A stretch of 46,668 nucleotides of DNA. Origin: Methanobrevibacter thaueri. GTDB lineage: Archaea; Methanobacteriota; Methanobacteria; Methanobacteriales; Methanobacteriaceae. Where the stretch lies: positions 1 to 46,668 of the forward strand of contig SUTL01000005.1 in the NCBI GenBank assembly GCA_015062925.1, read 5' to 3'. A model generated the notes under the pieces. It searched no databases. It saw nothing but the letters and a program-made list of their open reading frames with translations, and was not told the origin of the DNA. Below are positions 1 to 46,668 of the stretch, one piece after another. The position numbers and the translations under genes are program-made. Within the stretch, counting starts at the first letter, position 1. Every line of letters starts with the position of its first letter.

Positions 1-235
1 ATGATATTACGCATATCCTTAATACTACGCCAAGGAATATGATTATAATTTTCTTTAAAATCATCAGATAACCTATCTACATTTTCCCCAATCTGGATAA
101 TGCACATACTGCAAGATAATTGAAAAATATCATTTACAATGAATTCATCATAATTGGAATCAAATTCATTAAGAATTTTTCAACTTTACCACAATAATCA
201 ATAATGTTATCAAGATATTCCAAATCCCTATTTCC
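1..235 (-). pseudogene. HepT-like toxin (DUF86/HEPN) remnant, truncated by window edge, frameshifted
   Basis: Minus-strand reading across a frame change gives GNRDLEYLDNIIDYCGKVEK / NEFDSNYDEFIVNDIFQLSCSMCIIQIGENVDRLSDDFKENYNHIPWRSIKDMRNI, a HepT-like sequence; no intact ORF and no clear start codon. Confidence 0.65.
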
Positions 236-516
236 CTAAATTAAAACCTCATCTTTGCATATTTTTTCTAAAAATTTTTTGTTATGTGAACTTGTTGTTA
301 CAACATCAACATTACATTTTAAAGATTGTTCCAAATCATGAATAAAATCAACAATCTATTAAACCTTTGATTTCACCTTTGTTTATTAATAAATCAATAT
401 CTGATTCATCAGTTGCTTCACCCCGCGCATAAGATCCAAACAGACTCATTTTAGAAACACCATATTTACTGCAATAGGTATAGTTTTTCCTTTATTTCAT
501 CGAGAGTGTAAATCAT
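236..516 (-). pseudogene. MntA-like nucleotidyltransferase antitoxin remnant, frameshifted
   Basis: Minus strand: MIYTLDEIKEKL / CSKYGVSKMSLFGSYARGEATDESDIDLLINKGEIKGLI / DFIHDLEQSLKCNVDVVTTSSHNKKFLEKICKDEVLI*. GSYARGEA-(x)n-DIDLLI motif present; at least two frame changes needed. Confidence 0.7.
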
Positions 517-676
517 AATAAAACCACCGATTATAACTTTCATAAATATGAAATCATTTAAAGTTCTATAATAATAAACATGAGTAAACTATAATTCATT
601 GAACATGATTAATTTATATTTTGCTTTATAAGTTATATAAACTATTTAATTAACACTGACATTGACAACCACACAG

Positions 677-1192
677 CTATATTTTACTAATCCAAGCTTC
701 AACTTTTGATTTTGAACTATCTACCTGTGAACCTGATATTGCAAGCCCATCTAGAACTTTTGCACCTTTACAAATTTCTTTTAATTGTATTGGGACTCCA
801 GATAATCCTGAACCTTCATGAGTTGTGAATGGCATTATGATTTTCCCATTAAAATCCAATCCTTCAAGAGCTGTGATGAGTTCTTCAGGCATTCCTCCCC
901 AATAGACTGGAGCTCCAACATATATTATTTCATAATCAGATATGTCAGGAATCTCCTCTTTAATTGGAGCATCATGGTTTTTTGTTCTAATTTTAGCCTC
1001 TTCAATGCATTCCATATATTCTTTGGAGTATGGAATCAATGGTTCGACTTTAAACATATCTGCCCCTGTTAAATTCTGAACAAATTCTGCAATCACTTCA
1101 GTGTTTCCTTTTTCAATGTATTTTAGGGATCCTCCAAAGTAGTTTTCATCTGCTCTGCTGAAATAGATTATTATACTTTTTTTGTCTTTCAT
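677..1192 (-). CDS. flavodoxin family protein
   Basis: IIIYFSRADEN N-terminus, YVGAPVYWGGMPEE and FTTHEGSGLSG typical of flavodoxins. Confidence 0.85.
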   Translation of the reverse strand: MKDKKSIIIYFSRADENYFGGSLKYIEKGNTEVIAEFVQNLTGADMFKVEPLIPYSKEYMECIEEAKIRTKNHDAPIKEEIPDISDYEIIYVGAPVYWGGMPEELITALEGLDFNGKIIMPFTTHEGSGLSGVPIQLKEICKGAKVLDGLAISGSQVDSSKSKVEAWISKI

Positions 1193-1208
1193 TTTAATTT
1201 CTCCAATT

Positions 1209-1637
1209 TTAAATTATTATTATTTTAAATAAAATTTCTTTGAGAGTTTTAAGTTCATCGCCACTTATATTGGCAGTGACTTTATTCTCCCAGTTTTGAA
1301 TTATTTCAATTAGTTCATCTGTCTTTTTTATTCCTTCATCAGTTATTTTAACCAGTTTTTTTCGTCTGTTTTCAGGAACTTCTTTTCTTACAACATAATT
1401 CATATCTTCAAATTTTCTTAAAAGTTTTGCAATGTATGCTCCGCTTACTTTAAACAAATCCACCAGATCATGTTGAGTTGCAGTACTTTGAAATCTTATT
1501 CTTAAAAGAATGCTGAATTCCTTTAATGTTAATTCTGATTCATTAAAGTTGGATTTGTAGTATTCAGTATAGCTTGAAATCATCTCCTCAACATAATGGT
1601 AGATGAATATGTTTTCCGGATTTTCATCGAAGATCAT
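1209..1637 (-). CDS. MarR family transcriptional regulator
   Basis: 142 aa winged-helix pattern (TATQHDLVDLFKVSGAYIAKLLRKFEDMNYVVRKEVPENRRKKLVKITDEG). Confidence 0.85.
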   Translation of the reverse strand: MIFDENPENIFIYHYVEEMISSYTEYYKSNFNESELTLKEFSILLRIRFQSTATQHDLVDLFKVSGAYIAKLLRKFEDMNYVVRKEVPENRRKKLVKITDEGIKKTDELIEIIQNWENKVTANISGDELKTLKEILFKIIII

Positions 1638-1673
1638 AATATCTGAATATAATTTTATAGCTGCTACTATATA

Positions 1674-1727
1674 TAGTTAACTTTAGTTAATAGTTAATTT
1701 TATATAATAATTAATATAAATTAACTA
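1674..1727. promoter_or_regulatory. Putative operator: three direct TAGTTAA repeats plus an inverted TTAACTA copy
   Basis: TAGTTAA at 1674, 1684 and 1691; TTAACTA at 1721-1727; 1691-1727 is a near-palindrome in the divergent MarR/acetyltransferase intergenic region. Confidence 0.55.
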
Positions 1728-1755
1728 TTAAAATAAAAACAAAAAGAGAGATAAA

Positions 1756-2295
1756 ATGGAAAGAGTAGATTTAAATAAAATAACACCAGAAGAATTAGAA
1801 TTTACCATCAAACAAACAAAACTATTGTTTAAATTTAACCATACAGAACCCCAAACCGAAGAATATTCCATACTCCTTAACGAATTACTTGACGGCAATA
1901 TCGGCGAAAACAGCACAATCACCACACCATTTGCAGGTGCCGCATTCGACCATATGCAAATTGGAAACAATGTATTCATCAACAGCAACTGCCTTGCAAT
2001 GGCAAGAGGAGGAATCATAATAGAAGATGACGTGATGATTGCAGGAAACGTGCAATTACTATCAAACAACCATGACGAATATGAAAGACAAGTTCTCCTA
2101 TGCGAAAAAATCATTATCAAAAAAGGAGCATGGATTGGAGCCGGAGCAAGTATTATGCCTGGAGTGACTGTTGGAAAATATGCAATTGTTGGAGCCGGCG
2201 CCATCGTAACCAAAGACGTTCCCGACTATTCAGTGGTAGTAGGCATCCCTGCAAAAGTCATAAAAACACTTGATAAAAACAAATTTAACGAATAA
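1756..2295 (+). CDS. hexapeptide-repeat (left-handed beta-helix) O-acetyltransferase, maltose/galactoside acetyltransferase-like
   Basis: [86 protein letters not shown]. Confidence 0.88.
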
Positions 2296-2306
2296 AACGA
2301 TTTAAC

Positions 2307-2699
2307 ATGAAAATAACAGTCATCAATAAGAAAAAATTAACCAAAACTCAGGAAGAAATCCTTGAAAGATTCATAGAATTTCAAAAAGCTATGATTGAAA
2401 AGAATCATAACCTACTTGATGAAATTTTAAACGATAATTATACATTAACACACATGTCTGGAAAAACACAGACAAAACATGAATATATTAATGAAATACT
2501 GGACGGAACATTAAACTATTACCAATCAACAATCGACAACCCGGACATAACAATTATTGAAAATACAAAAGCCATATTTAAAGCTAATGTGACTCTTGAT
2601 GCAAAAGTATATGGAATCAAAGGAACATGGACATTACATAGTGAACAAACTATGGAAAAAATTAATGGCAAATGGCATATCAGTAAATGGGATAATTAA
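2307..2699 (+). CDS. NTF2-like (SnoaL/DUF4440-type) protein
   Basis: 130 aa; pattern TQEEILERFIEFQKAMIEKNHNLLDEILNDNYTLTHMSGKTQTK... WHISKWDN. Confidence 0.7.
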   Translation: MKITVINKKKLTKTQEEILERFIEFQKAMIEKNHNLLDEILNDNYTLTHMSGKTQTKHEYINEILDGTLNYYQSTIDNPDITIIENTKAIFKANVTLDAKVYGIKGTWTLHSEQTMEKINGKWHISKWDN

Positions 2700-2709
2700 A
2701 AAAAAAATG

Positions 2710-2733
2710 AATAAGATAAAAAATTATCTTATT
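2710..2733. terminator. Bidirectional terminator-like hairpin at a convergent gene junction
   Basis: AATAAGATAA-aaaa-TTATCTTATT, perfect 10-bp arms, flanked by A/T runs; overlaps the stop codon of the minus-strand gene. Confidence 0.55.
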
Positions 2734-4013
2734 CTATTGTAAAAGAATGCTCCAAATGTAATAATCACAAATGCAATTATTATAATTCCCGCATTTTCAA
2801 CAACATTAATCAAGTAACTGCCGGCTGATTTCAAAAAGTCTAAAATCGCTTGAATTAAGGACAGGAGTTGATTGATTAAATCTATAATGAAATCTATTAC
2901 ACTAAACAACAATCCTAACAGCTGCTGTATAAGTGAAATAATTGAGGAGATAAGTCCCGCAATGAAATTCAATATGGACCCGATTAAATTTAAAAGCTGT
3001 TCAATAGCTGACAATAAAATACCAAATAACTTTAAAATTCCATTAAGTTCTTTCCATATAGATCCAAGCATCTTTAAAAGTTTTCCAAGAGCATCTATCA
3101 AAGAATTCATTTCCATCATAAAGTCTTCAAACATATTTGCCAAATCTTCCAGAGCATTAATAATCATTAAAAAATTATTTATTAATGTGTCAATAACAGG
3201 TTTCCAGACATCATAGAGTGCATTGGCAAGAAAAGCTAAATAATCATATAAATCTTTTAGGAATGTAGAGTTTGTTTCATTATCAACTGGTTGAGTTAAA
3301 CCGGTAAAATTGGTTGTATTTGTAGTGTTTGTAGTATTGGTTGTATTTGTTACATTAGTTAAATTATTGGTTTGATTTATATTCTTTTTATCATTATGAA
3401 TAGTTTTAAATGACACTTTATATGCAAAATAATCTGATTCATTACCAGATACAGATTTCAAAACTTCAAAATCAAAAACAGCTTCAGTATGATCATCTAA
3501 CTTAACAACTTCATGATCACTTACTTTTTCATGTGATTCCTCAACTGCTTCACCGATTTTACTATTAGAAGAACCAGTTTTTACAAAATCACTGATTATT
3601 TTTTCAATCTTATTTGTTGAATCCTGTTTATAACATTCAATTACAGCTAATTTCAACTTATTTGAATTACTGGCTTTTGATGTAGAAACAGATTTGAATT
3701 CATCTCCTGAATGTGCAGAGGGTTTTGAATAATCAAGAATAAATCCTCTAAACCCATCGCTAAATTTAATGTTATTTCCCTTTCCTTTAGCTAAAATATA
3801 GTTCTTTTTGGATTTATCATCCGTTTTATTTTTATCTGCCGTATCATTCTTGTCAATTGTTTGATTTTTATCGTCATTTTTATCTTTATCGATTGTATTG
3901 TTCTGATCAGTTGTGTGCTTATCTTTATGCGTGGCATTGTCTGCAACGACAATACTTAAAAAACAAAAGCAAATCAATATAACAAGAATAAATGTAACAA
4001 TTTTTTTGTTCAT
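2724..4013 (-). CDS. Secreted/membrane surface protein: signal peptide, Asn/Asp/Thr/Lys-rich linker, long Leu/Ile-rich C-terminal helix array and TM segment
   Basis: MNKKIVTFILVILICFCFLSIVVA signal; (NTT)n tract; LLNLIGSILNFIAGLISSIISLIQQLLG-type region; C-terminal IIIIAFVIITFGAFFYNRIR. Confidence 0.7.
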   Translation of the reverse strand: MNKKIVTFILVILICFCFLSIVVADNATHKDKHTTDQNNTIDKDKNDDKNQTIDKNDTADKNKTDDKSKKNYILAKGKGNNIKFSDGFRGFILDYSKPSAHSGDEFKSVSTSKASNSNKLKLAVIECYKQDSTNKIEKIISDFVKTGSSNSKIGEAVEESHEKVSDHEVVKLDDHTEAVFDFEVLKSVSGNESDYFAYKVSFKTIHNDKKNINQTNNLTNVTNTTNTTNTTNTTNFTGLTQPVDNETNSTFLKDLYDYLAFLANALYDVWKPVIDTLINNFLMIINALEDLANMFEDFMMEMNSLIDALGKLLKMLGSIWKELNGILKLFGILLSAIEQLLNLIGSILNFIAGLISSIISLIQQLLGLLFSVIDFIIDLINQLLSLIQAILDFLKSAGSYLINVVENAGIIIIAFVIITFGAFFYNRIR

Positions 4014-4188
4014 ATTATGCCTCTGTAATAATGATTTATATTAATTCATATATATTAAGATTACGGCAATTCAGTTAATATAAACTAACCAAACATTCCT
4101 CCCATCAACTAGTTGGTTAATTAATCACTTACTTTAAATTTTAAATACTATTATCTAAAAATATATATTTAACAAATAGTTAAGTTAT

Positions 4189-5001
4189 GTGATAAATATG
4201 AATTTACGTGAAATAATAACAGATGCCATTAAATATCCTATTAGTGATACTCGAAAATTTTTAATATTCTGTGCCTTAATTATTTTAATGAACTTATCAA
4301 CAATTCTACCATCATATGGCTTTAAGGATAGTACTTTATCCATTATTTTAAGCCTTGTAACTTTAATCGTTTCATTTATAGTTCTAGGATACTTAGTTGA
4401 TGTCATTAAAGGTGGAACAGAAGGTGATGAAACACTTCCTGATTTTGATTATGTGAAACAATTTATCATAGGTATTAAAGCATTGATTTTAGATATAATC
4501 TATTTCATCATACCTATAGTCATTGTTATAATTGTTGCTTCAGCAAGCGGCCTGTTTTCTTCATTCACTGAAATCGTATACAGTAGTGTTGATGCTATAG
4601 CTAACAATGCAACTAATTTGACCATGATAACCGCAGCAATTCCCCAATCCGCAATGAACACATTCACTAACTCATTAACCATTACTTTAATTGTTGCAAT
4701 TATCTTATTTATCATATTTTCATTAATGTCATTTACAGGACTGGTCAGATTTGCAAAATCCGGAAGCGGAATCGAAGGTTTAAGATTTAGAAAAATACTA
4801 AACGACATGAAAAACATCGGATTTATAAAAATTATAGTTACCCTGATTGTAATTTATATAATTGCATTTGCTTTGTTAATTGTCATCACTTTAATTGGAT
4901 TAATTCCATATATTGGTGTTTTCATAAGTCTTATTATTGGAGTGCCGTTTTTATTATTATATTTATATAGAGCCATTGGTTTATTATATGCAGATGCATA
5001 G
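4189..5001 (+). CDS. DUF4013-like polytopic membrane protein
   Basis: 270 aa, many hydrophobic segments; ITDAIKYPISDTRKFLIF...GYLVDVIKGGTEGDETLPDFDYVKQF pattern. Confidence 0.7.
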   Translation: MINMNLREIITDAIKYPISDTRKFLIFCALIILMNLSTILPSYGFKDSTLSIILSLVTLIVSFIVLGYLVDVIKGGTEGDETLPDFDYVKQFIIGIKALILDIIYFIIPIVIVIIVASASGLFSSFTEIVYSSVDAIANNATNLTMITAAIPQSAMNTFTNSLTITLIVAIILFIIFSLMSFTGLVRFAKSGSGIEGLRFRKILNDMKNIGFIKIIVTLIVIYIIAFALLIVITLIGLIPYIGVFISLIIGVPFLLLYLYRAIGLLYADA

Positions 5002-5093
5002 ATTAATTAAACCAATCTTTTATTCTTTTTTTATATAAACTATCAAATATATATCTAAAAATATAAATAATATTCATTATAAAATTTAATTTA

Positions 5094-6491
5094 GTGAAAA
5101 TAATGAATATCAAATCAAACAACAAAATACAACTATTAACATTATTTATTTTAGCTTCAAGTCTATTATGCATAGCCCAATCAATTATTACAACAGGCTT
5201 TGTTTATTTGATGAATGACTTTTCTGTCTCATCAACACAAGCACAATGGTCATATTCCGCATTCCTACTTGTTGTGGGAGTTATGATTCCATTAAGTGCT
5301 TTTATATCACGAAGATTTACTGCAAAAACAATATTTTTCTTTTCATTAATCATATTCTTATTAGGATCAATCATATGTTATTTTTCAACTTCCCTAATTA
5401 TTTTGATTATTGGTAGAATCCTTCAAGCTATTGGAAATGGTATTATAATGCCATATGTTCAAATTTTACTACTTAGAACTATTCCTGAAGAAAAATGGCA
5501 AACATATATGGGAATTTATGGTTTAGTTGCTGCAATAGCACCAGTAATTGGTTCTTTTTTAGGAGGATTTGTCATAACATTATATGGCTGGAGAGAATTA
5601 TTCTCATTTTTTACAGTAGCCACAATAATTCTTTTGATTTTAGGCATAATATTTGTAAAAGATAACACACCAACTGAAGATTATCCTCTTGACTATTTAT
5701 CTGTAGTATTGTCAATAATTGGATGTGCAGGTATAATGCTTGGTTTTACAAATGTTGCAGATTATGGATTTGGACATTATATGGTGATTTTACCAATAAT
5801 CATTGGAATTATAACTTTAATATTATTTGTAAAACGCCAATCCAAATTAGAAAAACCTCTGATTAATCTATCAATACTTAAAAACAAGTATTTTTTAGTT
5901 GGTACAATATTTATCTGTATTCTCTTTTCATGTTTAAATGGATGCACTGCACTTATTCCAATATTCATTCAAGGTATAGCTTACAATTCAGCAATTTTTT
6001 CAGCTTCAGTACTTCTACCTGGAGGATTATTGATTATTGCATTTAATATCATCGGCCCTTTACTTACAAATAGAATTGGAATTAAAAAAGTTCTGATTAT
6101 GGGTTGTATCTTATCAATAATAGGATTTGCAACTATGATGTTTTATACTCAAGATTCCTCTTTTGAATTCATGACTATAACTCAATCAATCCGTTATATT
6201 GGTGTGGGTTTGGCACTGATGCCCGCCACAACATGGGCTTTAACTATGGTATCAGATAAAGTAGAAGATGGAACTGCAGTTAACAATACATTAAGACAGA
6301 TTTTTGCTGCAATCGGCTCATCAATAGTGGTGGTTATAGTTGCCATCTTAGCAGGAGGCAGCATAGGCCATAATCAAGCTTCAGTTGTAGCATTTAATCA
6401 GACTTCACTGATTCTGCTTATCCTACATATTGTTATGCTTATTTTAACTATCATATTCATTGATGATAAATACAAAATTAAAAATAAATAA
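5094..6491 (+). CDS. MFS transporter, DHA2 (EmrB/QacA) drug-efflux-like
   Basis: 465 aa; WSYSAFLLVVGVMIPLSAFISRRF, GRILQAIGNGIIMP, GIYGLVAAIAPVIGSFLGGFV. Start could be GTG 5094 or ATG 5103. Confidence 0.88.
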   Translation: MKIMNIKSNNKIQLLTLFILASSLLCIAQSIITTGFVYLMNDFSVSSTQAQWSYSAFLLVVGVMIPLSAFISRRFTAKTIFFFSLIIFLLGSIICYFSTSLIILIIGRILQAIGNGIIMPYVQILLLRTIPEEKWQTYMGIYGLVAAIAPVIGSFLGGFVITLYGWRELFSFFTVATIILLILGIIFVKDNTPTEDYPLDYLSVVLSIIGCAGIMLGFTNVADYGFGHYMVILPIIIGIITLILFVKRQSKLEKPLINLSILKNKYFLVGTIFICILFSCLNGCTALIPIFIQGIAYNSAIFSASVLLPGGLLIIAFNIIGPLLTNRIGIKKVLIMGCILSIIGFATMMFYTQDSSFEFMTITQSIRYIGVGLALMPATTWALTMVSDKVEDGTAVNNTLRQIFAAIGSSIVVVIVAILAGGSIGHNQASVVAFNQTSLILLILHIVMLILTIIFIDDKYKIKNK

Positions 6492-6512
6492 ACGTTAAAA
6501 AATTTAAAAAAA

Positions 6513-6539
6513 AAGTAGATGTGTTAAAAACATCTACTT
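6513..6539. terminator. Bidirectional terminator-like hairpin at a convergent junction
   Basis: AAGTAGATGT-gttaaaa-ACATCTACTT, perfect 10-bp arms between the MFS gene and the adhesin; contains the adhesin stop codon. Confidence 0.55.
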
Positions 6540-9500
6540 GATTATAATTTTAACTTTCTTGGTAGCTTTATTATAGTATTGATTGCCTTTAAAAGTTATT
6601 GTTGCTTTATATTTACCTTTTTTGGTTAATTTTTTGATTTTAAATGTTGCTTTACCTTTAGTGTTAGTTTTTGCAGTGTAAGTTTTCTTTTTAACTTTTA
6701 AAGTAAGTTTAACATTCTTAACCGGAGTATTTTTCTTGGTTTTTAAGGTTACTGTATATTTTTTCACTTTTTTAGCCTTTTTGAACTTAGTGTTTTTAGC
6801 AAGAATTATTGTATCTTCTTTAGATACAGTGAATGAAACAGATGATTTTACAAAACGTTCATTTCCACTATATTTAACATCAACACTATATTTTCCCACA
6901 TTTAAATTTGGAATTTCTACAGTTGCAGATCCATTAACAACATTAGCAGAATATGTTTTGCCGTTAATATCAACTGATAATGTTCCACCATTTAATGACA
7001 CATTATTTTCATCTAAAACATTTGAAGAAATCTTCACAATTCCTCCATAATTAATATTGACAGCACTAAGATTTATTAATTGAGCAGTATATAATAGTCC
7101 TAAATCCTTTGGATCAACATTAATTAATGTGAGATCTGCATTTTCTTTTAAAGATATTTGATTTGTTTTTCGAGTTGCAACATTATCTGCAAATTTGGAA
7201 TTACTGATTATGAGATCATCACGAGTTAAAATTGCTCCACCATCTTTAGCAGTGTTGTTTATGAAATTAGATTGGTTGATTGATCCATTCTTATTATAAT
7301 AGATTGCTCCTCCATAATCCAAAGCAGAATTACCAATGAAATTATCATTATTAAATTCACCAGAACCAAAAATGTATATTGCACCACCTGCATATTCTTT
7401 TGCAGAATTACTGGTGAAATTAGAATTATTTATTTCTATATTATCATTAGCATAAATTGCTCCTCCACTGAATCTTGCAGTATTATTGTTAAAGTTTGAA
7501 TCTTTAACTATTCCACTTTTCCAAAATTCAAATGCTCCACCAGTCCTTGCATTGTTATTTGTGAAATTACAATTATCTACTTCAGAAATACCAAAACCAT
7601 ATAATGATCCGCCGTTTTGAGCTTCATTATTGTTAAAGATAGAATTTTTAATTAATCCATTACCATTTATGTAAACTGCACCACCATAATAACTAGCAGT
7701 ATTATTTATAAACTCAGAATCAATTACTGTTCCATTACTCTCGAAGAAAATTGCTCCAGCAGCACTATCATCAGAATCATATGCAGAATTATTTATGAAA
7801 GTAGAGTTAACTATTTCTCCGTTTTCAATGAAATAGATTGCACCTCCAGATTCAGCATGATTATTTTTAAATAAGGCATTTTCAATGATTCCTTCATTAA
7901 TGGCTATTGCACCACCATATTCAGCAGAATTACTATTAAATTCACCATTAAATATTATATTACCTGAGGTTTTATAGAAACTAATTCCACCACCATATCC
8001 GGCTTTATTATTAATGAAATCACCATTAAATGTTATGTTGATTGGAGCTTGTCTGTAATTAACTCCCCCACCACCTACAGCAGCAGTATTATTAATGAAA
8101 TCACAATCAAATAAACAATTAGTTGATACATCTCTAAAAGCTATTGCTCCTCCATTACTATTATTCACATCAATTAATCCTAAAGCAGAATTGTTAATGA
8201 AATAACCTGAGAAATTATTCTTATCTGTAGTGTTACGGAAAACCATTGCTCCTCCAGAGCAACTAGCTACATTAAATCTGAAATCAGAATTAAATCTGTT
8301 ATTATTTGCTTTATTATTGAAAAAGATTCCTGCACCATAAGTTGCACGATTACCTCTGAAAATACTTTCAAATTGATTGTTTACAACGATATTACGGAAG
8401 AATATTGCTCCTCCACTGGCAACGTTTACACTATTATTATAGAATTCAGCTGAAATTATATTATTATATGCATTTAATTGGAAGCATAATGCTCCACCAA
8501 TTCTTTCAGCATTGTTACCTTCATAATATCCATTAATTATACAATTATCAGTTTCATTATTAAAGAATATTGCTCCACCCTGATATGCACTATTATTAAT
8601 GAATGTGGAATTAATTCTAGAATTTGAAATTGAATTTTCAATAAATACAGCCCCACCCTGTTGAGAAGCAGTGTTATTATAAAATTCAGAATCAAGAACG
8701 TTCAAATTACCATTAGAATATACTGCTCCACCATATACAGCATGATTATTTTTAAATAAAATATTTTCAACAACTCCCTCATTAAAAGCAATTGCACCAC
8801 CATATTCAGCAGAATTATTATAGAATTCACTATTAAATATTACATTTTTAAAGGTTTTGAAGAAATTAACTCCTCCACCATATTTACCTTCATTATTAAT
8901 GAAATTACCATTGAATGTTATATTATATGGAGTTTCTCTGTAATTTACTCCTCCACCATATAAAACAGCAGTGTTGTTAATGAAATCACATGAGAATATA
9001 CAATTAGATGAAGTGTTTTTAAATGTTATTGCTCCTCCGTTTCCATTTTCAATACTAATTTTTCCTAAAGCAGAATTGTTAATGAAATAACCTGTGAAGT
9101 TATTGTTATTTGATGTACTGTAGAAAAACATTGCTCCACCACAGGAGTCTGCTACATTATTTATGAAACTACAATTGAATTTATTATTATTTGCTTTATT
9201 GTAGAAAAAGATTCCTGCACCGTAATCTGCATTATTATCTTTGAAAATACTTTCAAATTGATTGTTTTCAGCCTGATTAATGAAAAATATTGCTCCACCA
9301 CTTCCATTTAGCGCATAATTATTATAAAATTCAGCGACAAAAGTGTTGTTTGAAGATTTTCTTTTAAGATAAATTCCACCAGCACCTTTTTGAGCCACAT
9401 TATCCTTGTAATATCCATTTATTGTAATATTAGTGGTTTCATCATTAAAGTATATTGCACCACCATTATTTGCTCTATTGTTTATGAATATTGCATTGAT

Positions 9501-10013
9501 TTTAGAATTTGAAACAGAATTATTAATATAAATTGCGCCACCAGAACTGGAAGCAGTATTATTAATAAAACTACAATTATCAATTAGTTTTAAAGAAGTA
9601 ATATGGGCTGCAGAACCCTCTGTTCCATTTGCATTTATTATATTAATATTTTTAAGAGTAATATTTGATCCTGTGAAAACAAATATTCTTACTTGACCAG
9701 AACCATCTATAGTGTGGCCTTGTCCGTCAACAATATAATTATCCTTGGAAATTGTAAATCCATCAAAATCCTTATCCTCCAACGGATTGAATTTATAACT
9801 CTTATTTAATATTAATTGATTTCCAGATTCAGAAATTAAATTATTTAAATCCGTGAAATTACCTGTATCTGTATTATCTGTTAAAGTTTCTTCTTTTATA
9901 ATATTGGAAAATTGAGCATTTAAATCTGTTTGATTATCGCTAACTGCACTTATACAAGGCAAGCTGATTAAAACTGCAAGAATTAATACAACAATTATTA
10001 TTTTTGATTTAAT
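6534..10013 (-). CDS. Adhesin-like protein: parallel beta-helix repeats (GGAIYF/FINNSA) plus C-terminal Ig-like domains
   Basis: Repeated N-N-x-A-x-x-GGAI units; C-terminal KGKYKATITFKGNQYYNKATKKVKIIIK. Supplied ORF begins at TTG 9962, but the open frame continues upstream to a signal-peptide-like stretch behind GGAGG, ending at ATT 10013. Confidence 0.85.
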   Translation of the reverse strand: MKSKIIIVVLILAVLISLPCISAVSDNQTDLNAQFSNIIKEETLTDNTDTGNFTDLNNLISESGNQLILNKSYKFNPLEDKDFDGFTISKDNYIVDGQGHTIDGSGQVRIFVFTGSNITLKNINIINANGTEGSAAHITSLKLIDNCSFINNTASSSGGAIYINNSVSNSKINAIFINNRANNGGAIYFNDETTNITINGYYKDNVAQKGAGGIYLKRKSSNNTFVAEFYNNYALNGSGGAIFFINQAENNQFESIFKDNNADYGAGIFFYNKANNNKFNCSFINNVADSCGGAMFFYSTSNNNNFTGYFINNSALGKISIENGNGGAITFKNTSSNCIFSCDFINNTAVLYGGGVNYRETPYNITFNGNFINNEGKYGGGVNFFKTFKNVIFNSEFYNNSAEYGGAIAFNEGVVENILFKNNHAVYGGAVYSNGNLNVLDSEFYNNTASQQGGAVFIENSISNSRINSTFINNSAYQGGAIFFNNETDNCIINGYYEGNNAERIGGALCFQLNAYNNIISAEFYNNSVNVASGGAIFFRNIVVNNQFESIFRGNRATYGAGIFFNNKANNNRFNSDFRFNVASCSGGAMVFRNTTDKNNFSGYFINNSALGLIDVNNSNGGAIAFRDVSTNCLFDCDFINNTAAVGGGGVNYRQAPINITFNGDFINNKAGYGGGISFYKTSGNIIFNGEFNSNSAEYGGAIAINEGIIENALFKNNHAESGGAIYFIENGEIVNSTFINNSAYDSDDSAAGAIFFESNGTVIDSEFINNTASYYGGAVYINGNGLIKNSIFNNNEAQNGGSLYGFGISEVDNCNFTNNNARTGGAFEFWKSGIVKDSNFNNNTARFSGGAIYANDNIEINNSNFTSNSAKEYAGGAIYIFGSGEFNNDNFIGNSALDYGGAIYYNKNGSINQSNFINNTAKDGGAILTRDDLIISNSKFADNVATRKTNQISLKENADLTLINVDPKDLGLLYTAQLINLSAVNINYGGIVKISSNVLDENNVSLNGGTLSVDINGKTYSANVVNGSATVEIPNLNVGKYSVDVKYSGNERFVKSSVSFTVSKEDTIILAKNTKFKKAKKVKKYTVTLKTKKNTPVKNVKLTLKVKKKTYTAKTNTKGKATFKIKKLTKKGKYKATITFKGNQYYNKATKKVKIIIK

Positions 10014-10084
10014 AAAAATCCCTCCTTAATTTTTTTGGTTATTTTTAATTATTATAATTTAAATTTATAAAATGTTATAATTAT

Positions 10085-10372
10085 TTATCTGTTATTTTTC
10101 CAGTAATTTAATTTATTGGCAATACTTTTTGTTGTTTCATTAAATTGATATTGTCCTTCATCACCATAACCTGCAAAACTAGTGAATTCTACAAAATCAC
10201 TGCATGAATCTCCAGGACTATTCGTTGGATAATTTCTACGACAAATCATCCCATAAGATGCGCCATATGGACTAACATCCCAATAAGCACAATTTAAACA
10301 AATATGGTCTCCATTACCAATCATAGAATCATAATCTGCTTCTTCAAAATCATAATCCGACATCTTATTCAT
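10085..10372 (-). CDS. Small acidic four-cysteine protein of unknown function
   Basis: 95 aa; HICLNCAYWDVSPYGASYGMICRRNYPTNSPGDSCSDF (CxxC...C...C). Confidence 0.6.
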   Translation of the reverse strand: MNKMSDYDFEEADYDSMIGNGDHICLNCAYWDVSPYGASYGMICRRNYPTNSPGDSCSDFVEFTSFAGYGDEGQYQFNETTKSIANKLNYWKNNR

Positions 10373-10497
10373 CCTCCCTAAAATATATATTTCATATCCA
10401 AATTACTTATAACAGCACAATATTATGGACATGACATATGTTAATAAATATATTCTTATACTATTATAATATTTTTTGATTTTAATTTGAATATTTT

Positions 10498-11436
10498 TCA
10501 GAAATATTTTCTAAATACATATGCAAGAATTGAACCTGCGAAATTCTGCCAAACAGAATACAATGCACCGGGAACAGTGGCTTGAGATAAATTTGGGAAA
10601 TGAGCTTTTGCAAGACCAGTGGATAAACCTGAATTTTGAAAAGCCAACTCAATAGCAACTGTAATAATCTGTTTTTTATCCATACCAGCTAAATAACCAA
10701 CTCCAAACCCAAGTAACATTGCAAGGAAATATTGTAAAACAATAACCACAATTATTATAATTGAAGAGGTTAAAATAGCCTGTTTATTAGCACCAATTAC
10801 GCCTGCAACAATTAAACAAATTACAATCGATGAAATCGCAGGCAAATAATCTTTTAATTTATCACAAAACTCTGGCCATTTATAATTTAAAATTAAACCT
10901 ATAATAATAGGAATAATCACAATTTCAATAATTGAAATAAACATGTCCATAGGATTAAAACGAATCTGATTACCGAATAACAGTAATGTGATTAACGGAG
11001 TTAAAATAGGTGAAATTATAGTAGATACTGTAGTTAAAGAAACTGATAAAGCCACATCTCCTTTAGAGAGAAAAGTAATAACATCAGAAGCAGTTCCCCC
11101 AGGGACAGTTCCAACTAAAATAAGTCCCACAGCCAATCCTATATTTAAAGAAAAGATTTTTGCAAGAACTACCGCAATTAAAGGCATTATCATATATTGT
11201 GCTAAAATACCTATAGAAATTTCCTTTGGATTTCTAAATACATTAACAAAATCATCAACTTTCAAAGTAGTACCCATTGTAAAAAGAACAATACCTAAAA
11301 GTAAATTCAATATATTAATACCCTCATATTTACTTAAAACCCATTGAAAAGAGCTAGGATAAACTAAAGAAACAATTACCGCAAGTAAAATTACTATGAA
11401 AAAATATTTTTCAACACATTTAAAAATCCTTTTCAT
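10498..11436 (-). CDS. Bile acid:sodium symporter (BASS) family transporter
   Basis: 312 aa; GLILVGTVPGGTASDVITFLSKGDVALSVSLTTVSTIISPILTPL and ELAFQNSGLSTGLAKAHFP motifs. Confidence 0.88.
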   Translation of the reverse strand: MKRIFKCVEKYFFIVILLAVIVSLVYPSSFQWVLSKYEGINILNLLLGIVLFTMGTTLKVDDFVNVFRNPKEISIGILAQYMIMPLIAVVLAKIFSLNIGLAVGLILVGTVPGGTASDVITFLSKGDVALSVSLTTVSTIISPILTPLITLLLFGNQIRFNPMDMFISIIEIVIIPIIIGLILNYKWPEFCDKLKDYLPAISSIVICLIVAGVIGANKQAILTSSIIIIVVIVLQYFLAMLLGFGVGYLAGMDKKQIITVAIELAFQNSGLSTGLAKAHFPNLSQATVPGALYSVWQNFAGSILAYVFRKYF

Positions 11437-11510
11437 GAAATAGATATTTCTATTTCATACATTAAAAAAATATGGATATTATGAAAAGAAAAAAAAGGAT
11501 AAAATTTTAA

Positions 11511-11900
11511 TTACTTCGGATGTACTGTGATATTACCTTCAAAAGTACATCCCTGATATTTATCATGACCTGCAAAAGTAAAATTACCATAATAATTATC
11601 ATTACCCGCATCAGGCAAATATTCAACATTATCAATCGTGAATTCACCCTCATTATTCGTAGTAACATCTACAAGAGTACCCATTTCATAACCGGGCTTG
11701 TGAAAAGTAATAGTTTGATTAGCAACACCATAACCATAAGCATCAACCAACATCCCTGAAAAAGACCCATTTTCAACAACCTCAGTTTCATTAATCATGA
11801 TAAAAGTAGTTACATTATTGTTAAACTGAAACCAGAAAACACCAATACAAATTATAAATGCAACCAATAGGATTATTAAATAATAACTCTTCATTTCCAT
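11511..11900 (-). CDS. Membrane-anchored protein with Ig-like/carboxypeptidase-regulatory-like domain
   Basis: N-terminal TM (YYLIILLVAFIICIGVFWF) then NGSFSGMLVDAYGYGVANQTITFHKPGYE...TTNNEGEFTID beta-sandwich pattern. Confidence 0.6.
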   Translation of the reverse strand: MEMKSYYLIILLVAFIICIGVFWFQFNNNVTTFIMINETEVVENGSFSGMLVDAYGYGVANQTITFHKPGYEMGTLVDVTTNNEGEFTIDNVEYLPDAGNDNYYGNFTFAGHDKYQGCTFEGNITVHPK

Positions 11901-11948
11901 TTTAATCCACCTAATATTATATTAGAAAAAACAGTAAAATATAGATTT

Positions 11949-12614
11949 TCACCCTAATTTAGACTGAACCTTATCACTTTCCAATTCTTTAATTGCACCA
12001 CGAGCAACCCATTTACTGGATTTACAATCAAAATCAAGTATTTCATAAGCAAGATTTAATGTTTTCCTATTATTCTCCAAATCAATCTTTCCAATCTGCC
12101 TTATAGCCCAATTAACTGATTTTTTAACAAAATTACGATTATCTTTTGAACCTCTTTTCAGAATATCAAAATATATTTCAAAATCAGAATTTTTCTCATG
12201 AACTGCTAAAACAGCTATTAAACTAAATGCAGTTCTTTTAACAAATTCCTCCTCTGAATCAGACCATATGAAAATATTATCATGGGCTTGAGGTATGAAT
12301 CTTAAAAGATTAATACATGCCTGATCAACCAAATCCCATGAATAAAATCCATTAACCCATTCGTTTAACTGATTATTATCAACTTTTTCATTTTCTTCAA
12401 TCATTGTTGCTAAAAGATAAGTTTCATGATAACCATGATTCCAGAGTTTCAATGCTAAATCATGATTTTTCCCACATTGCTTAGCTATTTTCCTAATCTG
12501 TGGAAGTCTAAGACCATAACTTTTAACATGTTGAATGCCGAATTTTTTCATATTTAAAGCATAATCAACATCAGATAATTCTTCAAATTCATGAATTATT
12601 TCATTAAAATCCAT
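11949..12614 (-). CDS. DNA alkylation repair (AlkD-like, HEAT-repeat) protein
   Basis: IRKIAKQCGKNHDLALKLWNHGYHETYLLATMIEE, FVKRTAFSLIAVLAVHEK, FVKKSVNWAIRQIGK. Confidence 0.85.
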   Translation of the reverse strand: MDFNEIIHEFEELSDVDYALNMKKFGIQHVKSYGLRLPQIRKIAKQCGKNHDLALKLWNHGYHETYLLATMIEENEKVDNNQLNEWVNGFYSWDLVDQACINLLRFIPQAHDNIFIWSDSEEEFVKRTAFSLIAVLAVHEKNSDFEIYFDILKRGSKDNRNFVKKSVNWAIRQIGKIDLENNRKTLNLAYEILDFDCKSSKWVARGAIKELESDKVQSKLG

Positions 12615-13034
12615 TTAAGCACCTAAAATAGCTTCCCTAACTTTATCAATTGCAATTTGCTTTTTTGCAGGAAATGCCGCTATTTTTACTTTAAGATGAA
12701 TTGCATCTCCTTTATCTAGAATAATCCATTTTTCATCTAATGCACTGGTTTTATCAAATCTTAAAAACCAGTTTCCTTTATCATCCATTTTACGCTCTAA
12801 ATCATCGTTTAATTTATCTAAATCTGTTGATTCTAAAAGAGTTTTGAAAAAAGTTTTTGTAAATCGTTTTTTAGAAATAGTTCCAGTTAAAATTAGTATT
12901 TTATCTTCAAGTAAACCTTCAGCTTCCTCTGTTTCAATTTCAGCTTCAGGTAAAATATTTAAAATAGCTTGTTTAATTTCATCAACACTTTCATTTTCAT
13001 AAACGAAAGCTCTGAATTTAATATTATGAATCAT
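12615..13034 (-). CDS. RNA-binding (DUF54/exosome-associated family) protein
   Basis: 139 aa; KFRAFVYENESVDEIKQAILNILPEAE...HLKVKIAAFPAKKQIAIDKVREAI; directly downstream of L15e. Confidence 0.75.
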   Translation of the reverse strand: MIHNIKFRAFVYENESVDEIKQAILNILPEAEIETEEAEGLLEDKILILTGTISKKRFTKTFFKTLLESTDLDKLNDDLERKMDDKGNWFLRFDKTSALDEKWIILDKGDAIHLKVKIAAFPAKKQIAIDKVREAILGA

Positions 13035-13070
13035 TTAAATCAAAAAAAAGGAATTTTTAGAAGAAAATAA

Positions 13071-13628
13071 TTATAATTTTCTTCTTCTAGCTTGTTCTGA
13101 GCCTTTTCCTTTAGATTTAATTCCACGTCCTTTGTTACCAGCACTAGTTAAACCTCTGAGAGCTCTGTTAGTGTGTTTTTTGGAACAAATCCAATTGATT
13201 TTTTTATCGTTAATGATAGAAGGACTTTGTGGATCTACTAAAATTACTTCATAATATTTATATCTTCCGTCAGACCATACCCAGTAAGAGTTTAAAACTT
13301 CTAAGTTAGGATATTTTTTACCTACACGTTCTTCAGCAATTCTTTGAATAGATTTTGCTTGTGTGATTTTGTTTACACCCATTCTTTTTGGTTTACGACC
13401 ATTGAAACGACGAGTTTTTCTTCTTCCACCACGTCTTACTCTGGTTCTTACTAAAACAAAACCTTTTTTAGCTCTGTAACCTAAACTTCTTGCTCTGTCA
13501 AGTCTGGTTGGTCTTTCGATTCTTTGAGCTGCTTTTTCTCTTCTCCATTGAGGAGCTCTTTGCCACATGAGTTCACGTACGTAAGACTCATCTGGGTTTT
13601 TCCATGCGTCTCTAATATATTTATACAT
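13071..13628 (-). CDS. rpl15e: Archaeal ribosomal protein L15e
   Basis: [73 protein letters not shown] is characteristic of L15e. Confidence 0.97.
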
Positions 13629-13847
13629 AAATTAACACCTTTTTTTTTGTTCAGCCACGAAGGCCACATCCATATGGGAACATTATTCCCCAAAAAAAGT
13701 AACTATTATTTCCTATTATAAAAAAATAACAGTAATAAGATATATTGTTTTATCTATTTATAAAAGTATCGGTATTTTTTTGAATTTGCACCAAAATATA
13801 ATTACTATGGAAACTTTAATTATTGAAAAAAAATATAATTCTTATTT

Positions 13848-14246
13848 ATGAAAATGCCTGAAACCCTAGATTCTAAATTATTAGCACCATGCGGGATAAA
13901 TTGTATTAGTTGTGAAAGATTTCAAAATCCATGTGCAGGATGCCTTATAAGTGATGATGGTAAAAATAAAGCTAGTTTAAAATGTAAAATTAAAACCTGC
14001 TTTGATAAAAAGAATTTCAGTTACTGCGGACGTTGCAGTGAGTTTCCATGCCCATTACTTAAAAAACATTCCAAAAAATATATTAAAAGACATGACCTTG
14101 ATACTTTAAATTCTGCTAAACGTATAAAAACTATGGGTATTGGTCGGATGATGATGGAAGATCGTGAAAAATGGTTATGTCCAGAATGTGGAGGAATTAT
14201 AAAATTCCAAACCAAAACATGTAATGAATGTGAGTATAAAGAATAA
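13848..14246 (+). CDS. DUF3795-type cysteine-rich protein with C-terminal zinc-ribbon-like motif
   Basis: LLAPCGINCISCERFQNPCAGCL...YCGRCSEFPCPLLK; C-terminal LCPECGGIIKFQTKTCNEC. Confidence 0.8.
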   Translation: MKMPETLDSKLLAPCGINCISCERFQNPCAGCLISDDGKNKASLKCKIKTCFDKKNFSYCGRCSEFPCPLLKKHSKKYIKRHDLDTLNSAKRIKTMGIGRMMMEDREKWLCPECGGIIKFQTKTCNECEYKE

Positions 14247-14247
14247 T

Positions 14248-14673
14248 TTAATCATTTAATTTATTATTCAAATCACGAGCAACCAGATAATAGTAAATGT
14301 AAAATCCAAACCAGAAAACAGCTGCAAACACACAGGCTATTATAATCCATGTTATTATTGGTCCAATTCCCAATGTTATCGGCATCCATTTTAAATATAT
14401 TGCTATTAAAAATAATACCCCCATTCCAATAACCATCTGAAAAATAATTTGAAGCGGCAGTGCAATATCTTCTCTTTCATAGATTAATCCAGATAAAGAA
14501 AATCCCCAACCTGCAACAATACATCCGAAGAATAAATTAACAATATCAGTACCTGAAAATCTGATATTACTTGGACCTAATTGGAAGGATATTAAAACCG
14601 CAACTAATAATCCTATAAAACATCCTACAAAAGCACCTGTTGATAATCTTTTAATTAATTTTGTAATATTCAT
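14248..14673 (-). CDS. DUF3021-type four-TM membrane protein
   Basis: 141 aa polytopic protein immediately downstream of a LytTR gene, the usual DUF3021 context. Confidence 0.75.
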   Translation of the reverse strand: MNITKLIKRLSTGAFVGCFIGLLVAVLISFQLGPSNIRFSGTDIVNLFFGCIVAGWGFSLSGLIYEREDIALPLQIIFQMVIGMGVLFLIAIYLKWMPITLGIGPIITWIIIACVFAAVFWFGFYIYYYLVARDLNNKLND

Positions 14674-14695
14674 TTTTTCTAATCCTCATTTTTTT

Positions 14696-15136
14696 CTATA
14701 AATCCAATGCATTTTTAAAATCCGGCAAATATTTTCTTGAAATATTATCTTTCAAACCATTTTTAAGTTGTATGAACATCATTCCTTTTAGTGAAGGAGC
14801 GACTTTTTCGATTTTTTTCAGATTAACTATTGTTGTTTTTGATATGCGTGTGAAATCCCCTAGTAATAACTCTTCAACTTGATATAATGGTTTTTTAATT
14901 ATATACTCTTCATTTTCTGTGTATACTTTAACTTTTTTATCTTCAACTCTAAGCATGAATATTTCACTAAATTGTAAAAGTACAATATCATATTCTTTTT
15001 TAACCGCCAGCATATTACTGGATTCATCGTTTTCAAGAATTGATATTGCTTTTGTAACATTATCTGTTAGTTGAGTTGTGTGAATATCTGCATATGATTC
15101 TTCAATATCTTTTGAAACAAATAAATTTACCTTCAT
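14696..15136 (-). CDS. LytTR DNA-binding domain transcriptional regulator without receiver domain
   Basis: MLRVEDKKVKVYTENEEYIIKKPLYQVEELLLGDFTRISKTTIVNLKKIEKVAPSLKGMMFIQLKNG. Confidence 0.88.
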   Translation of the reverse strand: MKVNLFVSKDIEESYADIHTTQLTDNVTKAISILENDESSNMLAVKKEYDIVLLQFSEIFMLRVEDKKVKVYTENEEYIIKKPLYQVEELLLGDFTRISKTTIVNLKKIEKVAPSLKGMMFIQLKNGLKDNISRKYLPDFKNALDL

Positions 15137-15414
15137 GATTTTAAACTCTTAATTTTTTCCATTTCTTCTTGAACTTTACGTTCTCTGTAATTTTCATTAA
15201 AATAATTACTAACTACGAAAGTTTTTATAAAATCAATTAATACTCCAATTCCCCAGAAAAACACTGGGAATAACACCCACCAGAAAAATGGTGTGAAAAG
15301 CCAATTGATAATTGCTAAAAATACATTAACTATTATATATGATCCTAAATTCTTATAGAATTTTATTTTTATATCAACACGTTCTTCAGCTCTTGTCTGT
15401 AAATTATCAGCCAT
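15133..15414 (-). CDS. 2TM-domain protein
   Basis: 93 aa; AEERVDIKIKFYKNLGSYIIVNVFLAIINWLFTPFFWWVLFPVFFWGIGVLIDFIKTF; 4-bp overlap with LytTR start. Confidence 0.8.
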   Translation of the reverse strand: MADNLQTRAEERVDIKIKFYKNLGSYIIVNVFLAIINWLFTPFFWWVLFPVFFWGIGVLIDFIKTFVVSNYFNENYRERKVQEEMEKIKSLKS

Positions 15415-15416
15415 AT

Positions 15417-15680
15417 TTATTCCCCCATTTTTGAAATTTCCTTTTCTATCATTTTTTCTCTGTAATTTTCTATTGTGTATGCTTTGAAAAATTTATCCAG
15501 AACATTTATTCCCCAGAAAAACATTACAACTAATAATAACCAGAAACTTTTTAGAAATAATAGGCAGATAATTGCTATTATTAAGTTTACAATTATATAT
15601 TTATATAGGTTTTCTTGGAATTCTATTTTTGCATCAACTCTTTTTTCAGCTTGTTTTCTTAAATCCATGTTTTTTTCCAC
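15417..15680 (-). CDS. 2TM-domain protein (tandem paralog)
   Basis: 87 aa; AEKRVDAKIEFQENLYKYIIVNLIIAIICLLFLKSFWLLLVVMFFWGINVLDKFFKAY; clearly similar to 15133-15414. Confidence 0.8.
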   Translation of the reverse strand: MEKNMDLRKQAEKRVDAKIEFQENLYKYIIVNLIIAIICLLFLKSFWLLLVVMFFWGINVLDKFFKAYTIENYREKMIEKEISKMGE

Positions 15681-15806
15681 CTTTTTTTATAATGGTTAAT
15701 TATACATTTAATGAAATGTATATAAATGGCTATTTAGTGATATGTTTAAGATGCGAATTTCAGGTTTTAAAATGCAAAAAATAATAATTGAAATAAAAAA
15801 AAAAGT

Positions 15807-15832
15807 TAGTAGCATTTAAAGTATTGCTACTA
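15807..15832. terminator. Terminator-like hairpin spanning a stop codon
   Basis: TAGTAGCA-tttaaagtat-TGCTACTA, 8-bp arms followed on the minus strand by a T run; includes the stop of the 15816 gene. Confidence 0.5.
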
Positions 15833-16514
15833 GAAAATATAAAATTGAGGTTGTTAGGGGTACTGTTAAATTATCTATTCCACCATAACTAAATGCTTCA
15901 CATAGTGTTGCAATTGCAGAAATCATTATTATGTAGATTATGTTGAATTCTGGCATTGGAGATCCTATTGAGACGAAAACCATCCATACAAATACACTCA
16001 TTACTGTGGTTATGACAAACATGGTGAGTGATCCTTCAAGGGATTTTGTACCTCCAAATATTGTGTATTTGATTTTACCGAATTTTTGACCGATTAATGC
16101 TGCGAAACCATCTCCATATACCATTGGAACTATTGCTAGTGCAACAATCCATAGGTATTGTTTTGGATTGTTTGGTGGTGCGATTGTGGCGAATATTGCT
16201 ATTAGTACTGTCCATATTCCTGCGTAGAAGAATAGTCCTAGTGCGTGCCCTGATTCTGTTACACTGTTTTTTATTTTTATTGGTGAGTATTGTGTTAGGA
16301 AGAATAGTACTATTGTTATTGGTAGTGTTAAAAACCATACCATGACCCACGGATTTGTGAAAAATGGCATGGCGAATATCATGTTACCTACCATGATATG
16401 TAAAAATTTACGTGAAACTTCAGGCCTTGTCTTTAAAACAGTTTCAGCTATAACGAAAATGACAGCAACATAAACATATACTATAATTAATGCAAGGATA
16501 TCGGAGAATATCAT
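15816..16514 (-). CDS. Phytol/dolichol kinase-like (CTP-dependent polyprenol kinase / phosphatidate cytidylyltransferase superfamily) membrane protein
   Basis: EVSRKFLHIMVGN, VPMVYGDGFAALIGQKFGKIKYTIFGGTKSLEGSLTMF, EAFSYGGIDNLTVPLT motifs. Confidence 0.8.
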   Translation of the reverse strand: MIFSDILALIIVYVYVAVIFVIAETVLKTRPEVSRKFLHIMVGNMIFAMPFFTNPWVMVWFLTLPITIVLFFLTQYSPIKIKNSVTESGHALGLFFYAGIWTVLIAIFATIAPPNNPKQYLWIVALAIVPMVYGDGFAALIGQKFGKIKYTIFGGTKSLEGSLTMFVITTVMSVFVWMVFVSIGSPMPEFNIIYIIMISAIATLCEAFSYGGIDNLTVPLTTSILYFLVAIL

Positions 16515-17632
16515 TACTTATCATACTCCCCGTATTCACAACCGGCATTTTCAATCTTCACATGGTCAATTAAAGTACCATCTTTCTTATACAACTTAAT
16601 CTCACCCCAACCATTACCACCATTCCACAAACGATTATGTCTTTTCTGACCATCAGGAGCCTCATAATTAATTAACAACATCTCATCACGCTTACAATAA
16701 AGAACCAACTCCATTTTAGAATTCTTATTACTTGCTTTAACATTCCAAGTATGAATCTCATCACCCTCCTGGAAATCAAAATCAATTTTAACCATATTCC
16801 AGAATCTTGCAAAATTATATTCATACATAGTACCCTCATAATAAAACCCAATTAATAATTTACGAGGAATAGAAATACCAAAAGCCTTCGGCCTACCACC
16901 ACCAGCCTCAAAAGCAGAATTATTTAACTTCTTACCAGTTTTAAGACTTGTTAAATTACATGAAGAAATCCAAAGCCAAGGTGAAGTAAAATCACCACCC
17001 CAATTCTTATCAGCATAACCATAAGATTTTTCAGGAATTACCTCATACTCCTCACCATCCAACCAGATAGTACCACTATACTGAGTTTTAATTCCCTCAG
17101 CATGCCAGAACATTTCAAATGAATTTAATTTTCTAAATAAAGAATTTGCACCATAACCAACATTAAAAGTTATTTGCTTATCAATATCCAAATCCCACAT
17201 CATATCTCCAGCATCACTCATATACTCAGGATGTTCACGAGCTTCCTCCTCAGATACTCTTGCAAAACCATTCATATGAGTTTCAGTTAAACTGCAATCC
17301 CCAACACGAATATTCAATTCATCATCAGGACAATCAAAATACTTCATTGAGTAAAAATTATGAATCTGCTTTGGATTTTTACCCCATGTTCCCGCTTTAA
17401 TCATACAATAAGATGGTTTTTTACCAGCTTCACGGTTCTCAGGTAATTGTCCAAGTGTAGGTTCTTCCTCAGCTAACGCAGGATTACATACAAAATACTC
17501 AATAAAAAAAGGTCTTTCTTCACCAGTTTTCTTATTATAAGCAGTTAAAGAATGCCACCACCAATCATAACCCTTCTTAGCAAGTGGTCCTTTAAGCATA
17601 TAATAATCTCTTTTCAAATCACTCTTATTCAT
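16514..17632 (-). CDS. Tocopherol-cyclase-like / lipocalin-like (AttH/CrtC superfamily) protein
   Basis: YDWWWHSLTAYNKKTGEERPFFIEYFVCNP and YGYADKNWGGDFTSPWLWISSCNL resemble the EKNWG-type motif of tocopherol cyclase-like proteins; overlaps the kinase start by 1 nt. Confidence 0.55.
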   Translation of the reverse strand: MNKSDLKRDYYMLKGPLAKKGYDWWWHSLTAYNKKTGEERPFFIEYFVCNPALAEEEPTLGQLPENREAGKKPSYCMIKAGTWGKNPKQIHNFYSMKYFDCPDDELNIRVGDCSLTETHMNGFARVSEEEAREHPEYMSDAGDMMWDLDIDKQITFNVGYGANSLFRKLNSFEMFWHAEGIKTQYSGTIWLDGEEYEVIPEKSYGYADKNWGGDFTSPWLWISSCNLTSLKTGKKLNNSAFEAGGGRPKAFGISIPRKLLIGFYYEGTMYEYNFARFWNMVKIDFDFQEGDEIHTWNVKASNKNSKMELVLYCKRDEMLLINYEAPDGQKRHNRLWNGGNGWGEIKLYKKDGTLIDHVKIENAGCEYGEYDK

Positions 17633-17780
17633 AATTATTACTCCAATAAAACAAATATTCTATATTAATAATTTAATTTATATTAATAATAATTAAAATA
17701 ATTTATTATTTAATTTAAAAGCAAAAAACTATAAAATTAATAAAAAAAAGATAAAATGGGAAAAATATTCCCCTAAAAAT

Positions 17781-18421
17781 TTAAACATCTGCAGGTTTTC
17801 CTTTTTCAGCCCATTTAACAGTAATATTAGTAAATGGTTGAGCAATTGCACTCCAAATCAAACTTAATATCCAATGTGAGAATATCATGATTAAAATATC
17901 AGGAATTGAAAATACTCCAATAAATGCTAATCCGATAAATATGAAATTATCGATTAATTCACTGAAAGCAATAACTCCTAAGTTTTTAACAGCAGAATAC
18001 TCTTTTCCTTCATTTACAATAGTTGTAATTCTTGCATTTTAAAGTTACCAATCAAGTAACTAATATATGATGCAATAAGGATTCTTGGAGTTTGTGTAAA
18101 TACAAATGCTAGGCTTGAATCTCCAGTATAGAAAGCTGGAGAAGGTAAGAATAATATTAAAGTTGTCATGAATACAAATAAAATATCAACACAAAGACCT
18201 AATATAATAGTTCTACGTGCAGTCCTTTCACCATAAACATCAGCAATTACATTAGTTAAAATATATACTAAAGGATAAATAAGTACTCCAGCAGGAGTTT
18301 CCATTCCTAAAAATCCAATATTAATAATTTTAACAGTTATTAAATTTGCGATGGTGAATGCCATACAGAAAAATGCAGTAATTATTACTCTTTTTTCAGT
18401 AAAGTCAAAATTCAAATCCAT
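17781..18421 (-). pseudogene. Queuosine precursor transporter-like (YhhQ/VUT family), interrupted by one frameshift
   Basis: 18014-18421 encodes MDLNFDFTEKRVIITAFFCMAFTIANLITVKI...ADVYGERTARRTIILG...SYLIGNF; the next frame continues NARITTIVNEGKEYSAVKNLGVIAFSELIDNFIFIGLAFIGVFSIPDILIMIFSHWILSLIWSAIAQPFTNITVKWAEKGKPADV*. Confidence 0.8.
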
Positions 18422-18468
18422 GCTAACATATATTTAACATTAACAGTATTTAATTATTATGTAAAAAG

Positions 18469-20292
18469 TTAATAACCAATATCTAAAATTCTTTCCTTAG
18501 TATTATGTCTCACCCATTTTTTACCCATATTTGAATAAAAAATATTAATCTTCTTTTTTGCATGTTTTTTCAAATGATAATTTAATTTAACAATTAAACT
18601 TCTCTGATCATACGAGCAAAACTTTGTTTTAACATATTTAACTCTTAACCATTTATTTGGAAGTGAAGCTCCCGGAACATCATACCTACCATAAGAATTA
18701 CTTAACAAAACCTTTTTACCATTCTTACTAATGTCTAAAATAGCAACATAATGATTATAAGCATGGAATATTAAAGCACAACCTCCTTTTTTCAATTTCT
18801 TAAGTGCCTTTGAAAATGATTTTTTAGTAAAATAACTGGCTTTAAAATGTAATTTCTTTAAAGCTTTTTTAATCCATTGACATTTAGTTCCAAAACCTGG
18901 GGTAGTGCCTGCTTTTTTTGCAAATTGTTTTTCAGGAATATAATGTCTTAAAACCTGACTGCACATACTAGCTGATGTTGGAGCACAGGTATATGGAGTA
19001 TTCTGTTTATCACGAACTTCAGAATATGTATATGATTTGCCTTTAAGTGAAACTGTTATTTTTTTAGGCCAATATCCTTTTTTGTTTTTCTTAACTATTT
19101 TTGTATTAATTGCTCTTTCTATAACATTCCATTTTTCACGTTTAATAATATGATTAAGTTTTGGTTGGGTTTTTGATTTGAAAAACGTATATTTTGATAA
19201 TTTCTTATTTAAAAATAAACAATAACTATCCCTTTTTATAACCTTTTTATATTGGGATTTTTTAAGAGTGTATTTGAAATCTCCATCAGCCATTACATAA
19301 TTACCTGACATCCAATCAATATCCGGAACACCGTTTTTAAATGGAATTTTCTTTTTTAAAGGGTTTTTAACATTTCCTTTAATTCCAATAACTATTTTTG
19401 TATTAAAAGACCCGATAATAGTTGTGGTTCCCTCATATTCTACTGTGATTGTTAAAGTTCCAGTTCCAGCATATGGTTTGAAAACTATTATTCCTTCATT
19501 ATTTGTTTTTTTAACATATATTTTATCATTAACTGTTATTTTAATTGTTTTACCTCCAACAACAGATTGTGTTGGGCTTTTTAAATATATTCTTAAATAA
19601 CCATTTGTTAATAATCGAGTGTTTCCAATGACAATAGATGTTGTTGCAGGTACAAGTAATTTAATTGTTTTTGATATGGAATTATAATACTCATCACCAG
19701 CATATATGATTTTAACTGAATAAGTTGAAGGTTTTAATGAAATTTTAAAACCTGCTCTACCATCTGAATTAGTAGTGTCTTTGTAAGTTTTACCATTTAC
19801 TGTGAATTTAATCAAAGCATCAGCTATTACTTCGTTATCCTGGTTTTTAAGATAAGCATAGAAGTAATCTCCTTTGATTAATGTGGTGTTAATAACTGTT
19901 AAATTTGTATTGATTTTTAATATATTAATGTTAAAAGTTGAATTAGCTGATGGAATCTGTGAATTACCATTATAAATAATATTTAAAAGATAATTATTAG
20001 GTTTTAGATTTAGTTTTAAATTACTTTTCCCCTGCAAATCCGTTAGAAGCGAGTAATTCTTATCATCAATATTTGCAGTTATGTTTTGATTTACTAATGG
20101 ATAGTTATTTGAATCTTTAAGATAAATATCAATTGAATCTCCAGTTTGAATTTCAGTAGTGTTAATTGTTATTTTAGGTGATGTAGTGTTTGTTAATGTA
20201 TCTGGAGAGGTTTGATTAGTGGCTGTGGCGAAGGATATTGTGAATAAAAATATTATACTACATATTACCAGTAATTTTAATATTTTATTCAT
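18469..20292 (-). CDS. Secreted Ig-like repeat protein with C-terminal C39-like cysteine peptidase domain
   Basis: Signal peptide; Ig-like repeats; YTCAPTSASMCSQVL (Cys), AYNHYVAILDI (His), SNSYGRYD. Confidence 0.75.
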   Translation of the reverse strand: MNKILKLLVICSIIFLFTISFATATNQTSPDTLTNTTSPKITINTTEIQTGDSIDIYLKDSNNYPLVNQNITANIDDKNYSLLTDLQGKSNLKLNLKPNNYLLNIIYNGNSQIPSANSTFNINILKINTNLTVINTTLIKGDYFYAYLKNQDNEVIADALIKFTVNGKTYKDTTNSDGRAGFKISLKPSTYSVKIIYAGDEYYNSISKTIKLLVPATTSIVIGNTRLLTNGYLRIYLKSPTQSVVGGKTIKITVNDKIYVKKTNNEGIIVFKPYAGTGTLTITVEYEGTTTIIGSFNTKIVIGIKGNVKNPLKKKIPFKNGVPDIDWMSGNYVMADGDFKYTLKKSQYKKVIKRDSYCLFLNKKLSKYTFFKSKTQPKLNHIIKREKWNVIERAINTKIVKKNKKGYWPKKITVSLKGKSYTYSEVRDKQNTPYTCAPTSASMCSQVLRHYIPEKQFAKKAGTTPGFGTKCQWIKKALKKLHFKASYFTKKSFSKALKKLKKGGCALIFHAYNHYVAILDISKNGKKVLLSNSYGRYDVPGASLPNKWLRVKYVKTKFCSYDQRSLIVKLNYHLKKHAKKKINIFYSNMGKKWVRHNTKERILDIGY

Positions 20293-20307
20293 AACATTAA
20301 ACCTCCA

Positions 20308-22134
20308 TCATAATCCTAATCGCTGATGCGTATTATGTTTATGCCAGTTTGATCCAAAACTTGTATAGTAATTATTTATACTGTTTTTTGTTGAATTTGA
20401 TAATTTATAATTTAATTTAACAATTAAACTTTCCTCCCAATGTGAGAATTTCTTTTTCATATAACTCACTTTCAACCATTTTGTTGGAATATTATCATAA
20501 CTGCCATATGAATTACTTACCAGAACCTTTTTACCATTGCTACTGATATCTAAAATTGTCACATAATGCATATTTGCATGAAATACTAAAGCACATCCTC
20601 CTTTTTTAAGTTGATTTAAAGCTTTTTTAAAAGATGCTTTATAGTAGTATGTACATTTGAAATGATTTTTCTCCAATGCTTTTTTAATACCTGAACATGG
20701 TGTTCCTTCACTTTTTTTAGTTCCTGCGAGTTTTGCCAAGTATTTTTCACATACATAATTTTTTAAAACCTGACTGCAAACACTTCCAGATGTTGGTCCA
20801 CAAGTATATCCTGTGTTTTGAGCATCTCTTACTTCAGGATAAGTATATGATTTGCCTTTAAGTGATACTGTGATTTTACCCGGCCAATATCCATGTTTAT
20901 TTTTTTTAACAAGTTTAGCATTTATTGCTCTTTCAATTACATTCCATTTTTCACGTTTAATGATATGGTTGAGTTTAGGATGATTTTTAGTTTTGAAAAA
21001 TGTGTATTTTGTTAATTTATTATTTAAATATAAGCAATAACTATCTCTTTTTAATACTTGTTTGTATTGGGATTTTTTAAGAGTGTATTTTGCATTATTA
21101 TCCCCCATCACATAGTTTGCAGGCATTAAATCAATATCAGGTTTACCATTTTTAGAAGCAATACTTGTTTTTAAAGGGTCTTTAACATTGCCATCATAAC
21201 ATTTCATGCTTTTGGAGGAGTAATATTTACCTACTTTGGCTTTAACTTTATATGCTCCCTGTTTAACAGATGGTTTGAAAATAACTATTCCTTCAGAATT
21301 ACTTTTTTTAGATAATTTTTTATTTCCAATGAATAATCTTACTTTTTTAGAAACTGATTTGCCGTTGATTTTTAAATAAATCCTCATATAACCATTAGAG
21401 AGTAATTTGGAGTTTCCTATTTTAATTGATCTGGATGTTGTTGTGCGAACCTTGAATTTTAAAGATGATGAGAAATATTGATTATCTCCTTTATATTTAA
21501 CTTTAATTGATGTTGGAGCTTTTAATTTAATTTTAACTATTCCTTTGGAGTTGGTTTTTCTTATGTGTTTTTTACCTTTGTATTTTATGGTGATTTTTTT
21601 ATTTGAAACACTGTTTCCATTACTATCAACTAAATATATGTTTATACTTCCCTTTTTTATAATATAATTCGCTGATTCTATGATTCTTGTATTTAATTTT
21701 GATAGTATGATTTTAAAAGCTGCAAAAGTGGCATTATATTCATCATCTCCTTTAAATGAAACTGTTAATGTATAAGTTCCTTTTGCAAGATTTATTGGAA
21801 ATTTTACAATACCTTTGGAATTAGTTGTGTAAGTATAGTTTTTATTATTTAAGTTAATTGTTAAATTTTTTGATTCTAAACTTCCATTTGTAGAGTTTTT
21901 TAAATAAATTTCAAGTGTATCTTTACTTTTAAGAGTATTGGTTTGTATTGTGATGTTTGGTGTTGTTTTCTGGATTGATTGATTTGTATTTGAAATATTG
22001 TTTTCTATTTGTATTGTATTATTTTCATTTAATGGATTGAAATCAGTTGAATTATCTTCAGTTGCACTGACAGTTAGAATATTTAAAAATAATAAAAATA
22101 ACAAAATAATAAAAAATTTTGTTTTAAATTGCAT
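20308..22134 (-). CDS. Secreted Ig-like repeat protein with C-terminal C39-like cysteine peptidase domain (tandem paralog)
   Basis: Same architecture; YTCGPTSGSVCSQVL, ANMHYVTILDI, SNSYGSYD; shared LKKSQYK..LKRDSYCLYLN..NHIIKREKWNVIERAIN segment. Confidence 0.75.
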   Translation of the reverse strand: MQFKTKFFIILLFLLFLNILTVSATEDNSTDFNPLNENNTIQIENNISNTNQSIQKTTPNITIQTNTLKSKDTLEIYLKNSTNGSLESKNLTINLNNKNYTYTTNSKGIVKFPINLAKGTYTLTVSFKGDDEYNATFAAFKIILSKLNTRIIESANYIIKKGSINIYLVDSNGNSVSNKKITIKYKGKKHIRKTNSKGIVKIKLKAPTSIKVKYKGDNQYFSSSLKFKVRTTTSRSIKIGNSKLLSNGYMRIYLKINGKSVSKKVRLFIGNKKLSKKSNSEGIVIFKPSVKQGAYKVKAKVGKYYSSKSMKCYDGNVKDPLKTSIASKNGKPDIDLMPANYVMGDNNAKYTLKKSQYKQVLKRDSYCLYLNNKLTKYTFFKTKNHPKLNHIIKREKWNVIERAINAKLVKKNKHGYWPGKITVSLKGKSYTYPEVRDAQNTGYTCGPTSGSVCSQVLKNYVCEKYLAKLAGTKKSEGTPCSGIKKALEKNHFKCTYYYKASFKKALNQLKKGGCALVFHANMHYVTILDISSNGKKVLVSNSYGSYDNIPTKWLKVSYMKKKFSHWEESLIVKLNYKLSNSTKNSINNYYTSFGSNWHKHNTHQRLGL

Positions 22135-22215
22135 ATATTCACCATAATATTAGTATTACATTATATTAAATTACATATATAATATTTATGGCCAATTTAT
22201 TAACAATGAAAAGGA

Positions 22216-22240
22216 TTTTGGAAAAGTATTTTTTCCAAAA
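22216..22240. terminator. Hairpin downstream of the eha-associated gene block
   Basis: TTTTGGAAAA-gtatt-TTTTCCAAAA, perfect 10-bp arms, 36 bp past the CBS gene stop on the minus strand. Confidence 0.45.
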
Positions 22241-22275
22241 AATGTGTGTTGAATTTTTTATTTTTTAGGATAGGA

Positions 22276-22911
22276 TTATTTTTTTGCCCTTCCAACTCTG
22301 CGTGCAACTACCATTTCACCAACAGAAATTAATCCTGCGAAGAATTTTTCAAGTCCTCCTGTTGCCCAGATTGCTTCACCAAATGTTGAATTCATGATGT
22401 TTTTCTCATATTCTTCAGGTGAAATCTTTATGCCAGTTGTTTTTTTGTATACTAAAGCTGAAGCTGACATTAATTCTTCCCAGCTGACTCCTTTTAGTTG
22501 GTTTTGCATTGCTTTGTATAGTTTTTCCACTTTAATATCATATAGGTCGGATAATAATTCAACTATATCACAGGCGCGAACCATACCTATTACTTGATTA
22601 TCATCATTTACAACTGGTACTGTTACAAATTTATTGTTTGCTGTTAATATTACTGCTTTTCTTGCAGGGTCATTTTCATGTACTGTGGAAACTTCATCTG
22701 AACTACTCATTATTTCCTGAATTTTATCTTTACCTTCTCTAAGTCCTCGTGTAATATCGAATGCTGTAATCCATCCTACTAATTGTTTATTATCATTTAC
22801 CACTGGACATGTGAAACGTCTAACATTTTCCATAGCTTTTGAAGCTTCAATTACACTGTCATTGCAATTTAAGTATACGAAGTCTTTATCCATTAATTCT
22901 TTTGCTTTCAT
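22276..22911 (-). CDS. Two-CBS-domain protein
   Basis: MKAKELMDKDFVYLNCNDSVIEASKAMENVRRFTCPVVNDNKQLVGWITAFDITRGL... second CBS PVVNDDNQVIGMVRACDIVELL. Confidence 0.88.
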   Translation of the reverse strand: MKAKELMDKDFVYLNCNDSVIEASKAMENVRRFTCPVVNDNKQLVGWITAFDITRGLREGKDKIQEIMSSSDEVSTVHENDPARKAVILTANNKFVTVPVVNDDNQVIGMVRACDIVELLSDLYDIKVEKLYKAMQNQLKGVSWEELMSASALVYKKTTGIKISPEEYEKNIMNSTFGEAIWATGGLEKFFAGLISVGEMVVARRVGRAKK

Positions 22912-22931
22912 AAACAGCCCCCATTTTTTCC

Positions 22932-23759
22932 TTATTTTAATTCAACTCTTTTTAATGCTCCTACTGGACAATGGTTTGTGCATTCAATACATCTTATGCA
23001 TTTATCATTGTCTAGAACTACTTCACCATCCACTAATTCTATTGCACCGGTCGGGCAATTTTCTTCACATAAATAACAATTTACACATGATTCATGATTT
23101 ACATCTATTAATCTTGAATGAATTATTGGCCCAATATATCGGTCTAATTCAATTGCATAGTCATTTAGTGAAATTTCTTTACATGCCCCACAGCCAATAC
23201 ATAGTTTTTCATTAATATATGGATATAATTCATCATCAATTAATTCTATCCCCATATCCATATTTAAATCATCAAAAAACTCTTTAAATTCAAGAGTGAA
23301 TGCATTTGTCGGACATAATCTTGCACAATCATCCCAATTAGTATCAATTGAATAATCTACTGAAATACTGTTCATACGAATTACTCTGTGAACACTACTA
23401 ACATTAGCTAAATTATATTCAATAACTTCACGTTCATCTTCATGATTATAACTAACATTATTGTTAATTAATTTAATAGCTGAAACTGGACATGTTTGAA
23501 CACATATTTCACATTTAACACATTTATCAGTTATTTTTGCCATTCTGAAAATATTTGCCGGTTCAATTGCATTAACAGGACATTCTCCAACACAAGTATT
23601 ACATCTCACACATCTTGGTGAAACAGCAAAAATTTCCTGGTTTGTACTGAAATCCTCTAGTTCAAATTGGAAATCATCACCATCATCATCTAATTCAACA
23701 GATTTCAAAAGAACTTCACGTTCTAAATTTTTCATCTGTTTTATAAAAGATACATTCAT
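22932..23759 (-). CDS. Polyferredoxin (4Fe-4S) with degenerate central motifs, Eha-linked
   Basis: CVRCNTCVGECP, CVKCEICVQTCP, CARLCP (partial), CIGCGACKEI (partial), CVNCYLCEENCP, CIRCIECTNHCP. Confidence 0.88.
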   Translation of the reverse strand: MNVSFIKQMKNLEREVLLKSVELDDDGDDFQFELEDFSTNQEIFAVSPRCVRCNTCVGECPVNAIEPANIFRMAKITDKCVKCEICVQTCPVSAIKLINNNVSYNHEDEREVIEYNLANVSSVHRVIRMNSISVDYSIDTNWDDCARLCPTNAFTLEFKEFFDDLNMDMGIELIDDELYPYINEKLCIGCGACKEISLNDYAIELDRYIGPIIHSRLIDVNHESCVNCYLCEENCPTGAIELVDGEVVLDNDKCIRCIECTNHCPVGALKRVELK

Positions 23760-23781
23760 TTTAATACCAACTGAAATTAAT

Positions 23782-24723
23782 TTATTTTATTTGAAAAAAC
23801 TCCTTTAAATCTTTTAAATTTGGGAATTTTTCCATTCCAAATCCTCCAATAGATTTACTAGCCACCCAATTTCCAATTTTACATGATTTTTCAAGATCAT
23901 ATCCTTTTAGATAGGAATATAAAAATCCACTGTTAAAACTATCTCCTGCTCCGGTTGTATCTACAACATCACATTTAAATGCTTCAATTTTACATTCTTC
24001 TTTATTTGTAATTGCATATACTCCTTTTGAGCCCTGTTTTATTACAATAGTTTCAATTCCTAAATCTAGAAATCCAATAGCTAATTCTTTTAATGAAGAT
24101 TTGTCATTATTACATAATAATCTTAATTCTGATTCATTTATTAATAATATATTAGTTCTATTTAGTATAGGTTTTAATTCTTCAAATCCTTTTTTAACAT
24201 ATAACATTCCAGGATCAAAGCTTAATAGGCATTCATCATTAAGTTTTTCTAATAGTTCTATTTGAGTTTTAAAGGAATCTCCGACAAATGATGTGTAATG
24301 CATTATTTTACATCTCATTATATTTAACGGATTGATTTCATCTATTTTTATTTCATCATTTACTCCTGGATCAATGTATAAGCATCTTTCTCCTTCCTGG
24401 TCGACGAATCCTAGGCATTTGCCTGTTGCTCCTGTGTCTGAGTAGATTAAATTGTTAGTGTAAACTCCATTTATAGCGAGATTGTATTCTATTAAATCAC
24501 CATCTTCATCTTCTGCGATTTTACCTATTATTGATGTTGAACAACCTAATCTTGCCAGACCAACGATAGTATTGGCCGCTGAACCTCCTGGAGTGTCTAT
24601 TTCATTTGTAATGAAACTTTCTTCATCATTTGTGACAATATTTTCAACAGAATAGAGCTTATCTACGTTTAGTGCTCCGAATCCTATTATTTCTGCATTT
24701 AAATCATTATCATAAATTTCCAT
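23782..24723 (-). CDS. PfkB/ribokinase family sugar kinase
   Basis: TPGGSAANTIVGLARLGCSTSIIGKIAEDEDGD and VVDTTGAGDSFNSGFLYSYLKG signatures. Confidence 0.9.
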   Translation of the reverse strand: MEIYDNDLNAEIIGFGALNVDKLYSVENIVTNDEESFITNEIDTPGGSAANTIVGLARLGCSTSIIGKIAEDEDGDLIEYNLAINGVYTNNLIYSDTGATGKCLGFVDQEGERCLYIDPGVNDEIKIDEINPLNIMRCKIMHYTSFVGDSFKTQIELLEKLNDECLLSFDPGMLYVKKGFEELKPILNRTNILLINESELRLLCNNDKSSLKELAIGFLDLGIETIVIKQGSKGVYAITNKEECKIEAFKCDVVDTTGAGDSFNSGFLYSYLKGYDLEKSCKIGNWVASKSIGGFGMEKFPNLKDLKEFFQIK

Positions 24724-24735
24724 TTTTAAAACCTT

Positions 24736-25626
24736 TTATTTTAGAATATCTAATAAGTTAATATTTTTATCTCCTAGTTTACCATCAAAGTTACCTGCTG
24801 ATATTCCAATAACATCTTCAAATTCTAATGCAGTGTCAATACCTGTTTTCACTGCTTTGTTCATGGATTCTGTGTTAATTGCATTTATCACTACTTCTGG
24901 AATATAGTTAACTCCTTGTGGAACTTTTGATTTATCTCCTAATTTTTCTTTTAGGGAAGGACAGTAAAAGTGATTTGTTGTTGGGCCTATTTCTGGGAAA
25001 TTTGTTTCTGGTTTGGATGCCGCTGAGCAAATGTCAAATGGTGTTGTTGCACCTTCAACATCCATTATTGCATCAATTATTGCTTCACCTGCATTTAAAA
25101 CTGCTTCTTGTGTTTTACATAAATACCAGAAGTTTCCTCCCATAGTTCCATTATTTATTTTGAATTTTTCTTCTATTTGAAAATCAGGTACTGCGATTGG
25201 TACATTTATCATTTTTCTATCATATTTTTCAACAGCCCATTCATATCCGTCTCCACAGTGCCCTACAATATCCATCATTTCTATATATTCTTCGCTGTCT
25301 TTATCTGAGTAGTCAAATATGCGTGTGAATGGTTTTACTAGTATATCTTGGCGGAGTCTGTATGATAGTTCAAATGCGAATTTTTCAACATCATCTCCTC
25401 CTAACCAGTATTGAACTATGGCTCCGAATCTGTTGTCTGGAGTTTGTGATGGGTTTAAAAATCCTTCAACTCCTCCTTCTACTCTTCCGATTACTGCACT
25501 TGGAGTTGATGTTGAGTCATATGCTGCTCGTTTAACTATGGATTCTGTTGGTCCTGTTATGAGAGCCCGTACATATTTTCCTTGGAATGCTTCAAAGAAT
25601 GTGTCTTCTACTTTATCATAATTCAT
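24736..25626 (-). CDS. Formylmethanofuran:tetrahydromethanopterin formyltransferase paralog (Ftr-II type)
   Basis: [76 protein letters not shown] are Ftr-like. Confidence 0.88.
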
Positions 25627-25637
25627 TTTTAATACAC

Positions 25638-26681
25638 CTATCCTAATTCACCTATATTTTGACCACGAATATTATTTCTCATTTCTTTGCTGGTTTTTAA
25701 TATTTCTGAGTAGTTTTCATCTGTTATTATTTTAATTAGTGGTTTTTTGTTTGTGAATATTTCTAGAAATTTGTTTTTTATTTCTGGGTTGATATTATAG
25801 TTGTTGAATAGTTTTTCATGATTTTTTGTTGAGTTGTAGTCTTTTATGAAGTTCATAACTTTATTTTTATCATATTGTGAGTATATGTTTGCCATTATTG
25901 CTGTTGTTATTGCACTTGGTGATACTATTGCGATTTCAGCGGCTTTTAATGAGTATTCGTTGCCGTTGAATGATATACTTATTCCATTATTATCTTTAGC
26001 GAATTTTAATGGTTCTACATCTGTGATGCTGTCTCCGATGTAGAGTATTTCTTTTGGGTTGATTTTGTTGTTTTTTATGATTTCATCTATTGCTAGTTTT
26101 TTACCTTGTCCTCCGATGACATTTATGTTTTTGATTTTATCATATATGGTCATTTTTGGGATTTCTGTGAAGAATATTTCGTTGAATTTTTGGTAGTTTT
26201 CTGGGTTTTTTAGTATTGTTTTTTTGAATTCTTTGATTTTTTGAATTTCTTCAGAGTTAAGTTTAAGACTATCTATATCTATTTTTGTATAATATGTATT
26301 TTCAAATGGTACATCCATATAATCAGATACTGCTTTGATATATTGACCATAACTAGTACTTACAATATAAATATTCATAGTTTCTTTTAAGTAAGACAAT
26401 AGTAATTTTGAATCGTTAACTGCATAAATGTTATTTTTTGAAAAATCAATAAAATCATCATTATTAAGATTTTCAACCACAAAAAAAGGTAAAATTAACT
26501 TCAACGTATTACCTGCTTTGTAATCCTTCATTTTAACAACATCAACTAAATAATCATCATACAAACTAAGAATTTTAAATAATTCCCCACCATTTTCAAT
26601 ATAATAATCTGCAAGTTCATATGCATTATCATTTAAGGTTAATGGACCTTCACAATCAGTAATAAATGATTTTTCAAACAT
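25638..26681 (-). CDS. HAD-like hydrolase, Eha-linked
   Basis: Motif I-like [23 protein letters not shown]-terminal [37 protein letters not shown]. Confidence 0.78.
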
Positions 26682-26685
26682 TGAT

Positions 26686-28044
26686 TCACCTGAAATTTAC
26701 AATTCTAATCGCATCAAGAGGACAAATAGCCTCACAATTCCTACAATAAATACATTTCTCACCATCAAACTCTATTTTATCCCCATCCAAGGATAATGCA
26801 TCAACCGGACAATTTTTAACACAAATTCCACAAGATTGACATTTAGCATCTGAAAGTGAAAAATCACCAATTCTCTGCTTGTGCAAATAAGATCTTGCAT
26901 AATACAAATCCTGATCCTTACTGTAGAAATAATCATCATAAGCACCAATTGCATCAAACTGACAAGTTTCAACACACTTACCACAATAAATACAATTACT
27001 ATTAATTTTAATCGGATTTGGACCATCCAATTCAATTGCACCAACAGGACAAACATTAAAACATTCACCGCAGGCAAGACATTTTTTATCATAAACCTCA
27101 ATATTCCTATCCATCAGATAAGAACCAACAAGTTTTGTGAATTTATCTATTTCAATACTTGTATCAAGACTGACTTTTAACTCTCTTTCCATCATATCAT
27201 TAACTTTACATTCAATGAAATTTTCAAAATCCAAATCATTAAATTCTAAAGCAATAGTCTTACCCACTTTTTGTAAAACTTTATTCAAACTAATTAAATC
27301 AAGAGATAATCTTTTAATATCATGATCTATAATACTAGATACAATATCATATGATTTAATCTCACTATACATTTTATAAGCTTTTTTACGTGAAGAATAC
27401 CTGATAGCTGTTGAAGGACAGGAATGCATACATTCTTCACACCTTGCACAATAACCCGGATTAATATATGGTAATTTATTAGTTCTACCTACATTAATAG
27501 CTCCCATTGACGGACAGACTCTTGTACAAGTCATACATCCAATACATTTATCCTGATTAACAACAATAGCCTTACCCCCTTTAACAGTTTTAGGAAGTAA
27601 TTCACCATATTTAATAGCATCAGTAGGACATACTCTAAAACAATACCCGCATCTGACACAAGTATCCTTATCAATTTGACTGTGAGGTTCCTCATTACCC
27701 TTAGCAACAATGTGAATAGAACCGTTTTTACATGCCTGAACACATGCACCACATGCTTTACATAATTTAGTGTTAATGTTGGGAACATTTTCTTTTAAAG
27801 GAGGATCCATATGAACATCAAGAGATATTGCATCATAAGGACAAGCATTACGACATAATACACAACCAAAGCAAGTGCTTTTTAATTTAATAAGACCTTC
27901 ATTTTCATCAAAATAAACTGCATCAATAGGGCATGATTCAAGACATGGTTTATCCTTACAATCAGCACATTTAGTTTGGTCAATAACATAATCAACATCA
28001 ACATGTCTTAATGGTCTTGGTGTTTTAGTATAACTATCAATCAT
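26686..28044 (-). CDS. ehaQ: Energy-converting hydrogenase A, 10x[4Fe-4S] polyferredoxin EhaQ
   Basis: Ten Cys motifs counted (first is CADCKDKPCLESCP). Supplied ORF starts 28077; ATG 28044 (MIDSYTKTPRP) behind a GGAG-type RBS avoids overlap with ehaP. Confidence 0.9.
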   Translation of the reverse strand: MIDSYTKTPRPLRHVDVDYVIDQTKCADCKDKPCLESCPIDAVYFDENEGLIKLKSTCFGCVLCRNACPYDAISLDVHMDPPLKENVPNINTKLCKACGACVQACKNGSIHIVAKGNEEPHSQIDKDTCVRCGYCFRVCPTDAIKYGELLPKTVKGGKAIVVNQDKCIGCMTCTRVCPSMGAINVGRTNKLPYINPGYCARCEECMHSCPSTAIRYSSRKKAYKMYSEIKSYDIVSSIIDHDIKRLSLDLISLNKVLQKVGKTIALEFNDLDFENFIECKVNDMMERELKVSLDTSIEIDKFTKLVGSYLMDRNIEVYDKKCLACGECFNVCPVGAIELDGPNPIKINSNCIYCGKCVETCQFDAIGAYDDYFYSKDQDLYYARSYLHKQRIGDFSLSDAKCQSCGICVKNCPVDALSLDGDKIEFDGEKCIYCRNCEAICPLDAIRIVNFR

Positions 28045-28054
28045 AAAAAACCAC

Positions 28055-29083
28055 TTACTCCATAAATAAATCATCATTTAAATTAGATGCTTTTACTGTT
28101 ACATGAATATTTTCACCGTCATCAAGTGAAAATTTAGCAATGAAGTATTTAATTACTGAAAACGGACATGTCTGGTAACAAATACTGCAACGTAAACATC
28201 TATCTTTATCTCTTACAATCGTATCTTCCACATCATCAAATGAAATACATCCAGTCGGACAATCAGAAATACATAATTGACATTTCTTACACTTATCCCT
28301 CTCCCAATCAATAATTCTTATTTTAAGCCTATTAACTGCATTAGTTATGATTTCTAAAGCAATTTCATTATCAGGAATGATTTTTAATGCTTTATCCCAT
28401 ATTGAAGATAACGGCACATCATATTGTAATAATCCATTTTTCTCCAATGCTCTTAAATCATCCTCTTTATTGTTAATAAACTCTTCAAGATAATCAACAC
28501 ATAAAAGGATTAAATCTTTTTGATCCTGTAAATTATCAACGAAAACTGCTTTCATAGCACCATTCACAGGACATACATCAAGACATTCTCCACAGGAAAT
28601 ACATTTAAGAGGATCAACAACAAGTTTACCGTCAACAACACTAATTGCATCCACAGGACATTGTTTCATACATTTTTTACATTTAATACATAAATAATCA
28701 TCAACAATATACTGCCTTTTAGAAGGAATAATATTAAACTCAGGCAATATTAAATGATTTAAACCACATTCCAATGTCTTCGGATCAGTTGGACAAACCT
28801 CAGCACAAAAACCACAACGAATACATGCTCCTTTTTTTATTACAGGATAAATTAAACCTTCTCTTTCTTCAGTATCCTCATCACGAACAAGTTTAATAGC
28901 ATTTGGAGATGGACATGATACTGTACATGCTCCACAACCAATACAATACTCTTTATTAACTGTTGGGAAATCTCTGAATCTCTCTGGTTTTTGAGATATT
29001 TCAGGTTCAGATTTTGCATTTGTAAATGCATCAGCCCAAGCTTTACGGGCAAAATCAAAAATATACCACATTAAAGAGGACAT
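28055..29083 (-). CDS. ehaP: Energy-converting hydrogenase A, 6x[4Fe-4S] polyferredoxin EhaP
   Basis: Six CxxCxxCxxxCP motifs; directly downstream of the large subunit. Confidence 0.9.
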   Translation of the reverse strand: MSSLMWYIFDFARKAWADAFTNAKSEPEISQKPERFRDFPTVNKEYCIGCGACTVSCPSPNAIKLVRDEDTEEREGLIYPVIKKGACIRCGFCAEVCPTDPKTLECGLNHLILPEFNIIPSKRQYIVDDYLCIKCKKCMKQCPVDAISVVDGKLVVDPLKCISCGECLDVCPVNGAMKAVFVDNLQDQKDLILLCVDYLEEFINNKEDDLRALEKNGLLQYDVPLSSIWDKALKIIPDNEIALEIITNAVNRLKIRIIDWERDKCKKCQLCISDCPTGCISFDDVEDTIVRDKDRCLRCSICYQTCPFSVIKYFIAKFSLDDGENIHVTVKASNLNDDLFME

Positions 29084-29085
29084 AT

Positions 29086-30210
29086 TTATTTCACCTCATC
29101 CCATTTTTTAACAATTGTTTTTCCAGCTTCATCTGTTATAGCAACTCTTTCAGCACATGCAACACACGGATCACATGATGCATAAGTTGAAACAGCATCA
29201 GCAACAGTTGGAACATCACGAATCATATATTTTGCACAGGAATCCATATTAGGAATACTTGGAGTTCTGATTGAAATATTTTTAATTAAATTACCATTAG
29301 TTTCAATCATATAAGTTACTTCACCACGAGGAGCTTCATTTCTACGCATTGCATAACCTGATTTGATTTCAGCAGGAGTACGAACTTCACCATCAGGTAT
29401 ATTTTCAATAGCTTGTCTAACTAAACTAATAGATTCTGGAATTTCATCAAATCTTGTTAAAGTTCTTGCATAATTATCTCCTTCCTTACGTCGGATAACT
29501 TTAAAATCAAAATAATCATCATAAGTATAATGACCAACACGATAATCTTCTTTAACATCAGATGCTCTTCCAATAGGACCAACAGCCCTGCCTTTAATAG
29601 CTTCTTTTTTAGACATATATCCTATTCCTTTACATCTTAAAGCAAGAGCAGGTCCCTCAGCAAACAAAGCCCTTACAATTTCAAAACGATCCTCTATCTT
29701 CTTAAGGTTTTCAAGTATTGGTTTGAAATGACTTTCATCAGCATCCATTCTCACACCACCAACAACATTCCAACCCATATTAACTCGATTTCCAGTTAAA
29801 AGTTCAATAGAATCCATTGCATATTCCCTTAACTCTAAAACATGCATGAATAATGTTTCATGATCCATTGATTTGAAAAATGTGGAATTTGCAAGTAAAT
29901 GACTTTGAATCCTATCTAATTCATTTGCTATAACTCTTAAAAATTGAGCTCTCGGAGGCACATCCACATCAGAAATTTGCTCTATAGTTTCAGCAAATGT
30001 TTGAGTGTGTTCATATGAGCAGATGCCACATACACGCTCTGAAAGATAAATTCCTTTCTGCCAAGTTTTTCCTTCAATTATTTTCTCAATACCTCTGTGA
30101 ACATAACCATATTCAATTTCTGCTTTAACAACTCTTTCCCCTTCAGTTTGAAGTTTTAACCTTATAGGTTCTTTTAAAGCAGGATGAATTGGACCAATAG
30201 GCACTATCAT
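29086..30210 (-). CDS. ehaO: Energy-converting hydrogenase A large subunit EhaO
   Basis: [11 protein letters not shown] (L1) and [11 protein letters not shown] (L2) [NiFe] ligand motifs; 374 aa. Confidence 0.95.
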
Positions 30211-30656
30211 TTTTGCTCCCTCCCACGATCAGCAATAGCTTGAGGTCCAACAGCTAAAATAGCCTCTAATATTTCATTAGGTCTTGGTGGACAACCAGGA
30301 ATTTCAGCTGCAACTGGGATGAAATTGGATGCAGGAGCATTAACACGACCTCCTTCCTGATTAAAAACATCCCCAGATATTGGACAATTCCCAACTGCTA
30401 CTGCTATTTTTGGTTCAGGTGCTTTATCATACACTCTTTTTAAATTATCAATCCATTGTTCAGTTACAGCACCTGTTAACAATAGAACATCAGCTTCACG
30501 AGGATTATTGTGAACATAAATACCATATTGCTCTAAATCATATCTTGGAGATAATAATGCAACACATTCCACATCACATCCATTACATCCACCACAATTT
30601 ACTATACAGACATGTATTGAGCTTTTCCTCACAATATCCTTAATAGCATCTAACAT
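30207..30656 (-). CDS. ehaN: Energy-converting hydrogenase A small subunit EhaN
   Basis: [38 protein letters not shown] (NuoB/hydrogenase small-subunit cluster motifs). Confidence 0.93.
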
Positions 30657-30674
30657 TATTTTGTACTCCTCTTT

Positions 30675-31073
30675 TTAATATTTAGCTTCTTTTTTTAATA
30701 ATTCAAATAATTCTAATTGCCCCTCTTTCAAAGCATCCTCATAAGATTTACCATTTTTAACTTCATTAACTAATTTCATTTTAAGATTCTGAGCATCTTC
30801 TTTAGATATTACTTCTAATGTACCATTAAACCAGCATAATTTTAAATCTGCATTAAATTTCTGATATAAACAAATATCTTCTGCAGATTCATATGTGGCA
30901 TGTAATGCTTGAAGAGAAGACATGTCAAATAAATGGAAAAACACTTCCTCAAGTTCATCAACAGTACAGTTAAATTCCTTGGAAAGTGGAATTATAACAT
31001 CCCTCTGCACAGCATAACTTTTAACTATTCTTTTCTGCATTAATTCTAATTTAACATCATCTTCCATTTCCAT
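30675..31073 (-). CDS. ehaM: EhaM
   Basis: Position in operon; start ATG (MEMEDDVKLELMQ) overlaps the ehaL stop (TGATG), so the supplied ORF's 12-aa extension is probably spurious. Confidence 0.7.
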   Translation of the reverse strand: MEMEDDVKLELMQKRIVKSYAVQRDVIIPLSKEFNCTVDELEEVFFHLFDMSSLQALHATYESAEDICLYQKFNADLKLCWFNGTLEVISKEDAQNLKMKLVNEVKNGKSYEDALKEGQLELFELLKKEAKY

Positions 31074-31381
31074 CACATCATTACCGGCCAATGAACAAAT
31101 ACATAACAAACAATTGCAATAATTAAACCAATTGCGGTTTCTTTTCTCCCATATCCTGGTCTTTCACCCATAACAAATCCTGCAAGGAAAAACCCAACTG
31201 CAGATAAAATAATATTCCTAGAATTAAATCCCAAAAACCATCCTATAATTGAAATTATAAGAAATGGAATATTAGACTTTGTTACTGCTACAAAAGGTTC
31301 TCCATGCTTAGAATAACTATACACTAAACCAAGAATTGAACCAACAGTGAATGTAATTATATAAATCATATAATCTAACAT
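31073..31381 (-). CDS. ehaL: EhaL membrane subunit
   Basis: Small hydrophobic protein, operon position. Confidence 0.7.
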   Translation of the reverse strand: MLDYMIYIITFTVGSILGLVYSYSKHGEPFVAVTKSNIPFLIISIIGWFLGFNSRNIILSAVGFFLAGFVMGERPGYGRKETAIGLIIAIVCYVFVHWPVMM

Positions 31382-31393
31382 ATAATAAATCTC

Positions 31394-31648
31394 CTACATC
31401 GGTTTATAAAGCAATATGAATGCACAAATTATTGCTAAAAATGTTATAATAAAACATATTTTCTCTATACTTTCTATTTTATGTGAAAAATTACTTCTAC
31501 TAAGTAATACTAAAGATGCTAAAACAATTCCAATAACAACAATTGGAGCAATTATTGTTGAGTGGAAAAATGTTGTAATCAATCCAACAAATATTATTCC
31601 AATAGCTACCAATCCAATTAAATAAACAATTACATTTTCACTATTCAC
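31394..31648 (-). CDS. ehaK: EhaK membrane subunit
   Basis: Small hydrophobic protein, operon position; overlaps ehaJ end. Confidence 0.7.
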
Positions 31649-32526
31649 ACTACCACCCCACTAAATATCATTACAATTGTTGCAAAGAAACAAACTGCCC
31701 CTATAGTAATCTGAGTCATCACAGAATGATTTGGAGATAAAATTGGAGTTGCAGCATTAATAAATCCTGTGACAAATGATATTACAATCATTCCAATTAA
31801 ATATCCAACTGCATTTAATGGTCCGAAGAATATTGTTAAAAACACCCAAAGCAACACATACCATGCAATAGCTTCTGAAAATAACATGAAACCTCTTAAA
31901 AATCCAAAATGCTCTGTTTCAAAACCAGATATTAGAACTTTATCCTTTGTTATTGCAAATGGAGAATATGGGGATTTTGTAATAATTAACATGAAAAACA
32001 TTAAAGCTGCAAATGGTATTGAAAATACTAATGGTCCATGTACTGACTGATAAGTAATGATTTCACCAATATTCATTGTACCAGTTAATAAATATACAAA
32101 TACAATAGCTGCAAATAAAGGAAGTTCAGTTGCCGCTGAAAGTACTGCCCTTACACAACTTAATTTACCATATGGTGAACCGGAACTTGAACCTGAGTTA
32201 TGTTCAACGATTTTATAAACAGCATAAACACCGAATAATATTAATAAAGAATCATGAGCAACAGGACCCACAATAACACCAACAATCCAGATTAATGCTA
32301 AAATAAACACAATACCAATGTAAAATACTTTAGATACAGTTTTTGGAATTGCAGTTTCTTTAAAGAAAAATTTTAAAGAGTGTATTAACTGTTGAACAAT
32401 AGGTGGTCCAGGACGTTTTTGAACACGTGCCATTACTTTCCTATGTAAGCCTAAAAGAAGACTTCCAGCTAGAAATGCAATTATAACATTGATTAAAATA
32501 TCTGCCATTAAATTCATATCTACCAC
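31645..32526 (-). CDS. ehaJ: EhaJ, NuoH-like ion-translocating membrane subunit
   Basis: [26 protein letters not shown]...[21 protein letters not shown] is NuoH/HycD-like. Confidence 0.9.
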
Positions 32527-32529
32527 TCT

Positions 32530-32760
32530 TTAATATCCAGTAAATGGCTCCCTCACTCTTTCTTCCGCATCTTCAGGTTTTGGTTTAGCCATTGTTAACA
32601 AACCTAAAGATAAAATCCATAATGGAATGCCAAATATTGCTATTGTATATACTATCCATACTTTAAAATTAATAACTAAACATGCAAGAATAGCTATTGT
32701 TGATAAGATTAATAATATAATACATATGATTTTTTGATTTTCCATAACTTTCACTACCAC
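32530..32760 (-). CDS. ehaI: EhaI membrane subunit
   Basis: Small hydrophobic protein ending [16 protein letters not shown]; operon position. Confidence 0.7.
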
Positions 32761-33434
32761 AATACCAATAAAAATATTTCAACAGCTCTTACAATAATAA
32801 ATAATGAACTTAAATGAATAATAACAATGTATGGTGAACCTGCAGTTCTAAACATTTCTGCTTTACTTGCAAAGAATGGTGCTACTCCACTTTCACCTAA
32901 AATACCAAGCAACATTAATACTGCTCCAAAAACAACCATTGGACTTGCAGACATTTGTGATAAAACTGCAAGTGATAATGTTCCGGTTGATGCTAATATA
33001 ATAGCTGCACCACCAAATAAAGGTAAACTACACATCATCGCTATCAAACCATAATTAAATGCTGAATTTAAAACACTGGTTTGTTTAACTGCAGATACAA
33101 TACCAATATTAAGAATACCTACTAAAGCCATGAATAATGTGAAGTTAAATAAATCTCCAGTAATCATTGCACCAGCAGATGCAATACCGCACATCACCGC
33201 TAAAAATCTTCTTTGTTTAAGTTCTTTTGGACCAACTTTAACTTCAGTATTATGTAAATAATGCATAGTAGCTTCAATTTGAGTTTCAGGTTTACTTAAT
33301 CCAATAAGTAATGTGAATCCCAGTAAAACTGCAAATAAGAATAAATTAAATGGATTTAAGTATAATACAATATCTCCCAATGGGATTGTTCCAAGTAAAT
33401 TTCCTCCAAGTGTAACGAAATCCATCCCCATCAC
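32754..33434 (-). CDS. ehaH: EhaH, NuoL/M/N-like membrane subunit
   Basis: 226 aa; [26 protein letters not shown] antiporter-like signature. Confidence 0.82.
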
Positions 33435-34117
33435 TACTCCTTATCAATATCCTCTCTCATAAGTAGTCCAATTAAACCAACTTTTGAAGCTACTTTTAAT
33501 AATAATCCACATGCTGCTAAGAATAATGCTAATAACCAGTATTGAGGAGTTATGAAGAATAATAAAAATCCAATAATCCATAAACACCATGCAATTCCAG
33601 ATACTCCAGCAACACCATCTAATATTAAAACTGGAAGACCTTTTGCTTTTTTAGATAATGCATATAATACAATTCCTCCACCAGCCACTGCTCCACCAGT
33701 AAAACCAGTTAAAAAAATTCCATAACCAATTAAAACTAATGCAATGAAATTAGGTGCAGTAGTCATAATTTCCATGTCCAGAGAAAATGCCTGTGGAAAC
33801 ATTGAAGAAGAAACAGGTAAATTTGCTCTTTGATTCTGTTCGATTTTACGCATTTCCCTAGTAATTAAGATTTCAGAAATAGCTAATGTTTCAGCTAATT
33901 CAACAACCAATCCTGGTAAAATTAATGCTTCCGCCAAATCAGTTCCCACAGCAGAAACTACAAATATCATTGCAAGACCAACAAGATCAGTTAATATAAG
34001 GATAGATAATTCTTTTCTTTTCATTGCAATTGCCATAGTTGCAATAAAACCAACAATCAAACCAGCATAAATTGCAGGTAAATACATGTTAATAAATTGT
34101 TGAGGAACAAAAAGCAT
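33434..34117 (-). CDS. ehaG: EhaG membrane subunit
   Basis: 227 aa polytopic protein; operon position. Confidence 0.78.
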
Positions 34118-34710
34118 TAATTATCCCTCCTCAACTGTTTATATCTTGCTTTTTCATCATTAAATTTAACTTCATTAGCAAGTTTACTGGAATCATCCAA
34201 TGCTTTCTTCACATCTTTTTTAATTTCATTTTTATCATTTTTCCTATTCATAGTATAATTAATGGATAACCATGAAGCAATGATAAATGCCATCATTAAA
34301 ATACTGGATTCAAGTATTGTATCAAATCCTCTTGTATAATACAATATTTCATCAATAAGTCCTCCAGGTGAAGAATATATTGAAGTTCCAAAGTATGGGG
34401 ATACTGATGATATCCACTGTGCTAGTGGTGACATATATCCTGTAATCATACCTAAACTTTGAGCATTATCCGGATATTGAGGGTTAATAACTCCAGCTTC
34501 GGTTAACGGTTCACCACCCCTATCATAAGGTGCTAATGCTAAACCTTCATCAACTTGCTGTTGAGGAGCCGGCCTAACATATAACTGATCAGGGTTTAAT
34601 GCCATAGGCACAATTAAACCAATTATTAAAATAATTCCAAGGCTGAATGCGAAAAGACGAGGAATATTTTTAGGTTCCGCAAGTTTATTCCATAAAACTC
34701 CAATTCTCAT
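34117..34710 (-). CDS. ehaF: EhaF subunit
   Basis: 197 aa; operon position and overlaps with ehaE/ehaG. Confidence 0.78.
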
Positions 34711-34967
34711 ACATCGGCCCCCATTTCTTCTAAACGAATAATAGCTCTGAACAATATTAAACTAATAATTACAGTTGTTGCAAGTAATGTTAATAATGCT
34801 AAAACATGATTATAACATAATAAAACTAAACAAACACCAATTGATGCAACTTCAGTGTTGAATGTTCTAACAATAGGATCATTTACTCCAGAACCCCATG
34901 CAGTGGCAATACTTCCTATGATTGCAAGGAAAATTCCCATGTAGAAAAATATATTGACACTAATCAT
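34707..34967 (-). CDS. ehaE: EhaE membrane subunit
   Basis: 86 aa MnhF/MnhG-like hydrophobic protein; operon position. Confidence 0.75.
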
Positions 34968-35242
34968 TCTGCATCACCACAGACAAGTTTATTTTTTCTA
35001 ATTTCATTGATTTTCACAATAGCTAATATGAATACTACTGTTGATAATGGACCAATTAAAGCTGCGAATAATGCAACATCCAAATATTTAAATAAAACAA
35101 CACTTAAAACAAAACCTGCATCAAGTATTGAAAACATTATAACCTTATCTAATGGTTTTTTAAGGAATATAATGCCGAATGCTCCAATAATCATTAAAGC
35201 TATTGAAATTAATAATACTAAAAATTCCATTTTTTTACTCAC
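34964..35242 (-). CDS. ehaD: EhaD membrane subunit
   Basis: 92 aa, [35 protein letters not shown]; operon position. Confidence 0.75.
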
Positions 35243-35487
35243 TCCAATAGTATTTCATTATCCAGTTTTTTCAATGTATAAGCAATTGCATTTGCACTGA
35301 TTGTTGAACAGATAAAGAATGCTGCTGCAACTATAAGGGCAAATGGAGTGTTAATTATTAATGCAATTATTGCAGAAACTCCAAAACCAATAACATTTAA
35401 ATATAATAATCTTTCAGCCCTGTTTCTTGTTATTAAAGCTCTTAAGGCTACGAATATAATTATGATTCCGATGATTTCAACATACAT
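35239..35487 (-). CDS. ehaC: EhaC membrane subunit
   Basis: 82 aa hydrophobic; operon position. Confidence 0.75.
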   Translation of the reverse strand: MYVEIIGIIIIFVALRALITRNRAERLLYLNVIGFGVSAIIALIINTPFALIVAAAFFICSTISANAIAYTLKKLDNEILLE

Positions 35488-35489
35488 TT

Positions 35490-35990
35490 CTAATCACTCT
35501 CAGCATGCCTATTGAATTTTTCAGCTATTTTTCCTAAAAGTACAGATATTCTTGGCTGGTCAATACCCATAATAATAAATATTGCTATAACCATTCCAAC
35601 AATAAACATTTCCGGGGTTAAACCTATGAAAGATGTTAAGAATATGATTAATGTAGCAGTTAAACATCCTGTAGTTCCAGCATATCCTGGATCTGCACAT
35701 AATCTGTTACCGATTAATATTAATAATGCTGCAAGGATTCCTCCAGGAATTCCTAAAAGCAGATAACCGATTGATGCCATTAATGTACCAGCAGATGCAT
35801 CTGGAGAACATAATATGTTTCCTTGGAAAAATCCACCAGCAATATCTCCCCCTCTTTTTTCAACGTCTTGTCCTATTATCCTGGCACCTTTTACACCAGG
35901 CTGTTCGGGAAGTCCGAAATATGTATCCACAATTACAAAATTCAACCAACAAAGAATTGTAGCAATTATTATTCCAATTACTTCATTCAT
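35490..35990 (-). CDS. ehaB: EhaB membrane subunit
   Basis: 166 aa; operon position. Confidence 0.75.
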
Positions 35991-36373
35991 TCCATATCCT
36001 CTCCAGCATTTTCATTTAGAGGTTTTGGAAATACAAAATCAAATAAATATTTCACAAATAATGCGGATAAAACACCAATAACTGCTGCTAAAAGTAATCC
36101 GTTATAGATAAAGGCATAATTTAAAATCAGGAATATTGAAAAAATGCCTACGGCTATTATTGGAGTTGGATATATTGCACTCACATCAAAAGAATACCTA
36201 TATGGTTTGCTTGGAAGTAATGGGATTCTTAAAACTAGTGCAGTGACAATAGCACATACAATAGTTATAATATAAGCTAATATAATACTTGTTGTGGAAA
36301 TATTGATAGTATTAAGCCCATAAAAATTACCATACAAAGCAAAAGATATGGTATCAAACATTAAATCAAACAT
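35987..36373 (-). CDS. ehaA: EhaA membrane subunit
   Basis: 128 aa; first gene of the operon with RBS AGAGGAG just upstream. Confidence 0.75.
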
Positions 36374-36411
36374 ATTAAGACTCCTCTTAATTTAATAATA
36401 TAACCATGAAA

Positions 36412-36421
36412 ATATATAAAT
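36412..36421 (-). promoter_or_regulatory. Putative archaeal TATA box of the eha operon
   Basis: Minus strand reads AATATTTATATATTTTC about 40 nt upstream of the ehaA ATG. Confidence 0.45.
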
Positions 36422-36638
36422 ATTGTTACTTAAAAATTATAAATAAATGCTTAAATATAACATAAGTTAATCATTTATGGTTTAATGAATTATAATAATA
36501 TTATAAACATTAATCAAGCATTATTTAACAATATACAACCAATATAACAAACAATAAAAGAGTTTAATACCATAATATTAATATAAGTAAATCATAAAAT
36601 TTTAAAAAAAATAATAACTTAAATAGGAATTATATAAT

Positions 36639-37448
36639 ATGGATAAAAATGTTAAAGATTTCAATATACGTTTAAGGACAATTAAACTAAGAGAATTGGC
36701 AATTGGAGTAATCATCACATTTATAGTTACTGGAATTTTAATACTGATTTTCCCCGAAATCGGAGAATCAAATTCAGTATTTTTCAATATTATTTGTGTT
36801 ATTGGAGGTTTATTATTTTTATTTGCTTTAAGAGGCACAACCGGTATTGACAAAAATATTAAAAGCCTTCTTGAAAAAAACACTAGAAAAGAAGCAATAT
36901 ATGTATTTATAATTAATTTTTTAGCTGCGAGTGCTTTTGCTTGCATCATATCCCTTATAGATATTTATATTGGATATTATGATCCGTCATGGATTTCAGT
37001 ATGGGATGTTGACAGTGCAAATATGACTCCTGCTTTATTTATTATTGACACTATAGGCACAATAATTTTAGCTCCAATCATAGAGGAATTGGTTTTCAGA
37101 GGAGTTTTATTTAATAGATTGAAAATTAGAACTGGTATTATTCCGGCAATGATTATTTCATCAATTGTATTTGCAATGGGACATGAATTTGGTGGAATTA
37201 CAAGTGCATTTTTATTTGGAATCTGTATGTGTATTTTATATTTAAAAACAGACAATATTCTAATTCCAATGTTTATTCATTTTTTAAATAATATTTTAGC
37301 AACAATTTTTGAAATAACACAGATTGATTTAATATTATCTCAAATACCTTTAATTATTCCATTTACAATTATATCTGTTGTTGGTGCTGTATTTTTAATT
37401 ATATATATAATTCGGGAAGTTAAAAAACTTAAAACAGAATATAGTTAA
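36639..37448 (+). CDS. CPBP family intramembrane metalloprotease (CAAX/Abi)
   Basis: APIIEELVFRGVLFNRL, FAMGHEFGG, MFIHFLNNILAT motifs. Confidence 0.9.
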   Translation: MDKNVKDFNIRLRTIKLRELAIGVIITFIVTGILILIFPEIGESNSVFFNIICVIGGLLFLFALRGTTGIDKNIKSLLEKNTRKEAIYVFIINFLAASAFACIISLIDIYIGYYDPSWISVWDVDSANMTPALFIIDTIGTIILAPIIEELVFRGVLFNRLKIRTGIIPAMIISSIVFAMGHEFGGITSAFLFGICMCILYLKTDNILIPMFIHFLNNILATIFEITQIDLILSQIPLIIPFTIISVVGAVFLIIYIIREVKKLKTEYS

Positions 37449-37478
37449 ATATTAAAAAAAGAGAAAAAATAATTGTTT

Positions 37479-37850
37479 TTAGTGGAATCCGCAACCACTG
37501 CAGGTTTCACATTTTTCTTCTTCTAAAGGATTGTACTGTTTATCCTCTTGTAAAGTTGCTGAAATAAAATATTGGTCAAATTCGTTTTTATTTTTAATTA
37601 CTGGAGAAATACCTTTAAAATCACATTTTATATCTCCAGTTCCACCAATATCAACTAATATTGGTTCACCTAATTTGAATCTTTTAAAGTATGATTCAAC
37701 TTCATCTTTTAAATCACCAGGTACTCTGAAATTAAAAGATAAAATGTTATTTTCTTTCATTTTTAAACCAACATATTTCTGATCTATTTCATAGTTTAAA
37801 CCTAACTGTTTTTTGAAAATTATGTTGGTTCCAATTTCATTTGATGCCAT
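37479..37850 (-). CDS. Conserved small protein with C-terminal CxxCxxCxxH tail
   Basis: Ends EEEKCETCSGCGFH*; likely start MASNEIG behind AAGGGGAA (supplied ORF starts 37868). Confidence 0.6.
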   Translation of the reverse strand: MASNEIGTNIIFKKQLGLNYEIDQKYVGLKMKENNILSFNFRVPGDLKDEVESYFKRFKLGEPILVDIGGTGDIKCDFKGISPVIKNKNEFDQYFISATLQEDKQYNPLEEEKCETCSGCGFH

Positions 37851-38089
37851 TTTATAATTCCCCTTCATTTAGTTTAATCAATTTCATATTTAAATTATAA
37901 ATTATATATTTTAGATATTTAAAACTTTCCACTATTTTTTATATTTTTTTACAAACCAATAATTTATAATGAATTATCATGATTTTTAATAAGCTTTATA
38001 TAATCATAAAATCAAAAATTAGAATATGTTATAATATTATATTATTATTAACATAAAAATCAATTTAAAAAAAAAAACGGTGTTTATAT

Positions 38090-38641
38090 ATGAATGAATA
38101 TAACAAAGATATTGGAAATAGAATTAGAGAATTAAGAGAATTATCAGACATTACAATTAAAGAAATCGCAGAAGAATTAAAAATTACCGAAGAAACATAC
38201 ATCCAATATGAAAACGCTGAAATAGACATTCCAGCAAGTTTCCTATATGAACTCTCACATATTTTTAAAGTTGATTTAGGATTATTATTAACTGGTGAAG
38301 AAAGTAGGATGAACATTTTTGATGTTACTCGAGCGAATAAAGGAGTTTCAGTTGACAGAAGAAAAGAATATACTCATGAAAACTTATGTTCCAAATTCAT
38401 TCACAAAAACGCTGAAACATTCCTTGTTGTAGTTGATCCTGAAAAAAACCCAGTTCCTTCACTTAACTCCCATCCAGGACAAGAATTTAACTATGTTCTA
38501 GAAGGTTCCTTAAAAATTTATATACACAATAATGAAATCGTGTTAAACGAAGGAGACTCAATCTTTTTTGATTCAGCACACAAACATGCAATGGTAGCGC
38601 TAAACGACAAACCCGCTAAATTCTTAGCAGTAATCATATAA
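38090..38641 (+). CDS. XRE-type HTH transcriptional regulator with C-terminal cupin domain
   Basis: [33 protein letters not shown] (HTH) and [41 protein letters not shown] (cupin). Confidence 0.92.
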
Positions 38642-38663
38642 AATTTATTAGGAGAAAAATAAA

Positions 38664-40328
38664 ATGACTTCAGTAATTGGAGATTTTGTAGAAAGAGTTG
38701 ACTTTGACTCATATGAAGACTTTTATGAAAATTTCAAACTCACATATAAAGACGATTATAATTTTGGATTCGATGTTGTAGATAAATATGCAGAAATAGA
38801 CCCGGATAAAATAGCATTAATCTGGACAAATGATGAAGATGAAAACCACACCTTCACATTCAAAGAAATGAAAGAATACTCAAATAAAACCGCCAACCTA
38901 TTTAAAAGATTAGGTATTAAAAAAGGCGATTGTGTAATGCTTACACTTAAAAACAGATATGAATTCTGGTTCTGTATGGTTGCACTACATAAAATTGGTG
39001 CAATAGCAATACCAGGAACACATATGTTAAAACTTCATGACATTGACTTCAGAATACAACAAGCAAACGTGAAAATGATTGTTTCAGTAGAAGAAGACTC
39101 ACTGCTTCCAGACTATGAAACCGCACAGAAAGAATTAGGAATTGACATACCTAAATTAGTAATTGAAAGTAACCGAGAAGGATGGATAAATTTCAATGAA
39201 GAAATTGAAAAAGAAAGCAGCGTCTTTGAAAGACCAACTGGAAAAGACAAAACATATGCAGAAGAAATATTTTTAATCTATTTCACCTCAGGAACAAGCG
39301 GTCTTCCAAAAATGGTATCACACAAACATACCTACTCATTAGGCCACATTCCAACTGCAAAATACTGGCATAATGTTGTTGAAGATGGAATTCACCACAC
39401 CGCAGCAGACACCGGATGGGGAAAAGCAGTATGGGGAAACCTTTATGGTCAATGGATTTCAGGAACAGGAATATTCATTTATGACTACAACAGGTTTAAC
39501 GGAATTAAATTGCTTGAAAAAATCATTGAAAATAAAGTAGATACATTCTGTGCTCCACCAACAATATACAGATTCATAATCAAAGAAAACATTGACGGAT
39601 ATGATCTTTCCAATTTAAAATATGTTACAACAGCAGGAGAACCACTTCCACCAGAAGTATCAGACAGATTCTACGATATCTCCGGTTTAAGAATTAAAGA
39701 AGGATTTGGTCAAACCGAAACAACATTATCTATTGGAACATTCATATGGTTAGATGCAAAAGTAGGTTCAATAGGTAAACCTTCCCCATTATTTGATTTG
39801 GAATTGTTAGATGAAAACCATGAAAAAGTAGAAATTGGTGAAGAAGGAGAACTCTGTTTCAAAATGAATGACGGACCAAACCCCGGATTATTCAGAGATT
39901 ATGTGAATGATGATGAAAAATACAAAAAACAAATCCATCACGGATACTACCATTGCGGAGATACTGCATGGGTTGATGAAGACGGATATGTTCATTTTGT
40001 TGGAAGAAATGATGACATAATCAAATCTTCAGGATATCGTATTGGACCATACGAAGTGGAAAGTGCAGTTTTATCTCACGAAGCAGTATTTAATTGTGCT
40101 ATTACTGCTTATCCAGATGAAGTGAGAGGTCAAATTGTTAAAGCAAGTATTGTTTTACAATCTGGTTTTGAACCTTCAGAAAAACTTACAAAAGACATAC
40201 AAAATCATGTTAAAAATGTTACTGCTCCTTATAAATATCCAAGAATGGTTGAATATGTGGATGAACTCCCAGAAACCATCAGTGGAAAAATAAGAAGAGT
40301 TGAAATAAGAGAAAATGATAATAAATAA
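38664..40328 (+). CDS. AMP-dependent acyl-CoA synthetase (acetyl/medium- or branched-chain acyl-CoA synthetase-like)
   Basis: YFTSGTSGLPKMV, GFGQTETT, YHCGDTAWVDEDGYVHFVGRNDDIIKSSGYRIGPYEVES, PETISGKIRR. Confidence 0.92.
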   Translation: MTSVIGDFVERVDFDSYEDFYENFKLTYKDDYNFGFDVVDKYAEIDPDKIALIWTNDEDENHTFTFKEMKEYSNKTANLFKRLGIKKGDCVMLTLKNRYEFWFCMVALHKIGAIAIPGTHMLKLHDIDFRIQQANVKMIVSVEEDSLLPDYETAQKELGIDIPKLVIESNREGWINFNEEIEKESSVFERPTGKDKTYAEEIFLIYFTSGTSGLPKMVSHKHTYSLGHIPTAKYWHNVVEDGIHHTAADTGWGKAVWGNLYGQWISGTGIFIYDYNRFNGIKLLEKIIENKVDTFCAPPTIYRFIIKENIDGYDLSNLKYVTTAGEPLPPEVSDRFYDISGLRIKEGFGQTETTLSIGTFIWLDAKVGSIGKPSPLFDLELLDENHEKVEIGEEGELCFKMNDGPNPGLFRDYVNDDEKYKKQIHHGYYHCGDTAWVDEDGYVHFVGRNDDIIKSSGYRIGPYEVESAVLSHEAVFNCAITAYPDEVRGQIVKASIVLQSGFEPSEKLTKDIQNHVKNVTAPYKYPRMVEYVDELPETISGKIRRVEIRENDNK

Positions 40329-40361
40329 AACTAATTAATTAAAATAGAGGATTAAAATAAA

Positions 40362-40646
40362 ATGACAGAAGAAAAATCTTTTCCCGTTATAAATAAAGAG
40401 ATTTGTAAAGGATGTATGAGATGCATTATTGGATGTCCTCAAAACGCAATATTACTTTCAGATGACATGAACAACGCAGGATATCAATTTGCTTACTACA
40501 GTGGAAATGGATGTACAGGATGTAAAGATTGTTACTTTACCTGTCCTGAACCATTAGCCCTTGAAGTGCATCAGATAAAAAAAATTGTTGATGATTCAGT
40601 TGGTAAAATGATTAAAGCAAAAGTAGCTAATAAAGGGGGGAAATAA
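40362..40646 (+). CDS. vorC: 2-oxoacid:ferredoxin oxidoreductase ferredoxin (delta) subunit, VorC-like
   Basis: CKGCMRCIIGCPQNAI and CTGCKDCYFTCPEP motifs; operon with alpha and beta/gamma subunits. Confidence 0.82.
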   Translation: MTEEKSFPVINKEICKGCMRCIIGCPQNAILLSDDMNNAGYQFAYYSGNGCTGCKDCYFTCPEPLALEVHQIKKIVDDSVGKMIKAKVANKGGK

Positions 40647-41762
40647 ATGACTAATCAGATGGTGAAAGGAAACACCGCAGTTATCATTGGTGCAATGTAT
40701 GCTGGATGCGATTGTTTTTTCGGATACCCAATTACACCAGCAAGTGAAATACTTCACGAAGCATCAAAATACTTCCCAATGGTAGGGAGAAACTTTGTTC
40801 AAGCAGAAAGTGAAGAAGCATCCATCAACATGGTTTATGGAGCATCAGGTACCGGACACAGAGTTATGACCTCATCATCAGGACCAGGAATTAGTTTAAT
40901 GCAAGAAGGATTCACATTCCTAGCAGGTGCAGAACTACCAGCAGTAATTGTTGATGTTATGAGAGCAGGACCAGGACTTGGAAATATCGGACCTGAACAA
41001 GGAGATTATAATCAAATCGTAAAAGGAGGAGGACATGGAAACTATAAAAACATAGTCCTTGCACCAAACAGTGTTCAGGAAATGTGCGATTTAACAATGA
41101 AAGCATTTGAACTTGCAGACAAATGGAGAAACCCCGTTGTAGTTTTAGCCGACGGTACATTAGGACAAATGGCAGAACCATTACAATTCCCTGAAAAAGC
41201 AATTGAACCTAAAAATAATAAACCATGGGCAGTGAAAGGAAACAAAGAAACAATGGATAATCTCATCACATCAATCTTCAACGATTTTAATGACTTAGAA
41301 GATTTTAACTTCAAACTTCAAGAAAAATATGCTGAAATCGATAATACTGAAGTTATTGTTGATGAATACCAAATCGATGATGCAGATATTGTTTTAGTTT
41401 CATATGGAATCAGCAGCCGTATAGCAAGATCAGCTGTTGATAAAAGCCGTGAAAAAGGATTGAAAGTTGGATTATTAAGACCAATTACATTAAATCCATT
41501 CCCAGTAAACAGAATAAAAGAATTATCTGATAAAGGAGTTAGTTTCATATCTGTTGAAATGAGTAACGGTCAATTATTAGCAGATGTTCAATTTGCAGCT
41601 TTAAGAAAAGAAAACACCCACCTTGTAAATAGAATGGGTGGAAATTTAATAGAATTAAAACATATCCTTGCAAAAATATATGAAATTGCAGGATATGAAG
41701 ATGAACATATAGACACTTCAAAAAGAAGTGATGAAAAAGCCAGTCCAAATATAATTGATTAA
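40647..41762 (+). CDS. vorB: 2-oxoacid:ferredoxin oxidoreductase alpha subunit, VorB-like
   Basis: [58 protein letters not shown]. Confidence 0.85.
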
Positions 41763-41782
41763 AAAAAGGAGAGTGGAAAAAA

Positions 41783-43222
41783 ATGAATGAAAATATTAAT
41801 AAAGATTATGAATTAAAAATACGTAGAAATCCACAATCTCTTTTAGAAGAATATCCTAGAAAAGGAACTAATATTCAATCAACACATTACTGTGCAGGAT
41901 GCGGACATGGAATATTACATAAATTAATTGCTGAATGTATGGATGAACTTGGAATTCAGGAAAGATGTGTTATGATTTCCCCTGTCGGATGTTCAGTATA
42001 TGCATACTTCTACTTTAATTGTGGAAACTTCCAAACTGCACATGGAAGAGCACCAGCAGTTGCAACAGGAATATCAAGAGCAGAAGATAATGCTATTGTT
42101 ATGAGTTATCAAGGAGATGGGGATTTAGCATCCATTGGTTTAAATGAAACATTACAAGCAGCTAATCGTGGAGAAAAAATGGTTGTCTTTTTTGTAAACA
42201 ACACAGTTTACGGAATGACCGGAGGACAAATGGCTCCAACAACATTAATCGGAGAAAAAACAGTAACCTGTCAAACTGGAAGAGATCCGGATTATGCCGG
42301 ACACCCTACACACATGTGTGAACTAATAAATACTTTAAAAGCACCAGTATTCATTGAAAGAGTATCTCTTGCTAATCCTTTAAAAATCAGACTTGCGAAA
42401 TTTGCAATTAAACAAGCATTAACTGTTCAAAAAGAAGGTAAAGGTTATTCCTTTGTAGAAGTATTATCTCCTTGCCCAACCAACTTAAAACAAGATGTGA
42501 AAAGTGCACAGGAATTTATTGAAACTCAAATGGAAAAAGAATTCCCAGTGAAAAACTTCAGAAACAACCTATACACTAAAAAACCAGTGCAAAGACCTGA
42601 AAGTGATTTCACAACAGAATCATTGGATAAAATATTTAATGTTACAAGAGACAATGATTCCGGTTATGTTGATGATGAAATCAAACCTTTAAGCATTAAA
42701 GTTTCAGGTTTCGGTGGTCAGGGCGTTTTAAGTGCAGGACTCACTATTGCACAAGCCGCCTGTGCTGAAGGAAAACATGTTTCATGGTATCCAAGTTACG
42801 GACCAGAACAAAGAGGAGGAAAATCCAATTGTTCAGTTGTAATATCCAATGAAACCATAGGAACACCAGTTGTTGATGATATTGACATTCTCATTGCTTT
42901 AAACAAACCTTCATTAGAACAATTCTCACAGGATGTGAAAGAAGGAGGAGTAATACTTTACGATGCAAAAATAGGAGAGTTTAAAACAGACAGAAATGTT
43001 AAAGTTATAGCAATGCCCTGTGTAGATATTGCAGAAGAACATGGAAATGCAAAAACTGCAAACACAGCTCTTTTAGGAGCATTAACTGAATTAGGTGATG
43101 TTTTAAAACGTGAATCTTATGAAAATGCAATTCGTGAAATGTTCGCATCAAAACCTAAAGTTATTGATGTTAATATTGAAGTTCTAAAAGCTGGAGCAGA
43201 ATGGTTGAAAAATAATTCATAA
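41783..43222 (+). CDS. vorA: 2-oxoacid:ferredoxin oxidoreductase fused beta (TPP-binding) + gamma subunit, VorA-like
   Basis: CAGCGHGI...[17 protein letters not shown]...[16 protein letters not shown] (beta) followed by [50 protein letters not shown] (gamma). Confidence 0.85.
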
Positions 43223-43225
43223 ACT

Positions 43226-44545
43226 GTGATTTTAATGACATATAAAGAAAATGCTAAAAATTATATTGAAAACTATGGTTTGAATATAGGAGATAAAATT
43301 AAAGTCATAAAAGAAGATATCTCCTATACAGGTATTTTACTTGACAGACCAGAAGATGCAGATGACGGATATCTTGTAATTAAATTATCCAGTGGTTATA
43401 ATATTGGTGTGGCTATTGAAAATTCAACTGCAGAACTTATTGAAAAAGGTGAAAAACCAAAAATAGGTTTTGGTGAAACTGAAATTCCACATGATGATTC
43501 TAAACAAGACATTTCAATAGTATCCACTGGAGGTACAGTGTCTTCTGTTATTGATTACAGGACAGGAGCAGTGCATCCTGCATTCACCGCATCTGATTTA
43601 GTAAAAGCAAATCCTGAATTATTAGATTATGCTAATTATAATGTTAAAGCATTATATAATATTTTAAGTGAAGATATGAAACCTGAATATTGGGTTAAAG
43701 CTGCACAGGAAATAGCGAATGATATTTCAAATGGTGCTGATGGTGTTGTAATAGCACATGGTACTGATACAATGCATTATACTTCCGCAGCATTAAGTTT
43801 CATGTTAAAAACACCAGTTCCAATTATCATTACTGGTGCTCAAAGAAGTTCAGACAGACCTTCAAGTGATGCTAATATTAATTTAATTGATTCTGTTGTT
43901 GCTGCTAAATCTAATATTGCTGAAGTTTGTGTTTGTATGCATGGAAGTTTAAATGATAAATACACTTATCTGCATAAAGGAACTAAAGTTAGAAAAATGC
44001 ACACAAGCAGAAGAGATACTTTCAGAAGTATTAATGCTCAGCCAATTGCTAAAATCGAAAACAGAAAGATAAATATTAACCCTAAGTATAATTACACTAA
44101 ACGTGGAGTTAATGAATTGGAACTTAATACTGATATTGAGGAAAAAGTCGGGTTTATTAAAAGTTTCCCAGGTATTTCATCAGAATATATTGATTATCAC
44201 ATTGATAAAGGTTATAAAGGTCTTGTTATTGAAGGTACTGGTCTTGGACATGTCCCAAATAATTTAATTGATTCTTTTAAAAGAGCAGAAGATATGAATA
44301 TTCCTGTAATTATGACCTCCCAATGTCTTTATGGAAGAGTTAATATGAACGTTTACTCAACAGGACGTAATATTCTAGATGCTGGAGTAATTTCAGGAAT
44401 TGATATGACTCCAGAAACAACTTATGTTAAATTATGCTGGGCTTTAGGTCAAAGCGATGATTATAATAAAGTAAAAGAAATTATGCAAACAAATATTGCA
44501 GGTGAATTTGAAGAAAAATCCACAATCAAGGATTTCTTAAACTAA
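43226..44545 (+). CDS. gatD: Glutamyl-tRNA(Gln) amidotransferase subunit D
   Basis: Asparaginase-like [53 protein letters not shown]; adjacent gatE. Start GTG 43226 or ATG 43235. Confidence 0.95.
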
Positions 44546-44562
44546 TAATAGGGTGATTAATT

Positions 44563-46428
44563 ATGGATTATGAAAAATTAGGATTGAAAATGGGACTTGA
44601 AATTCACCAACAGTTAAACAGTGAACATAAATTATTCTGTCCATGTAAAACAGAACTTGTTGATGATGATTATGATGAACTTGTTCAGAGAAAATTAAGA
44701 CCAACACAATCAGAACTGGGAGAAATTGATCGAGCAGCATTACAGGAATCATTAAGAGGACTTAATTTCAAATATGAAAATTTTGCAAAACACACCTGTC
44801 TTGTTGAAAACGATGATGAACCACCTCATAGTTTAAATGAAGAAGCATTAGATATTTGTATCACTATTGCTTGTTTGATGAACATGCACATTGTTGATGA
44901 ATTCCATACAATGCGTAAACAGGTTATTGATGGAAGTAACACTGGAGGATTCCAGAGAACCGGTATGGTTGCAACTGACGGATACCTTGACACGCCATAT
45001 GGTAAAGTTATTATTGAAAGTTTAGGTCTTGAAGAGGATGCTGCAAGAAGAGTTGAAACCAAAGACGGTTTCACAGAGTTCAGATTAGATCGTTTAGGAA
45101 TTCCTTTAGCTGAAATTACAACAGATCCTTCAATGCATCATCCAGATCAAGTACGTGAAGTAGCATATATGCTCGGTCAAATCTTAAGAAGTACTAATGT
45201 TAAAAGAGGTCTTGGAACAATCCGACAGGATTTAAACATTTCAATTGCTGAAGGAGCACGTGTTGAAATTAAAGGTGTGCAGGACTTGGATTTAATGGCT
45301 GAAATTGTAAACCGTGAAGTTACAAGACAATTAGCATTAATTGATATTAAAAAAGAATTAACCAATAGAAACGCTGAAGTATTAGATGAAATTCACACAT
45401 TAGACGAATTATTCACCGACACCGAATCAAAAATATTAAAATCAGCACAAACAATAAAAGCAGTTGTACTTAAAGGATTTAACGGATTAATCGGTCGTGA
45501 AGTGCAACCCGGCAGAAGATTCGGTACTGAAATTGCAAGTTATGCTAAAAAACGTGGTGTTTCAGGAATATTCCATTCAGATGAATTACCAGCCTACGGA
45601 ATAACACAAAACGAAGTTGATAAAGTAAGTGAATTCTTAAACGTAGGTGATGATGATGCATTCATTATCGTTGCACACGATGAAGATATTGCTGTGTCTG
45701 CACTTGAAGAAGTTAAAAGAAGAGCATCATTAGGTTTCGAAGGTGTTGTTGAAGAAACCCGTAAAGCACTTGATGATGGAAACACTGAATATATGAGACC
45801 ACTTCCTACTGCAAATAGAATGTATCTTGAAACAGACATTCCATTATTTAAAATCACACAGGATAGAATAGAACCTATTGCTAATAATTTACCCGAATTA
45901 CCAGATGTTAAACAGGAAAGAATTATTAAAGAATATAATTTAAGTGAAGATCTGGCAACACAATTAGTTAAAAGACAAGAAGCAGATATGTTTGAAGCTA
46001 TTTTAACTAATGTTGATGTTGATGCAACACCAGTTGCTTCATTACTTGCTTATGATTTACGTGAAATCAAAAGAGAAGGTTATGACATTAACAAATTAAC
46101 TCTCAAACATTTCACAGGAATATTCACATTACTTAGTGAAGGTAAAATTGCAAAAGACAGTGTTCGTAAACTAGCAGTTGAAACAATAAAAACACCAGAC
46201 ACCAATATTGAAGAAATTGCTGAGAAAAACAATTTAACCATGCTTAGTGAAGATGAGGTTATAGAAATTATTTCCGGAATTGTAAAAGATAATGAGTCAA
46301 TGGTTAAAGAACGTCAAATGGGCGCTATGGGTCCTTTAATGGGAATGTGTATGAAACAACTAAAAGGAAAAGCAGACGGTAGTTTAGTTAATAAAGTAGT
46401 TCGTGAAGAAATCCAAAAATTAATTTAA
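44563..46428 (+). CDS. gatE: Glutamyl-tRNA(Gln) amidotransferase subunit E
   Basis: [66 protein letters not shown]-terminal GatB/YqeY-like region. Confidence 0.97.
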
Positions 46429-46443
46429 ATGAAAAGTGATAAA

Positions 46444-46668
46444 ATGAACAAATTAGATGATATTATAGTCTCAAGAGCCATTATTGAAGAATTTATGAAT
46501 GATTTTTTAGATTACACAGATATTGATGTAGCTATCGGTGGAGGTGGCCCATCCGGAATTACAGCAGGATATTATCTTGCAAAAGCAGGATATAAAGTTG
46601 CATTATTTGAAAGAAAACTTTCCATAGGCGGAGGAATGTGGGGAGGAGGAATGATGTTTAACAAAGTT
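46444..46668 (+). CDS. thi4: Thi4-family thiazole synthase (partial, cut by window end)
   Basis: [75 protein letters not shown]. Confidence 0.92.

Follow-up and report, generated by a model that had tools for sequence, protein, structure and literature searches.

Why should a gut methanogen carry, side by side, a gene resembling a plant tocopherol cyclase and a gene resembling a phytol or dolichol kinase? This question is raised by a 46,668-nucleotide stretch of Methanobrevibacter thaueri DNA (contig SUTL01000005.1; hereafter the window), on the minus strand of which the two genes lie end to end. One (16514..17632, -) encodes a 372-aa enzyme of the PF14249 (tocopherol cyclase) family, assigned to a gut-anaerobe subfamily through Pfam, AF2 modelling, Foldseek and its relatives in GTDB (hereafter the cyclase). 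The other (15816..16514, -) encodes a 232-aa, probably polytopic membrane protein, predicted from its motifs and from hhalign to be a divergent prenol (phytol/dolichol-like) kinase of the COG0170/CTP_transf_1 type. An earlier note on this DNA had placed both reading frames here, quoted two motifs from the 372-aa protein and described a one-base TAATG overlap; the frames, their strand and positions, the motifs and the overlap were all found as it had them. Within TAATG (16512..16516, -), the cyclase stop TAA (16516-16514) and the kinase start ATG (16514-16512) have base 16514 in common, the minus-strand junction reading ...GGGGAGTATGATAAGTAATG, and a putative ribosome-binding sequence, GGGGAG (16526..16531, -), is situated within the cyclase gene, 11 bases 5' of the kinase ATG. 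Other genomes of the window's genus likewise show overlaps of 1-4 bases (L076, L062, L077), and about 100 bases lie between the two genes in genus g23 (L087, L089, L090). Judged from the sequence of the junction, the two genes are probably translationally coupled and may share a transcript. The dN/dS ratios (NG86; dS above 1, so the values are rough) are 0.01-0.11 for the cyclase and 0.05-0.15 for the kinase, indicating strong purifying selection and hence that both are real genes.

The surroundings of the pair contain several other features, all on the minus strand. Directly downstream of the kinase, an apparent archaeal LytTR regulatory system (14248-15775, -) comprises two 2TM-like ORFs (15417-15680 and 15133-15414), a LytTR regulator (14696-15136) and a DUF3021 membrane protein (14248-14673). 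Ahead of it, at about 15746-15775, two 9-bp direct repeats, GCATTTTAA and GCATCTTAA, stand 12 bp apart, with a TATA-like TTTATATA after them; repeats of this type were seen again in most relatives aligned, and their spacing fits that of autoregulated LytTR systems (PMC6193735). Control of the cyclase by LytTR was considered and set aside, because the repeats precede the downstream operon and none were seen upstream of the cyclase. Beyond the cyclase, an ORF of only 135 aa (18014-18421, -) matches PF02592 (Vut_1, a putative vitamin uptake transporter); it is 94% identical, over the match, to a 213-aa protein of genome G004 (L064:3206-3847) and looks truncated or frameshifted in the window. Further along, two adjacent genes (18469-20292 and 20308-22134, -) encode repeat-rich proteins that are probably secreted and that resemble each other in a C-terminal domain carrying a TC[AG]PTS motif, possibly cysteine-peptidase-like surface proteins.

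The cyclase matches PF14249 with an E-value of 1e-11 and 44.9 bits (Pfam cut-off 26.6), and all 49 aligned family members match the same model at E<=0.1. The match spans residues 168-368 and model positions 151-334 of 335, whereas some relatives in g23 begin at model position 69. An AF2 model built from the 49 sequences reached a pLDDT of 90.4 and a pTM of 0.90, and a Foldseek search with it against the PDB returned 13 matches at E<=0.001, every one of them a kievitone hydratase, an Fsa2-type pericyclase or a 25-phosphosteroid lyase. These matches had a probability of 1.0 and TM-scores of only 0.42-0.57. The modelled protein shows the CrtC-like two-barrel fold by this comparison, supporting its membership in the CrtC/kievitone-hydratase/tocopherol-cyclase superfamily. 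The cyclase call of the earlier note, for which a structural match to this superfamily had been the proposed check, thus stands, at the superfamily level as far as structure is concerned. Other Methanobacteriaceae genera carry a shorter PF14249 protein of about 326 aa (L081-L085), which is nearer to the Pfam model and located away from the kinase.

The motif content of the cyclase suggests how such an enzyme might work. A DKNWG-x6-WxW stretch (residues 208-221; 16970..17011, -), with the proposed general acid D208 and tryptophans W211, W219 and W221, is kept in 100 of 100 family members, and the shorter archaeal type has EKDWG-x6-WxW at the same motif. The D-x-x-W-G part aligns with DRQWG of kievitone hydratase and DRSWG of 25-phosphosteroid lyase. 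A second motif, DWWWH (residues 23-27; 17552..17566, -), is invariant in the 49 aligned members and pairs with GGSWW of kievitone hydratase in a weak HMMER alignment. In CrtC, the acid D268 and the tryptophans W110, W283 and W285 are essential by mutagenesis (PMC12402844); D208, W219, W221 and DWWWH of the window protein are placed in outline like this set, and DWWWH may be the counterpart of W110. The cyclase is therefore a predicted cofactor-free isoprenoid hydratase, cyclase or lyase that would generate a carbocation by protonating a double bond of its isoprenoid substrate. Most likely, Asp208 would protonate an isoprenoid C=C double bond independently of any cofactor, the conserved tryptophans would stabilise the resulting carbocation, and water, ring closure or elimination would quench it.

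The 232-aa protein was harder to place. It has no Pfam or NCBIfam match, and PF01148 gave no match to ten kinase members up to an E-value of 10; the PF01148 matches in these genomes sit elsewhere, those read from Methanobrevibacter relatives being CarS-like proteins of 188 aa. However, an alignment of ten relatives displays conserved SRK..HI.VGN, YGDG.A...G...G, KS..GS and DN motifs, which are known from phytol and dolichol kinases. When two archaeal proteins that do pass PF01148 (L205/L206) served as the reference, hhalign yielded an E-value of 5.7e-6 and a probability of 85 over 110 columns, against an E-value of 0.097 and a probability of 0.6 for the CarS control. The negative control, together with the presence of the 188-aa CarS-like proteins at other loci in related genomes, argues against a CDP-archaeol synthase (CarS). 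A single-sequence structural model has eight helices at low confidence (pLDDT 53). Motifs and profile comparison thus support a divergent COG0170-type protein, in agreement with the kinase family proposed in the earlier note even though Pfam and NCBIfam are silent. In addition, 10 of 11 genomes encode a protein of DUF92, the family to which plant VTE6 belongs (no match in G000, which is 87% complete). A second kinase, for prenyl phosphates, is thus available, and these genomes may have the two kinases that prenol salvage calls for, favouring an isoprenoid role for the 232-aa protein. The 232-aa protein would then probably phosphorylate an isoprenoid alcohol.

The pair invites comparison with plants, and the earlier note had read it as a pathway shared in the manner of VTE5 and VTE1. 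The aromatic precursor of tocopherols is made by 4-hydroxyphenylpyruvate dioxygenase (HPPD), and no HPPD (TIGR01263) was detected in nine genomes, eight of which are at least 90% complete; the tocopherol head group is therefore not made by the known route, and we reject a plant-type tocopherol pathway. Tocopherols are not known from these organisms, which are strict anaerobes. The VTE5/VTE1 analogy also fails on distribution, as 11 archaeal genomes have a cyclase and no clear kinase, the bacterial loci fetched have no kinase near the cyclase, and the kinase outlives the cyclase in G004. Of the archaeal isoprenoid pathway proposed earlier, the isoprenoid-modifying role remains the best guess, while joint action as in plant VTE5 and VTE1 is not supported. 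We advise against extending the tocopherol label to this cyclase.

Across Methanobacteriaceae, the two genes are adjacent in about 70 of the 73 genomes that hold both, all in two genera, g1 (54 of 57) and g23 (15 of 16). In the g1 genome G017 a contig end separates the otherwise adjacent genes, and in G032 and G109, also of g1, a cyclase of a different clade (clade B, below) lies elsewhere, apart from the kinase. In the kinase tree, the paired proteins of g1 and g23 fall into a single clade (100/99) with the unpaired g1 kinases outside it, so the pair has been passed on as a unit, by inheritance or exchange. Co-conservation, which the earlier note had named as a test of its reading, thus holds within these two genera of Methanobacteriaceae. 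Elsewhere the partners come apart. The 11 archaeal genomes with a cyclase and no clear kinase are ten of genus g26 and G068, G136 of g26 having a weak kinase fragment only. In G004, the cyclase is cut down to residues 1-8, 141-179 and 354-370 (L064 6313-6563) with an intact kinase behind it, and in G098 the sequence read contains a kinase but no cyclase.

The position of the kinase in the remaining genomes bears on how the pair formed. In outgroup genera the kinase lies between a divergently oriented UbiA prenyltransferase gene (geranylgeranylglycerol-phosphate type) and a dTMP kinase-like gene (tmk), and in unpaired g1 members it lies between CofH and the same tmk. In the four paired g1 genomes checked (G010, G014, G036 and G028), CofH and tmk stand side by side and the kinase is missing there. 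The kinase would accordingly be the methanogen's own, with an ancestral place flanked on one side by tmk and on the other by CofH or a lipid prenyltransferase gene; in the window's lineage it would have left this place, or been replaced at it, and is now joined to the cyclase. The two enzymes therefore probably act on the same isoprenoid pool. Genome G086 differs, since a bacterial-type cyclase lies upstream of a kinase still followed by tmk (L184, a 4.2 kb contig). This arrangement suggests that the cyclase-kinase association arose twice; however, AU tests do not separate one origin from two, and constraining the G086 cyclase to group with the main archaeal clade was not rejected (p 0.46), so independent pairing in G086 was not retained as a finding.

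The cyclase family itself extends far beyond the methanogens. One scan of GTDB genomes yielded at least 584 confirmed relatives; the best 80 of these comprise 53 Bacillota, 23 Bacteroidota and single members of Spirochaetota, Mycoplasmatota, Pseudomonadota and Methanobacteriota, and 61 of the same 80 name a gut compartment or a rumen-project code in their record titles. The bacterial proteins are 50-58% identical to that of the window. No conserved neighbour was found around the bacterial cyclase genes (about 800 flanking ORFs at 80 loci), with only generic transporter-like proteins recurring, at 12 of the 80 loci at most, which speaks against a shared bacterial operon; nor was a kinase found near the cyclase in any of the bacterial loci fetched. 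Spread by viruses or plasmids was likewise dismissed, as no relative was detected among viral contigs or PLSDB plasmids.

In the cyclase tree, archaeal proteins occupy three places. Clade A, on a long branch, contains 21 rows from genera g1, g23, g26 and g20; clade B, consisting of G032, G109 and G099, genomes in which cyclase and kinase stand apart, adjoins a Clostridium; and the G086 cyclase adjoins an Oscillospiraceae row. Because clade B and G086 fall within bacterial rows, transfer from bacteria is the simple reading for these, whereas for clade A the transfer may have run in either direction. Methanogens have thus probably acquired the cyclase from the gut-anaerobe family more than once, and the gene would be one that moves between anaerobes of the rumen and of other gut habitats.

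A rival view has unsaturated fatty acids as the substrates of the family, which might for example be the missing linoleate isomerase of rumen bacteria, and has methanogens use the enzyme to detoxify dietary fatty acids. We consider this very improbable: we know of no superfamily member that acts on fatty acids, Bacteroidales and methanogens are not known to produce conjugated linoleic acid, and the pairing with a prenol kinase points to isoprenoids. In its favour, the superfamily protonates unactivated double bonds without a cofactor (PMC12402844), and members are present in Butyrivibrio and many other rumen bacteria, where a study of Butyrivibrio genomes found no linoleate isomerase gene (PMC6249431). 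The connection is a guess, and we found no literature in which linoleate isomerase and tocopherol cyclase occur together.

Two further explanations concern the relationship between the partners. COG0170-type kinases act on primary prenols and are not known to act on tertiary alcohols, which weighs against a kinase-lyase tandem. In such a tandem, an isoprenoid alcohol would first be phosphorylated by the kinase, and loss of the phosphate, catalysed by the cyclase-like enzyme, would then yield an alkene, as in the joint action of 25-hydroxysteroid kinase and 25-phosphosteroid lyase. A lyase-like enzyme of this kind should always be accompanied by its kinase, but the cyclase occurs without this kinase in g26, g20 and the bacterial loci, and G004 keeps the kinase without the cyclase. 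On the other hand, 25-phosphosteroid lyase is one of just three kinds of enzyme matched confidently in structure and has D-x-x-W-G in common with the cyclase, the methanogen kinase gene overlaps the cyclase gene, and a two-step ATP-dependent dehydration has been described (PMC8449060); even so, we judge the tandem unlikely. An opportunistic adjacency, in which a housekeeping prenol kinase gained a mobile gut enzyme gene as its upstream neighbour, descent and exchange then spread the unit, and the substrates of the two enzymes are unrelated, is a somewhat more credible alternative, although still one that we doubt. The independent losses of kinase and cyclase (G004, g26, g20) and the solitary bacterial homologues speak for it, and the spread of the pair may be essentially one event. 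It accounts less well for the disappearance of the kinase from its ancestral locus in G010, G014, G036 and G028, for the conserved overlap, and for the differently placed G086 cyclase upstream of a kinase at the ancestral kinase-tmk locus, with the caveat that AU tests do not reject one origin.

The reading that we prefer, by a little over an even chance, is that a cofactor-free, proton-initiated isoprenoid enzyme was joined in one lineage to a prenol kinase acting on the same isoprenoid pool. This pool may consist of endogenous C20 prenols or of dietary phytol and other terpenoids, and the cyclase and kinase would be non-obligate partners; a shared pathway with separable members is plausible. 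A bolder extension, which we offer tentatively and hold to be less probable than not by some distance, is a new isoprenoid pathway of gut methanogens, in which a prenol kinase and a laterally acquired terpene hydratase, cyclase or lyase convert dietary phytol or endogenous geranylgeraniol into an undescribed modified prenyl phosphate or archaeal lipid, the bacterial family being a common rumen enzyme for plant isoprenoids. What makes the locus of interest is that an abundant gut enzyme family, well conserved in hundreds of gut genomes of Bacillota, Bacteroidota, Spirochaetota and methanogens under a misleading vitamin E label, has in methanogens come to share what is probably an operon with a prenol kinase, and the pair offers a testable handle on this family through isoprenoid alcohols and their phosphates. 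Should the isoprenoid reading be right, it would bring to light the means by which rumen microbes convert plant isoprenoids or modify archaeal lipids, and the family would be a source of new cofactor-free hydratases or cyclases.

Comparison with known systems places the pair between several precedents. VTE1/SXD1 (PF14249) resembles the cyclase in the Pfam-matched region and in [DE]K[ND]WG-x6-WxW as found in L081-L085, but the N-terminal half of the window protein is unmatched and HPPD is lacking in the nine genomes. VTE5/SEC59 (COG0170) proteins resemble the kinase in the HI..GN, YGDG...G...G, KS.EGS and DN.T motifs and in being hydrophobic and probably polytopic, whereas the kinase here is too divergent for PF01148, and only profile comparison against other archaeal members identifies it. 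Another rumen methanogen, Methanobrevibacter ruminantium M1, has proteins annotated with both of these functions, mru_0432 as tocopherol cyclase and mru_0460 as dolichol kinase (PMC7772410); however, their numbers are 28 apart, so the genes are non-adjacent there, and the passage concerned mentions neither pairing nor fold nor spread. CrtC and kievitone hydratase (7a0q/7a0t) offer a fold match, to kievitone hydratase, and the acid and tryptophan arrangement of cofactor-free hydratases, but identity in the structural alignment is 13% and the locus has no carotenoid or isoflavonoid context. Finally, the 25-phosphosteroid lyase (9fzn, 9g2i, 9g4c) matches in fold, in its D-x-x-W-G stretch and in its functional coupling to a kinase, although identity is about 10% and the partner kinase here is a membrane protein of the COG0170 type. 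The two-step ATP-dependent dehydration of 25-hydroxysteroids by a kinase and a lyase (PMC8449060) is thus the nearest precedent for a kinase working with this fold.
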